Shown piece after piece: positions 1 to 64,000 of a DNA stretch of 64,000 bases. The notes below the pieces were generated by a model. That model ran no database searches. It was not told the origin of the DNA and worked only from the letters and a program-made list of their open reading frames with translations. Origin of the DNA: Pilasporangium apinafurcum (lineage: Eukaryota > Oomycota > Peronosporomycetes > Pythiales > Pythiaceae). A program made the translations under genes and the position numbers. The stretch lies in NCBI GenBank assembly GCA_001600495.1, contig BCKE01000057.1:176920-240919 (forward strand). The letters are read 5' to 3'. Position 1 is the first letter of the stretch. Every line of letters starts with the position of its first letter.

Positions 1-750
1 TTCAAGTACCACTAAATATTGCGGGTTATCCAGTCATAGTGAGCGACACTGCTGGATTACGCGAGACAGAAGACATTATTGAGAAAGAAGGTGTACTGCG
101 AGCTCTTCAGTGCGCTTCGGAAGCAGATATTCGTGTGGTGATGATAGATGTACAGGTAAGCAGGGGCAAGGAGTTTCTAGTTACGTCTCACGATATCAGT
201 ACTGACGCTTTTATCGTGAATAGAATGCCGTCTTGTTGCAGACTAATGACTACCAAGAGCATTTAAACAGCAACACAATAATCGTGCTGAACAAAAGCGA
301 CCAAGTGGACCCACACGCGATTACGGACGTGCTGAGTACATTTGAAGAGGAGAAGCGGCGTGAGATCCATGTCGTTTCATGCAGCACAGGTGAAGGGATC
401 GATGGATTTGTCGATCGACTGGCTGCCATTGTGAAGCAAAAGTATGTGATACTAGTGATTTTTTTTCGTTTATATGCTACTACATCATTTACAATTTGCT
501 TTATTGCCGTAGGCTCCAGTTTTCGTCAGGAGGAGCTACCAATGATGCCATAATTACTAGAGAGCGTCATCGACAGAATCTTGTGGAATGTGTGGATTGT
601 CTAGATCGTTTTTTAGAAAATCCATATCAAAGTGAAATTGCTGCGGAGGATCTTCGCCGAGCAGTTGTGGCAGTAGGACGTATTCTCGGTCGTATCGACG
701 TGGAAGATGTGCTAGACGTGTTATTTGCAGACTTTTGCATTGGCAAATAG
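1..750 (+). CDS. mnmE: tRNA modification GTPase MnmE/MSS1/GTPBP3, C-terminal part (cut by window edge)
   Basis: Exons <1-155, 242-441 and 513-750; both introns are GT-AG and the phases close. The visible part begins in the G domain, with the switch-II motif DTAGLRETED and then NKSD, the guanine-specificity motif. It ends in the helical domain with the diagnostic C-terminus FCIGK, whose cysteine is needed for tRNA modification. In the known family, MnmE works with MnmG to install the carboxymethylaminomethyl-type group on wobble U34. Eukaryotic copies act in mitochondria, so this is very likely a nuclear gene for a mitochondrial protein. The N-terminal tetrahydrofolate-binding domain lies outside the window. 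Confidence 0.95.
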
Positions 751-834
751 AGCGACCAAGCGAAAGCTGAAGAGTCACCATCAAATGTTTGATTTAGTCG
801 TCGACACTAATCGACACATTCATTTGCACGAAAT

Positions 835-3609
835 ATGGAATTCTTGCCATGTGAAGTATATGCGAATGAGTTGGCTCCTCATTCAGATACACTGGAAGCA
901 GAATCGAGAGACATTGCAGCCGCTACGAAGAAGAAAGATCAAAACAAACAAAAAGCTTGTGGTGGCACCAGTCGATCAGCTCGTGTTGTTCAAGTAGATG
1001 ATCTTCCCCAGGTAAGAAGCGCTTGAAACCAGTTGCTTCTGCATAAAATGCGACAGTGATACTACGTCCCGATATTAGCTTCAAAGCAAAGCGGCTGCCT
1101 TTGAGAGCTTCCTTGTAGTAGTAAAGAGCGGCATTTTCGGTGGCAGAGTATGTATTCCATGTTCAGTCTATTCATTTCATTGAGGTGACTGCAAATTGGG
1201 AATCTCATATTTGTGACCCAACTAGCATGACGGCATTATTTACCATTGGCAACTCCAACCTACTACAAGTTTTACACCTCCAGCTGTATGACTAATGTGA
1301 AATTTTCGCCGTCTATACGCAAATCCACGCTTCATAACTGCTTATAATTCTATCGATGAGCTTAGGCAAACGTTCTCAACGGTCATGCTGGTCCAGTGCT
1401 CACAATAGACTTCACGCCTGAATTGGGGAAGGAAGGGTTGCTGTTCACTGGCTCAGCAGATCGAACAATTCGCGTCTGGGATCCTTGGGGAGGCTCGGAA
1501 GCTCAATTACACAGTCGCAGCGCTCATTATTGTGTCCAAATCATTGATGCGCACAGCAGCAGTGTCACGTGTGTAAAGCTTCTGACATCGCAGAATAACG
1601 GACTCGTTAGCTGTAGTCTTGACCGCACTATAAAGACATGGTATCCGTCTGAAGGTCGTGGGCTGTTGCTCTATCCATGGTATCTGCCAGCACAGTCAAT
1701 CACACTAGCAACTGGTAATTGTCCTACGGCGTTGTGCATGCGAAGTGGAGCCAGTTCTACGCTTTTTGTGGGCGATTCGAAAGGCTGCATATCCGTTTAT
1801 ACCTCAGACGCAGTGGTTGCAGCTTCAGATGCCCCTGACGATGACCATGACCGAAACGTTTTGGTTCAAGACGCGAATACAGTACGGAAGCAAGTACCCA
1901 AGAATCTATTTCATCTAAAGCGTCGGCATTCACACTTCCATTCTCTTGGAGTCATACGGCTGCAGCTTGTGGCTGAAAACAGTCTGCTGGTATCACTCGG
2001 TTTTGATCAGAAGGCACAGATTATTGATGTGATCTCTGGTGCATTGTCTTCGACCATTGTCAATCCGAATCCAGCACGCTACACTTCGTGTGCATGGGAT
2101 TCGCATGGGCAACTGCTATTTCTGTGTGATTCTATGGGGATTATTCAGGTGTGGAATGTTGTCGAAGACAAACTGATCAAGAAAACAGAAATCTTCTCAA
2201 CGGTTCTACCACTACTGACAGTGGATGTGCTGAGCTGCTATGGGAGTGATTTTCTTGTAGTTGGGTGTGCACGCGGTGCAAAACAGTGGCAAATCAATAG
2301 AGACATTGGATACGTTGAGTGCACCGGCCATTCTGAAGCCATTGTCGGCATCACGATCATTAACGATGATACTACCCACACACAGTCAATGACGGTAGAT
2401 GGCGAGATGATGAACTCATACTACTTTTTCAGTGCATCGTCAGATAATTCCATTCGATGTTGGGACTCATATGATATGCGTGCGTCGTATGGATTCGAAG
2501 AGCTTGAGTCAGAGCTCACGTGCATGATCCTCTCTAAAACATTTCAGAAGCTATTCACTGGACACGAGAATGGCACAGTCAAAGCATGGGGTATTCACAC
2601 GGGCCAGTTTTATATAGGCTCGCAGAACAAAGAAAGAAGTGCCATTACGTGTCTTGCGTGTAAGCAGACATGTCATTGTTAGATGCATGCTACTGTTTTA
2701 TTCTTTATTATAACTGCATCCATGTATTTCTTTAGGTGGCGTCGTTCGTGATCAAGAGTTCCTGTTGGCAGGAGATGTCGACGGAAGAATTTCCATTTGG
2801 GAAGCCACTATGGACAGATTCTCGCATGTGTTTACACTGACTATGCCATCGTCACTTTCGTCTGAGAAGCACGGTGAGATTACAGCAATTTTGTTCAATA
2901 GAGGCTGCTATTTGGCGCCAAAAGGCGAAGAATTCTTCGTTACAGGGTGCAACAAAGGGAATCTCTGTGTAAGATGCCAAAAATGTGCCATTTTCGCTTT
3001 ACGGAGGATTATTTTACTGATCGTATGCTGCAAATGCGTGTTTGCTATCTCATATAGGTGTGGAATTTTGCCAAGAAGACCTTAATTCGGTCATTTAAAG
3101 CCCACGAAGAGACGGTCACCTGTCTTGTCATGCATGGTTGTTTCCTTTTCTCAGGATCTGAAGATACGGTATTGCGCATTTGGAATCTAATCAACCCCGT
3201 AAATGCATATGAACTCGGTGTGTTACATCCACCTTTGTCGCATTCTTCCTCCGGCTCCACTTCGCCCATCGTGAGTCTGGATGTGATTCCTCGTTGTGGC
3301 TTCATCATCAGTGCTTCTCTTGACGGAACCGTTATCATTTGGGATTACAAGTCAATTGATGATGAAACCACATTTGATGCCTATGGAAAGATTGTTCATC
3401 GCACCAAGTACGTCTTGTGACTGTATTGTTCAATATCCATATGAATATGGTTACAGTCTCAAATGATGTTTGTAACTATTGCTAGACTGGATCATCGCAT
3501 CCATTGCATTCGATACTGGCCGCAAATGAAGGTAGTGGTTTGCGGGTCCACCGAGGGCAAACTACTGATTTGTGATCTCCCTTCACATGTACAAGCACCA
3601 ATTTCTTAA
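835..3609 (+). CDS. WD40-repeat protein, function unknown (768 aa)
   Basis: Model: join(835..1011, 1079..1147, 1226..1285, 1366..2659, 2736..2968, 3058..3407, 3486..3609); 769 codons including the stop, all junctions GT-AG and in phase. The first ~60 residues are basic and lack WD signatures. WD repeats start near residue 85 and continue to the C-terminus; recognisable blades carry GSADRTIRVWD, SCSLDRTIKTW, SASSDNSIRCWD, SGSEDTVLRIWN and SASLDGTVIIWD. There is enough sequence for two beta-propellers, suggesting a scaffold for protein complexes. The first three exons are short and were placed by splice phase, so the N-terminus is the least certain part. It starts 84 bases after the mnmE stop. 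I cannot assign an orthologue. Confidence 0.85.
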
Positions 3610-3804
3610 AATTGTGTACCCATTTTCGAAATGATACTTTTGTATCACGTCACAGATTTTTGATAACTCCACCATCAAATATCAATTATAAAAATAAAAA
3701 TGGATAATATATGTGGGACACATAAATTTTCTGTCAAAGTGAAAATACGTATGCATTATGGGAGGAAGCCATCGGTTCTGGTAACGGAAGCTCATTGAGG
3801 AAGG

Positions 3805-5031
3805 ATGAAGGTCAAGTTCACCGTGATAGGGGATACGTTTGTGGATGTGGTGGCTGGTACATTAGCACCTGATCAGCTGCCGAAGTGGGGTGGAGATGTC
3901 GAGTGCTCATTACCCATCCAATTGCAACCTGGCGGCTCTGCACTCAATACGGCGACCCATTTGGCGAATTTAGCCAAGAAGAACCAGCAGCATGAACTCC
4001 ACATCGCTCTGCATACTGTCATCGGTACGACCAGTACGCTCTCTGTTTGCTGTTGAAATGGAATGACTTTATAGAAATCGCCATTTTGTTTGTATGTTTG
4101 TGTGTATATATAGGAACGGATTCGTTTGCTGAAGTCTTGAAGAAGCATTTGAAGGATCATGGAGTGGAATTGAGCTCCCCGAGATTGGATGGGGTACCTA
4201 CAGGTGTCTGTATTGTCCTGAGTGGCACGGTGAGATACCAAGCAAAACACAGCGACAAAAATGAAACTATGTGGGTGAGTAAATAAGTGCATTGATGTTG
4301 TAGAATGACCGGAGCTTCATCACGCATTATGGGGCAGCGCGAGAGTTCAGTGTAGAGCACATCGACGAAGCCAATGCGCTGACAGCCGATCATTTGCACA
4401 TCGGAGGTACGCACGTCTGTATGATAACATTAAGCTTTATAATGCTTGTGGTTATAGGAATTAAGATGAGTATACGATCTGCTGTGCATCAACAGGTTTC
4501 TATAGCTGTTCAAAGTTAAAGGCGAAGTTAAAGCCTCTCATGGAGAAGGCTCGTGCAAAGGGGATCACCATTTCTCTCGATACCAATTACGATCCGAATG
4601 AAAAGTGGGACGGATTGGAAGAGCTGCTACCGCTGTTGGACGTGTTTATGCCGAACGAAGTGGAAGCCATGGCTGTCTCACGTACCACATCCGTTGATGA
4701 TGCCATGAAATACTTTGGTGAGCGCGTGAACGGTATCACAGTCATCAAGATCGGCCAAGGTGGAGCACGGGCATATTGTGCCAAAACCAAGCAATCGTGG
4801 CATCAAGGTAGTTTCCGCGCCGACGTCGTCGATGTCACCGGCGCAGGCGACTCGTTCAACGCTGGTTTCTTGACGGCGTGGAAGACTAGCAGCCACGATG
4901 AAATAGCTGAGGCGCTCAAATGGGGGTGTGCAACGGCAGCTAAGATTGTTTCTGCGCTAGGTGCCTGTTCGTTTCCGATCACATATGAGGATGTTGAGGC
5001 TGTGATCACCAATGAAGCAATCAATCAATAG
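3805..5031 (+). CDS. PfkB-family carbohydrate/nucleoside kinase (324 aa)
   Basis: Model: join(3805..4024, 4114..4229, 4304..4406, 4496..5031), 325 codons with all phases closing. The protein has the ribokinase fold: an N-terminal Gly-rich motif PGGSALNTATHLA (PfkB signature 1) and the C-terminal signature DVTGAGDSFNAGFL, whose Asp (about residue 265) is the catalytic base. The family phosphorylates sugars or nucleosides with ATP. The substrate cannot be read from sequence; ribokinase-like and fructokinase-like roles are both possible. Its 3' end is only 65 bases from the end of the convergent thioredoxin-like gene. Confidence 0.92.
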
Positions 5032-5096
5032 ACTGCAAGTGAAAAACGGAGCAAAGATGGAAGAAATTTTGGTTTCCTCCATTACTTTAGAGCCAG

Positions 5097-6360
5097 CTAA
5101 TTTTCTTTTTTCGCTTCACTTTTATCACCACTGTCGACTGTCACGTTTTCTTCGCTTAATGCACTTCGAATGATTTCCTACATATATTCTGTTTAATGAC
5201 CACATCGCTTCATGGACTCAGTATTGACGCAAATGCATAGTTACCTCAATTCCTGTGGTCTTAGGATCACCGTACCAGAACACGCGCTTGTTTTTCGCAA
5301 TGATAAACAGATATGGCACCTTCATAGCATCGTATTTGACCAAGTATCTATAATAATTTGCACAAACTTAGCTGCCAGTCATCCGGCGCTCGCAACATTC
5401 AATAGTCAGCCTACTCTTTGCCCATCAGTCCATCTTCAATGGCAATGCTGAAGGTAAATTCCTTCAGCTCCTGGAAGTCACTTGTAGTTTTTCCTTTGAT
5501 ACTGTACATCTTAAGTTCTTCCCGACTTTCTTGTGTCAATGCAATAAATTGTACGGCTACTCAGCAAAATACATGTACGTGGTTAAAAGGAATTCAAGCG
5601 TCAGCACATAGACTCAACATTTCCCACCTGCGTGTGTTACCACTCGCCGCAAACGTTCAAACTCTTTTAATGCAGCACGAGAGTGCTTGCACCAAGTTCC
5701 CTGTGCATAATACATATACATATGAGAGTGTTAACTGAGATAATGCAAACACCAGTTTGTTACTTCCATCGACGATACACGTACGAAGAAGAGCATGCAC
5801 GTCACTTTGTTTAATTCTAGCTGCACGGGTAGTCCCTGAATCAGTTCAATCTGCCGTAGTGGAGAAGCTAACAACGTAGAGCTAAGTGGTCATTCATAGA
5901 ACGATTTAAAGAAGATCTTCCACCCGTACCATCTTGTAGCTTCTTGCCGTGTTCTTCCTGCATCAAGTGCTCATATTTCATCGTGGACATACGATTGTAG
6001 AACACCGCCACGACGACTGCCACCACAAAAACATAGTCCTTTGCCATCCATGCTTGGTTCAATGGGTTTGTAAAGCTGTTCGTCAACCAGGCAGCCAAAG
6101 CACCCAAGATACCCGCTTGGAGAGCAGCAGATACCCACCTCATTGGTCGCAATTCCATCAACTCCCAGAAGACACGTCTGGATACGAACAACTTTCGCGC
6201 AACATTTATTGCCAACAAAAACTGCAAAATAATTAACTAAATATATGACATTTATGTTTTGTCCAATGAGCAGTCTGCTTTGCAAAGAGAAGCGAATAGG
6301 TTCAAAGTATCATGCAATCACAGCAAACTTCAAGTCGATGAAGCCGATTAAAGAGTTCAT
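5097..6360 (-). CDS. Membrane-anchored thioredoxin-like protein with a CKHS active-site motif (270 aa)
   Basis: Model: complement(join(5097..5177, 5245..5347, 5415..5556, 5628..5700, 5785..5867, 5930..6221, 6322..6360)), 271 codons, all phases closing. The first exon (MNSLIGFIDLKFA) is short and the least certain. The first ~95 residues hold at least two hydrophobic segments (around ALQAGILGALAAWL and KDYVFVVAVVVAVFY). A thioredoxin-like domain follows: MLFFGTWCKHSRAAL, then VQFIAL, then a Val-Pro in KVPYLFII at the usual cis-proline position. The active site is CxxS rather than CxxC, so a monothiol, isomerase-like or non-redox role is more likely than dithiol reduction. The architecture resembles TMX2-type ER or mitochondria-associated proteins, but similarity is too low for a name. 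The gene is almost invisible as an ORF because its exons are short. Confidence 0.82.
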
Positions 6361-6666
6361 GAATCAAGCACCCACTCGATGTAGTACGACAATCATAACA
6401 TTCGTAAGGACGGAAGCAAGACGTTCACTTTCTAATCGAAGTCAGTTTTCTGTGACCAACATTTTTATTGAAACGACGGGAAGCTGCAAGCGCTGCTTAC
6501 TTGATTCATTCGAAGCATATGATTGGGCGAAAGGAATTACTATTTTATCCAATCATCACTATGATTCGCAATCTAATCCATAAAACCGATCTAGTTGAGT
6601 GTATAGCAGCAGATCAGTTGAGAACTTTGGGTAGAAGAGAAGAACATCCATCCATCCCTAGTCACC
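6361..6666. other. Divergent intergenic region
   Basis: About 300 bases between the starts of the thioredoxin-like gene (minus) and gamma-glutamyl hydrolase (plus). It must hold both promoters. I see no recognisable core element and no RNA gene. Confidence 0.4.
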
Positions 6667-7626
6667 ATGTTTTGGATCACGGCTGCACTTGTCGCTGCGG
6701 CTGCGTTGTTTGCAGGGGAAGCGCAGGCGGCGAGTCCTCGTGGTCCGATCATTGGCGTCTTCGCACAGCCACTCACCAATCACGGCGAATACATCGCAGC
6801 TTCTTATGTCAAATGGGTCGAAAGCGCAGGTGGACGGGTTGTGCCGATTCCATACAACGCACCAAAGGATTACCTAAAGGAGTTGGTACCTCAATTGAAC
6901 GGCTTGCTGTTCCCGGGTGGCGCTGCGCTTGTGAACGACCGTGCGGAGTATCTGTATCAATTGGCGTTGGAGTTGAATGACCAAGGGATCTATTATCCAC
7001 TGTGGGCCACATGCTTGGGATTTGAATGGCTTGTGCAATTGACGACAGATGATCTAAATTCCTTGAGCACTGGCCTGGACTCGATGAATATCTCACTACC
7101 GCTCAACTTCACCGACGCTGCGCCGAAGAGCCGCATGTTCAGTGGCGCTAGCCCGGAAATGTACAAATGGCTTGCGGAGAAACCGATCACGATGAACAAT
7201 CACGAGAACGGTATCACGGTTGAGCGATTCGCCAAGTACCCAAAACTGGAGGAGTTCTATACGGTGCTCTCGACCAATTATGATCGCAACAGACGACTGT
7301 TTGTTTCGGCGTTTGAAGCGAAGAAGTATCCAGTGTATGGCGTGCAATTTCACCCAGAGAAAAATAGCTTTGAGTACGGCGAATACGATGATGGCACGCC
7401 GTATGAAGTCGTTGATCACTCTGTGGAAGGTGTTGCGTCGGGTCAATATTTTGCCAATTTCTTCATCCAAGAAGCAAGGAAGAACGATCTCAAGTTTAAG
7501 GATCCAAAGATCGAGCGGAAGTCGCTCATTTACAACTACAAAACCTCGACATTCACCGACCCAGGCTTTGTGCAGTCGTATATCTTTAAGCATGACCAAG
7601 AGCTAAGCTATTGGCGAGTGCAGTAG
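6667..7626 (+). CDS. GGH: Gamma-glutamyl hydrolase (folate hydrolase, peptidase C26), secreted or vacuolar
   Basis: Single exon, 319 residues. The N-terminus is a signal peptide (MFWITAALVAAAALFAGEA). The mature protein has the class-I glutamine-amidotransferase-like fold of GGH: NGLLFPGG, the nucleophile in WATCLGFEW (Cys116) and the catalytic His in YGVQFHPEKN (His229). The family removes the poly-gamma-glutamate tail from folates in lysosomes or vacuoles, or outside the cell. Length and motif order match animal and plant GGH. Functionally it relates to the purine fusion enzyme at 38.7-42.2 kb, which uses a folate cofactor, but there is no linkage beyond being in the same window. Confidence 0.95.
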   Translation: MFWITAALVAAAALFAGEAQAASPRGPIIGVFAQPLTNHGEYIAASYVKWVESAGGRVVPIPYNAPKDYLKELVPQLNGLLFPGGAALVNDRAEYLYQLALELNDQGIYYPLWATCLGFEWLVQLTTDDLNSLSTGLDSMNISLPLNFTDAAPKSRMFSGASPEMYKWLAEKPITMNNHENGITVERFAKYPKLEEFYTVLSTNYDRNRRLFVSAFEAKKYPVYGVQFHPEKNSFEYGEYDDGTPYEVVDHSVEGVASGQYFANFFIQEARKNDLKFKDPKIERKSLIYNYKTSTFTDPGFVQSYIFKHDQELSYWRVQ

Positions 7627-8027
7627 GTTCTAGTGACTAGCATATGAGTGCTGGCGTAGCATGCACATTGTCGACTGTGACTACATGGACTAATGCTCCT
7701 TTAAAATTTGCGAATAATCTCGTTATTTGACTTAACATTCACGTTTTGCACAATGTATTTCTCGTTATTTCGGTTTTACTCGTTCAAGTCAAATCTATGG
7801 CACACTTGATGATCATCTCAAGTATAACCGTTCTCTAAATACAGAATCAACAAAGCATCCCATTTGTCTAATCACAGACGGAAAAGCCTTTTGAGAGTAA
7901 CGGTCGACCGCATTTAGCTCTTTAGCATGGCATCACTTGGTGTTTGAGGCATCTACAAGTTGATCTGCTGCTAAGGAGTCTTGATCTGTACAACAAAGCC
8001 TTTGGAAAGTGATCTATTGAAAGCTTC
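7627..8027. other. Gene-free stretch
   Basis: About 400 bases between two plus-strand genes. No ORF, tRNA or repeat is evident; it presumably holds the terminator of GGH and the promoter of the next gene. Confidence 0.4.
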
Positions 8028-10175
8028 ATGGGGAAAGAAGCGACGTCTGTCTCAGCAAGCAAGTATGCACCGAATGCGAAAGTTCGCCCTCGTGAAAAGG
8101 ATGGCGAAGTTCCCGTAGTTCATGACCACCAGCTCACTGATGCTATCCTTCAGATCTTCTGTCCATCGCGCGCCAAGCAACGAGAGTCGAAGTATCATGC
8201 CAAACAGAACACAACGACTCTATTGTATAATATTTTCAACTTGCTGCGGCGACTTACGATTCTGGGCTGCGCCATCGTATACATTGTAATCTCTATCAAG
8301 GCAATTATGTCGACAATGACAATATTGCAGGAAGATGCCAGGAAAGTGATGAAATTCGCGCCGTCAGAAACCCAGCTTATGGTCGAGTATGCCGGAACCA
8401 CGACAATCCGGGAGAGCACGATGATCAAAGACATCCTTGGAGACGTGACGACACCACAAACCGGTACTCTCTACTTGGACAGCGCCACTTCCACATCAAT
8501 GACAGAGTGCTCGAATCCCGAATTCAATAGCACTCAATACGGGGACACTTTCCTCCGTTCGGTCTTCACAAACATCAAAACTTATGCGACGTACAATCTC
8601 ACGTTTCTGGCCCAAATGGAATTAATCATGCCTGTGGTGGACTGCTCGTTGGACGCACTTGGAGACCACACCCTTTTACGGACGTTTTACCTTGTCCGGT
8701 CGACCACTGACACTGAAGATGTCTATTTAATGGGGCTTACCGTATCCAATCAAGACTACTCCATTCCAACACAAAATCAGAAAGGTCCTGCTGCAGTTGC
8801 CACGATGTTTTTTGTGAATGACATGCGTGCAGAGAGCGTGTCGCACAATTTTCTAGTGTCCTTGGGGTATCCATTCGGCGCCATGCAGTTCCGTGTGTAT
8901 TATTTCACCCGCGTCAACTCCGATTTCTTCTGGGTCCTAGAAAGTGTCCCAGCATATCCAGCGTACGAATCCTCCAAGGAGCTATTGACAGCAAGCCGCT
9001 CGGGGTTCTATATCAGTGGTGAGACGGAGCAATCAAATATCAAGAACGAATACTGGACTCTGGGCGACACACCACGTGAAGCAATCGGATATTGGCGATG
9101 GCAAGGTGGCATAGTGATACACGATTCTTGGGCTTGGGTGCATTATTTGCACATTTGGTTTGTCATTGACGGACTGTTTAACTTGGCAGTACTCTTCCTT
9201 ATTATCTATCGAAATTTATCCGCAGGAAAAGTCTGGGTGGGCGATGCATTCGCCTCCGTCTCGAACTCCCTGCTCTTTCGGGGTTGTTTGATCCTCATTA
9301 CGTGGTATATAAATGAGTTCTGGATGCTGATGGAATACTGCATTTCCAATGCCAACCAGCTCACTGGTACCCAGAGATTTTTCAGCTACACCGAGTTAAT
9401 CCATGCCGACATGCTGACAATTTATCTCAGTAGTGCTAGTATTATCGGGTATTTGCTGCGTACACGTATCGATCCTGCTTTGGCAGTGATTCTCTTTGAA
9501 ATTGGATTCAGTTGTCGCGTCAGCATCGCCAAGGCATTTCCCAGTTGGATATCCGTGATGAGAGATTATACAGTGGCGGATTATGCGCTTTCCATACTTT
9601 CCATGAGTGATACATTGGCAGCGAGCACACCGATGCGTTTCTGGACAATCCATGAGCTCACCAACAACGATCTTCATTTTATCATCGTGTCTTGGCTGCC
9701 AGTATACATCACGATCGTCTTCATCGTCATCTACGGTATCTTACGCAAAATTTACCGGATTTACAGGCCAGAAGAGATCCACGTGCAAAAAGCTACAAGT
9801 TATTCCGACAATAAAGAAGCGCTGGTAGCTCAAAAAGGCACCCTCACATACTTTGAAGTCGCGACTGGTGCTGCATTGCAGAAGAAACTCGGGTTGGTCT
9901 CGGATTACGAAAATTGCTTGTTCATCAAAGGCATTAAGTATGCCTCAGCTGACGGTATCTACTGCGCTGGCTACGTCATTGCCAATGGTAAATTTCTGAT
10001 TGCTACAGAGGACTTGATCTCGATTCTTATTATGAAGATTATTTGTATCCGTTTCAAGAACGTCTACGTCTATGAGGTGAGTGGTAGCACAGTCCAGCAA
10101 ACCGCACGACTTGTGTATCCGCAGACAATCAGCTGGAACGATCTCCTGCACATCAACATCAACGTGCTATCCTAA
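8028..10175 (+). CDS. Multi-pass membrane protein, probably oomycete-specific, function unknown (715 aa)
   Basis: Intronless. A ~65-residue basic cytoplasmic start is followed by a first membrane segment near residues 80-100. A large region of ~260 residues then carries NxS/T sites and paired cysteines, so it is probably lumenal or extracellular. Four or five further hydrophobic segments lie between about residues 365 and 585, and a soluble C-terminal domain of ~120 residues ends the protein. There is no transporter, channel or kinase motif I can name. Large families of such membrane proteins are known in oomycetes. The lack of introns contrasts with neighbouring genes. Confidence 0.85.
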   Translation: MGKEATSVSASKYAPNAKVRPREKDGEVPVVHDHQLTDAILQIFCPSRAKQRESKYHAKQNTTTLLYNIFNLLRRLTILGCAIVYIVISIKAIMSTMTILQEDARKVMKFAPSETQLMVEYAGTTTIRESTMIKDILGDVTTPQTGTLYLDSATSTSMTECSNPEFNSTQYGDTFLRSVFTNIKTYATYNLTFLAQMELIMPVVDCSLDALGDHTLLRTFYLVRSTTDTEDVYLMGLTVSNQDYSIPTQNQKGPAAVATMFFVNDMRAESVSHNFLVSLGYPFGAMQFRVYYFTRVNSDFFWVLESVPAYPAYESSKELLTASRSGFYISGETEQSNIKNEYWTLGDTPREAIGYWRWQGGIVIHDSWAWVHYLHIWFVIDGLFNLAVLFLIIYRNLSAGKVWVGDAFASVSNSLLFRGCLILITWYINEFWMLMEYCISNANQLTGTQRFFSYTELIHADMLTIYLSSASIIGYLLRTRIDPALAVILFEIGFSCRVSIAKAFPSWISVMRDYTVADYALSILSMSDTLAASTPMRFWTIHELTNNDLHFIIVSWLPVYITIVFIVIYGILRKIYRIYRPEEIHVQKATSYSDNKEALVAQKGTLTYFEVATGAALQKKLGLVSDYENCLFIKGIKYASADGIYCAGYVIANGKFLIATEDLISILIMKIICIRFKNVYVYEVSGSTVQQTARLVYPQTISWNDLLHININVLS

Positions 10176-10315
10176 TCCTTCATAGTGATTGGAACTATAT
10201 ATGACATTGCATTCAATATATAAACCATTTATTTTAATAACTGTGCATCTGTGCACTTGCGCAATTGAAAACATATTCCGCAATTGCTTCACGATACTTA
10301 CTCACTTTTGCACAA

Positions 10316-10570
10316 CTACCAAGCTTGCCTTCCTCTTCTCGCGTACACAACCAATATAAAGCCATTATCAACAATAGCGAGTTGTGAGGTCTGCAGATGC
10401 GGGCAGAGGAAACGAGCATCTGCGCGATCGAGTCGGAATGCAGCAAGAAGGTTGTGCTTCAACAGCTGAAAGTGGCACTTCTTACCGTTACTTAATGTGA
10501 AGCTTTGCTCCAATTGGTTTGCTACGCGTTCGATTTTGACGAATCCATGTCCACCCCACAACAAAGTATA
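10316..10570 (-). CDS. Possible two-exon gene fragment
   Basis: Candidate exons complement(10486..10570) and complement(10316..10419) are joined by a GT-AG intron of 66 bases with matching phase and read TLLWGGHGFVKIERVANQ onward to a stop. An acceptor (TTTAG) precedes the first exon, but I could not find a convincing upstream exon with an ATG. No family is recognised, and it may be spurious. Confidence 0.25.
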   Translation of the reverse strand, partial: YTLLWGGHGFVKIERVANQLEQSFTLSNGKKCHFQLLKHNLLAAFRLDRADARFLCPHLQTSQLAIVDNGFILVVYARRGRQAW

Positions 10571-10773
10571 CTAAATCCAAGTGATCGCCTGCCCGTCGCA
10601 CCCAATACCGCGCTCCCCTATCCTGCGGAAACTGGACTATCGTTACTTCATCGGACTATGTGATCTATCCTCACAAAGCAGTAGCACTCGCGAAAGAACT
10701 GGTGTCATCACTTGTGGGCAAAGAGAAACAACAACTTCGCCCCTCTCCTCTGCGCTTAAAGTACATCCCGACT

Positions 10774-13700
10774 ATGACGCATCCGCCGCCCCCTGCCTCT
10801 CCTTCAGCTGCTCTGCAGGAGGGGGAGGATATACATAGACCCCCTGTTGCCCCTCATGCGCGCCGCGCACGACTAGGAAGTCCGCTCTTCTCCCGCAAAA
10901 GTCCCCCCAATGCGAGGGGAAACCTTACCGGCTCCGCCTCTGCAACGACATCACCAGGCATGAATGCAGCCCGAAAAGGCCTTACAACGACAATGACTCA
11001 CTCGACAATCAAAAGACGCTCGGACTCGTATCTCTACTCGCCACGAACACGCGGGTCTGAGTCAGACACTCATTTTTCACCTAAAAAGAAGATGACAACC
11101 GATGCTTCCGGTTTCTACTCAGGTAAGCCTATGCTTAATGCATCAGAAAGAATGTCTGTGTATAAACATACTGAAATTTACTGCACTTGTCTTATGTAGA
11201 CGACACGTCTTCCCTTGGATCGTTTGGTGGTGGTGGTGAAAGTCCGCATTCTGATAAACCGACATCGTCTGGAGTGAGTGTTGGCCCGTTCCTAACAGGT
11301 CCCTTGGCAAAAGATTACATAGATGTTCGATCCCCTCGTCGAAATGCACAAGATGATACCAACTTTGATGGTCATGGACTGCTGTTTCCAGTCATTCCTG
11401 CCTTTGTACCACCGCCAATTGGATATGATGCCTCCCCTGACCAAGATACTTACTCTGAATCAAAGCAGAATGCGCATCAGTTTGAAACAATTTCGGAAAG
11501 CTCTACCACTGCGGTAGAGCATGGACAGCTCAACACATCGGTGACGTCGCAGGAACAATATGATCAAGGCATGCACACTTCGGATGAGTATGCGGAGTCA
11601 GCCCGTCAGTACTATATGAATAGATCGAGAACCTCATCGATTAGAAGTGTGTCCAGTTCTCGCGCTGGAGATATGTACAACGATGGCCAATACTTTGGTG
11701 ATCAACAACATGGCGATGCACAGGCAACTGCGTATGTGCCACAGCCTACCGAAGGGTATGATCATGGATATCACCAATTACAGACACAGACAAATGGCTA
11801 TGATCAACAATCTAATCAAGCTTTGGCGCATACGAATGGTCATGACAGTGGATATAATCAAGCTCAGCCGCCCATGAATGGATATGACGAAGAATACGAC
11901 CTCGCTCAGACGCCTTCGAATGAGTATGAACAGAGATACAGTGGTGGACGTCCTCCGTTGGGGCCACCAAGCTATGCAGAAATTGTAGCAAGAAGTTCGA
12001 ATACCCCTATTCCGCGCAGTCCCTTCAGTGAACATCAGAACCATCTTCAAGCATTTGATATGTTCTCTGAAAGCATCATTGAGTCAATGTCTAAAGTTTT
12101 AGCGAAGACCAAGCGAGGGAGAACTCATGGAGAAATTCAACTCACAGTTGTACTGCAAAAAATTCAAACTCATCTAAAGATTCTGCGACGTGCTACCGCT
12201 AGTATTCGTGACGATTATGACAAAACTTCTACACAGCTACAGCAGTCTTTGGAAGAAAAGAGAATTCTTGAAATGACAAATCAGCAACTTCACCGCATTG
12301 TTGAACAGTTTGATCAAGAACGTCACTATTTTCAGCAGCATGTGCTTCAATTTCAAGAAACACAAGCTGCATTACTTCGTGAATCGATGGAACACCAAGC
12401 GAAAAGATTGATTGAGTCAAAAGATGCTGCAGAAGAATTGTCCAACCGAATATCCAATGACATATCTGAGCTTAAAAGCCATGTCAACAGTCAACCTAGT
12501 GAGCGTAATGAAAGTGAACAAACACATCAACCCTCTCACGCAAATATAGCACCTCCAGTACCTATTCAAAACCAAGGAGTACCTGTACCTGAGCGTCAAC
12601 CAGAAAAGTCAAGAACTGGTATCGTGTTGCTGATGGTGTTACTCTGGGCATGTACTCTTATTGGAACGTATTTTAGTACCAAATACATTACTTTGGGGGA
12701 AATGAAGCAAAGCGCTGCACAGGATCAAAGTGCTACTTTACTTGCGAGTGATCTTGATCTAATTGTTGATCGAATAACTGAGAATTTGAAGGCGGCGGAC
12801 ACTTCATTTTCAACAGTTAACGAAGATTCTTCTGGCTTTCATCCTTCGGATTCCATTTCGCTCGAGACAGTAGAAAAGGTGCTTGAGTCGATGAAGAATG
12901 ACATTACAACTCAAGATATACATACTGAAACGCCGGTGGAAGTTAATGTCGATGTTTTTGCGAATTCCGACATTGTTGATGAAAATGAGTCCGCCTCTAT
13001 CCCTTTAGAAGAGGAATCTATTACTCTGGACCACGATGACGCTGTAACCGATCAGTTGAGCACAGATTTTGAAATGGATGCTGTGGATGGGCACGAGGAC
13101 AGACCGGTGGAGAGTGAATTCTCTGAAGTTACCCTTGACGAGGTGGTGAGCCCCCATGACCAAGATGAAATTACTGCGGACACAACGAAAGATGATTCTG
13201 ACGCGCATGACGTAGTAAATCCAGAAGCAAATGCTTATGATCCAATTGTTACTGAAGACACAACGAAGATATACGATGATGTCGTTGAGCAGACAGACGT
13301 GAATGTAGATGGTGAAAACTTGTTGGATGATGATGCCGCAGCCCATGATGTCATCGACCAAACTCATACTTTTGGCACAATTGTTGACGATGCACCTGAG
13401 CTGGACGATGATGAGCAAATGCATGATTCCGACAAACAGTCAATTATACCGACATTGAACATTGAAAACGAAGAAAACCAGGAAGACAATGCGGAATTGG
13501 TTGATCCCATTGAAGAAATCAAAGTTCCGGTAAATAATGTTGACCATGAAGTTGAATCAGAATACAACGTGGAAATGAGTAATCACGCTAAACAACCAGA
13601 TGCTCATGAAAACAACGCTGATGATACACAAAAGAAGACTATCGTGGAGATGAATGTGGATGTTGGCCTTAACAATTTCCCGTTTGACGACATTGAAGTG

Positions 13701-16039
13701 GTCACTTCCGCGGCTTTGCCTCAGGAAGGAAATGATTACGTCGAAAGCAATGTCCATTCTTTCTCGACTTCTGTTGCTGAAGATGATGAACAGGAACATT
13801 TGGCTGATAATGGTGATAAGACGACAGAAAAAGACGACCACATCGCTGCTGACCTGCCTACAGATGTCGACATCAATGAGGAAACTTCTGTGGATGTATC
13901 AGATCACAGTTCTGAACCTGCAATCAAAGAAAATACTGCTTCTTATGAAGGGATTTCTGCAGAAATTGCTGACGACGTGAATACACTTTCATCCCCTCCA
14001 CATGAGAATACTGTTGACAATACTGATAGTAGTATCGCAGAAGCCAACTTTGAGAGCGAAAATGATAATAATGACGGTGGTATCACGGTGCTATCAGGAT
14101 TGGCACGCGCTCTGCATTCGGTTTCTCAGCTCTCTGTCGCAATATTGGGTGGCGAGACGGATATTGCGAGTGCACTTGAAGTTCATGAGGATGACATGGA
14201 GAACAACACTGGATCAGAATTATCTCACAATGAAGAATTAGATATCCCAACGGAGATTATTTCAGAACCGCTTGATAATGAGGAAGAGGATATATATCCC
14301 GAAACACTGTCTCAATCGCTTCCCACAGTCGTGGATGGTGAAGTATCCGAATCTGTCTACGGGGACGAAGAGAACACGCAAAGTGAGACAGAATCTGAAT
14401 CTCTCCATAACGAAGATGAAGCGTCCCAATCACAGCATGATAGAGAAGAGGACCAAAATGATGTGGGCTCTGAATCCCTCTTTAACAAAGTAGAAGACGT
14501 ACAGGACGAAGTCAATGATGACACATCTCACAATGACGAAGGCGAACCATCTGGATCATTGCACGACAGAGAGCAAAATCAAAATGATGAGGTTGATGCG
14601 GCTCCTTTTACTGATGTTGTGGACAGTTCTGGCGAGGTTATTAATGAGATACCACACAACGACGAAGACACTGTCCAGATCGAGGTACTCTCCGGATTGA
14701 TCGATGATGAACAAGATATAACTCAGAAGGAAGTAGCGTCCGAACCGAATGACAAAGAGAATGAAGTTCAAAGTGAAGTATATGAAACGCAGTTCGACGA
14801 ATTGGAATCCGAGAGCGAGAAGATTTCTGGATCACAGAACGATGAATACGTGAATGTCCAGAGTGAGATAGTTTCTGGATTATCTCATGATGTGGACGGC
14901 GATTTGAATAAACACAGCTTATTTGAATCACTTCACGATGAACAGCATACTGATGGTACTGATTTTGAAGATGTCACAAGTATCACGAACGATGAAATCG
15001 CAACAACTTCCGACTCCATCGAAGAAGTAGATGCGAAGGAACGTTTGGAAGACAAAGAAGCAAATTTATCCGACATTTTGGAGAACTCGTCCACAGATTC
15101 TTCATCATCTGATGGCGGTGACCAGATCGAATCCAAAAGTGGTTCTGATAACATTGGCAATGATGCAGCACCTAGCGATTTTGAAAGAGAAGGCGAAACA
15201 AGTCAACAAGAACTCCTCACAGATCAATCAGGAGTGATTATTGGTGAGCTTGATGACGATCCTGAAGTCCCCGGTGCCCAGCTAGGGACCACGGATACAA
15301 TCGATGTAACAGAACATATTCCAGTTGAATCTATTGATTCTAACCACTTGGACTCAATTTCAGTTCAACCAGAGAACAACGACATTGAGCAAGTTGATGA
15401 GGGTGCTATCAAAGTGACTGATCTTCCATCTGCTGATCAGTCAGACGAACTAAATGTGGAAAGGGAACTTGTCGATGTCGAAGACCCTATTGCTGACGCA
15501 TTAAATCCAGTGGAACAAATCAGTGATGACGAAGATACTGGTAACACATTCGTTGAATTCGAGACTAAAGCAGAAGTTGGTGCTGCTCCATCGGAAGAGG
15601 TAGCTGAAGAGCCAAATGCTCAGTCACTCCATATCGTTGACGACTCGGTTGATTCTGAAAACCACCCACTCGAAACACAGAGTACTTCGAATAGTGCTTC
15701 GGATACAAAAGATGAAGGGATAGAGTCGATTACTCAATCAGAAGTTATAGATCCTGTGGCGAGCGAGATGACATCAAGTGATATCGCAGTCGACTTAACG
15801 AAGGACAGTAGTTTACTAGAATCAGATGAAGCCGATGATCGCCAAGAAAAGCAAAATTCTGAAGACGGTGATCACGCGGAAGTACAGGATACTAGAGGTG
15901 GTGATTACGAAGAGTTGAATTCTCCTGACGATGTTACGGGTAAGGTTCATATCTTTTTGTAATTTGTGATGTTCCCGGACTGGAGTCTTACGTGCTGTTA
16001 GATGTTTTACCAGATGAAGATGGCAAGAATGAATTGTAG
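10774..16039 (+). CDS. Giant acidic, repeat-rich single-pass membrane protein (1708 aa), function unknown
   Basis: Model: join(10774..11122, 11200..15939, 16002..16039), 1709 codons, phases closing; the ATG at 10774 is the first in frame. Residues 1-~290 are Ser/Gly/Tyr-rich and include five tandem 14-residue units. A coiled coil follows at about 370-520, then one hydrophobic segment around residues 590-612 (GIVLLMVLLWACTLIGTYF). The remaining ~1100 residues are extremely Asp/Glu/Ser-rich with weak periodic units such as SESLHND(E). The layout (soluble coiled-coil half, one membrane span, huge acidic tail) could suit an organelle or nuclear-envelope tether or a calcium-binding lumenal protein, but this is inference. 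No conserved enzyme domain is visible. Confidence 0.85.
11751..11960 (+). repeat. Five tandem 42-base coding repeats (14-residue NGYD units)
   Basis: Consecutive 14-residue units begin EGYDHGY, NGYDQQS, NGHDSGY, NGYDEEY and NEYEQRY. The period is exactly 42 bases within the giant acidic protein. Units differ at the nucleotide level, so the array is old rather than freshly amplified. Confidence 0.85.
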
Positions 16040-16138
16040 TCTTCGTTATACACAAAAGACTGCCCGTGAATGAGAAAATGTGATGAGAATCACGTGATCG
16101 CCATCTCATTCCATCGAACCAGCAATAGGCGGTATTAT

Positions 16139-16807
16139 TTACCAGTTTGTGTTGAGATAAATAAAGGAAATTATTGTGATGCAAGTAAGTGCGAGTAGCT
16201 GTAATGTCGTTGCCTCACGCACGCTCATGCATTGTTTAATCCCTTCTCTCTTCCATCTTATCGTATTCCGCGCTGTCTTACTTGGAAAATATCGTTTCTG
16301 CCTTATGTTTATGGATCTGCAAAACTTTATTCTCCGTTTTTCAAAATCTCCACGCGCTTCTTCCATCTATAGACATACAAAAACAGATAATAGCATACCC
16401 CTTTAGTCATCTGCCATCCATCACCAATCTACAGCATCCAAGCAAGTTACATACTCCACATATTGGCATTTCTCGTAAGCATGGCGCAAGTCCTGGCACT
16501 TCCAGGGCGAGAAAAGCGTGTCCCGTCGGCATTCGTTCAACGGCACCAACAGACCGGCGCATAGGTCACGGTAGTGCAGGGGAAGTTTCGCATCCACCAT
16601 TTCCTGACGCGATGGCAGGCGAGGAGCTACTCAGATTCACAAAAGCGCAACAGAGCATGTTAGCATTATGTCCAACCAGGGAGCAGCAAAACGACGACGG
16701 TGACACTTCCAGTTCATGTAAGACATTTTGTCACAAGTGCATTGAACGTCATTGTCGCAGAATGAATACTGCCTTTTACCTTCGTAATGTTCGTCGTGGC
16801 CGCCCAT
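16139..16807 (-). CDS. NDUFB7: NADH dehydrogenase (complex I) subunit NDUFB7
   Basis: Exons complement(16780..16807), complement(16451..16626) and a third starting at 16366. The first two junctions close in phase. The protein starts MGGHDEHYE, keeping the N-myristoylation-type MG start of the family. It contains a perfect twin Cx9C pair (CAGLLVPLNEC and CQDLRHAYEKC), the hallmark of this intermembrane-space subunit, followed by a charged tail beginning MEEARGDFEKRRIK. NDUFB7 sits on the outer face of the membrane arm of complex I and is imported through the MIA disulphide relay. The C-terminal boundary is uncertain: the frame stays open to the stop at 16139, longer than expected, so a further splice may exist. 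The gene is hidden among overlapping plus-strand ORFs. Confidence 0.85.
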
Positions 16808-16952
16808 GTTGGTTCTCGTTTCCGTATCGGCCGTCGGTCCTTCTTGCCCACCGCCCAAACCACCAGAACCCCTCTCTAAATTGATTCATTCAGTTTCACA
16901 GGAAAATTAAGTGGGTGGGTTTTCCGGTTGAAAATGGGTTTAGCCCATAGGG
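16808..16952. promoter_or_regulatory. Short bidirectional promoter region NDUFB7/LSM12
   Basis: 145 bases separate the two start codons of these head-to-head genes, so both promoters and 5' leaders must lie here or overlap. No motif is assigned. Confidence 0.5.
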
Positions 16953-17879
16953 ATGGAGCTACACCAAGAGAGTGCACTTGAGGTGGTGATCATGATGCGC
17001 TCATTGCCTTCGGAACTGCATGCGGATGGGAAGGTCGTGGGCGCCAAAGTCCGCGTGCTTACCCACGCAGATGAATCATTTGAGGGAGAGATATTTACGG
17101 TCGACCCTGTTGCCAATTTCTTAATCCTTGGTACTGTTTGTATTAACGAAAGCTTGAGGGAGATGACGATGGATTGTGCTTAGGATTTTTAATTTCATTG
17201 TCATATCCATTGATACAGAAGAGCAGGTGGCGGATGCACCGATGAAAAGCAAAACAAGAATCTTCCAGATGGATGCGCTTAAGAAGATTGAGGTAAGTGT
17301 TGTTTGTATCTGCAGTTGCTAGCATACTATTGCAAAGAGCTGATCTTGGAGAGTTTCTATGATGTGTGTCGATATTATTCGTACACATAGGTGCTGGAAA
17401 AAGCGCCTGCCAATGTGAATTTGAATTTGCCCAATATTAGCCAAGAAGATTTGCTACGAATGGAGCAGCGAAATAAGGTTCTTGCCGAACGCGCATTGGC
17501 ATCAATCGGCACAAATGTGTCGTCGGAAGCGCAAGCGATTTTTGATGCACTCAACAAAACGTACGTCAACACAATCTGTTACAAGGCGATAAATCGATGA
17601 CATTATGATTACATTGGTTTTTGTAAAGGATGCCCTGTGAATGGGAAGGTGCCAACATTCGTGTGATGGGGGAAGTGGTAATCAAACCCCCGTATCTACC
17701 TCAGAATTGCGTTAGCTCCAACACCCAAGTACTCACTCGAGTGAAAAAAGTGGTAAGTGGGATGGTTGATGTGGTACATATTAACTCCAATACGCAATAG
17801 CGAGTTAACGGTATCAATATGCGATGTGTAGCTGGAAGGTGAGCAGAGCAAACTGAAGAAAATTAACAGCAGTAAATAG
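16953..17879 (+). CDS. LSM12: LSM12-family RNA-associated protein (197 aa)
   Basis: Model: join(16953..17130, 17219..17292, 17391..17560, 17629..17752, 17832..17879), 198 codons, all phases closing; length is essentially that of human LSM12. The N-terminus is the LSM domain (GAKVRVLTHADESFEGEIF). The C-terminus is the anticodon-binding-like (AD) domain with the conserved stretch MGEVVIKPPYLPQNC and a terminal basic helix (LTRVKKVLEGEQSKLKK). LSM12 proteins associate with polyadenylated RNA and ribosomes and with ataxin-2-type partners. The gene converges with the folate-receptor-like gene 196 bases away. Confidence 0.93.
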
Positions 17880-18075
17880 TTTAAACAGTAGTGGCTCCTT
17901 AGAAGAGCGACGAACAAAAGCAAACGGGATTCCAGGGAGAGAAATAAAAGAAGCAGATGCTCAGGCTTACGAATCACGAGCATGTAAATCGACACAGATG
18001 TGGGAAATCATATGTGAATTTTGGAACGCACATACTAAACCTACCGAACAAGAGCTCTTCCGCATATATCCACAA

Positions 18076-19377
18076 CTAAGAAGTGGATGAAGAGCTAGGA
18101 GAAGCATTCTTACTAGCCTGCGGTTCTTGGGTCTGTTGGGGTGGTCGAAACATGGGGTGATAATGATGCTCATCGTCACTGCTACTATCACTCACCACTT
18201 CAGGAAGCCCCTCACCTCTTGCGTACGCTTCCTGCTGCAGTCGCCGGACTTCTTCTAAACTCAATTGGCCCGACGAGAATGGATCCCCTAGCTGACGGAA
18301 GAACCTCGAGCCAAAGTACATCGCCACGAATGGCGCAAATAGCAACGCGATAAACAATCCCGACGGATCTTCTGTCTGTTCTTCAAAGAGTCTGTAGACA
18401 AAGTAAAGAACTGTGTGAGATTTCTGACATCACTAGAATGAGCAGCTTAAGCTCAACGCAAGTACCTGCGCAGCTTATCCTGCCATGGTTCAGTCGGCTC
18501 AGCTTCGCCCACTTGGAGAGGTACAGATCCATCAAAACACTCATCTCCCTCGGTATCCACGTCACTACCGACATGAAAACCCATCTTGGAACAGAAATCA
18601 GCACCAGAGTCTGCGATACCGGAAAGTGGCGAACAGACTAGTGCATTGCCGAAGCATGGTGTCAAGGAGCCGCTGCTGCCATAGGAGTAATATTCCGACT
18701 TGCATGCCGAGTACCTAACGATGAAGACGAATGAGTACGTCCTCTGCGTTAAGAGGAATTTTGAATGTGACATACCAGTCATCGCACAATCGTGGACAGA
18801 TAGTCTTCACTTGATACGTGCCGACAAACGGATGACAAGCTGAGCAGATCATTTCCTGCGTCAATCGCATCATAATGGCCATTGTAAGAGCATTCACAAT
18901 TACCAAAGACTCCACGGATTATAGGACCAACCTCTGTCAGCTGTTGACACTTGCGGTTGAATTGTGCCGCCACAGGTTCCATGATCTTTCTACAGAAGCA
19001 AAGGCAGTCGATTAGTTTGTATTGTGGTGTCACTCATTCCTACCACCAAAGAGTACGTACAAGCGCAATGGATGGGCATGTGTGGCGTTGCAGCACGTAT
19101 TTTTCTTATATTTACCACAGACTTCCAAGCCTTGGCTCTGAATAAACGTGGAACCATGCACACAACAACAGTTAGAAACACATATAACCAAATGCTTTGA
19201 TGAAAACGACATCGCATATACGCGCTGCATCGGCCGCTGCGTAGGATCAAACTTCATCGCCCCCACGGAGCGACACGTGTCCGGCTCGCGTTGCTTCATC
19301 TCCGCCGCGGAATGTAACAGCATTTCACTCGTGGCCATCGACACGATAAGCATCACCAACATCCGCATGCTCCGCAT
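18076..19377 (-). CDS. Secreted or surface Cys-rich protein with a folate-receptor-like domain and C-terminal membrane span (339 aa)
   Basis: Model: complement(join(18076..18391, 18466..18714, 18776..18855, 18932..18989, 19061..19377)), 340 codons, phases closing; one donor is GTTGGT rather than GTRNGT. A signal peptide (MRSMRMLVMLIVSMATSEML) is followed by ~220 residues with many cysteines. The spacing, including KNTCCNATHA, CSACHPFVGTY and ICPRLCDDWYSAC, resembles the folate-receptor/riboflavin-binding fold. A transmembrane segment (GLFIALLFAPFVAMYFG) and a Ser/Asp-rich cytoplasmic tail follow. By family it could bind a small ligand outside the cell or in a secretory compartment. Similarity is by cysteine pattern only, so ligand identity is open. 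Confidence 0.75.
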
Positions 19378-19633
19378 CTTGATCGATTGTGCTTGTTGCG
19401 TCAGTGCACAAATTGCGTTGCATCATGAGCTATTAAATTTAAGAGTTCTTTAGTATATAATTAAATTCATTTAAGCATTTCATTAAAATATAAAATTAAA
19501 CAATATATGTAATTATACATGTAAAGCAGTTGAACAGGTCCTGAGTTCAGCTACACAAAACCTGCATCATGTTCATCAGCCAAAATTAAACTCGAGGGAC
19601 CGACGGCTAGAAGATCAGACACAGTGCAGCAGA

Positions 19634-20588
19634 ATGACGCTGAGTTATGAGGAAGGGATGGCAGCGCTGCGTGGTATGTTCCCCTCATGGGATCCTACCG
19701 TGCTATCAGAGCTATTAGAAGCGAATCAGGGCCATTTGGAGAACACCATCGACATGGCACTGACCATGGAGCCACCAGCTCCATCAGGGACTACAGACCA
19801 CTCTACAAATCCGCCACCACCACCACTACTGGCGCCAATGCGCCAGGAACAACACAGATCGCCACATGCATTACCACGTGGGAGATCCGCCATGTCGAGA
19901 AGCAGAGTGCAATTGCCGGATGATTTCCTACGGTTACCAACAGACGACAATGAGCTGTATCGCCCCTTGTCGGAGCAGGAGCAACGTGATGCTATTTTGG
20001 CGCAGATGTTGCAAGACGAGATTTTCCGTCAGCAATTGTTCATGGACGAAGAATTTTCCGCACATTTCCACAGTGACCGGCCAAGTGAAACGAGACGCCG
20101 CGCATCCACTACCACAGAGAAAAGTGCGACGGAGATTGCGACCGAAACGTTCAATGCAATGAGCGAGAAATTTGCCTCCATGAGTGAAGGTAACTATAGA
20201 TGAAAAGGATGCACTAAATGCTATTACTGTGGCCTAATATATGACTGTATAATTGGTGGTAGTAATGAAACGCAAGATGCATGAAGCGTACCTGCGCTTC
20301 CAGACACGGAGCGATGCACCGGCAGAGAAAGATCCAAAAAAGTAAGTTCGTATCGATGTATTCTTTTCGTTTACATGCGTATAAACTAATAGTGATGTTA
20401 TGTGTAGTCAACGACCACTAATGGCGGACGATTCCAGTGATGAGGAAGACTACGATGAGAACCACGACGTGCGTCGACGCAACAAAGACTCAAGTCCCAA
20501 ACGCAATTCATTTTATCGCAGCAGTATTAATTCGTCTGGTTCTGCCAACCGACGGTCAAACTCGTACGCATCCAAGAAGTATGATTAG
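19634..20588 (+). CDS. CUE/UBA-type ubiquitin-binding domain protein (271 aa)
   Basis: Model: join(19634..20189, 20263..20341, 20408..20588), 272 codons, phases closing. The N-terminus (ALRGMFPSWDPTVLSELLEA, then ENTIDMAL) is a CUE domain, a ~40-residue helical module that binds monoubiquitin. The middle is Pro- and Arg-rich. A predicted helical section (QEQRDAILAQMLQDEIFRQQ) lies near residues 115-135, and the C-terminus is acidic then basic and Ser-rich. Similar layouts occur in small CUE adaptors of ubiquitin-dependent trafficking. No catalytic domain is present. Confidence 0.85.
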
Positions 20589-20669
20589 CGGCATATACGG
20601 CATTTCAATACCCAGCTCCTATCAACAGTGCACATAACTTTATGCTCCATGGCACCATGTGCTCTTATT

Positions 20670-21961
20670 TTAATATAAGGAAAAGTCGATCAGATCCGAT
20701 CGTTTCCATTCGTTTTCCTTTTCTTTTTCTGCTTTATTATCGGCAGATTCGTCTTCGTCTTCACTGTCTTCAAAGTCGTTCAGCAGCTCCTGCTCCGCTG
20801 ATATTTTCTCCGGTTCTACTTCTTCCTTCTTGCTGTTTTCGGTTGGTTTATCAGTCTTTTGTGTTGAGGAGTCGATCACTGGACGCATGTCTACGGTACT
20901 GTCTCCCTTAAAATACCCCTATAAGACATCATATGCATACATTCATTATTCATCTCGCTCATCCACAAATAATTACTCAGACAGATCATCACAAAGCAAT
21001 ATGTACCTGTTGTTGCCATGCAATGAAGGCCGAGGTAGGAAACGGACCGTGGATTTGCCCATTTACATCCTTATACTCCCACATCACTTCCTGTTTCGGC
21101 GGATTCTCTTCGCTCTTGCTTTCTTGTTTTTCTTCTTGCTGTTCGCGTTCCCTGCTACGCTGAGTGAGTAGCTCTTCCTCCGAGATGAACTCTTCCTTCA
21201 TTTGACTATAGACATCCACCTCTCCTATCCGCATTAAATAATCTGCTGCTTCGGTGATTTGCTCGAATTGCGCCTTCTCTTCTGCAGTCTGCTCTACTGT
21301 CCCATTATCGGTGGCTTTGCTTTGTTTCCGTTTAGGGATTGCGCGTTTCGGCTTTCTTTTAGAGCCTGTATACCCGAATTGATCAATACCAAAGCATGAG
21401 ATTTTCACAGGTAGAGCCACTAAATAAGCTCGTAAAAGACGCACCAAGTCGCTGCAGCGCCTGTAACACTGTTTCACGCGAACGCAGCAGCTTTGCCAGT
21501 GTCCGATTAGCTTGTTCTTCGGTCATCGTCTCTGTCGCTTGGTCGTCACGGTAGTCTTTTCGACTCTAATGGCATAACAGCACAATGTGGTAAAACCATG
21601 AGAGTCACTGAATGACCACCCACATAACAATAGCATGCGTTTGTATAGATGAACCTTGGCCTGTAATGCTGCACCGATTTGTTCCTCCGATACATCTTCC
21701 AGCCATGCCTCTTCCTGTACTTTTTTGTCTTCGGCATTCCAGACAAAGTTGCCTTTGTCATCGAAATGACCCTCTTCGTTCTCGTCCTCCATGTTGAATG
21801 GGGTAATGCCAGCGCTCTCTTCCTCGCGCTGTTCATCAATACGCATGCATACCCAGTCAACACAACCCATTTATCTTTCTACTGTATTCTTGAATGGTCA
21901 CCAACGGCATTTGTCATACGTCTTTCCGCTTGCGATTCCTGTGGCCATTGCGTCGCTCCAT
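20670..21961 (-). CDS. CD2BP2: CD2BP2/LIN1-type GYF-domain protein of the U5 snRNP (314 aa)
   Basis: Model: complement(join(20670..20918, 21007..21365, 21445..21565, 21655..21828, 21920..21961)), 315 codons, phases closing. Conserved landmarks in order: a basic start; ITPFN followed by EGHFDDKGNFVWN; the helical repeat SRETVLQALQRLG; and the C-terminal GYF domain with VMWEYKD and, across an intron, the GYF signature, ending near the stop with IDFSLY. Members are U5 snRNP proteins (52K) that bind the Prp6/Prp8 region and leave before spliceosome activation; the GYF domain binds Pro-rich ligands. The gene is head-to-head with FCF1. Confidence 0.93.
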
Positions 21962-22167
21962 GTTGTTGGCGCTCTTGGTCACTTGGATTTTTTATCAGCA
22001 TCCTGCAAACGCAATATAGTATAATAATGTATATTTGGATTTGATCCATAAATAACGCACTACGTTGGTACGACTTTCGCGTAACCTTGAAAGCAGTCCA
22101 GTCAACTGTTGGTTGGTGGCACCATTATTGACAAGTGCAATTGTTGCCAAGCGAAGAGAAGCGAACG
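21962..22167. promoter_or_regulatory. Bidirectional promoter region CD2BP2/FCF1
   Basis: 206 bases lie between two divergent start codons. Both products act in RNA processing. No specific element is recognised. Confidence 0.45.
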
Positions 22168-23207
22168 ATGGTACGTCGGCGATGGTGGAAATGCGCGCAT
22201 GGCTTCTTGGCGTAATTATTTACTGAGAAGGAAGAATGCGATCAATATATGACGGGTACTGTGTGGAAATGATGTAGGGAAAAGACAAGAAGACACGCAA
22301 GTTTGCAGCTGTGAAGCGCATGATCAGTCCAAAGGACATGCGCATGTAAGAAATTCGTACAACCGTTATTACAAGCGACTAAAGTAAAAAATGAGTGAAG
22401 TAATCATGTTAATCGATTATGGTGTGGTTGCTTGTATATAGTAATGCTGTGAAGAAGAAAGTAGCAGCTGCAGAGGAGAAGCGGAAGAAAGAAGAAGCAC
22501 CCAAGCAAATGTATGTCTATGCTTTTCTAACTGATTCTATTGCAATTATGCTCATGTAATAATGATCTATTTGCTGTAATTGTGGTTTGCAGTGATCAGA
22601 TCCCATCGAGCATGTTTTTCAAGTACAATGCCGACTTGGGTCCGCCGTACAATGTGCTCGTGGATACGAATTTTATCAATTTCTCCATTAAAAACAAACT
22701 CGAGGTCGTTTCAGCCATGATGGACTGCCTCTTGGCAAAATGTACGTCGCATTCCATTTCATTATATACAGCTAAACCATTCACACTCACCGACCATTTG
22801 CTTTCAACAAACAATCAGGCATACCATGTATTACGGACTGTGTCATGGCCGAACTGGAGAAACTAGGTCACAAATATAGAGTCGCGCTTCGGTAGGGCCC
22901 ATCCATCATCATGTCTTTTGCTTATTTGTACAAAATAACTATGTCACTGACTATGACTGAATTTTTTATCTACAGATTAGCGAAAGACCCGCGCTTTGAG
23001 CGGTTGCCATGCACACATAAAGGCACATATGCCGATGACTGTCTGCTCATGCGCGTGCAGCAGCACCGCTGCTACCTCATCGCTACCTGCGATCGCGAAC
23101 TGAAGCGACGCGTTCGCAAAGTTCCTGGTGTGCCCATCATGTACATCTCCAACCGCAAATACGTCATTGAGCGCCTCCCTGAGGCCAATGCCGCCAAGAT
23201 CAAGTAG
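22168..23207 (+). CDS. FCF1: rRNA-processing PIN-domain nuclease FCF1/UTP24 (197 aa)
   Basis: Model: join(22168..22170, 22278..22345, 22442..22510, 22593..22741, 22819..22891, 22976..23207), 198 codons, all phases closing; length equals the family norm. The protein is strongly conserved: [15 protein letters not shown] at the start, the PIN domain with [16 protein letters not shown] (catalytic Asp in DTNF), [32 protein letters not shown] (acidic site residues) and the C-terminal [15 protein letters not shown]1 is the endonuclease of the small-subunit processome that cuts pre-rRNA at sites A1 and A2. The first coding exon consists solely of the ATG. Confidence 0.97.
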
Positions 23208-23349
23208 AAGGAAACATTATCAGTACAGCAAATTCGGTGGCTGCTGTATATTTTTTAATGCTGTTTATTTTTTTTGAGACTTTTGCTATTGTTGCCAATT
23301 ATGTCCACTTTTTCCGTCTGATCTGACGCGTTGATTTTGTCATCTAGTG

Positions 23350-26300
23350 ATGAGCGTCCGTTCATCTAATGTACTGATAAATAATGCATCTACCGTCTCA
23401 ACGAGCAATGCCTTCGATAGACATGCAGCGGAACGCAACCAAGTGCTGAACGAATATTTCCATCAGACAAAGCTAGTGGATGTACTTCAGGCGTATGTCA
23501 CTCGTCTCGCTTCGAATTTCAAAATCCACCATCAACTCCCAGCGAATCCATATCCGTCGCTCTTGACTTGTGTTCGTCAAGCAGAACTCAAACAAGCGAT
23601 TGATCTTCATAACGAAGTCTCAGTTGCCTCATCATCTGAATTGGTTGCTCACCCGCAACAGCCATCAACGACTGATCAAGCATTCCATCTCGTCAGTATC
23701 AAGGGAACGCCCTCCGTATGGTGCTTTTCCTCTGTAATGGAGCGGATTAATAGCGCGACGTTCTCGCAGCGGCTAGATTTGCTTAGGATACTCCTCCCAA
23801 CGTGGTTCACACCAATCGATGCAATTGTCGACGACGGGTTCCAAGTTTCTGTGTATACAGCAATGGTCGGCGACCGACTCTTTGCGCCAATAGAGCATAT
23901 GGCGTTTGTAGAACTGGAACGACATGTATTTGTGAGTGGTGAGCAGTTAGAAAAGGGCATGACGGTGTTTGCACGGCATTTATTCAAGACACTGCATGAG
24001 CTCTCGGCCGCTGTTGTCTTCTCGCGTTCAAAGGAGGCAAAAGATACTGCTGCTAATGCTGTCTGTGTGGCATGCTCTGATCTGATCATTCTCGCGTCCA
24101 CATCGTCATCTCTCGTTAGATCGACAGCAAATGGCAAGCAAACATTATGGTCGATGGAACGCATTAATTCCAACCGCAACACGTTCTTCTCCGCTGTCAA
24201 AACAGCACTTGTGAGCAATAGCAAGTTCGAAATCACGAGTTTTTTCTACGACACCAACCGCGAAGTCTTTTATCAGGTGGTAGTGACGTTCCTTTTCCAC
24301 TACACTTTTCAAGGCTCAGCTCAGACAAAGCAATCCACTTCTACTTCGAAATCACAGAAACAGCAGCAACATACTCAATCCAATTGCTCATTTCTCGCCG
24401 GTAGTAGCGTTCTGGACGGTGCACTGTTCTTCCAGGAGCGTGGTGCATTGGAAATCGTGAATCGCGTTCAACGGGAGCATGAAGAAAGCTCCATATCTGA
24501 CGCGAAAGCACCACGACAAAAGACTCACAAAGTTACTCCAGCAGTAGTGATTTCAACTGCACCAGTGGCTGCAGTATCATCAGTTTCTCGTTCTAGACGT
24601 GAACAATTTGGCTTCTCCACCGTTTTCCAGGATACCGTGGAACAACTCCAGCAATTTCTTCCTGTGAGTGGCGAGTTCCGTCGGTGGATGGACCGCTTTT
24701 TGATCTCATTTCCTTACAAACTTCTATGGCTGAGTGATCAAATTCTATTGCTGCTTAGTCTCATCAGTAACGTTGATTCACTTGGTCCAGTTGGCGCGAA
24801 AATCTGCTTGAGTTTCCATATCATCGACTCTTATGTGAGCGATATGCTGGAGCAGACGGAAGTGGGGATGATATCGTCCATGATGATCCCAATCTACCAT
24901 CCTATTCATCATATCTGGCAACAAATTCGGGAATGTTGTGGAGATGAAAGTCAACTTGACACATTTATAGAACTCCTTGTGGAAGTGAACGAGCTATTGC
25001 TGGTGATTGCACGAACAACAGTCAACGATTTCCTTCACTTGGTGAGTGATCATTCTGTTGGCCATAATGAACCAACAATAATGCTGGAAAATATGCCTGA
25101 CGAGCAGATCGATGTCGTCCAGGCAGTCAAGAAAGCTGTTCAGCAGCGCCAGTATCCTCCAGCTATCATGGCCGAAGCTGTCTTTGCTCAGTATATGGTG
25201 GATTCATGTGTGGACGTGGCACTCGAGAGTGCCGTGATGAATACTGTTGCTTTTTATTTGCCTCCAAACCCGTTCATCGAGTTGTCTCAACGTCTACGAG
25301 TATTTGCAAGCCGGCAACTGGTCTGGAATTGCTCACTCTCCACTGTGTCTTGTATATCCACGAAACCGGTGGTCTCGTACGAAAATGATGCTTTCATCGT
25401 AAGTTCTAGTGGACAAGAGCGAGATATGTTTGGATTCAATAGAAGATTATTGGAAATGGTCAATACTGATCACGTTTGGATGCATCATCAATGGCTTCAA
25501 GCTAAACAAATTTATTACCAAGGGGACTATCAGCCATCGAAAAGCTCCTATTCGATGCAAATCTTCCCGTCGCTATTGCTTTTCCATCCCTTGGATGTTG
25601 CAAGCCAACGCTTCTCACTTCATATGGGAGCTAAGTTGATGACTAGAAGGATTATAGACGAAATCGACGTAGTGGAACATTTTGTGGTCGAAGGAACGAA
25701 GCTCTCGCAAGCGCTGGAGTTTTTCGCGGACGCCGTGAAAAAAGACCTTAAACGGCTCGCATCTATTGATGTAGGAGAAATGAAAGAACCTGTTATGATG
25801 TATTTGCTTGATCAAAAAAGTGAAGCAGTCGTATCAGTCGATGTTTGGCAGAGCACAAACGAAAGCCTCCACCAGTTAATAGTGGAGGCTACAACTACCA
25901 AGAACGTCATACAGATTCACACTACACACATCGAGAATGCACAGCAATTAACGATACATTCCATTAAAAAGTCATATCTGTTCCATTACAAATCCCCGGA
26001 AGGATTCACCGATGAAAACACAAACTCTACAGCTGCGCCAAATCTAACACCGCTTGTAACTTTCCGATTGCAACACTTTGGTGTCTTCTTCTCGATCGAC
26101 CACTTACGAGTTGTGCAAGAGCGTGTGCATTTATCTTCGCCACATAACCATGAACGCGCGGCATTGCGAAGGGACCAATGGACTCCATACGCAAAGGAAG
26201 CGTTCCGAAACAACGACCAGCTCCTCGTTTACCAACTCGAAATTGCCACTCCAACAACCGACGAACTTTCGCTGAGTGGATGTTTGAATGAAGCGCAGAA

Positions 26301-26797
26301 ACTCGTGCTTAGCCGTCTTCTCACCTATTCGAACCCATTGCCGGTCTACTTTCTTGTACGTTTTGTGTGTCTTGGTCATCTTTGCCTGTAATGTCTTAAC
26401 TTGCTGATGGTAAAGTAAATAGGAAAAGGATATGCGATGGATCTTCCAATACCTACAAAAGAACGGCGAACCGGTTCCTACAGAAAGCAAAAAAAATGCT
26501 TTCAATACGTTTTGCCATCAGTTCCTACTTCAAATAATAAATCAGACAGAAGAAATACTAGTGCCGCTCATCCAACAAATGCAATACGTGGATAACGTCA
26601 AGACTTTGCTCGAAAAACTGCGTGCAATTACCTCACAACTAAAGCAATCGTCCGCCACCAGCGAACAGCACAATAACGCCCATGTACCGGTAACTAATGC
26701 GACAGACGAACTCGTATCGACGCTTCGCTCGACGTGGCTGCTGGTACTCTACGTGCGGTACTGTTGCCAGTACGATTTCTTCGCCAGCTTCCGCTAA
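23350..26797 (+). CDS. Unknown large protein (1126 aa)
   Basis: Model: join(23350..26355, 26423..26797), 1127 codons; the 67-base intron is GT-AG and in phase 0. The first ATG in frame is 23350. The protein is soluble-looking, with many alpha-helical and hydrophobic stretches (SDQILLLLSLISNVDSLG near residue 460) and a charged low-complexity part at about 330-420. The last exon is helix-rich. I recognise no domain. It ends 51 bases from the convergent TBP-family gene. Confidence 0.8.
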
Positions 26798-26848
26798 ATA
26801 AAAACAACATACTTCTTTCTTCTATCTATCCACATCACTGAGATCAGA

Positions 26849-27661
26849 TTAATCGTCCATGTGGTGTTCATCGTCTTCTTCATCGTCCTCATGTGGCTGA
26901 TGCAAACCATCCGCTCCGCCATGCGCCTCTGCGACTGCCTTCGTGTCCTTAAACTGCTGCAAGATCTGTGTTCACCATCCACAATCATCAATTTGAACAA
27001 AGTATATTCATAATCTGTAGAATATCCATCACATACCGGGTAAATAAGTGCACAAGCTTCATGGAGTTCCCGCGGGTCTTTGGATCCCGTGAACACTACT
27101 TTCCCACTCACAAACACTAGCGCCTTGACCGGTGGGTTGGCCAATCGATAGATGAGCGCCGGGTACAGCTCTGGTTCATACGTACAACAGTCTTCATGCG
27201 CAAACGCCAGCTCCTCCACCAGCACACGGAAGCCCATAACGCAAGAACCCACAACGTTCTGAATCTTAAAATCGATGAGATTCACACCAGGGTAGTCCAT
27301 CTTTTGAATGACTTGAGTAAACTTGCGCGCGACCGCTTTGATGCCTTCCTCGCTATCAGCACCTGTGCAGACGAGTTTCCCATTCGCGGAAAGCATGGCG
27401 GTCGATTTAGGATGACTGAGTTTCATCACAATGCAATTTTTCTTTGGCACAAGTTCCGCTTTCTTGTGCGATTTGGCGAGCACATTCGTGAGATCGAACC
27501 GCAGACCGAGGTTCGCCGAGCAGACAAAGTTTCTAACATGGCAAAATAAACCCACACATAAGTCTAAGCATATGAAACTAGTGATTATATATCGATGGAT
27601 CGATGGAAGAAACGCACTTGATCGTCAGTACAGGCGCATCTTCGTGAGCTACTTCCTCCAT
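26849..27661 (-). CDS. Divergent TATA-binding-protein family factor (218 aa)
   Basis: Model: complement(join(26849..26965, 27037..27532, 27618..27661)), 219 codons, phases closing. The two TBP repeats are clear: repeat 1 has KNFVCSANLGLRFDL and NGKLVCTGADSEEG; repeat 2 has DFKIQNVVGSC, YEPELYPALIYR and FVSGKVVFTGSK. The acidic His/Asp-rich tail after repeat 2 (ending DEHHMDD) is not part of the canonical core. Of the four phenylalanines that canonical TBP inserts into the TATA minor groove, only the last (in VFVSGK) is kept: both repeat-1 positions are changed and the first of repeat 2 is Tyr. The protein is therefore more like a TBP-related factor (TRF2/TLF style) than housekeeping TBP. Partners such as TFIIA/TFIIB are expected from the family. 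Confidence 0.9.
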
Positions 27662-27795
27662 TTTCCTTGTGTGTTGGTTTGCCTCATAAAACACAGCATG
27701 GCTATTTGACGTACTATTCGTGTGGTGTAAATATTCTACTAAGTACGATTAGTTCATCAAGAAAATGTAGCCACTTGTACCTACATACTGACTGG

Positions 27796-29163
27796 CTATT
27801 CGTGCAGATGAAGCACGTGGATGGCGCGGATGAGTTCATCGTTCAGTACTTTTCTTCCCGCATCTGCACCCATACGAGTGCTACCTACAGCATTGGACCG
27901 TCGTCTCTCGTGTCTATCGTCGGTTGTACGTGCGCCACGCACGTCAACTGTTGTCGATAGGTTGTTGATAATAGGAGTAATTCGTTGTAACTTGCGCTCT
28001 TTCTCTGCGTCCAACTCCGCGAGTCTCTGTTGCAATTTGACTCTCTCGGCGGTCTCGCGTTCTCTCTTCAATCTTTCTATATCGTACGTCCATGCCGTTT
28101 CGTTCATGTTGCGTTCTTTATGATTACTAGTCGATGGCGATTCTTGATGGGGGTTCAGACCCTTGCTGCGACAATATAGAAGTTGCTCACGCATCATCTG
28201 CGCGCGTTGCCTGTTGCGTTCGACGACTTTATCACGAAGTTTTTGCTTCTTCAATAGCAGTTGCGCTTCTTTTTCACGTCGAAGGCGGTCTTGTATCTCT
28301 TTGCGATATTGAATGAGTGATTTATAAGCGCATTGAATTTTTTTTGCTGCTCGTGATCGTTGTTGCTGCAGGATTTGTTCAGCTCTTTGTTGTCGATGAG
28401 CTGCTGCTGTCGCTTCGATCTTACGCAGGCGAACAAGAAGCTTTTTCTCATTTTCTTCTTGCAACCGAGCTGAACGACAGGATGCCAATCATTCATTGCC
28501 TACATTATTATGGTAATATTGACAGATTTCCAACATACCTTTCTCTTTCAGATCTTTCTCGAGTGCTTCGCTAGAGCTCCAATTCACACTGAACGAACCT
28601 CGTGTCGTGTTGGCTTCTAGCGCTTCTCCATGCTGGTTTTTGTTATCACCACTTTGGATGGAAGTAGCACTTCGTAGTTTTACTTCAATCGTTCCAAGAT
28701 TATCCTGCAAATGCGTTGTAAAGACGATTTCATGTAATGATGCCAACGTTTCTACGTCCTGTCGCCTAATATCCAGACTGCTGTAGCCAACATATCCAAT
28801 CTGTTGATTTCTGTTTGATCTGGAGGTGGCGTTTGATAGATTACGGATGAGGACAAATAAATGGAATTCCATACGTCCATACTGAACATGAGCTGTCTCA
28901 TCATCAGCACTGTTGCTATATGCTTCCAAGATGGGTATCGAGAACGATAGCACCTTAGTTTTCTCTTTCTCCATCCACTTCACAGCCACCGTTTGATACG
29001 CCTTACTCGGTCTTACAAGTACTCTTTCTCCTTCCAAAGCTCCATAGGCTAGTAGTTCTTGCTTGTGCATTCGACAAAGCAACAGAAAGCCATCCTGCTG
29101 ACACAGTAATGCTTCAGAAATCCACACATTGGCACATATAGGCCGCACTTCCACCACCGACAT
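27796..29163 (-). CDS. IQ-motif coiled-coil protein (432 aa), function unknown
   Basis: Model: complement(join(27796..28469, 28539..29163)), 433 codons, phase 1 junction. The N-terminal ~170 residues look like a beta-rich, possibly C2-like domain. From about residue 210 the protein is a long charged coiled coil containing an IQ-type calmodulin-binding motif (AAKKIQCAYKSLIQYRKE). Such proteins are common in centrosomal and axonemal structures, but no orthologue is evident. Confidence 0.8.
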
Positions 29164-29516
29164 TTGGTACTTTCACAATTTCCACAGATCAAAAACAATG
29201 TGAAGCCTAAAATTAGAAAGCAAACAAGTCACCAGCGTACACCAAATCAGACTTATATACACAGCATAGGGGAACAGATTAATCCGACACAAAAAACTAA
29301 CATCACAACAGCCATTCTCCTCCTGCTCATCATCATCCTCGTTGCTTCCACGAGTGGAGGGTGCCAAAAACTAACACATCACAACGGGCGCAACGCTGTT
29401 CCCCCACTATTAATAAATCATCCCAATAGACCATCAAAAAGCGCCACCAATATCACCCAAATCCTCCACAAAAAAAAAAACCGACAACAATACACAGCGC
29501 ACGCAATTCGTCACAT
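29164..29516. other. Gene-free stretch between two minus-strand genes
   Basis: About 350 bases, A/C-rich on the plus strand with a short poly-A run near 29471. It serves as the promoter of the IQ gene and the 3' region of the WRKY19-like gene. Open frames here look non-coding. Confidence 0.4.
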
Positions 29517-30863
29517 TTAAGACGTCATAGAGCGTTCGCGACCGTGTTTGATGCAGTAGCCATTCTTCTGCACCCATTTCTCACAACCCGTTTCCTTGCA
29601 TTTGATCCCACCGCCATGACCACGACAAAGCCCTTTCGACTGGCTGCTCTTTGGACAGTCCGGGTGTTTACACCGCGCGCCACCGCCATGTGCCTTACAG
29701 AGTCCGCGCGATTGTGCAGTTTTCTCACAATCACCAAAGGAACACGGCGTGCCACCACCATGAGCGATGCATTTTCGGTTCGCCTGTGCGCTTTTATTGC
29801 AGTTCGGGTGCGAGCAGCGCTTCCCACCACCATGCGTACGGCAGAGCCCTCTCGACCGTGCAATGTTGTTACAATTGGCGTATCGACAGACACGGCCACT
29901 GCGCGGCGTTGCGACCATAGCTCCGTTGGCACGTTCGACACTGGAGCTAAGCAGCATTATCCCATCCCGTGGGTCCGTTTCCTCCTCAGAAGATAAGTTC
30001 GCACTCTCCGTGCCATCAAACGACATCCGTGCGGATGATCGGTCATGAAGGTACGAGACACTTGGAAGACTCTGCGAATACAGTGGCGACGAACTCGACA
30101 GCGAGGACGATGTGAGCGAACTGGAGAGAGACGGCAGTGACGACATATGCGCTGTTGTGGTCGCAATGGAACTTTCTGAAGTGGAACGAAGGGATAATGG
30201 TGGTGGACGTGCAGCAATACCCATCTTGAAAGACCCACCAGCGGCAGGTGAACCCGCACGGAACATGTTGAACGATGGTAGTCGTGGACTACTATCGACA
30301 GTGCTGCTCAGACTCGCACCAAACGGATTCGGAGATTTTATAGAGGAACCGATGGTCGTCTTTGCTGGGGCAGACAACGCCATATTGGCAAAAGGAGAGA
30401 TCGGCGGAATAGTCGGTGGGGTTTTCAGCGGATTCATCCGCATTGAGGAGTCAGAATACGAGAACGCGTGACTGACGAGCAACGGTCGCTTCTGTGGGTG
30501 ATGATCGTATTCATACTGATGAGACGAAGTAGCAGAGGGGCGAGGCAAGGGCGCAACAAATCGCATTTCTTCCTGTTGGTAGCGCAGCTGTTGTTCTAAC
30601 TGTGCTTGTTCCGCTAGTTCCTCCGCGGTCATTCCATATCCTTGAAATTGTTCTGGATGTTGTTGATATTGTTGTTGGTGTTGAAGCAGCGCTGTCCCAA
30701 GTGCGCCGCCTCCTCCTGGAGGGATTTTGATGGGACTAGTCAATTCTCGTACACGTTTGTTTGAGTCGACCAATACGAATTTTGGGACTCCAGGTTCACC
30801 TGAGGTATCGAGGGGTTCTGTCTTAATCGCCATCTCATCTTCGTGCGCACGTAGCCACTCCAT
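29517..30863 (-). CDS. WRKY19-like zinc-repeat protein, putative transcription regulator (448 aa)
   Basis: Single exon. The first ~300 residues are low-complexity (Gln, Ser, Pro-rich). The C-terminal ~115 residues hold five tandem cysteine/histidine units of the type CxxxxCxxxAxSRGLCxxHGGG, for example NNIARSRGLCRTHGGGKRC. These zinc-knuckle repeats are typical of proteins annotated WRKY transcription factor 19-like and are expanded in oomycetes; no true WRKY domain is present. The conserved repeats plus activation-like low-complexity regions suggest a nuclear regulator. Confidence 0.88.
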   Translation of the reverse strand: MEWLRAHEDEMAIKTEPLDTSGEPGVPKFVLVDSNKRVRELTSPIKIPPGGGGALGTALLQHQQQYQQHPEQFQGYGMTAEELAEQAQLEQQLRYQQEEMRFVAPLPRPSATSSHQYEYDHHPQKRPLLVSHAFSYSDSSMRMNPLKTPPTIPPISPFANMALSAPAKTTIGSSIKSPNPFGASLSSTVDSSPRLPSFNMFRAGSPAAGGSFKMGIAARPPPLSLRSTSESSIATTTAHMSSLPSLSSSLTSSSLSSSSPLYSQSLPSVSYLHDRSSARMSFDGTESANLSSEEETDPRDGIMLLSSSVERANGAMVATPRSGRVCRYANCNNIARSRGLCRTHGGGKRCSHPNCNKSAQANRKCIAHGGGTPCSFGDCEKTAQSRGLCKAHGGGARCKHPDCPKSSQSKGLCRGHGGGIKCKETGCEKWVQKNGYCIKHGRERSMTS

Positions 30864-32475
30864 TTTTGTTTGTCTCTTTTTAATTTCTTTTCTTCCCTAG
30901 CTATATGTTCTTTGCTGTGGTCGTGAAAAGGAAGAATGCCCTTCGTGGCTCCGAAAGCACCAAACTACGTATACTCACACCCATTGCAATCTCAACCCCT
31001 AAACGCCCAAAATAAAAAAGAAAGAAGAACCAAAAAACGCTGAGACGCTGAAGGAAATGCCTAGTTTTTGTACGAACACCCATTTGGATTATGTAACCTC
31101 GACTGGGCTACTCTATAGGAAGAGGAGGAAAATGCAGCGCCAGAAGCATACAAAAAAAAAGGGATAGGGTTGCCGCTTTGAACGAGATGGGTTTACTAAT
31201 AAACCAGTGAGACACGTCTACGATGGACCGACGAGGCGGGAAAGGGACGAGAGGAGAGACAGGGCGTGCTGCACACGCAGCATGAGTGACATGCTATGTT
31301 TTATGTGGGGGTGAGTGTTGTTTTGAGGTGGTGTGTTTTTGAGGGGACTTTCACTAAAATAAAAAAAGAAAGAAAATAATGGACATCAGTACGTCCAACT
31401 TCATCCACACATTACACAAAGATGTAGCCTAATTTGAATACCATCCATTGCCCCCCTTACAAAAGAACAACGTATCCCACCCACACGTTTGATTGATCGC
31501 TTCAATTCTTTAATTTACCAATCTTCTTGTCTGCGAGGAGGCATATTCCCAAGCAGAGACAGACAAAGGTAACGTACGTACTTCGATCTTTTCTTCGCGC
31601 AGTAGTCGAGATTGAAAACAAGTCTTTATAGATTTACTTGGGTGTGTGTAGGGTGAGGGAGAGTGGTCCAATTCTAGAGGCTGGTATTCTCATTATTGTT
31701 CGATTTTCTTTTCACATGCTGCCTTAGTTTTCAACTTAGGTGTGTTGACGGTGGTGGTACCAATGCATGTGCGATTGGTAGAGTAGGCGTATCAGAAACG
31801 CAGTGGGATGGACGCTTCAAGGCTGAATTTCAGTTTTGCACTTCTTTATCTAGAAACCACCAAACAGAGAACACTCGATCTTGCTTTTTAAAACAAAAAG
31901 AATTTGAGGTTTTGGTTAAAAAAAAAAAGTTTAAGACTTGCTAAAGGATCGTACGAGATTTCTTTTAAACTCGTGATCAAGTTAGTGTTAAAAAGCAATT
32001 GAATAAAAACGAGCGATCTGTGACGAATTCACTACCAACATCAGCCTCACAACAGTTGTTCAGATGTTCCGACGCATCAGAATCGGAATTTCTCTTTTTG
32101 AAATAGTTGTATCAAAATGCGGTAGAGCATAAGATCTTCGAAGCGGAATTTACTCAAGTTTAGTATTGAGGCTAAAACTCATTTTCCATTCAAAGAATCC
32201 ATTTGTGTCTACTTTCGTCACGTCAAATCCTCGTTCAATGGGTGAAGTGCTGAGGTGATGCGCTGAGAACCGTAATCATATTTTTACAACAACAGGCCAA
32301 GGGTGTCAGTCGCCATCCCACGCTCTGGCCCCAAAACACCATCACACCATCTTTCAGCTTGTACACAGCACATGGATACAATATTCTAAATCAGTAGCAG
32401 CTAAAACTAGATAGATCGACTCATTACCAGTTGGTGAAAAATTTGTAGTGCTGATCTGTCGCATGAGCTCACCAT
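30864..32475. other. Long gene-free region (~1.6 kb)
   Basis: The largest clean gap in the window. It is rich in A and G homopolymer runs and short purine tracts, with no ORF I trust, no tRNA and no repeat. It lies upstream of the WRKY19-like gene, so it may hold a long 5' leader and regulatory sequence for that gene. Confidence 0.4.
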
Positions 32476-32639
32476 CTACGGAGATAAAAGTCTCAGAGGT
32501 TTTTCATTCTCATGCATCAAGTCTGACTCATGTTCAGTCATCAGATTCATAAAAACATCCGATTGTGGAGGTAAAAGTGACAGTGCGTCAACAGATGGAG
32601 ACTGCGAAGTGAAGACTTGTCTTTGCCCATCGGATCAGT
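32476..32639 (-). other. Coding-looking stretch downstream of the coiled-coil gene, possible alternative last exon
   Basis: On the minus strand an open stretch reads SQSPSVDALSLLPPQSDVF and continues to a stop at 32476, with ordinary codon use. It starts 60 bases after the modelled stop of the coiled-coil gene. I could not find a donor and acceptor giving a clear in-phase join; a weak GTTCCT donor inside the last exon is one option. Confidence 0.3.
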
Positions 32640-32698
32640 TGCACAAGAGAAGATGAAAAAAAAATCTCAAAAGTATTGACGAGATCCTAATACTTAAC

Positions 32699-35600
32699 TT
32701 ATTGCAGTTGTTTCTTTTCATCTCTTTCGACTGTCACGGAAGAGGAACCACAGTATGCGTGCAGTTTTTCCAGCCGCTCTTGGCGTTGACTTTTCCGCAT
32801 TGCCAGTTTTTCTTCACACGATCGTGAAATCAAATCGAAGAGGGATTGTAAAACCTTCCTTCGGCTTAGTTCATCGGATGCCTCAAAATGCTGTTCGAGT
32901 AGCGCAATTTCTTGATCCTGAAGCGACGTTAGTGACTGTTGTAGAGCCATCAGTCGAGCCTCGAGGGCTACACATTTGTCACTGAGATGAGAAATCTGAA
33001 ATAGTAGATATACTCCATCAGCACCGCTACAACATATCGCCATTGAAAGTGTGCAACCAGCGAACTTACAGTATGCTGGCTTCGTTTGCGTTCCTCATCG
33101 AGCTCGTTTCGTATGCGCTGACACGATTCCATTCGGAGCTTCTGTGTTTGGCGTAGTTCTTGTTGCACTTCGTCGAGTTTACCTTCATAACTTTCTTTCA
33201 TGGCCTGCATTTCCTTCTGTAAAGCAATCGCAAACGTTTCGTGCTCTTCGACTACAAAGTAGAATGTATAATGTGAGTAGAACGTATCAGTTTTTTGCAC
33301 CGAACAGGATGTTGGTTCTATATACCTTTTGCTTTTAGCTCCATGGTTTCCTGTGAGTTGATTGCGTCTACCGAACGAATAGGAATATTTCGCATCGATG
33401 TGCTCGCCTTCAGCTGCTCAGCGACTGGTACGGTATCCTTGCCTGCAGCAATGGCGTCCGAAAAAGGACTTGCAGATGAGATACTCGACAAGTATCTGGA
33501 GGTCGAGGTATCTGTTGACAGCATTACAACTTCTTCCACATTAAGCTCCTGCAGTCGATTTCTCATGTGAATCAGTTGCCAATCAGCATCATCAATAGTC
33601 TGGTTCAAATGTTCCCATTGATTTTGCATTTTTCGCCACAAATCCACATGTTCAACTCGAAACTGACGCAGAAACTCCTCTAACGTGGAAACGCTACGGC
33701 GGGAGTTCGTTTGGAACGTATCAATTTGTGAAGATACTTCCACCGGCACGATTGCCAGAAGCTCCATTTGCAGCCTTAACCGGTGATTTAATAAAGAAAT
33801 CACCTGTTGCAACAATCGTTTCTCTTCCGCAAATGCTAAGAGCTCCATACGATGAGCCTCCTTATCTTGCTCTAACCGTTTTCTTTCCGCTTCAAGTGAT
33901 TTGCTCTGAGCATCAAGTTGTATCCTTTGCTTCTTTAACGCTCTAAACGCAAGTCACACAAAAACAAGATGATGTAAGTAATCCAAAACATATCAACACG
34001 GTCTGTCTAGTCATACTTCAGATCTTCAGCCATATGTCTTTCTCGTGAGCTCAATTGAGAACTCTTGTAATCGATGTCTTTACTCAACGCGGTTTCCGCA
34101 CGTGACAACTTCTCTTCCAGGGATGCAATTTTCTGCTTAGCCTTCTGAAGCTCTATCCGAGTTTCCGAAAGTGCACTGTGGCTACGGGGTGTAGTGCGCT
34201 CAAAATTCTGAAGTTTATGTAGTAGCATATCACGCTCCTCTTTGACAGTTGCTAGTGACATCTGGACTTCCGTCATAGCTTTCTTTGCCTCTTCAGCAGC
34301 TACCTTATGGCTGTGGATACCTTCTTCCATTTTTTGCTGAAATAATGCCTCGAGTTCCAATTGCTTGACTCGGACGGTATGTTGATAGTCATCCTTTGCT
34401 CGCGTGGCTTCCGTGCGGATACTTTCATATTCAGCTTGTGCATTCTTTATTTGTTGATGAAGACACTCGATTTCCATAAGGGCTTGATGTCGTTCTTTTT
34501 TAATATCGTCCAACTCCTTGGTTAGTGAAGTGATTTTATTCGAAAGCATTGCTTTATACTCTTCGAATTCTTTTTTGTCACGCTCTCGCTGCTTCTTCCG
34601 TTCAGCAAGACAGAGGTTCGCAGTTTCTAATTCTTCCCTGAGAACTCTTGCTTGTGAAACAGCATGAGCAGCGTTTTCTTGTTCGATTGCAATTGATTTC
34701 TGGTGCTGATCCCGAAGCAATGACATTTCCTGGCGTTCAGATGCCAATTCATGCTCTAACGCAGCTAATTTCTGATGCCAATTCTGTTCGTCTTGTTGCC
34801 GTCTTATGCGTACCTCCTCTTCATCGACCGGAATAGATCGGCTGAGTTTTGATTCAAGTTGTTGCAATTGATTCTCTTGGTGCGCTATATGGGCTTTCAT
34901 TTGTTCAAGTTCTTTTGATGTTGCATTCAGCCGCTCCTCAGAGTATTGAAGTAGCATCTCATTTTTATCGGCTGATGATTGTATAGCAGCAATATCTTCT
35001 GTAAGCTCGCGTATTCGACAATTCGAGGCTTCATTGTCGTGTGTCAGCCTCTGTATCGATTCCTGGTGTGTCATTTTATCTGTTTCAAGCACTTGAATGT
35101 CATTTTTCAAAGTTTTGCACCATTCTTGCGATTTCTTTAGCTGTATAGTCACTGTGTGCACTTGCGCTTTCGCCGTTTCTAATTCGGTATTGATGTTTGC
35201 TTGCACATCTTTCAAAGATGCTTGAGTTTTCAGGTGTAATTTATGTTCTTTTTGCCTGAGACTTTCCAGCTCTTCTATTTCTCTCTGCAACTGTTGCTTA
35301 TCCTGTGAGGTCGCTTGTTCCAAAAGGTTAAACTGATCAGTTTTGGTGGAGAGCAGAAGCTCCAGCGATATAACTTGTGTTTCTAGTTTCGCCCTCTGAA
35401 TGCATAGAATTAGTATTAAAAAAATGAACTTTTCGATCATATAAACACACCTCATCTTGTAGCTGTGTCTTCGAGCAAACTATCAACTCCTGTAGTTGTC
35501 GCGAAACAGTCTCCAACTGTTTTGCTTGAGTATCTAACTATGCTTTCATATTCTTTTGTTAATAGTGGTCTACATATTGGTTCATACGTCTTCTGAAATG

Positions 35601-37455
35601 CTGTCATACCTGTTGACGTAGATCCTCTTTTTCCATAGTCAAGTTACTAACTGCTGTCTTCAATGTTTCTCTTTCAGCTTCTATGGCAGATATTTGCTCC
35701 AGATGGTCGACGAGATCATTGTGCTGACTGCTTCGATGCTTTCGCTTAAAATCATCGTGGTGGTTTATCATTGGTGTTGTTGTTTGCCAATTGTTTTGTA
35801 ATTGAGTCCAGTGACGCCCACCCTCATCGTTGATCTACAAAATATTAGACAACGTTGATGAGCTTAACAGCTGATCAATTGCTTCGATAGCACTTTACCC
35901 TGGCTATTGCGTCTTTGAAGAATATGATCTGCTCCTTCAACTTGTCCAACTGTCTGTCCTTATCAGCAACAGAACTGAGGATTATATTTTTTTCGGCAGC
36001 AGCACCAAGCATTTTCGCCTGGAGGATCTACAATTTGTATATCTATATGTTAATGATGCTTCACTGATGAGAACATGTTTGGTACAATAGTCACCTCTGT
36101 TCGTTGTAAGACAGAGCGGAAAATCGCGGCATAGATTGAGACAGTGCTAGTACCACAGCCATTGATGAAAGCAGACGTTGTTGCCCCAAAGCTGTTTGGT
36201 AGCTTTGTCAACTCAACTCTCTCTTGATTAGTGTGTTGAAGATCAAAAGTGCATTGGGCATTTCCGTCTTCGTCAAGACGAATGTATAAATCCATTAGCT
36301 CTGTCAGGCGTTCAGTTAGAATTGCTTCAAGTTTCGACTTCGAAGTTGCCAACTGTACTGACATATAGTTCATCAGATATAATGATCAACGCTCAAAACC
36401 TAGCCCAACAGGAACATACTTGTACGGGATCCAAAGAGTAGCTGTAGCGTAATAGTTGTGCCTCAACACTCTCAAGCGCGTCATGGCCCGGCAAACACAG
36501 TCTACTCTCACGAATGTTATGAACATTCTTGATGTGATGATTGTGAGTTGCATGATCTCGAGACGGATTGGTGTCTTTACGCTTTGATATTTGGTAGAAG
36601 TACCGAATTTCATCCTTGAGCTGTTGAATATATAATTCATCTGAGGACACTGACGCTCGAGGGCTCATGTACTGGTGTTCAACTTCAACACTATGCTCAT
36701 CTGTCTCTGGACTAGCAGGGGATGGGGCTGCAATCATAAAAAAATAGCAGACATGATTTTTTATATTGCAAGACCAGACATTGCCAGCAAGAAGCTGCAG
36801 TATCACCTTCAAAACAAGTATTTCGTTTCATGGATACTTGGTGGTCTAGCAAAGGCGAATAATGAGACGGTCGCGCTCTGAACCCCTCACGAGCTGTGCT
36901 GGGGCGTTGTTTCATAGTGGTTGTGTTTGCCATCTCGGACACTAGAATGCGTGACACAGCCAATCAGTACGTTTTGTTAGTACTTACACTGAAGAGGTTA
37001 GTATGGTGCACCTGGTCGACGAACTCCACCGCTTTGCGGTCTATACATCATGGACGCACACAGAGATGAGCCAACGGCACAAACATATTTAAGACAGATT
37101 TGCACACGTACCGATTTGTTGCGAATATATTAGATGGCCGAGGGTTAGTGACTTTACCATTACAGTCAGCAGGACTCTCGTTAGAATGTTTAGATTCGCT
37201 GGTAATGCCACTTGTATTCTCCGCATTCGTGAGCGCCTTCTGCACGTCAGTATCCTGACGTCCACTTGGTGACGCAAAATGTGACGAAAAGGACTGCGCT
37301 CTACGCAAAATGCACATATGCACGTCCATGCTCAGAGATGTAAGCTCTATACAGAGTCGAAATGGAAGAAAAAGGCCTTACTTGGGCCGTTGGTTGAGGA
37401 AAACAACATTAGGAGTCACCACTCGAGGCGGCTGCGGTCGACCATACAAGTCCAT
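32699..37455 (-). CDS. Long coiled-coil protein, 13 exons (1302 aa)
   Basis: Model: complement(join(32699..32995, 33070..33251, 33326..33942, 34017..35395, 35451..35537, 35610..35834, 35899..36027, 36095..36352, 36420..36727, 36807..36941, 37012..37040, 37112..37300, 37382..37455)). Every junction is GT-AG and the total is 1303 codons. The first ~200 residues are unstructured and basic (MDLYGRPQPPRVVTPNVVFL). A globular-looking section lies at about 245-330 (SFGATTSAFINGCGTSTVSI). From about residue 330 to the end the protein is almost entirely heptad coiled coil rich in Glu/Gln/Lys. Length and layout suggest a centrosomal, basal-body or cytoskeletal scaffold. TMEM216 is its divergent neighbour, consistent with but not proof of a ciliary role. 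Confidence 0.85.
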
Positions 37456-37887
37456 GGCTCTGTGTAGATTCTGTAGAAGCGGATACTACAAGTTGTAGTC
37501 AATGCGTACAGCAGATGCGCGTAGCTCACGCTCTCATTCGCTTAACAGGAAACACCATCTTTGTCTCTTTTCCTTTCCGTTATGAGCAGCCCCACTCTGC
37601 TGAATAAAGTCCAAAATAACCTTTCACTAAAACGTATCGTTATCATTTTGAACAGGTTGGGATCTTGAAAGGTCAATCATCAATTGTGTCGCGACGCCCT
37701 GTTCTATGTCTTGCATGCATGGAGCCGTCGAGTGTGTATATGCATTTATCTCTTCCATATGTCATATGCATACAAAATACTGATGAATTGTCTACTTAAT
37801 GATGTCTATTGTAGCTCAAAATGTTAGACTGTCTTGTCTGCAATTGTGTATTTTGACAGAAAAATGATTCCAGTCTGCTGATTTTCG
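37456..37887. promoter_or_regulatory. Divergent region between coiled-coil gene and TMEM216
   Basis: About 430 bases between two divergent start codons. Because TMEM216 is ciliary, shared control with the coiled-coil gene is possible. I see no X-box-like element that I would defend. Confidence 0.35.
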
Positions 37888-38540
37888 ATGCATATTGCGC
37901 AGATATCCTCGTTGGCACTGCAGATCTTGCTCTCTTGTCATCAGTGGTACCTTTATCTCTTCTTTATCCTCACACTCCTCCTTTTCGTGTATAAAGGTAC
38001 GCTGCTATGATTTGACGAGGATGTCGAGACTGATGTAACTGAGCAGTTCCTGTAGGGATCATGCTCCCTTATCCACCTACGGACGCTCTGACGTGGGAAA
38101 TCCTGTTCCTATTCCTCTATATGATCATCGAAACCACGCGCGTATTCCAAGGTACCATATACTGTTCAAAATTTGTCCAACAATCTCATGGAAATGGATC
38201 CTTGGATAAAGTTGCGTGTATTACGATGATTTGGCTAATTAGCTTCCAAAGGAAACATCACGAAACAGAGAGCTCCGCTGCTCTTGTCCATAGTCCTAGC
38301 AATCCCCACATTCGTATGCAATATTTATTACCTCAGTCTACAAACTTACGCGTAAGTTTAGCTATTGGATTGGAGCCATTGTCCACCATTGACTCTAGAG
38401 TACTGACGATGGTCATGTCCTTGTAAAGCCTGCATTTAGACCTGATCTTGAACGGGTTTGCCATTGCGTTGGTTTCCGTGGAGATGCTTTTCTCCATATT
38501 GACACTTTTGATGATTCTCAGTAGAAACAGAATATTGTGA
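37888..38540 (+). CDS. TMEM216: TMEM216-type transmembrane protein of the ciliary transition zone (141 aa)
   Basis: Model: join(37888..37996, 38056..38151, 38243..38351, 38429..38540), 142 codons, all phases closing; length matches animal TMEM216. The order of features fits the family: a first hydrophobic hairpin ending LLLFVYKG, then IMLPYPPTDAL (the conserved LLPYP loop), a span ending IIETTRVFQ, the loop ASKGNITKQ, a third span, the motif YYLSLQTYALHLDLILNG, and a last span. TMEM216 belongs to the transition-zone gate (MKS module) of cilia. Its presence fits an organism making flagellated zoospores. Only exon 2 forms part of a long ORF, so the gene is easily missed. Confidence 0.9.
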
Positions 38541-38676
38541 AAGTATTGAACACATGGTAGGTAAAAGGATCGATCTTCAATCGACCTAAGTACAAGTCTT
38601 ATTCAGACAAATTCACGAGCAGAAACCCAATAATAAGGGATCATGTACAGTAATTGCACGAACAGTTGTTCATACT

Positions 38677-41600
38677 TTAAGCCATGCTGCCGTGCAAGAT
38701 CACTTGCTCTCCATCTTCCGTCTTGGAAACGACCTTGCCCAAGTGGAAGACCTTCTCACCAGTTGCTTCAACCTGTTGTACCACTTCTTCAACATTTTCT
38801 TGTGGCAAGATAAGCACCATGCCAATACCGCAGTTAAATGTCCGGGCAAGTTCGTTGTTGGAGAGGTTTCCCATCTTTTGAAGCCACTTGAAAACTGGAG
38901 GAAGCTTCCAACTGCCACAGTCAATGTCGACGGCTAAGTCTTTCGACAGCACGCGTGGAATATTTTCGAGCAAACCGCCACCAGTAATATGAGCGAGGGC
39001 GTGAATCAAGCCTTTCTTCACGGTCGGCATTAGTTGCTGGACGTAAATCTTCGTAGGCGTTAACAAACTCTCTCCTAAGGTCTTGCCAGATTCAAATGGA
39101 GAGGCGTCACTGTATTGAAGACCGGACACTTCCACAAGTTTTCGCACAAGAGAGTAGCCGTTTGAGTGGATACCAGACGACGCTAACCCTAGCACAGTAT
39201 ACCCTGGCTGAACAGGCAATGGTAAAATAGCGCTCTTGCGAACAGCTCCAACACAGAAACCAGCCATATCGTAATCGCCATCGTGATACATTGACGGCAT
39301 TTCGGCTGTTTCACCACCAATGAGACCACAAAGAGACTGTCTGCAACCTTCGGCAATTCCTTTCACGACATCTGCGGCTTCGTTCACTTCCAATTTACCA
39401 CATGCATAATAGTCCAAAAAGAAGAGAGGCTCAGCACCTTGAACGATCAAATCGTTCACACACATGGCCACAAGATCGATTCCCACAGTGTCATGTTTCT
39501 TGGACAATTGCGCGACGCGCAACTTGGTCCCAACACCATCAGTGCATGCAACAAGCACGGTATCCTTGTCATAACCAGCTGCTTGAAGGTCAAACAGTCC
39601 GCCGAAACCACCCAAATCAGCATCACAGCCAACACGCACCGTTGACTTGCAGTATGGTTTAATCATGTCAACCAATTTGTTTCCAGCATCAATGCTCACA
39701 CCCGCATCCGCATACGTAATCTCCTTCTTCTGCGCGCTGTGCTTGATTAACATGTTCGTTTGAGCCAGTTTGATCGCATGGAGGAAAGCAGCACCTTCGA
39801 GTGGCTGCACACGAGCCTTCAATGTTTCTGCTGTATCGTTTGGCAAAACAGGGCATTTCAGCTGGACTGCAATTGGGCCAGCATCGACATCTTCAGTGAC
39901 GAAATGAATTGTGCAACCGCTCTGTGTCTTCTTTGCATCGATCACCGCTTGATGGACGGCCAAATCCATGCCACCAGCGAAGTCAGGAAGAAGTGAAGGA
40001 TGAACGTTCAGAACCTTGTTTTCCCATTCCTTGCAAAATTCAGCGGACAAGATACGCATGTATCCAATCAACAGCACCAAGTCAACGTTTTTGCTCTTCA
40101 ACACTTTCGACACCTCGGCATCAAAATCCGCCCGAGAAAGACCCTTGGAAGGTAATGCAACAGCTTCAATATTGTGCTTCTTGGCACGTTCCAAAATGCC
40201 AGCATCCGATTTGTTACTGATAACGATATCGATACTGGCATTGAGTTCACCAGCCTCAATAGCATCAATAATTGGCTGCATGCTGCTACCGCGAGTGGAA
40301 CCAAGAACAGCAAGCTTAATCTTTTTAGCTCCATGCAGTAGCCCCTTCAATCCAATATCAGAGCGGTACTGAACACCTTCAAAATGAATTTTCGAAACGC
40401 CGACATATGCACGCCGGATGGCATCTTCAAGGGTTGAACCATAGGCGCTAACAGCCAATACACGACCACCAGACGTAACCAGATTGTTAGCACTGTCCAG
40501 GGCAGTTCCGGCATGGAACACATCCACATCATCCAAACTGTTGGCAACATCAATACCGGTGATAATCTTTCCCTTAGGATAACTGTCTGGATATCCTTGA
40601 GAGGCCAGCACAACAGTCGCGGCGGATCCATGCTTCCAAGACACCATTGACGCATCCAGTTTGTTCTCAACACATGCTCGCATAATTTCAAACAAATCAC
40701 TGTTGAGTAGCGGGAGCACAACTTGGGTTTCGGGGTCGCCAAAACGGCAATTAAACTCCACAATTCTTGGCCCATGAGGAGTGAGCATGAAGCCCGGATA
40801 CAGCACACCAACGTACGGCATACCTTCTTTTTTCATAGCAGCAATAACGCGTTCAACAATTTCAATGCATTCGGCTTCAAGCTTGGGAGTTAAGCAAGGC
40901 GCACGAGCGTATGCGCCCATTCCTCCAGTGTTTGGTCCCTGGTCATTGTCAAAGATGCGCTTGTGGTCTTGAGCACCAGGCATCGTGATAACACGATCGC
41001 CATCTGAAAATGCTAACAAAGACACTTCTTCTCCGGTCATAAACTCTTCCAAGACCACCTCATCACCTGCAGATCCGAAGATTTTGTTCAGCATGACTTC
41101 CTTTAGGGCAACATGCGCTTCCTCTTTCGATTGTGGGATCAATACACCTTTACCAGCGGCAATACCAGACGCCTTAACGACGATGTTATGATCAATCGAA
41201 TCCAGGTATGCCTTGGCTTTCTCGTAGTCGGTAAAATTCTGATAGGCAGCAGTTGGGATGTTGTTGCGTTGCATGAAATCCTTCGAGAATGCCTTAGATC
41301 CTTCCAACTGGGCAGCCTTAGCGCTAGGACCGAACGTTGGGACGCCAGCAGCATTCATCTTGTCGGAGAGACCATCAATCAATGGAGCCTCTGGACCAAC
41401 AACGCAAAGGGATACTCCCTTGCTGATTGCAAACGCAATCAACTCATCGTGGTTGTCTACAGAAATGTTGACGTTCATAACGTTGCCACCAGCAGTGCCA
41501 GCATTACCTGGTGCAACGTAGATACGGCCAGTGGAGGCTGACTGTGCCAATTTCCAAGCAATAGCATGTTCTCTGCCTCCGCCGCCAACCACAAGCACGT

Positions 41601-42206
41601 CATGCAATACTTCTACACAAATAAAGACCAAATCATATTGTTAATCAGTATTACATTCATCTATGAATTGCATTTGAAGTGCATTGTCAGCAAGCACGTA
41701 CCATTTTCGCTGCGTAAACCTTGTGCAATCGATTCATCTAACTTGGCAAAGTAGGCGAACGCTTTCTCTGCAAGTTCACGTCTTTCCTTGATGGAAAACG
41801 CAATTGTACCATTGCTGGAGATCTTGGCATCAACACGCTCAATGTCTTGTTCGTCAATGACCACACTAATCTGCTTGTGGTTCCATGCAGCAGTGCGGAC
41901 AAAAGAGTACGGGCCAGTCACCCACTTCTCCAAACGAGTATGTTTGGTCTTGAATGATTCATTGGCAACATCGATGGCTGGTGGCGATGCGATCACCACT
42001 TCCACTCGGTCCGCAAGCATCAGTTGGACATCCGCTGGGGTGGCTACTGGGATGTGGGGGATCTTGGCTGCCACAAGGGCTTCACTGAGCGCCGAGGAGC
42101 AGAGCACCGCTACACGCAGTCCTTTAGACTGCAGTTGCTTCGCTGCCAGCACGAGCTTCTCCGAGGCGCTGCCTCCGCAGAGAACTGCGAGCGCCGTTGC
42201 GACCAT
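38677..42206 (-). CDS. GART: Multidomain purine synthesis enzyme: IMPCH-like + GARS + GART + AIRS (1146 aa)
   Basis: Model: complement(join(38677..41612, 41702..42206)), 1147 codons, phase 1 junction. Residues ~170-595 are GAR synthetase (PurD; VLVVGGGGREHA, then RFGDPETQV). Residues ~597-790 are GAR transformylase (PurN; HPSLLPDFAGG and the catalytic-loop region). Residues ~800-1146 are AIR synthetase (PurM; DGVGTKLRVAQL). These perform steps 2, 3 and 5 of purine synthesis. The order GARS-GART-AIRS differs from the animal order GARS-AIRS-GART. Residues 1-168 resemble the IMP-cyclohydrolase domain of PurH/ATIC (AAWNHKQISVVIDEQDIE, then RRELAEKAFAYFAKLDESIA). However, the Lys of the usual AAKNH is Trp, and the Asp of the IDIGG motif is absent, so this domain is probably not catalytic. 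Confidence 0.93.
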
Positions 42207-44256
42207 CGTTTCCGTTTTCCTGCTTCTGCGTGCGGGTGTTGCAAAAGAGCGGCACCACTGAAAATTGCAAGTATAAATGCGCCAACTGCTACATTTTAGA
42301 AATAGAAACTACAGAATAGAAATTCCTGTTGAGATTGGGCAATGTCTTCATAATGCGAATTAACTATACAAGCGATTTCGTGTTGCAAAATGAGGGTGTG
42401 GCACGATGTTGAGGATGAAAATCACTGGTCTGTGATCGGTGGGAAAGAAAAAGGTCATATCGAAGTTGCACATGACCTACATTAAATTATGGAACACCTA
42501 ATGGAACAGAAAGTGGATCGATCCAGATGACCAATCTCTTACCAAAAAAGAGCTCTTCAGCAATCGCGCCGCTCTTTTGCGCCGTGCTAACGAAAGGGCT
42601 GATGAAGTGGCGCGTGTTGGCAAATCAGAGTGATTACGAACAAATTAATTAAGAATTCAATTCCAATGACAACATTTGATATGTGAGCATGGTTTGAACT
42701 GCACGGGTGAAAACATCTTGTGCGGTGTAGTAGGTTTCATTATTATCTGGCCAATTCGTGGTCATCCTTATCGCCAGTTTGGACGCATGCGTAAATTCAC
42801 AACGCTATAATTTGTGAAAAGTCACGTCGGAATTCGATCTCCACAGTGGTCTAATCGTAAGAGTCGACGACGCGAAAGTATGTACTCCTCCTATAGACAG
42901 ATGACCCTAGTGACCGATCATGCTGGCTCGAACATCCCAACAACAGTTGCATAATTAAGATCCACCAGGGAAGAAGCGGCAAAAAGAATTTAGAGACAGA
43001 CCACCGCCATGACCGGTTATGGACCTTTCAAGACGAATGAGATACAAACACAATGCGCATTCTTTGTGTTGTGTCAGTAAATCGTTGATTTGGGATGAAG
43101 GGACTTGTAAAGAACTAGGTTGTTGATTGGTATTCGTGGTGATTGGGGTCACTGTCGTGCGGTAGATGCGCATCTAATAATTCCAGCAACAATGTTGAGG
43201 TTGTGCCACATCTCGTTAATTCGTATGTTCGACAAAGAATTTTAGACATAGCTGAACTTCTTGTCTGTTGTGGGTGTAAGATGCATTGATAAACAGCACC
43301 ACCGTGCAAAATTTGCCATGTAGGTCGCTTTGTGTCGGTTTCATTTTTGTGTATATCGCTTGTTCGATGAGAAGATTTGTCAAGCAACCCATTTCCGTCA
43401 TGGAAATGGGTGAGCTTGAACAGAACAATTATCAGGTCGCTTTGTTATCAGGGCAAGCCCAGCAATCTCTGTAGTAGTCTTGAGTTGGGAAACGTGAGGT
43501 TCTCAGCTGCCTGACCAAAGCAGATGGTGGCATGGAACTTGTCGTAAGGTGTGATGTCTGTTGTCATAGAGAGCGTCATTTTTAACAAAGTAGCAAAGGT
43601 CATGACTTCGACTAGTTAACGCTAGAATGGGACACACTGCATAAGTCTGCTGGTTCAGCTGGAGCAGTCTAAAGACCAACAGAATTATGTTGTAAAAAGC
43701 GTCAAGGCAGCATGTGTTAAAATTCTGCTGTGTCCCCATATGCCGCCATATTGACAGAGTGAAAGAGTGGACTTGCTCGAGAGTAGGATGCATGCCGCTT
43801 GTATGTCCACGTTTGTTCCCACCTCCTCCTCCTTACATGAGCGCATAGACCAGCCTGCTTCTCTCATATTCACTACAATCACTTGTGCTCAGTATGGAGC
43901 TGGAAAGCGCATGAGGGAGATGACACCAGCAGAACCATCCAGTTTGGGCTCCTTCCCAACACACTCTATCCGTCCTACAGTATGTGATGGGCTAAGTAGA
44001 TATATTATTGGTTTAAAATAAAAATTGAGGTATATGATTGGCTAAAATAAATAACACACACCATTTCTTGACGTACTTGGGCATCGTCTTCATGTCGTCA
44101 CTCTGGAAAGAAAGGGCTGACGCGTGAGCGCTTTTACAGCTCCTCTCTGTCTGTCTGCTCTTGTGTCTTGACGGCCACTTTGCGGCCCGTCGCTTTCGAG
44201 TCCTCTGTTCTGATCACGCTTGCGACCTATCTACACATTCGGGAAACGGAGAAAGC
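42207..44256. other. 2-kb gene-poor region with decayed coding sequence
   Basis: No intact gene is supported. Several short minus-strand frames between 42955 and 43880 read like a decayed protein with many stops, perhaps an old mobile element, but I cannot identify it. A TPR-like fragment lies at 42502-42633 and a tRNA-like A box near 42848 without a convincing fold. The promoters of the purine enzyme and of the gene at 44257 lie at the two ends. Confidence 0.4.
42502..42633 (+). pseudogene. TPR-like gene relic
   Basis: A short frame reads KWIDPDDQSLTKKELFSNRA and continues ALLRRANERADEVARVGKSE to a stop. The ELFSNRAALL core matches the start of a TPR helix pair as in TTC4 or SGT co-chaperones. 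No start codon or in-phase upstream exon was found, so it is either a truncated relic or the last exon of an unresolved gene. Confidence 0.3.
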
Positions 44257-45634
44257 ATGAGTGCATACATTCCAGCCGAGTATACCAGGAGAAACGATGA
44301 ATTTGTCTGCAACGTCTCCGATGACGATGTCATCGAGCGTGATATTGACATGGAGATCGAGGCGCGCATGCGCAGCAACACGGATGAGCAAAGACGCATG
44401 CCGCCACGCACCATGTCGCAGCGCATGCTCAAATCCATGCAGAAAAATCGCCTGATGCACTCGAATAGCGGAGTGTCTAACAGCAGCGCACCTGCAGCAC
44501 CATTATTCAAAGAACCTGGCCGTACCACCTCCATTCATCGTGTCAACTCTGGGAATTTGGGTATGTGCCAGTGCTGATCACTTGTGTTGACTGTTGCTTT
44601 TTGCTTTGCGAATACTGATGTATTGATTGCTGTAGACGCACACTTAACGCAAGACTCGCGCAAATCTTCCTGTACGGATCGCTTGGAGGCACGAATCTCC
44701 AAGTCTTTTCTGAAGCGCACTGATAGCATGCTCTCTAATGGCGATATGAACGATCTTTCTGCACTCTACTCGGGTCGACGAACCTATCCTGCCGAGTCGC
44801 GAAAGAACTCGGACATGCGATTATCAGAAGGGCATACAGCACCTATGGAACCAGAAACCAAGATGATGGCCATTTTGGCCAAAGGTATGAACATTACTGA
44901 GTCTGATTATTAATAATGGAGGTAAATAATTGCTAATGCCTTTACTCTTTAAACAAACAGAACGTGCACAGAATGCTCAAAACTTTGGAAAGCAGCAGAT
45001 AATGGATCCTGTTGTCGAGAAAACACCCAAAAAATCTGAAGGCGTCTCGTTCCATTTCAGCGGGGAAACACCGGTTGGAAGTACGACCCCACGAAAGAAT
45101 ACGCTAACGCTTACTCTTGGTCGATCGTCGAGAATGGGGACCCCAACGAAGAAAAAAATGTTGGCATTGACAATGGGTGGTGGGTCCGCCGTAACACCAG
45201 TAGACTCTTCACAATCTAACATGCTGGTTCCTGCCCACTCTTCTGTACTGGACACCAAGTACACAGGATTGGCTGCTCAACTGGGCGATATTGAGAAGTT
45301 GATCGACGGGATTGAAGAATGCATGGCTGGAGCTACATTTCCTTCGTTGGCATCGAGAGTACTTGGAGAATTAGAGTTGCTGAAGGGGTCCGCGCAGCAA
45401 ATCCGGACCAATGGTGCATCTCTTATTCTTGCGGAAGTGGGGCGACCGCAAACAGAGGTGAGAAAAACCAACTATATTATGAATCAGCTAAAGTGAAGGT
45501 CGCAATGACTAATTTGTCTTTTATGCTTACTTTGCCAGGTGCTTTTTGCATTACGGAGGCTCGTGGCTCGAGCGGCCACAGTGCAAAGGTGCATTGAAGG
45601 TCTTAGCGTAAGAGTCCGGCAATCGATGGTATAG
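44257..45634 (+). CDS. Unknown Ser/Thr-rich protein (381 aa)
   Basis: Model: join(44257..44560, 44636..44884, 44961..45457, 45539..45634), 382 codons, phases closing. The protein is polar and Ser/Thr/Met-rich with likely phosphorylation clusters (GRSSRMGTPTKKKML). Near residue 285 a helical region begins (GLAAQLGDIEKLIDGIEECM) and runs to a basic C-terminal helix (LFALRRLVARAATVQRCIEG). No known domain is recognised. The final exon is short and defined only by splicing. Confidence 0.8.
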
Positions 45635-46241
45635 ATTGTATTGGTGATCTTTGCTATATCTATCTATTGTCGCTCATTTAGTGACGCAGTAGCATCCGAA
45701 CGAAAGGATGCGAAGTGCGCTCACAAGTAGAATGTAATGGTGTTGTTGGTTTTTATTTGCTAAGTATTATTTAGTAGAGCAGGCATGGTTGTTTTGTGTT
45801 GTCCAGAAATGTTAGCCATAGATATTTTGGATGGTGCTACGATGCAGTAGTCTTAGGTGTTTGTGTGGAGCAAAAGCTTTGTGCATCGATTAATGGAAAT
45901 CGTGTGTGACATGGCGTTGTTGCTTTTCTTCTCCATTAATGCAGTGGCTTGGAGAGATATTCACACTTGAGTTAATTTATACAACAATCAAGTTCAAACG
46001 CAGTTAGCCCATTTTTCTAGTTGCTCGTTCGCGTTTCAACCTGTTATTCTTTAGTTCTTCCATCCTATGACTCTATGTTAATTCGACTATATAAACCCTT
46101 CATAAAGAAAATTGCAGAGTACCTCATTTCCTCTCTTTTGCTTCAGCAAATAATACATCTGAGCTTCTTGCTATGCAATGACACGACATTGTTATGTACG
46201 CCAAAGACAAATCTGTAGGTGCGTGATCAGTTCTTGAAATC
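45635..46241. other. Gene-free stretch
   Basis: About 600 bases between two convergent genes, AT-rich, with no ORF or RNA gene that I can support. Both 3' ends must terminate here. Confidence 0.4.
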
Positions 46242-46867
46242 TTAAAAAGTATGAGCAGTATCTTTTCGTTTGCCACGAATTGATTGAAGACTGTGCTTCT
46301 GGGTCATACCAAGAGAAAACATTAGTCAAGTGAGTAAACAGTTGTGTTCTATGGTATTGGTTGCTCACCTTAGACTCGTAGTTGGATCGTGCCGGAAACT
46401 TTGGTATTTGCAATGGAGATATGCTAGTTGCGCTAACTTGCGTCTTTGAAGACTGATCGCCACTATAGCAGTATGCAGGATTAGATCAGTTGTACCCTTT
46501 GTCGACGAGAGCCAAACAAATGGTATCACCTTTTGCGTAGTGCTTCACCTGCAAATTCGTGAATATTTGAAATGTCCGGTTCTAAGGCGTTGAAAAAGCC
46601 ATCAGCTGAAGGTGCATGCTGCGCACGATTTATAGAGCAAAACTGCGTTTGACCATTATCAAAAGTGCGTCCCTTCAAAATTTCGTCGGCATTAAATGGT
46701 AATATTCCCTTTCGCGCCACCATCTTGGTTTGCATGTTTCGACTGGCCGTGGAATCAGTATTGCTAATGTGGCTATTTAGTTCCTCTTCGTCCATAAAAT
46801 CAAAAAGAGGTTTAGCGCGCATGATTGCGCCATTAGATGGCAACACTGTTTTCATATCCATTCCCAT
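46242..46867 (-). CDS. Unknown small protein (162 aa)
   Basis: Model: complement(join(46242..46298, 46369..46462, 46530..46867)), 163 codons, phases closing. The sequence starts MGMDMKTVLPSNGAIMRAKP and is polar, with no membrane span and no motif I recognise. The basic C-terminus (SIRGKRKDTAHTF) comes from the short last exon. It lies immediately beside the IS607-like element. Confidence 0.65.
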
Positions 46868-47047
46868 TGATGATTTAATTTGATTCTTCCAGAGTAGATA
46901 AAGAGCTATTTCCCCAATTCTCCCACCGGTGGGATATACTTTGACGTGGTTTTTCTTGCTATCGATAGAAACTTGTTTTCAATTCTCCGCAATGAGCTCT
47001 TTTCTCCATTATCCTTCTTTTCAAGAAAGGATGCAAGTCGATGACAC

Positions 47048-47320
47048 CGCATACCCGAAGAGATGGACATTGGTTCCGGTCTCAAGGAAAGCAAGTCAGG
47101 ACTGTCCAGATTGATAGAAATAGCACGTAAAAAGCAGATCTCGAGGAGTGTGGTTACCATCCAAGATCGATTTGAATACCGATTCCTCACACAAATGTGT
47201 AAAGAGCATAGCATCCAAATCGTGGTTCACGCTGATCAACAACTTCATCAAGACAAGAATGAAGACTTAGAAGCAAGAGAACGCCAAGAAGACCTCTGGT
47301 CAAGTGTTAACCCTTACTGA
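47048..47320 (+). pseudogene. IS607-family serine recombinase (TnpA) relic, N-terminus lost
   Basis: The frame reads DIGSGLKESKSGLSRLIEIA, then SVVTIQDRFEYRFL, then EHSIQIVVHA. The DIGSGL motif and the following helices are characteristic of the catalytic domain of IS607 TnpA. The N-terminal MerR-type DNA-binding part and the catalytic serine region are absent or lie in other frames upstream (46929-47050), with a stop at 47042. It is therefore a truncated, inactive copy. Confidence 0.75.
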
Positions 47321-47325
47321 CAGAG

Positions 47326-48245
47326 ATGTCAACGCTGCTAGAACACATCTTTTTCAAGAATGAACGCTTCCAGCAGCATCCCACTAAAGAGAAAGACAAA
47401 GACATGACGGTACCTCCTGACAATTACGTTCCCGATACTGTCGTTGGGATCGACTCTGGTACGCGGTCGCTCTGCACTACCATTCGTGTGCGAGAAGTTG
47501 ATGTGGAAGAGAAGAAAGCGAAATGCGACGGAAGGATATCCAAGCAAAGGAGTCGAAGCAGAAACGGCGAAAGAAGCGGAAGAAGATGCCCAAGTGAACC
47601 AGCAACCAGCAGTACGATGTCCAACAGATATCTACACGAGAGTGCAGGCATCTCGTCGAAATGAACAAGTGTACGTTCTGGCACGAGAACTTGAAGAAGA
47701 GAGAACATGAGTACGAAAGGATTATCCGAGAGATGCCTTCGTTCAAGACAGCGTCGTATGAGCAGTATATGACAAACGTCAAGTACGTGTGGAGACATCT
47801 CGACTTTTTGGTGAGCTTTTATGGAAGGCATCCATTTCGTAAATGGCGTTTCCTTCAGTCCAGATTTAGTCGAAAGACATTGGCACATCTGGCAAAGCGG
47901 TTGGTAGCTACGGTAAGTCCTCAGATTTGCATTGGTCTTGGTAACTGGAGTCAACAGGACTTCATCAAAGGTCACGCGCATGGATCTGTGAAGTGGTTCA
48001 CATATGAGCTGACAAAGCGCGCGCGACCGTGCTGCAGATCGACGAGTACTGCATGAGTCAGCGATGCTCCGAGTGCTACCAGCAGTTTGAGGAGACGCCA
48101 TTTCTGACGAAAAAGGCTGACGAAAGCGCAAGCGTCAAGTTTTCCCACCAGGTTCTCTGCTGTAACAACAGTGAGTGCAGAATCACGTGGAAAGAGATGT
48201 GAATGCGTCGAAGAACATCCTTACAGTCGCTATGTGTCTCCTACA
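47326..48245 (+). pseudogene. Fanzor/TnpB-family RNA-guided nuclease relic, frameshifted
   Basis: Recognisable blocks in order: RuvC-I (TVVGIDSGTRSLCT, ~47436-47477); a central helical region in another frame from 47661 (NLKKREHEYERIIREMPSFK); IGLGNWSQQDFIKGHAHGSV near 47935; a CxxC/CxxxxxC zinc ribbon (CSECYQQF, then CCNNSEC); and RuvC-III (RDVNASKNI near 48195). The blocks sit in at least three frames, with shifts near 47660, 48030 and 48185. The N-terminal domain expected before RuvC-I is mostly missing. The gene is clearly inactive, but family assignment is supported by several ordered motifs. Confidence 0.75.
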
Positions 48246-48687
48246 TGAATTTNCAAGACCGCCAGAGTTACGACGGGGAGAAAAGAATGTAGGAAAAGTA
48301 TCCGTGGATAGCGGGGAGGGGTCAACAGACTTTTGGAATGGAAAGTCAGCCAACTTTTCAAACGTGTCCATACGATTAGGCCGTATTCTGGTAATCGCCA
48401 GTAAGGAGCTATCGACTAATAATAGTAAGATCCCCTAATAGATATGGACACGATTAGTGTCTGAATGCTGATGTTCTGTCATAGTTGAAACGTCGGCCTA
48501 TATGGAATTGAATCAGCCATTTTTTCGTAAGATTTTCAAAGCGTAATTGAAATGTACATGAGTACCGTTTCGAGAGAAATCCACTTCGCTGAGTTACTTG
48601 AAGAGGAGTCTTTGGACGCATAATGCGAGTTCGCGGACCAGATATTGGTTGTATGGCTGCGCGAGTTACACCTGAACAAATTGAATA

Positions 48688-50588
48688 TTAGAGTATTTTA
48701 GAGTTTGCATGCGAAAAGCATGAATTCGTACCAATTTGAGGTCTGGAAAATCGATCGAACATGCCTCCACTTGGTCTTTGATTCATAACACCAGGAGTTT
48801 CTGGTCTATTTGTCACGACCATTTGTGACCGAGCCGATCCAGGGCCGCTATTGGCAAAAGGTCGAGCCATCGGCCGTGCAATAGTGCGAGCAAATTGAGG
48901 ATTCGGTGCAACAAGAGCATTTTCTGTCGTCGATACTCCGCCTCCAGAGCACGTTGATCCAATTGGCGATGAATACTGTCTGGAACCTGACTGCGCCTTC
49001 AGTGCCTTACACTACAGAAGCGATGAGCATATAAGGAGTAACACCATTGATATAATTGTACCATTTTCTCCCAATTTCGGCATTTCCTCGACTTCTCTTT
49101 ATATGCCTACACAATATCCAAATAAGCATAATAGTGACCAAGTCGATAAACGATGACCATACCTCACGCAGCTCTTCGTTCGATGTCGTGAGATGCTGCA
49201 TTTTTGTTTTTATTTCCCGTAACTCTGTTTCGATTTGATCAGTATATGCCTTCAGTTGGATGTATTTTTCACCATGCTGCATCTGGAATGTGTTATGCTC
49301 CTCCACTACAAGTTTCCTTGTGAGAATGGACCAATACAATGTAGATATAAAGGCATACAAAAAAGTGATCTATACCCATTTGACGCCTGATTTCTTCCTG
49401 TCGCAGTAACGGGTTAGTGTATGAGTACATGTTAATACATTTTTCTGAACAGCTTCATGCCTGACTACATAACAAAGTATCATTATTGTGTGCGTGATAT
49501 GACAGGAACATAATGATATTCCTATACCGATATGAATCTTGTGCAAGTTGGAACTGCATTTGGCAGAAGAATTATTTCCAGCTTACACCAATTTAGTGGA
49601 GCAGATAGTGATAGCTACACATACCAGAACAAAATCTGTAAACGAGTTAGCTTTATCCTTTCACGTAGCAAATCTTCCAGCTACATTATTGTATCTTACC
49701 TAGCGCCTTCTGGAAATGCTCTGCGTCACAAAGAAGACGATTAGGCACAATTAATTTTGACTTATTATTTGTACAGAAGTTGCATGATTACCAAAGCAAG
49801 CAGACGGATCTGCAATCATCTCTTCCCATATAGCCTATTTGGTAGTGTTATGCTTTTGTCAATATTTCAACGCAGTCACTCTAAATCTCCCATGCGTTCG
49901 AACCTCAGTGCGCTGGACATGATGCAGGTTGTCAAGATTAATATCCATAACGAAAGAAGGTAGTACAGATGACCAACCTTTGGATTAGCGATACCATGTA
50001 TAGTTCTACGATAAAACAAACGTCAATTGAGTTATACATTTGCGTTAACTTTTTGTTTGTCAAAGCTAGTAAACATACGTCTCGCATATTCCACCGCGTC
50101 TTCTGCATCGCAGTAACGTTAGTAAATATCAACGATACCAACAAGCATAATCTATCACCATAATCCTTACATTTGGCTGAGGTCTGGAGGCATGCGGTTT
50201 TGTTAGTGCATTTATTTGGTATTCCAGCACGTTTAATGCAGTCTCTTACCGTTTCTGCATGCTGGACAAATCAGTCTCCCACCTCCAAAATGTTTGTACG
50301 CGCATTTTTCCTGTTTCCCCGCATACATTAGACATAGTATGCGTGCATACATATTAAATTACTTACGCAGAAGATGTGACTGCAGCTACTTCGGTAGCAT
50401 GTCTGTGCGGATTGCGGATTGGGAAGAATCGGCTCCCAGCACGCATTACATCGCAACTGGGGGCGAATCCGCGAAGGAGGTGCCGAGACGTTCCCACCAT
50501 CTTCTACGTCATCGATCGGCGAAATGGCATCTCTTCGTCTCCCCTTATTCACGCTCGATGTCTCACTCATACGCCCGTCATCCTCCAT
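48688..50588 (-). CDS. HEI10: HEI10/CCNB1IP1-type RING protein of meiotic crossover control (305 aa, 13 exons)
   Basis: Model: complement(join(48688..49011, 49163..49305, 49376..49397, 49439..49460, 49528..49553, 49625..49635, 49700..49720, 49792..49809, 49995..50005, 50079..50102, 50171..50183, 50250..50310, 50367..50588)). All junctions are GT-AG, the total is 306 codons, and length matches plant HEI10. After a ~50-residue leader comes a RING-like finger (RCNACWEPILPN, CSHIFCEKCAYKHFGGGRLI, CPACRN). A helical link follows (HFQKALDFVLFQLAQDSYRH), then a coiled coil (EELREIKTKMQ-like) and a basic Pro/Arg/Ser tail ending in a SRPQ-type motif. HEI10 is a SUMO/ubiquitin E3-like factor that marks crossover sites on the synaptonemal complex. 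Nine exons are only 11-26 bases. Confidence 0.85.
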
Positions 50589-50737
50589 TTTCCTTTCGCG
50601 CGTCACTGAATGCGGAATCGTGGGAAACCTGAAGTGTAAGAGTGATTGTCACTTCAACATTGGGCAATTCAATTCAAAATTGAATTGATGTCGAAATTTC
50701 GTCGCGTTGCGTTTTGGCGCCATCTTGTTTGAGAGAG
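50589..50737. promoter_or_regulatory. Short bidirectional promoter region HEI10/coiled-coil gene
   Basis: 149 bases separate the divergent start codons, so promoters and leaders overlap. No motif is assigned. Confidence 0.45.
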
Positions 50738-52621
50738 ATGGAGGAAGACACAACCGATACAGGATGGCAAGAGATTGAGGAGACATTAAGTGCTGCGGAG
50801 CTGCCTCCTCTACCGCCAACATCCGACCCCCAGCGACTTCTTAATTATGTGCTCAATATCCTGCCACGATATACCCAGATGGAGATGCTGTCCACTCATC
50901 TCCGTTTGTACTCTTCAACACTAGAGCAAGACATGGAACAACTCAAAAGTCACGTCCGCATTTTGAGTAGAGAAGTCGAAGGTGAAAAAGAAAAACGACA
51001 ATTTCTTGAGCGATACGCTGCACAGGTCGTCAAAGAGCGGAATGACCTACTTCACGGAAAAGTTTCAAAGTTGCAAAAGAAGGGTGGATCAGTGCACACA
51101 CATTTTGCATGGCATTCCTGCTGTAAGAAGAATGCCAACCATTCATTGGACATGACACCATCGATTGTTTCGTTTCGAGGCGAAAAGTTGCAAGAAGCGC
51201 TAAAAGAACTTGCCATTTTACAGGAAGAGATGCGCAACCAAGTGCAGCTTCGAAAAGAACTTGATCTTTTGTTGAAGAAGACGCAACGAGAGCATGATTG
51301 TAAAGTAGTCGCTGATCGCAAGCATATCCAGCAACTTGAGAAGCAGCTCCTGCAGCGATCAATACTTCACTCAAGTCTTGAGCGCAAGATGTATGATGTG
51401 GAATCTACACTAGCACGACATGATACCATCAAGAATGAAGAACTGAGCGTGATCAACAATGCATTAGGGGATGCAAAATCACGACTTCAAGAGCTCGATC
51501 ATGAAAACTCCACCTTAAGCACTCATATTGATCGAGTTACCGCTGAGCGTGATAAGTTGACTGCTATACTAAGTGACGTTAGGATGTCCAAGGACGCATT
51601 GGCCCAGCAAGTTGATCTATTGTCCCAAAAATGCAGCTCCATGGAGTCCGAGATGGAAGCTTTACGATCTGAAGTGGACGTGTTGCAATCCAAAGATATA
51701 AACAACGTTCGCGTTGAATATACAACGAGGATTCAAAAACTGCAGCAGGATTTTATCGCCAAGGAACAACAAATGCTTCAAGAAATCGATCGTCTGCGAC
51801 TGGAGTTGACGAAGCGAGAAGCTGCAGTGCGATCATCCCGGCACAACTTTAGCATTGTTCACGAAAGTCCTGTTCTTTCATCTATAGATGTTCCTGACAG
51901 AGCGACCTCAATCATGGACATTTCTCTCCCACTCAATGCTGACTGGAGTAAGGACCTCCCAAATGAATCTTTGTTTCTTGAAGATCACGCAATGGGTTCG
52001 TCTCTCTCTCGTAGCCAATTGTCGGAGTCTGCATGCTCATTGCCTTCATCCCCTGACAATCAGCAGCAACATGTGAACTCATTCCAGGAGCTCCATCATG
52101 TGCAGATGGTAAGCGACACAATTAAGAGTGAATCCAGCGATGTGGGCAATGACGAATACTTTGATTGGGAGGCATTCATTGATAGTGCATCTGATTCGTC
52201 AACCCCGAAAGTGATGCGAACAACGCTATTGAATCGCACACCTGAAGAACAGAAGATTAACGGGCAAGAGGGTGTCATGCAAACAAAGACGCAATTCTCG
52301 TCAAGTGATTCCAACTCACACTTTCGTACAGATGAGCACCAACATGACGATTACTCAACAAACTCCTCCTTTGTAAGCGAAGATACTTTTGAGCACGAGG
52401 ATACTAATAGCGTCCCTGAAGATGTGTCCGCCGAGGAACAAAAAGAAAGTGATATTGAATCAGATAGTGATCTTGTTAAAGATCTACGTGGTATGCTGCA
52501 TGAAATGGAAAAAAAGAGAATTGAAGAAGAAGAAAAGGCTGCACATGCCGAACAAGCACTGTTGGAGTTCCAAAAGATGCACCATGAAATTCAAGAACTC
52601 AAGTTAATCTCACCAAAGTGA
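50738..52621 (+). CDS. Coiled-coil protein, function unknown (627 aa)
   Basis: The first ATG in frame is at 50738 (MEEDTTDTGWQEIEETL). Residues ~60-390 are heptad coiled coil; ~390-560 are acidic and Ser-rich; a last coiled coil (EKKRIEEEEKAAHAEQALL) ends the protein. The segment 51079-51178 (KGGSVHTHFAWHSCC region) interrupts the coiled coil, is Cys/His-rich and is bounded by GT and AG, so it may be a retained in-frame intron. Removing it would join KLQKKG to EKLQEAL. No domain name is assigned. Confidence 0.8.
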   Translation: MEEDTTDTGWQEIEETLSAAELPPLPPTSDPQRLLNYVLNILPRYTQMEMLSTHLRLYSSTLEQDMEQLKSHVRILSREVEGEKEKRQFLERYAAQVVKERNDLLHGKVSKLQKKGGSVHTHFAWHSCCKKNANHSLDMTPSIVSFRGEKLQEALKELAILQEEMRNQVQLRKELDLLLKKTQREHDCKVVADRKHIQQLEKQLLQRSILHSSLERKMYDVESTLARHDTIKNEELSVINNALGDAKSRLQELDHENSTLSTHIDRVTAERDKLTAILSDVRMSKDALAQQVDLLSQKCSSMESEMEALRSEVDVLQSKDINNVRVEYTTRIQKLQQDFIAKEQQMLQEIDRLRLELTKREAAVRSSRHNFSIVHESPVLSSIDVPDRATSIMDISLPLNADWSKDLPNESLFLEDHAMGSSLSRSQLSESACSLPSSPDNQQQHVNSFQELHHVQMVSDTIKSESSDVGNDEYFDWEAFIDSASDSSTPKVMRTTLLNRTPEEQKINGQEGVMQTKTQFSSSDSNSHFRTDEHQHDDYSTNSSFVSEDTFEHEDTNSVPEDVSAEEQKESDIESDSDLVKDLRGMLHEMEKKRIEEEEKAAHAEQALLEFQKMHHEIQELKLISPK

Positions 52622-52681
52622 TCACATGAACCGAATATCCAGGTACCAGTGAGATCTTATACCCATTCGATCGATAACAGG

Positions 52682-53642
52682 CTAAATTACGGAGGACGTT
52701 GAGTTCAGATCGCTGACCTTGTGCTCTGCTGGTTGCGGTCTGCTCTCATACACGGCTTCAACGACACCATGACGCCACTATGGTACAAGTGCGCAATGAA
52801 GTGTTAACAATCAGTCGTTGCGAATGTGAAACATAGGCGGCGTACTTTTTTGCTTTCTCCTTTGAGCCCAATGTAGTAAATACGTGATTCGTTTCCGCTG
52901 AAGCTGTCCTGAATGAAGAGTGTAATACTGCTAACACCCTGGAATTTGCGGATTCTGAATATAATTGTGAAGGAGTACGCTATGTTACAAAACATTTTAT
53001 CGTCAAGGTCAAAGCAAGTACATCAGATACGTACTGTAGTGGGTAGTCAATCTTGGCTAAATGGTCTTCAACTAGCTCGAGCGTTTGTTGGGCAGGCAAC
53101 TCGTTCGCATTGGAGAAGTCAATATCATCTCGATTTATGAACCTATTTGTTTTGAAAAATTCAGTTTGTGAGCATAATCACTCAAAATTTGGAGGAGTAT
53201 AGCGCTAAATGCGTACATTTTCATAAGTTTGGGGTGTGATCCATCTTCTCCACCGGAAATGCAGATTGACTTGATATTTACAGCTTCCGTAAACCTGCAA
53301 GATCACATTGCATTCAAAACTAATTATCAGACACCCGTTGTATCTATAAACGCCGTCAATCTGCCCTGTCTTTCCGCCTTACGGAATGTAGATGATCATC
53401 TCTGGATCGTCATCCTGGCTACACAAGAATCGTGAATGATCCTGACGTTCATTGTAAGGCTTGAACGGATATTCGGCGTGCAGTGGATCAAGCGCATTTA
53501 AAACACGTAGCTTGCTGGTGTCAATATATGGGTATAATGATTCTCCATTGGCGTCTTCTACGTCGTGTTCGTGGTCATGGTCGTGGTCATGGTTGTGGTC
53601 ATGACCGCCGTGCTGCTCGTGCTCGTCGTGGCAATGCTGCAT
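52682..53642 (-). CDS. PITHD1: PITH-domain protein PITHD1 (216 aa)
   Basis: Model: complement(join(52682..52777, 52846..52954, 53035..53142, 53217..53294, 53383..53642)), 217 codons, all phases closing; human PITHD1 is about the same length. A His/Asp-rich start (HDHNHDHDHDHEHD) may bind metal. The PITH beta-sandwich follows: LYPYIDTSKLRVLNA, VNIKSICISGGEDGSHPK, MFINRDDIDFSNAN, IYYIGLKGESKK and the C-terminal VYESRPQPAEHKV. PITH domains (also in TXNL1) bind the proteasome. Only the first exon is long enough to stand out. Confidence 0.93.
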
Positions 53643-53784
53643 CTTTTCTTGTGTGTCGCTTGTCGAATTGAGCAAAAACCTTAAATGGGACAGCAAGCGC
53701 CCACCAATATCACGCGAGGTTTTATGGGTGCAAGGTACCGTTGCATCAGATCTGATCCACAAGGTTGAAGCTCAGAGGTCAATA
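53643..53784. promoter_or_regulatory. Short bidirectional promoter region PITHD1/RCC1
   Basis: 142 bases separate two divergent start codons. No specific element is recognised. Confidence 0.45.
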
Positions 53785-55178
53785 ATGGAGAGTGAAAATG
53801 CTGTTGGCGAGGTGGAGATTGGAGAAATGAGAGAAGATGGAGGGCTGTTTGGTGAATGTACCGACATATCCGATAGGAGTTTTGTAGATATTGACGGTGG
53901 AGACACGTTTTCCATAGGGATTGACGAAGATGGTGCCGTGATTGGATGGGGGAGTGGCTTTTATGGAGAACTATTACATGCTGATGATGATTTTGACCAA
54001 GAAAATGACGGCGAGGATGACTATTATGTTCGAATCACGCTACCTCCAGAGCGACTTAATGTACCTGAGCGATGTGTTCGTGTTTCCTGCGGTATGAATC
54101 ACGTATTGACCGTGTCCGCATCAGGTAAATGGTTCTGTTGACGAAGGACTACCTTGTCAGGCTCTTATCTTTTGGATGGTGGAACAGGAATAGTGTATGC
54201 CTGGGGTTGGAATATGTTTGGACAAACAGCAAATTCTACGTGCAAAATTATATCCGTTCCTACGAAAGTGGAATTTCCGCAATGTATCAGCATTAGGGCG
54301 GTTGCAGCTGGGGGAATGCACTCGCTCGCCATTGACCACGCTGGGCATGTGTGGAGTTGGGGACATAATTTGTATGGTCAGTTGGGTATTGGGTCGGAAA
54401 ATGAGCTACATCGAGTGCCATCGTGTGTTGCTTTAATTGAAAATGTTCAAGCGCGCCAAATTGCAGCGGGATGGGGGCATAGTGCTCTTGTCTCTGAAAC
54501 AGGAAAGCTTTACACTTTTGGGTGGGGGCTCTATCATCAATTGGGCCATGGCTCTGTTAAAAATCAACACAAACCACTAATTGTCGGCGCTCTGCGAGGT
54601 ATTGGCGATAATTTAGATGGTGGGATCGTCCAAGTTGCGTGTGGAAATTGGCACACCGCCGGTAAGCAACACATTAGAAATTGCGAAGTGGATGTTTGAT
54701 GAGCTAAGTTATTGTGTATATCGACTTGGTATCTGAAGTGCGAACGGCTTCTGGTGACGTGTACACGTGGGGATGGGGAAAAGATGATCAATTGGTAAGA
54801 TGAGCAGATGAACCTTGAACGATTTGGCAGCAGTGCGCCAACTACCATACACTAACGTGGACTCTCCAGGGTCATGCAAAAACACATTTCCAAGTTTACC
54901 CTCGAGTTGTAGCAACAGAGGACGGCTATTTTGATGTAGACGATGTGGGGCATGCGGTGATTGATATTTCGTGCGGACAGCGGCATACTATAGTGTTATG
55001 CCAAAACGGAGACGTTCACATTTGGGGTAGAAAAGCTGGTTGTGATGTGAGTACTACTAGGATTACAACAACCCGTGAAAAAATCCATAAGATCGCATCA
55101 GGACATTCAAGTGTCTTCCTTCTTAAAGAGATACAGACAAACAACAAAGGCAGCTTATTTCAATGCAAATGTATATAA
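53785..55178 (+). CDS. RCC1-repeat (beta-propeller) protein (392 aa)
   Basis: Model: join(53785..54124, 54188..54661, 54739..54794, 54870..55178), 393 codons, phases closing. After an acidic leader, RCC1 blades follow with the typical GxxHSxAL and WGWNxxGQLG pairs: GGMHSLAIDHAGHVWSWG, GWGHSALVSETGKLYTFGWG, CGNWHTA, DVYTWGWG and CGQRHTIVLCQNGDVHIWG. About six blades fill the protein with no extra catalytic domain. Family members are guanine-exchange factors or scaffolds; this one lacks clear Ran-GEF signatures, so scaffold or E3-adaptor roles are open. Confidence 0.9.
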
Positions 55179-55309
55179 TTAAGACTACGTGGGACAGTCC
55201 ACCAAAACGAGCAAATTCGGCAAAATGGTAGAACAGACGTCAACAGAAACACATGCATTGAAATGCACCAAAATGGTTGTGTCGTGGCTTGGTATAATGG
55301 AGCAACGCC

Positions 55310-56281
55310 TTACATGATGGAGCAGTTGGTGCCACAGCCACCGCAAGCACCGCCACTGGACGCTTCGGCTTCGAATGGTCCTGGAGCAGTCTTCTTCGGT
55401 GCAACGCTGGCGCTTTCGTATCCCTCCAATGTCTTTACTGCCCCAGAGATCTCGTTCTTGACTTCGACGGCAACCGTGGTCACCTTGTGCGACAGCGTTT
55501 CGGAAGCATTTTTGACCTTTTCAATGGAGCTCTTGGATGCTTTTGAAACCTTTTTAGCGACTGGCTCAACGACCTCAGAAACCTTTTCGGCATATGGTTC
55601 AACGGCATCGGAAACCTTTTCGACATATGGCTCAAAAGCATCGGAAACCTTGTCGGCAATATGTTTAGCCTCCTTTTTAATTGGCTTCACCGCAATTTCG
55701 ACCTTCTTCGTCACACTCGCAGTTTCTTTCTTCACATCCTTCATAGCCTCCTTGGTGTGTTCCTTAACCTCCTCCACAGCCGCCTTGGCGGTTCCCTTCG
55801 CCTTTTCGACAAACGATCGGTCGTCTTGGACAGGATCCACATTCCAAACGGGCTGTTTCTTTTGCGGTTCCACAGACTTCACAGCCTTCTTCACTTTTTC
55901 CGCAACTTCAGCAGCTTCTCCCTTGACCTTATCAACAAAGGATTCGTCCTTCTTCTCAGTCTTTGACTTTACTTCTTCGACAGGAGAAGTATTCCATGGG
56001 TTATACGAAGCATCAGCGGAGGCTGCAGCAGTCTTCACTGGTTCCATGGAAATCGTCTCCACATGCGCGATTTCCGGTTCCTTCACTGGTTCCGGGGTGG
56101 ACGAGACGAATCCTTGAGTGAAGCCGTGGCTTGAAGAAGAAGAGGAGGATGACGACGAGGATGATGAGGAAGAGGTGGTGACCTTGCTGACGATGTTCTT
56201 GGCAGAGGACTTGGCTTGCTCGACTGCATCAAACGCAGTGTCAATCACAGGCGTGACGTTCCATGGGCTGGCTTGGGACAT
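55310..56281 (-). CDS. Lys/Glu/Val-rich amphipathic repeat protein with C-terminal CaaX box (323 aa)
   Basis: Single exon. Three copies of a W-N-x-x-P-V motif lie along the chain (PWNVTPV, PWNTSPV, VWNVDPV). A long Ser run sits near residue 40. Residues ~120-290 are 11-residue-like amphipathic repeats of the VEKVSDAVEPYAEKVSEVVE type, resembling LEA or apolipoprotein-style helices. The protein ends CGGCGTNCSIM: CSIM is a canonical CaaX (farnesyl) box, and the upstream CGGC could be palmitoylated. The layout suggests a peripheral membrane or lipid-surface protein. No enzyme domain is visible. The opposite strand also stays open but is a shadow. Confidence 0.85.
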   Translation of the reverse strand: MSQASPWNVTPVIDTAFDAVEQAKSSAKNIVSKVTTSSSSSSSSSSSSSSSHGFTQGFVSSTPEPVKEPEIAHVETISMEPVKTAAASADASYNPWNTSPVEEVKSKTEKKDESFVDKVKGEAAEVAEKVKKAVKSVEPQKKQPVWNVDPVQDDRSFVEKAKGTAKAAVEEVKEHTKEAMKDVKKETASVTKKVEIAVKPIKKEAKHIADKVSDAFEPYVEKVSDAVEPYAEKVSEVVEPVAKKVSKASKSSIEKVKNASETLSHKVTTVAVEVKNEISGAVKTLEGYESASVAPKKTAPGPFEAEASSGGACGGCGTNCSIM

Positions 56282-56317
56282 CTTGTTCTCTCTCTTGGTG
56301 TGTGTTGGGTGTGCAGA

Positions 56318-56563
56318 ATGCGTTCGACTTGTGCGCTCGGCGGTGTTTTCCCGTTTGTGCGCAGCGGTGCAGTGGGAAAGAAAAAAAATAAATCAGTCGG
56401 CTCCAAAACCAGCGGCTACGGTACGCACTTCCAATTTGTACGATTCGCAAATCAAAAAAATGTACGCATAACACGAAAAAAAGCGGCCAAGAAAATCCAA
56501 CTCGATTGGAAATTGCAAGCGAAAAAAAAAGAAGAGGATGTGGCCAGTGTACAAAAACCTTGA
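56318..56563 (+). CDS. Possible small basic protein (81 aa)
   Basis: An ATG-started frame ends KKIQLDWKLQAKKKEEDVAS plus VQKP. It begins 36 bases from the divergent start of the CaaX-tailed gene, so it overlaps that promoter. The basic C-terminal half looks more protein-like than the start; a true start further in or an upstream exon is possible. No family is recognised. Confidence 0.3.
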   Translation: MRSTCALGGVFPFVRSGAVGKKKNKSVGSKTSGYGTHFQFVRFANQKNVRITRKKAAKKIQLDWKLQAKKKEEDVASVQKP

Positions 56564-58931
56564 CTCAGTTGCCTCGGTTAAGTGTCATAGAGAACCATCT
56601 GGTTGATGTTGTGCAAGTTGGAGGAAACTTCTTACCTCCTTGTTAAGTAACGAGCTACCAAAAAACTAAGAAATCAGCACCATTGTCTTCATAATCAATC
56701 TATTGAGTGCAAATGCGCCATAAACTCTGGAAAATGATATACTTCAATTGTGAACCAAGCTTTATAGCCACGATTTTTGCGCACGTGTACTGGTCTGTCG
56801 TGTAGCCAACCGTGGCTTTGTTTTGGTCCAGTGTAGACGGTGTGGATGAGTTGTCTGAACCCACAGTCGAATCATAGGCAGAGAAAAACATAACGGGGTA
56901 GGGCTTTGTACGCAAGCTCAGAAAATTGTACGATCATGGCAATCAAAATGCGCATGGTCCAGCCAATCTTAAATGTTTGTGAAAGATATGCATGGCACAG
57001 CACCATAGCAGATGACATGGGTGCAGTGTCACAGTTTGTCGAATTTGAAGGCTGAAGTTGCCGATCATGTTAAACTCTGTACCGTGCCATGGCTCCAAGT
57101 AACAAAATAGGAACGTCAGAGATGGCTGGTGGTCTAACTGTGTAAGATCCTTGGATTAAATTAGCCAATAACCTTTGTTGAAATCAGAAAATAGGTATAT
57201 AACCCGCTATTTGGGGGAATCAAATGCGACCAATAACCCACTCGTTTTTAGATGCAAATCATATGATATTTTCCAGATTTCTTGACGTCTATCCCCCATT
57301 TCTCCTGCACAAAGTCTCCAAGCTGCTGGCAGACAACTACTATGAAATTTTTCGTGACTTCAGAGATAGTGTCCAAGCAAAAAATAATTTCAAGCAAGGC
57401 GTCAAGAGCAATGCTCACGTGGCCTCACTACAAATTCAAGATGCTGCTCGACTACAAGATGTGACTCTTGACAATTCGGTAATATTGTTATAAATCGTGC
57501 GATGGGTGTCCGCAATCCTCGAGATCTGCTTTCTACATACCATTTCCACCAACCTGGATAGTCCTGGATTGTTGTACTTGAGACCAGAACCAATGTCGAT
57601 CTCTTTGGACATACACTGTCATCGTTTCGCATCCGTTCTTGGAGAGAAGAATGGTGTTCATTGTGGAGGATCCGAAGCAAGTTTCTACTTCTATCGATAA
57701 GGATCTGTTCGTTTAAAAAATCGGGTCAAAGTGTATCCTGTAGGTAGGAGAAATGGAAGATAGAGATTAAGTAGCGGATAAAATATTAGCATTTAAAGCT
57801 TAGTTACAGAACTTTGTGGGGTTCCGCTTCACTACAAACCCATCAATTCACTTTACATTTTCCTCAGCTTCCCACCAAGCATCCTTAAAGTAAGGAGCGG
57901 GAGATTTCTTGAATCTGCGCATATTCTAAGTCTTCGCTATTGTTCATGTAACTGCTACCAGTTACGACCGTACTTTGTAAAATCCGGCTGGATCCAAACC
58001 ATTGCCAAATCTGGGTGCATCTGAGGACCCATTGTATCGTTAACAAGCAATCCGCGAGCCAACGGTGCCAGTTTTCAGTTGTTTTCCTAAACTCAAAAAA
58101 TCCGCAACTGCCTTTTAGCACATAATATTTTGGCATAGGATAGTTTTTTATTTGTAATGATGAACAAAGCAAACAGCGTTCAAATCGAACTAGTGGTTGT
58201 CGAGTAATTAGCAGTCAAAGATGAGTATTCGCTTCCATTTTGGCATTGTTTTAGCTTGATGGTCATCGTTTTTATTTCTTTTGATTCATAATTCGTTTCA
58301 TATATGTCATTTACCCTAACCATATTGAATAAAATGAGCTCTAATATTGTCAAGAGTGTTTGTCGTCCAAGTAATTTGGCGGCAATCTTCGAGTTATTGG
58401 TGCAATACTGTTGGTGTCTTAAGCCACTCTTCAGCACTTGAGTTCCATACTATGTGCTACAGAGTATATCATTGGACAAAAATGGTATTGTGGTATTTTT
58501 TATGTTCTGAACGACCTTGAGAATCGCAAAATCGATGACCATCTGACAGAAAATGCAAATTTTGTCGTACCAGTTCTCCTCTCTGGATGCTACGACTTGG
58601 ATAATAATCACGGGAAACAAGTTTTCTTGGACGGATCTGTTTCGAACTGCCACACATTTTCGTAGAGCACGAATAGCGGATTTTTTGGATTTTGGCCAAC
58701 CTAAGAATTAGGCTGTTTTTGGCTCCCTTGACTTGCGGATTGCTTGTTAATAACCCGCACAATAAGCGGCGTATCCACAATATCATATCTTAATCATAAA
58801 TAACGTATATATCGTATATAACGGATCTACCCTCCGCAGCTGTCCAATTGAAGGTGATACACAAGGGGAGAACAGGATCCTTTGATTTGTTCACCAACAA
58901 AAAACACGCACAAGCGCAATCTGTTAGCAAG
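56564..58931. other. Gene-poor region with decayed mobile-element sequence
   Basis: About 2.4 kb without an intact gene. It contains the inverted IS607 recombinase relic at 57.4-57.7 kb. Minus-strand stretches at 57.9-58.8 kb read as protein in alternating frames with many stops, suggesting a second decayed transposon that I cannot classify. Confidence 0.45.
57436..57690 (-). pseudogene. Second IS607-family recombinase relic, inverted
   Basis: On the minus strand the frame reads EIDIGSGLKYNNPGLSRLVE, the same TnpA block as at 47.06 kb. Nucleotide similarity to the first copy is obvious over ~180 bases (roughly 46995-47170 against the complement of 57500-57680). The following block is out of frame or replaced and stops at 57436, so the copy is more degraded. 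No nuclease block was found next to it. Confidence 0.7.
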
Positions 58932-61157
58932 ATGAGTAAGATGAGTATGGTGAGTCTCGGTGTTGGTGCAGCGTCAGCCGCAGCCCTGTACGTTGTGCGT
59001 CTCCGTCGGTCGGTGTACTCGACGCTAGCGAAGCACGTGAAGCCGCCGGTACTGCCTAAGCGTCCGCACATGGTGCCGTTCGGTGCTGTTCCAGGCCAAA
59101 ATCGTGGTTCCGATCCCATGAAGCCCATCCTGTACATCGAAGACCCATATTTTTACGTACGTGACGATACGCGCAAGAATGAGGAAGTGCTGGAGCATCT
59201 ACGCAAGGAAAATGCATACACGGAACTCAAGACCAAGCATCTCACAAACGTGCGTGAGAACATTTACAACGAATTGCTTTCACATGTCCAGGAAACGGAT
59301 GAGGAGTACCCATATCCGCATGGTCCCTACCTATACTATACGCGCACGGAGAAAGGAAGTAGCTATGTCTATCATTGCCGCAAAGCCAAGACCGCAAACG
59401 CCCCTGAAGAACTTTTGCTAGATGAGAATTTCATCGCCAAGGGGCAAAATCACTGTCAAGTCACGCGCGTGCAGCCTAGTCCGGATCATAAATACTTGGC
59501 GTATATGGTGGATTTCAGTGGCTACGAGACATACACAGGCCATATCAAGGACTTGACGACGGGCGAATTACTGCCGGACCGTATTGAGAACATCTCGAGT
59601 CTGCAATGGGGAGCGGATTCTAGTGTGTTGTATTATGGCACGCAGGATGAGGCGCATCGTCAAGACAAGGTGTGGCGTCATCACGTGGGCAGCAGCAAGC
59701 CCAATGAGCTACTTTACACAGAGAATGACGAGCTCTTCAGTGCGTATTTCGGCAAGTCACGCAGTGGCAAGTACATGTTCTTGCAGTCGCAGAGCAGTGA
59801 GACGAGTGAAGTGTCGTTCATTGACTTGGAAAACCCATCGAAACCCATTGAGTTGATTGCCAAGCGTCAGAAAGGGATGTTGTACTCAGTGGATCATCAC
59901 GATGCAAATTTTTACATCGTTACGAACAAAGACAAGGCGACCAACTTCAAGTTGATGACTGTGCCTGTGGCGACGCCATCGATTGAGCACTGGTTCGACG
60001 TGTTCCCATATGATGAGAACATCAAGGTGGACGACATTGACTGCTTTGAGAACTTCATGGTCATGACTGGACGTCAAGGCGGGTTCAGTCAGATCTGGAT
60101 TGTGAATGTAGTGGGGCCAAACACGCACTCTCGCCATCGTATTGAGTTTAACGAGTCGAGTTATATGGTGTCAGGATGGATCAACAAGGACTATGACACT
60201 ACTAAGTACCGATTAATTTACTCGTCGATGACGACTCCACGGACGACTTACGATTATGATGTGAATACTCGCGAATTGACGTTTTTGAAGGAGAAACCAT
60301 GTCCAAATTACGATCGATCTTTGTACAAGTCGGAGCGATTGGAAGCCACGGCTACAGATGGAACGGCCATTCCCATCTCGATCGTCTACCGCGCCGACAA
60401 GCGCACGAAGGATCGCCAGGCATTACATCTCTATGGCTACGGGTCGTATGAAATCTCTATCGACCCGAGCTTTGTGTCATCTATCTTGCCGCTCTTAGAC
60501 CGTGGTGTGATTTACGCGATTGCACATATCCGTGGTGGTGGTGAAATGGGGCGAACATGGTATGAGAGTGCGAAATACAAGTCCAAGAAAAAAACATTCA
60601 CGGATTTCATCGACTGTGCCGAACACTTGATCAAGATTGGCTACACGAGTCCGAGTAAAATGACGTGCGAAGGACGCAGCGCTGGTGGGCTGCTTATGGG
60701 AGCGGTGCTTAATATGCGTCCAGATCTCTTTAAGGCAGCTATTGCGGGTGTCCCTTTCGTCGATGTGATGAATACGATGTCGGATGCCTCGATTCCATTG
60801 ACGACTGGCGAATGGGAAGAATGGGGTAACCCGAACGAACTCGAATATTTCCAGTACATGCTGAGCTACTCGCCGTATGAAAATGTGAAGCAGCAGGCGT
60901 ACCCGAATATCCTCATCACAAGTGGGCTGTATGATCCACGTGTTGCCTACTGGGAACCCACGAAGTGGGCCGCCAAGCTGCGTGATGTGAAGGCCGATCA
61001 GAATGAGATACTCTTGAAGATGGATCTGTCATCGGGCCACTTCAGCGCTAGCGATCGCTACCATTACCTGAAGGAGAAGGCGTTTGACTTGTCGTACTTG
61101 CTGGATCAACTCAGTCTGGTTAGCGAGGATGACAAGAAGCCTGCCCCCAAGAAGTAA
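58932..61157 (+). CDS. Oligopeptidase B-like serine peptidase (S9A), 741 aa
   Basis: Single exon; the first in-frame ATG is 58932. The N-terminal ~40 residues (MSKMSMVSLGVGAASAAALY, then Arg-rich) look like a mitochondrial presequence or membrane anchor. The seven-bladed propeller follows (PYFYVRDDTRKNEEVLEHL, LYYTRTEKGSSYVYHCRK). The alpha/beta-hydrolase domain has LYGYGSYEISIDPSF, AHIRGGGEMGRTWYES and the triad Ser583 (CEGRSAGG), Asp668 (SGLYDPRVAYWEPTKW) and His703 (SSGHFSASDRY). The N-terminal motifs fit oligopeptidase B rather than prolyl oligopeptidase. OpB cuts short peptides after Lys or Arg. Confidence 0.93.
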   Translation: MSKMSMVSLGVGAASAAALYVVRLRRSVYSTLAKHVKPPVLPKRPHMVPFGAVPGQNRGSDPMKPILYIEDPYFYVRDDTRKNEEVLEHLRKENAYTELKTKHLTNVRENIYNELLSHVQETDEEYPYPHGPYLYYTRTEKGSSYVYHCRKAKTANAPEELLLDENFIAKGQNHCQVTRVQPSPDHKYLAYMVDFSGYETYTGHIKDLTTGELLPDRIENISSLQWGADSSVLYYGTQDEAHRQDKVWRHHVGSSKPNELLYTENDELFSAYFGKSRSGKYMFLQSQSSETSEVSFIDLENPSKPIELIAKRQKGMLYSVDHHDANFYIVTNKDKATNFKLMTVPVATPSIEHWFDVFPYDENIKVDDIDCFENFMVMTGRQGGFSQIWIVNVVGPNTHSRHRIEFNESSYMVSGWINKDYDTTKYRLIYSSMTTPRTTYDYDVNTRELTFLKEKPCPNYDRSLYKSERLEATATDGTAIPISIVYRADKRTKDRQALHLYGYGSYEISIDPSFVSSILPLLDRGVIYAIAHIRGGGEMGRTWYESAKYKSKKKTFTDFIDCAEHLIKIGYTSPSKMTCEGRSAGGLLMGAVLNMRPDLFKAAIAGVPFVDVMNTMSDASIPLTTGEWEEWGNPNELEYFQYMLSYSPYENVKQQAYPNILITSGLYDPRVAYWEPTKWAAKLRDVKADQNEILLKMDLSSGHFSASDRYHYLKEKAFDLSYLLDQLSLVSEDDKKPAPKK

Positions 61158-61288
61158 GTGATTTGGACTGAAGGTTCTCACTACTTTTAGCATGGCCACC
61201 CATGGTTATTGCACTAGGTACATGTTAGAACTGATTGAAGGCCTCAAGTGAATGTATGCGTTTCATTTTGCTGCAATAAAAAAGTGCC

Positions 61289-62776
61289 TCACTTTCTTCG
61301 TTTTCGATTGCTATCTGTGTCCTCTACCTGTTTTGACGCTAATGCTTCCTTCTTCTCCTGTGCAATTTGGGCAAAAATGTGGAGTTCTTTCTTAAACGCC
61401 TCCCGCTCTGTCTGTTGGACTCCAAGAATTACAGAAGTGCAATCTTGGAGTGCTTGGCATAAATTAAACCGCGCGTTGTAAAAGTGCTTCATTGCGACAT
61501 CATCCTTCAGTGGCGAACAGATCTCGCTTTTTAATACTGTCTTTATGTGACCTGTGGAGACACAGACTTGAATTGAGTCCGATGGAATGTATTTGAGGAT
61601 GATACACCGCACATGACCCATCGCTTTGGGTTCGTTGCGATATATGGTGACGATATTCCCCACCGCAAATCGAATCCGCTCCAGTTGCTCTTGAAACTCT
61701 CGAAATATAAGGGTCTGCTTCTCCACGACCAATGGAGACCAGATTTGCCGAGGAAATTCTCTGGGTTTGGGAATAGCCGCCCATGGCACCAGAGCAACTT
61801 TCTTCTCAGATGGCGTACCTTTCGGTGGCTGTTCTTTCCTAGTTGTGATGCTGGATTCTGCTTTCCGCTCTTTGTCAGTAACCGTATTGGATAGTGATGG
61901 CGGCTTGACGAACTTTGGGACCTCTACCTGGAAGCTCTCACCGATTTTTGGTTTCTGAGGACCCAAACCAGACCGAATATCGTTGTTCTTTACAATCTCT
62001 AGCGCTTTTTTCGGCGATCGTCCTGGATAGTACTTAAAGCGGCATACGTAATACGGTTTGTCGCCCTTTTCACGAAACCCACGCTTGATCTCACGTTGAA
62101 TTTCTTCATATTCTTCAGGTGATACGACATGGCATACCCCCACCACGGCGTCGACATGATTCTTGTCTTTATGTGGTGTGAGGAACACTTCTTGGTCCAG
62201 AACGCCACCTTCAATGATGGCCAGCACTTCATCACGCACATCTTCTGGTTTGTAGTACCACTGCGCTGTGAAAGAGATCGCGCGATTCTGTGAGTACTGC
62301 ACATGACTAACTAGCGCCACGTAATGATTGTCCGGATCGCCAGAGTCTAGTAGCACGCAATCGCCCACTTCAATGTGCACGTACTCGCCTGGCGTGTCAT
62401 CGTCGTCGTCGCTGTCTGTCTCATTGTCATGCTTGGATCTATGTGCAGCTTTCCCATTGACTTCCTGCTTTTTAGTGGTTAATTGCAATTGTTTCTTCTT
62501 CGGTGGGGTCTTTTCCTTCAGCTTGGTGGCTCCTCGTGTACGGCGCCGCGTTTCCACCTCGCTCTCTGTGTCTGTGTCATCGATCACTATCTTCTGATTG
62601 GTGCGTGGACGCGTCACGCGCTTGGTTGCCAGTCCTGCCTCTGTTGCTTCATCTTTTTCAGCATCACCACCATGCTTCTGTCCGTCTACAATAGTGCTGC
62701 TGCTCTCTGGTGTCTGCTGTTTCTCTTCGGTCTCATTCGACGCAACATAATCACCATCACGATCAGCGGCTGCCAT
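61289..62776 (-). CDS. BAH-domain chromatin-associated protein (495 aa)
   Basis: Single exon. Residues 1-~130 are acidic/basic and disordered with a Lys-rich nuclear-localisation-like stretch (KEKTPPKKKQ). Residues ~130-280 form a BAH domain (YVHIEVGDCVLLDSGDPDNH, VALVSHVQ, QWYYKPEDV, VFLTPHKDKNHVDAVVG, YYVCRFKY). The C-terminal ~180 residues include a conserved-looking block (FAVGNIVTIYRNEPKAMGHV) without a known name, and a basic tail. BAH domains bind nucleosomes or modified histone tails. It converges with the peptidase gene 131 bases away. Confidence 0.88.
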   Translation of the reverse strand: MAAADRDGDYVASNETEEKQQTPESSSTIVDGQKHGGDAEKDEATEAGLATKRVTRPRTNQKIVIDDTDTESEVETRRRTRGATKLKEKTPPKKKQLQLTTKKQEVNGKAAHRSKHDNETDSDDDDDTPGEYVHIEVGDCVLLDSGDPDNHYVALVSHVQYSQNRAISFTAQWYYKPEDVRDEVLAIIEGGVLDQEVFLTPHKDKNHVDAVVGVCHVVSPEEYEEIQREIKRGFREKGDKPYYVCRFKYYPGRSPKKALEIVKNNDIRSGLGPQKPKIGESFQVEVPKFVKPPSLSNTVTDKERKAESSITTRKEQPPKGTPSEKKVALVPWAAIPKPREFPRQIWSPLVVEKQTLIFREFQEQLERIRFAVGNIVTIYRNEPKAMGHVRCIILKYIPSDSIQVCVSTGHIKTVLKSEICSPLKDDVAMKHFYNARFNLCQALQDCTSVILGVQQTEREAFKKELHIFAQIAQEKKEALASKQVEDTDSNRKRRK

Positions 62777-62824
62777 GGCAGCTGCGAAAATGGTAGTTTA
62801 CCTAAAGCAATGCGGTGTGATCGC

Positions 62825-62844
62825 ACTCACTCACACACACACAC
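62825..62844. repeat. Short CA microsatellite
   Basis: A run of alternating C and A preceded by ACTC units, in the 5' region of the BAH gene. It is short and probably neutral. Confidence 0.6.
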
Positions 62845-63647
62845 GCTCGCCTACTGGTAGATAGAGATGCTACCAGAGAGAGAGCAACAGTGGCAGCAGA
62901 TGCCCCGACGCACTTGTGATGTCTGCGCGCGCTTGCCCAAATAACCAAAAATGTGATGCCTGCGCCGTTGCTACCTCCTCATTCACATTTTCTACCAATC
63001 AGAAGATGTTTTATCTTTGTTTCCAACTTTAGCCAGTGAATAAAACAGGTCGCCCATGGTATTTTATGTACTGATGAAAGGTTGAGAAACAAAGACAACG
63101 ACATGAGGAAAGAAAGAAAATGCAAATATAAGCGGTGGAGAAGCCACGCAAAGAGTGCTTAGTCGAGAGAGAAAAGAGTAAAAGCAATCACAGTTGGGTT
63201 TATATAGTGTAAAAATCCTGTTTTCTAGTTACCCATTAATCCCTACCGTTGACATTGGCGACATGCTGGCGACAGTAACTGGAGGAGATGGGCATGAGGT
63301 TTCACACGGCGGTTGTAAGGAGTGATTTCAAATCAAAACCACACCCAAAGTCATATTTTTAGGGTTAGGTACTTAATATCAGAAAAAAGAAAGCAGTTAC
63401 GCACGCAAGAAGAAGAACAGAGAAACGCAAAAAAATCCAGTAAAGAAAATTTGGAAGCAGGAAAGAGGAACAGAGGCAGGGACCTCACGTTGGTTCAATT
63501 CCGAGTTGGCCTCAGCCTCTCACTTTCAAATTAACCAACTACCGAACAAGTGGCTTCGACCTCCAAGCAAAGCCTATATTTCGTCTCGTTATTTGGTCCG
63601 TCAGCCTTGCTCACAAGCGACAAGTCTCTACGCCTCCTCATCCCTAT

Positions 63648-63667
63648 TGTAATGGGTTTCCATTACA
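63648..63667. repeat. Perfect 8-base inverted repeat with 4-base loop
   Basis: TGTAATGG and CCATTACA flank GTTT. It could be a transposon end, a terminator-like hairpin or chance. Confidence 0.5.
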
Positions 63668-64000
63668 TATCAGACCCAGCGGGTCTGAAAACGGGCTAAA
63701 CTCAAATGGGTTTGATAATCTAACACATACCTGACCTCGCACGCAAGGGACAAGCGTAGCGTCGACATGTACCTGACTTTGCGTTCGAGGTCAGACGACA
63801 TTACATACCTCAAAGTCATTTCAATACATTAAGAGGGAAAGTTGTGACGATTACTTGGTTTCCGAGACGCTGATTGGACAAAAGTCGATTTGACGGATTC
63901 TGATTGGCCGAAATACGAAGAACTTCAAGGACGTTGGTGGGCGGAGGTGGCAACTTGATGGCAAAATGAAAAGTGAATTAGATGGAGGACTTAGTTCGCT

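Follow-up and report, generated by a model that had tools for sequence, protein, structure and literature searches.

GARS, GART and AIRS carry out steps 2, 3 and 5 of purine synthesis, and the animal trifunctional GART enzyme holds all three catalytic domains on one chain. The animal order GARS-AIRS-GART, as the original prediction gave it, was seen in the single fish protein checked (P0035: GARS, AIRS in two stretches, GART). The IMP cyclohydrolase (IMPCH) half of PurH/ATIC takes the N-terminal position in another purine enzyme, where it is fused to AICAR formyltransferase, and the IMPCH fold also occurs unlinked to that partner, as in ForH (6nko), presumably a formycin synthesis protein, and in the stand-alone archaeal PurH2 AF1811. 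AF1811 is described as an active enzyme in an excerpt of PMC6797443. Lys66, Tyr104, Asp125 and Lys137 are named as important in human PurH in the excerpted text of PMC3261824, which also describes a halobacterial PurH1-PurN fusion in which one PurH half, the AICAR formyltransferase, is joined to GART (PurN). ATIC is dimeric, and its IMPCH site is located at a distance from the dimer interface (PMC8780674).

The window (the whole 64,000-nucleotide stretch of Pilasporangium apinafurcum DNA that was analyzed) holds a gene in which an IMPCH-derived domain, hereafter the front, precedes all three enzymes:

41702..42206, minus strand: exon 1, which opens with the start codon and encodes the IMPCH-derived front domain (residues 1-168, the last codon being split), from the open reading frame, Pfam/NCBIfam, a structure model and a fold search

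41613..41701, minus strand: 89-nt intron, GT..AG, phase 1, between the front domain and GARS, with in-frame stops inside

38677..41612, minus strand: exon 2 with the stop codon, encoding GARS (fused residues ~172-589), GART (~600-786) and AIRS (~799-1135), from the open reading frame and Pfam/NCBIfam

Joining exons 1 and 2 yields a spliced product of 1146 aa, on which the NCBIfam models reach 540 bits (PurD), 184 bits (PurN) and 442 bits (PurM), each above its curated cut-off, and Pfam places the three catalytic domains in a single chain in the order GARS-GART-AIRS. The reading frames, the stops within the intron and the Pfam/NCBIfam matches bear out the prediction of a single gene encoding an N-terminal domain of ~168 residues followed by GARS, GART and AIRS. 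The window protein thus shares its three catalytic domains with the animal enzyme but runs front-GARS-GART-AIRS; the animal order is absent from it, and the fish protein lacks the front. Exon 2 found the window copy as its sole match in the genome, and the closest row in the tree was a Globisporangium polare protein (86% over 637 GARS-GART columns). The oomycete-type P0017, apparently read unspliced, diverges from the family just before EVLHD, presumably at the same place as the window intron.

By sequence comparison and predicted structure, residues 1-168 are a homologue of the IMPCH half of PurH/ATIC. Pfam PF01808 matched the front at E 2.1e-8, above its curated cut-off, human ATIC matched the front at E 3e-6, and the NCBIfam PurH models matched it at E 1.5e-11 and 9e-10, far under their whole-protein cut-offs because just ~75 residues match. 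Profile-profile comparison of the front with PurH2 gave 98.6%, with an IMPCH set whose bacterial rows were chosen by the AAKN motif and which omitted two of nine loci (L085, L091). The structure model and fold search place an MGS-like IMPCH fold across the entire front, and the best structural match includes ForH. The alignment to IMPCH that had been made by eye is therefore upheld, and the proposed fold check on residues 1-168 likewise returned the MGS/IMPCH fold. In addition to the whole-domain fold and the N-terminal position in a purine enzyme, the front shares with the IMPCH half the RxxA motif and the C-terminal R-LA-KAF-D helix; it differs in being fused to GARS-GART-AIRS and not to AICAR formyltransferase. 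A plastid or mitochondrial leader was rejected as an explanation of the front, since the model is folded from about residue 3 and a leader-like stretch precedes the front in P0141. In that alga-like protein, which lies near Phaeothamnion/Tribonema in the tree, residues ~1-60 form a hydrophobic leader with TATSFGARQP, resembling by eye a plastid-targeting presequence.

The four residues important in human PurH are lost from the window front. Lys66 falls inside a deletion opposite human residues 62-92, a ~31-residue block with the GRVKTLHP motif, and Tyr104, Asp125 and Lys137 are replaced by Pro, Val (V96) and Trp (W108); the position assigned to Tyr104 and the precise limits of the gap depend on the alignment. 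The last of these lies at:

41883..41885, minus strand: W108 codon, at the IMPCH catalytic Lys137 (AAW for AAK), by codon count from 42206

Two of these changes, the Lys of AAKNH to Trp and the loss of the IDIGG Asp, had been predicted and were seen in our alignment; the loss of the GRVKTLHP block and of Tyr104 go beyond that prediction. Lys66, Tyr104, Asp125 and Lys137 were kept in 0, 0, 2 and 0 of 71 N-terminal extensions, the window's included (Asp125 in P0144 and P0138 only), and all four were present in 14 of 14 IMPCH domains, a set with nine bacterial matches taken irrespective of motif. The substrate-loop motifs SVSDK, STGGT, GRVKT, NLY and DIGG are also lost or altered in the front. 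A separate full-length PurH, which the original prediction had proposed to look for, is present in the genome (C4, 613 aa) with its catalytic residues intact. Judged from its residues and its model, the front is catalytically dead by known criteria, and it would class as a pseudoenzyme, with the fold conserved, the catalytic residues lost across the clade and the domain retained. The predicted loss of activity sets it apart from AF1811. The halobacterial PurH1-PurN fusion differs in its choice of half, the window protein carrying the cyclohydrolase half stripped of its catalytic residues.

A search with the front alone returned 13 proteins, and all 12 with names were oomycetes. Searches with the rest of the chain, from which the best 120 matches each were taken, allowed 71 N-terminal extensions to be extracted. 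Among the listed matches the front occurs in Peronosporales/Pythiales, Albugo, Saprolegnia, Achlya, Thraustotheca and Aphanomyces, and, outside oomycetes, in Phaeothamnion, Discosporangium and Tribonema (a short gene model), as well as in an MMETSP sequence labelled Dictyo.. (89 residues only) and further sequences. An oomycete profile matched 19 extensions at E < 1e-3 in the 71-sequence database, a count that leaves out the 25 rows used for training and P0032 (another model from Plasmopara) and includes the oomycete-like P0024 and P0033. Tested alone, five of seven pieces (P0142, P0138, P0144, P0156 and P0130) were matched by PurH models at E 7e-15 to 3e-6, and the P0202 and P0164 extensions had no PurH-model match. 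A structure of P0142 predicted without an alignment was uninformative (pLDDT 37.9).

Compared directly with IMPCH, the bolidophyte-like group C gave 4.6% (15 rows) and 1.3% (16 rows). It gave 33.7% with the ochrophyte-type group, 58.4% and 50.0% in two runs with oomycete fronts, and 82.9% (E 9e-6, 152 columns) against the combined profile, for which the controls reached 0.3% (reversed pairing) and at most 0.2% (20 column shuffles). On these profile comparisons, the fronts of bolidophytes (Triparma) and similar algae weakly join the family. Because Triparma supplies the sole named rows of group C, the presence of the front in "diatom" algae is something we infer. The front thus reaches from downy mildews to brown-algal kin and probably to diatom-like algae; the four-domain order sought in oomycetes and diatoms is clear in the former and in some ochrophytes, and weaker in bolidophyte and similar algae.

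In a tree built from 111 GARS-GART rows, the 30 that are oomycete-like group together in one clade (support 100). It takes 16 changes on that tree to account for which rows have the front, so the tree does not show a single gain; a single early gain in stramenopiles is what we infer. Among the rows scored as having none, P0015, P0016, P0121 and P0143 start directly with GARS, and P0017 starts shortly ahead of it, which may reflect introns in unspliced calls; some "none" rows resemble truncated gene models and others do not. P0023 carries the front and is named PurH; P0036 (Aphanomyces astaci, 1596 aa) joins a Myb-like, zinc-finger protein to front-GARS-GART-AIRS and is probably two adjacent genes merged in annotation; and P0177 (1150 aa) is another purine fusion, in which two further purine domains, which by Pfam accession we take to be SAICAR synthetase and AIR carboxylase, are listed with GARS and GART and without AIRS.

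Two positions of the front are kept across groups and lie at:

41895..41897, minus strand: R104 codon, corresponding to Arg133 in human ATIC and retained by 68 of 71 extensions, by codon count

41736..41738, minus strand: D157 codon, corresponding to Asp186 in human ATIC and retained by 64 of 71 extensions, by codon count

Arg133 is missing only in P0161-P0163, whose extensions lack significant similarity to the front profile and are probably not the front domain. Asp186 is missing in the same three and in P0147, P0158, P0173 and P0184, the P0147 gene model being without that stretch. In a first sample of 37 extensions, the counts were 37 of 37 and 36 of 37; it comprised 13 oomycete-type rows including P0024, 18 ochrophyte-type or other rows including the oomycete-like P0033 (chosen by E < 1e-3), and six bolidophyte-like rows. 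All of these placements depend on the alignment, most so in divergent rows. The two residues may pair inside the fold.

Trp95, Phe102 and Trp108 do not vary across the 25 oomycete fronts that were aligned; IMPCH has Ile (I124), Met/Leu and Lys (K137) at these positions, so the old pocket has been rebuilt in those fronts. Both Trp are absent in P0024 and P0033, rows basal to the oomycete clade, and Trp108 is absent from all 14 IMPCHs. All 25 of these fronts are 159-187 aa long, and they share 19 invariant positions. Mean pairwise identity among these rows was 52.6% for the front vs. 75.5%, 78.2% and 80.0% for GARS, GART and AIRS, and invariant columns made up 11% of the front vs. 39-50% of the other three. 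The faster evolution of the front fits either a structural, non-catalytic role or weak constraint, and any interface it provides would therefore be loosely constrained in sequence. Asp157 and the glycine loop of GARS are separated by 20-21 residues in all 12 oomycetes for which this was counted, and by 17-24 in 21 of the other 25 rows (9, 26, 29 and 34 in the remaining four), so most rows are without a long flexible tether.

Taken together, we on balance favor a reading in which an IMPCH homologue was fused ahead of GARS-GART-AIRS early in stramenopile evolution, then lost catalysis, and persists as a structural or docking module. As a non-catalytic module whose last helix enters GARS nearly without a linker, the front probably supports self-association of the enzyme or its docking, possibly to intact PurH or other purine enzymes, and by analogy with the ATIC dimer it could serve a stabilizing or assembly role. 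That it has acted ever since the fusion as the assembly domain dedicated to a purine complex of stramenopiles, perhaps by pairing with intact PurH via the old IMPCH contacts, is a tentative idea that we hold to be rather doubtful; if true, such pairing would tie the last purine step to steps 2, 3 and 5.

The front could instead be a relic of an old fusion, inactive and retained merely since the chain folds around it. Its faster evolution, its extreme divergence in bolidophyte-like algae and its apparent absence in P0154 (Nannochloropsis), P0119 and P0152 all agree with this; against it stand the similar length and 19 invariant positions in all 25 oomycete fronts, a Trp108 fixed there and absent from the 14 IMPCHs, and Arg and Asp positions kept across groups, and we regard it as unlikely. 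About as likely as the relic is an allosteric nucleotide sensor, in which IMP or another purine nucleotide would adjust GARS, GART or AIRS. The MGS domain of carbamoyl-phosphate synthase, which would be the model for such a sensor, is C-terminal and binds ligands there, and IMP is given as the allosteric ligand in the title of structure 1ce8. The front, by contrast, is N-terminal, has the extra C-terminal helix of IMPCH and gave no match to Pfam MGS (PF02142) at E up to 10; MGS was found in the genome at PurH and two other loci only. Allosteric sensing is weakened because the substrate-loop motifs are lost or altered and because, in the 25 oomycete fronts (not P0024 and P0033), I124 and K137 have both given way to an unvarying Trp, although a remodelled ligand site in the front is possible. 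Of the original prediction that a dead IMPCH-like domain was recruited as a sensor or an assembly domain, the dead domain stands on fold, profile and residues, a role in assembly would be compatible with the data and is the reading we prefer, and nucleotide sensing has lost ground. The two further MGS loci (L094 and L095), with open frames of ~1500 aa, are probably carbamoyl-phosphate synthases.

It is very improbable that the front still makes IMP, or performs a related ring closure, with other residues. PurH2 is said, in an excerpt of PMC6797443, to rely chiefly on positioning FAICAR, the new ring being contacted through the backbone, and ForH, among the best structural matches, is IMPCH-like; against this stand the loss of four known catalytic residues, the ~31-residue deletion and the complete PurH elsewhere in the genome. 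Hardly credible at all is that exon 1 is part of a different gene and that the fusion reflects faulty annotation: although an intron divides the two parts in the window, the identical join occurs in 24 other oomycete-type proteins (including P0020 and P0022) and in P0024, the longest contigs for P0020, P0022 and P0024 are just 4.3, 3.7 and 3.6 kb, and N-terminal extensions joined to GARS are carried by the transcript-labelled P0184 and P0200 and by the apparently transcriptomic P0142, P0164 and P0178.

PF01808 is annotated on the front in many database entries, and the front is visible to automatic annotation and therefore, as far as we have seen, undescribed and not undetected. To our knowledge, pseudoenzyme domains within core metabolic enzymes are uncommon, and here a dead domain is found throughout much of a large group of eukaryotes, algae and crop pathogens among them. 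It may be a shared stramenopile trait, it is part of an essential enzyme and absent from the animal homologues seen here, and it offers a testable handle on purine enzyme complex assembly outside animals. No paper describing the front was found among the freely available main texts in PMC. A 2009 catalogue of multifunctional fusions in Phytophthora sojae (PMC2705460) has an entry Ps108492, "AIR synthase related protein", in its Table 1, grouped with enzymes that have homologues in plants, human and yeast, and the available text on multifunctional fusions mentions no cyclohydrolase-like front. The accessible part of a nucleotide review (PMC6995639) describes diatom purine synthesis as mostly cytosolic and does not mention the fusion, and a 2024 review of purine synthesis (PMC10912719) covers the three-domain vertebrate enzyme, with the words "oomycete" and "pseudoenzyme" absent from the portion available.

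Among bacteria, loci L003-L082 (SAR324, myxococcal MAGs and others) encode an AICAR formyltransferase that closely resembles the oomycete one, with matches that begin at PurH residue 184-228. At E 1e-3, no PurH2-type IMPCH was found in seven of the 16 bacterial genomes searched (G001-G016), one of the seven being the named strain Thermoclostridium caenicola; these are possible cases of a missing enzyme or of MAG incompleteness. Additional open reading frames in the window encode the following proteins:

6667-7623, plus strand: C26/glutamine amidotransferase-like protein

29520-30863, minus strand: WRKY19-type zinc finger protein

58932-61154, plus strand: prolyl oligopeptidase

61292-62776, minus strand: BAH-domain protein
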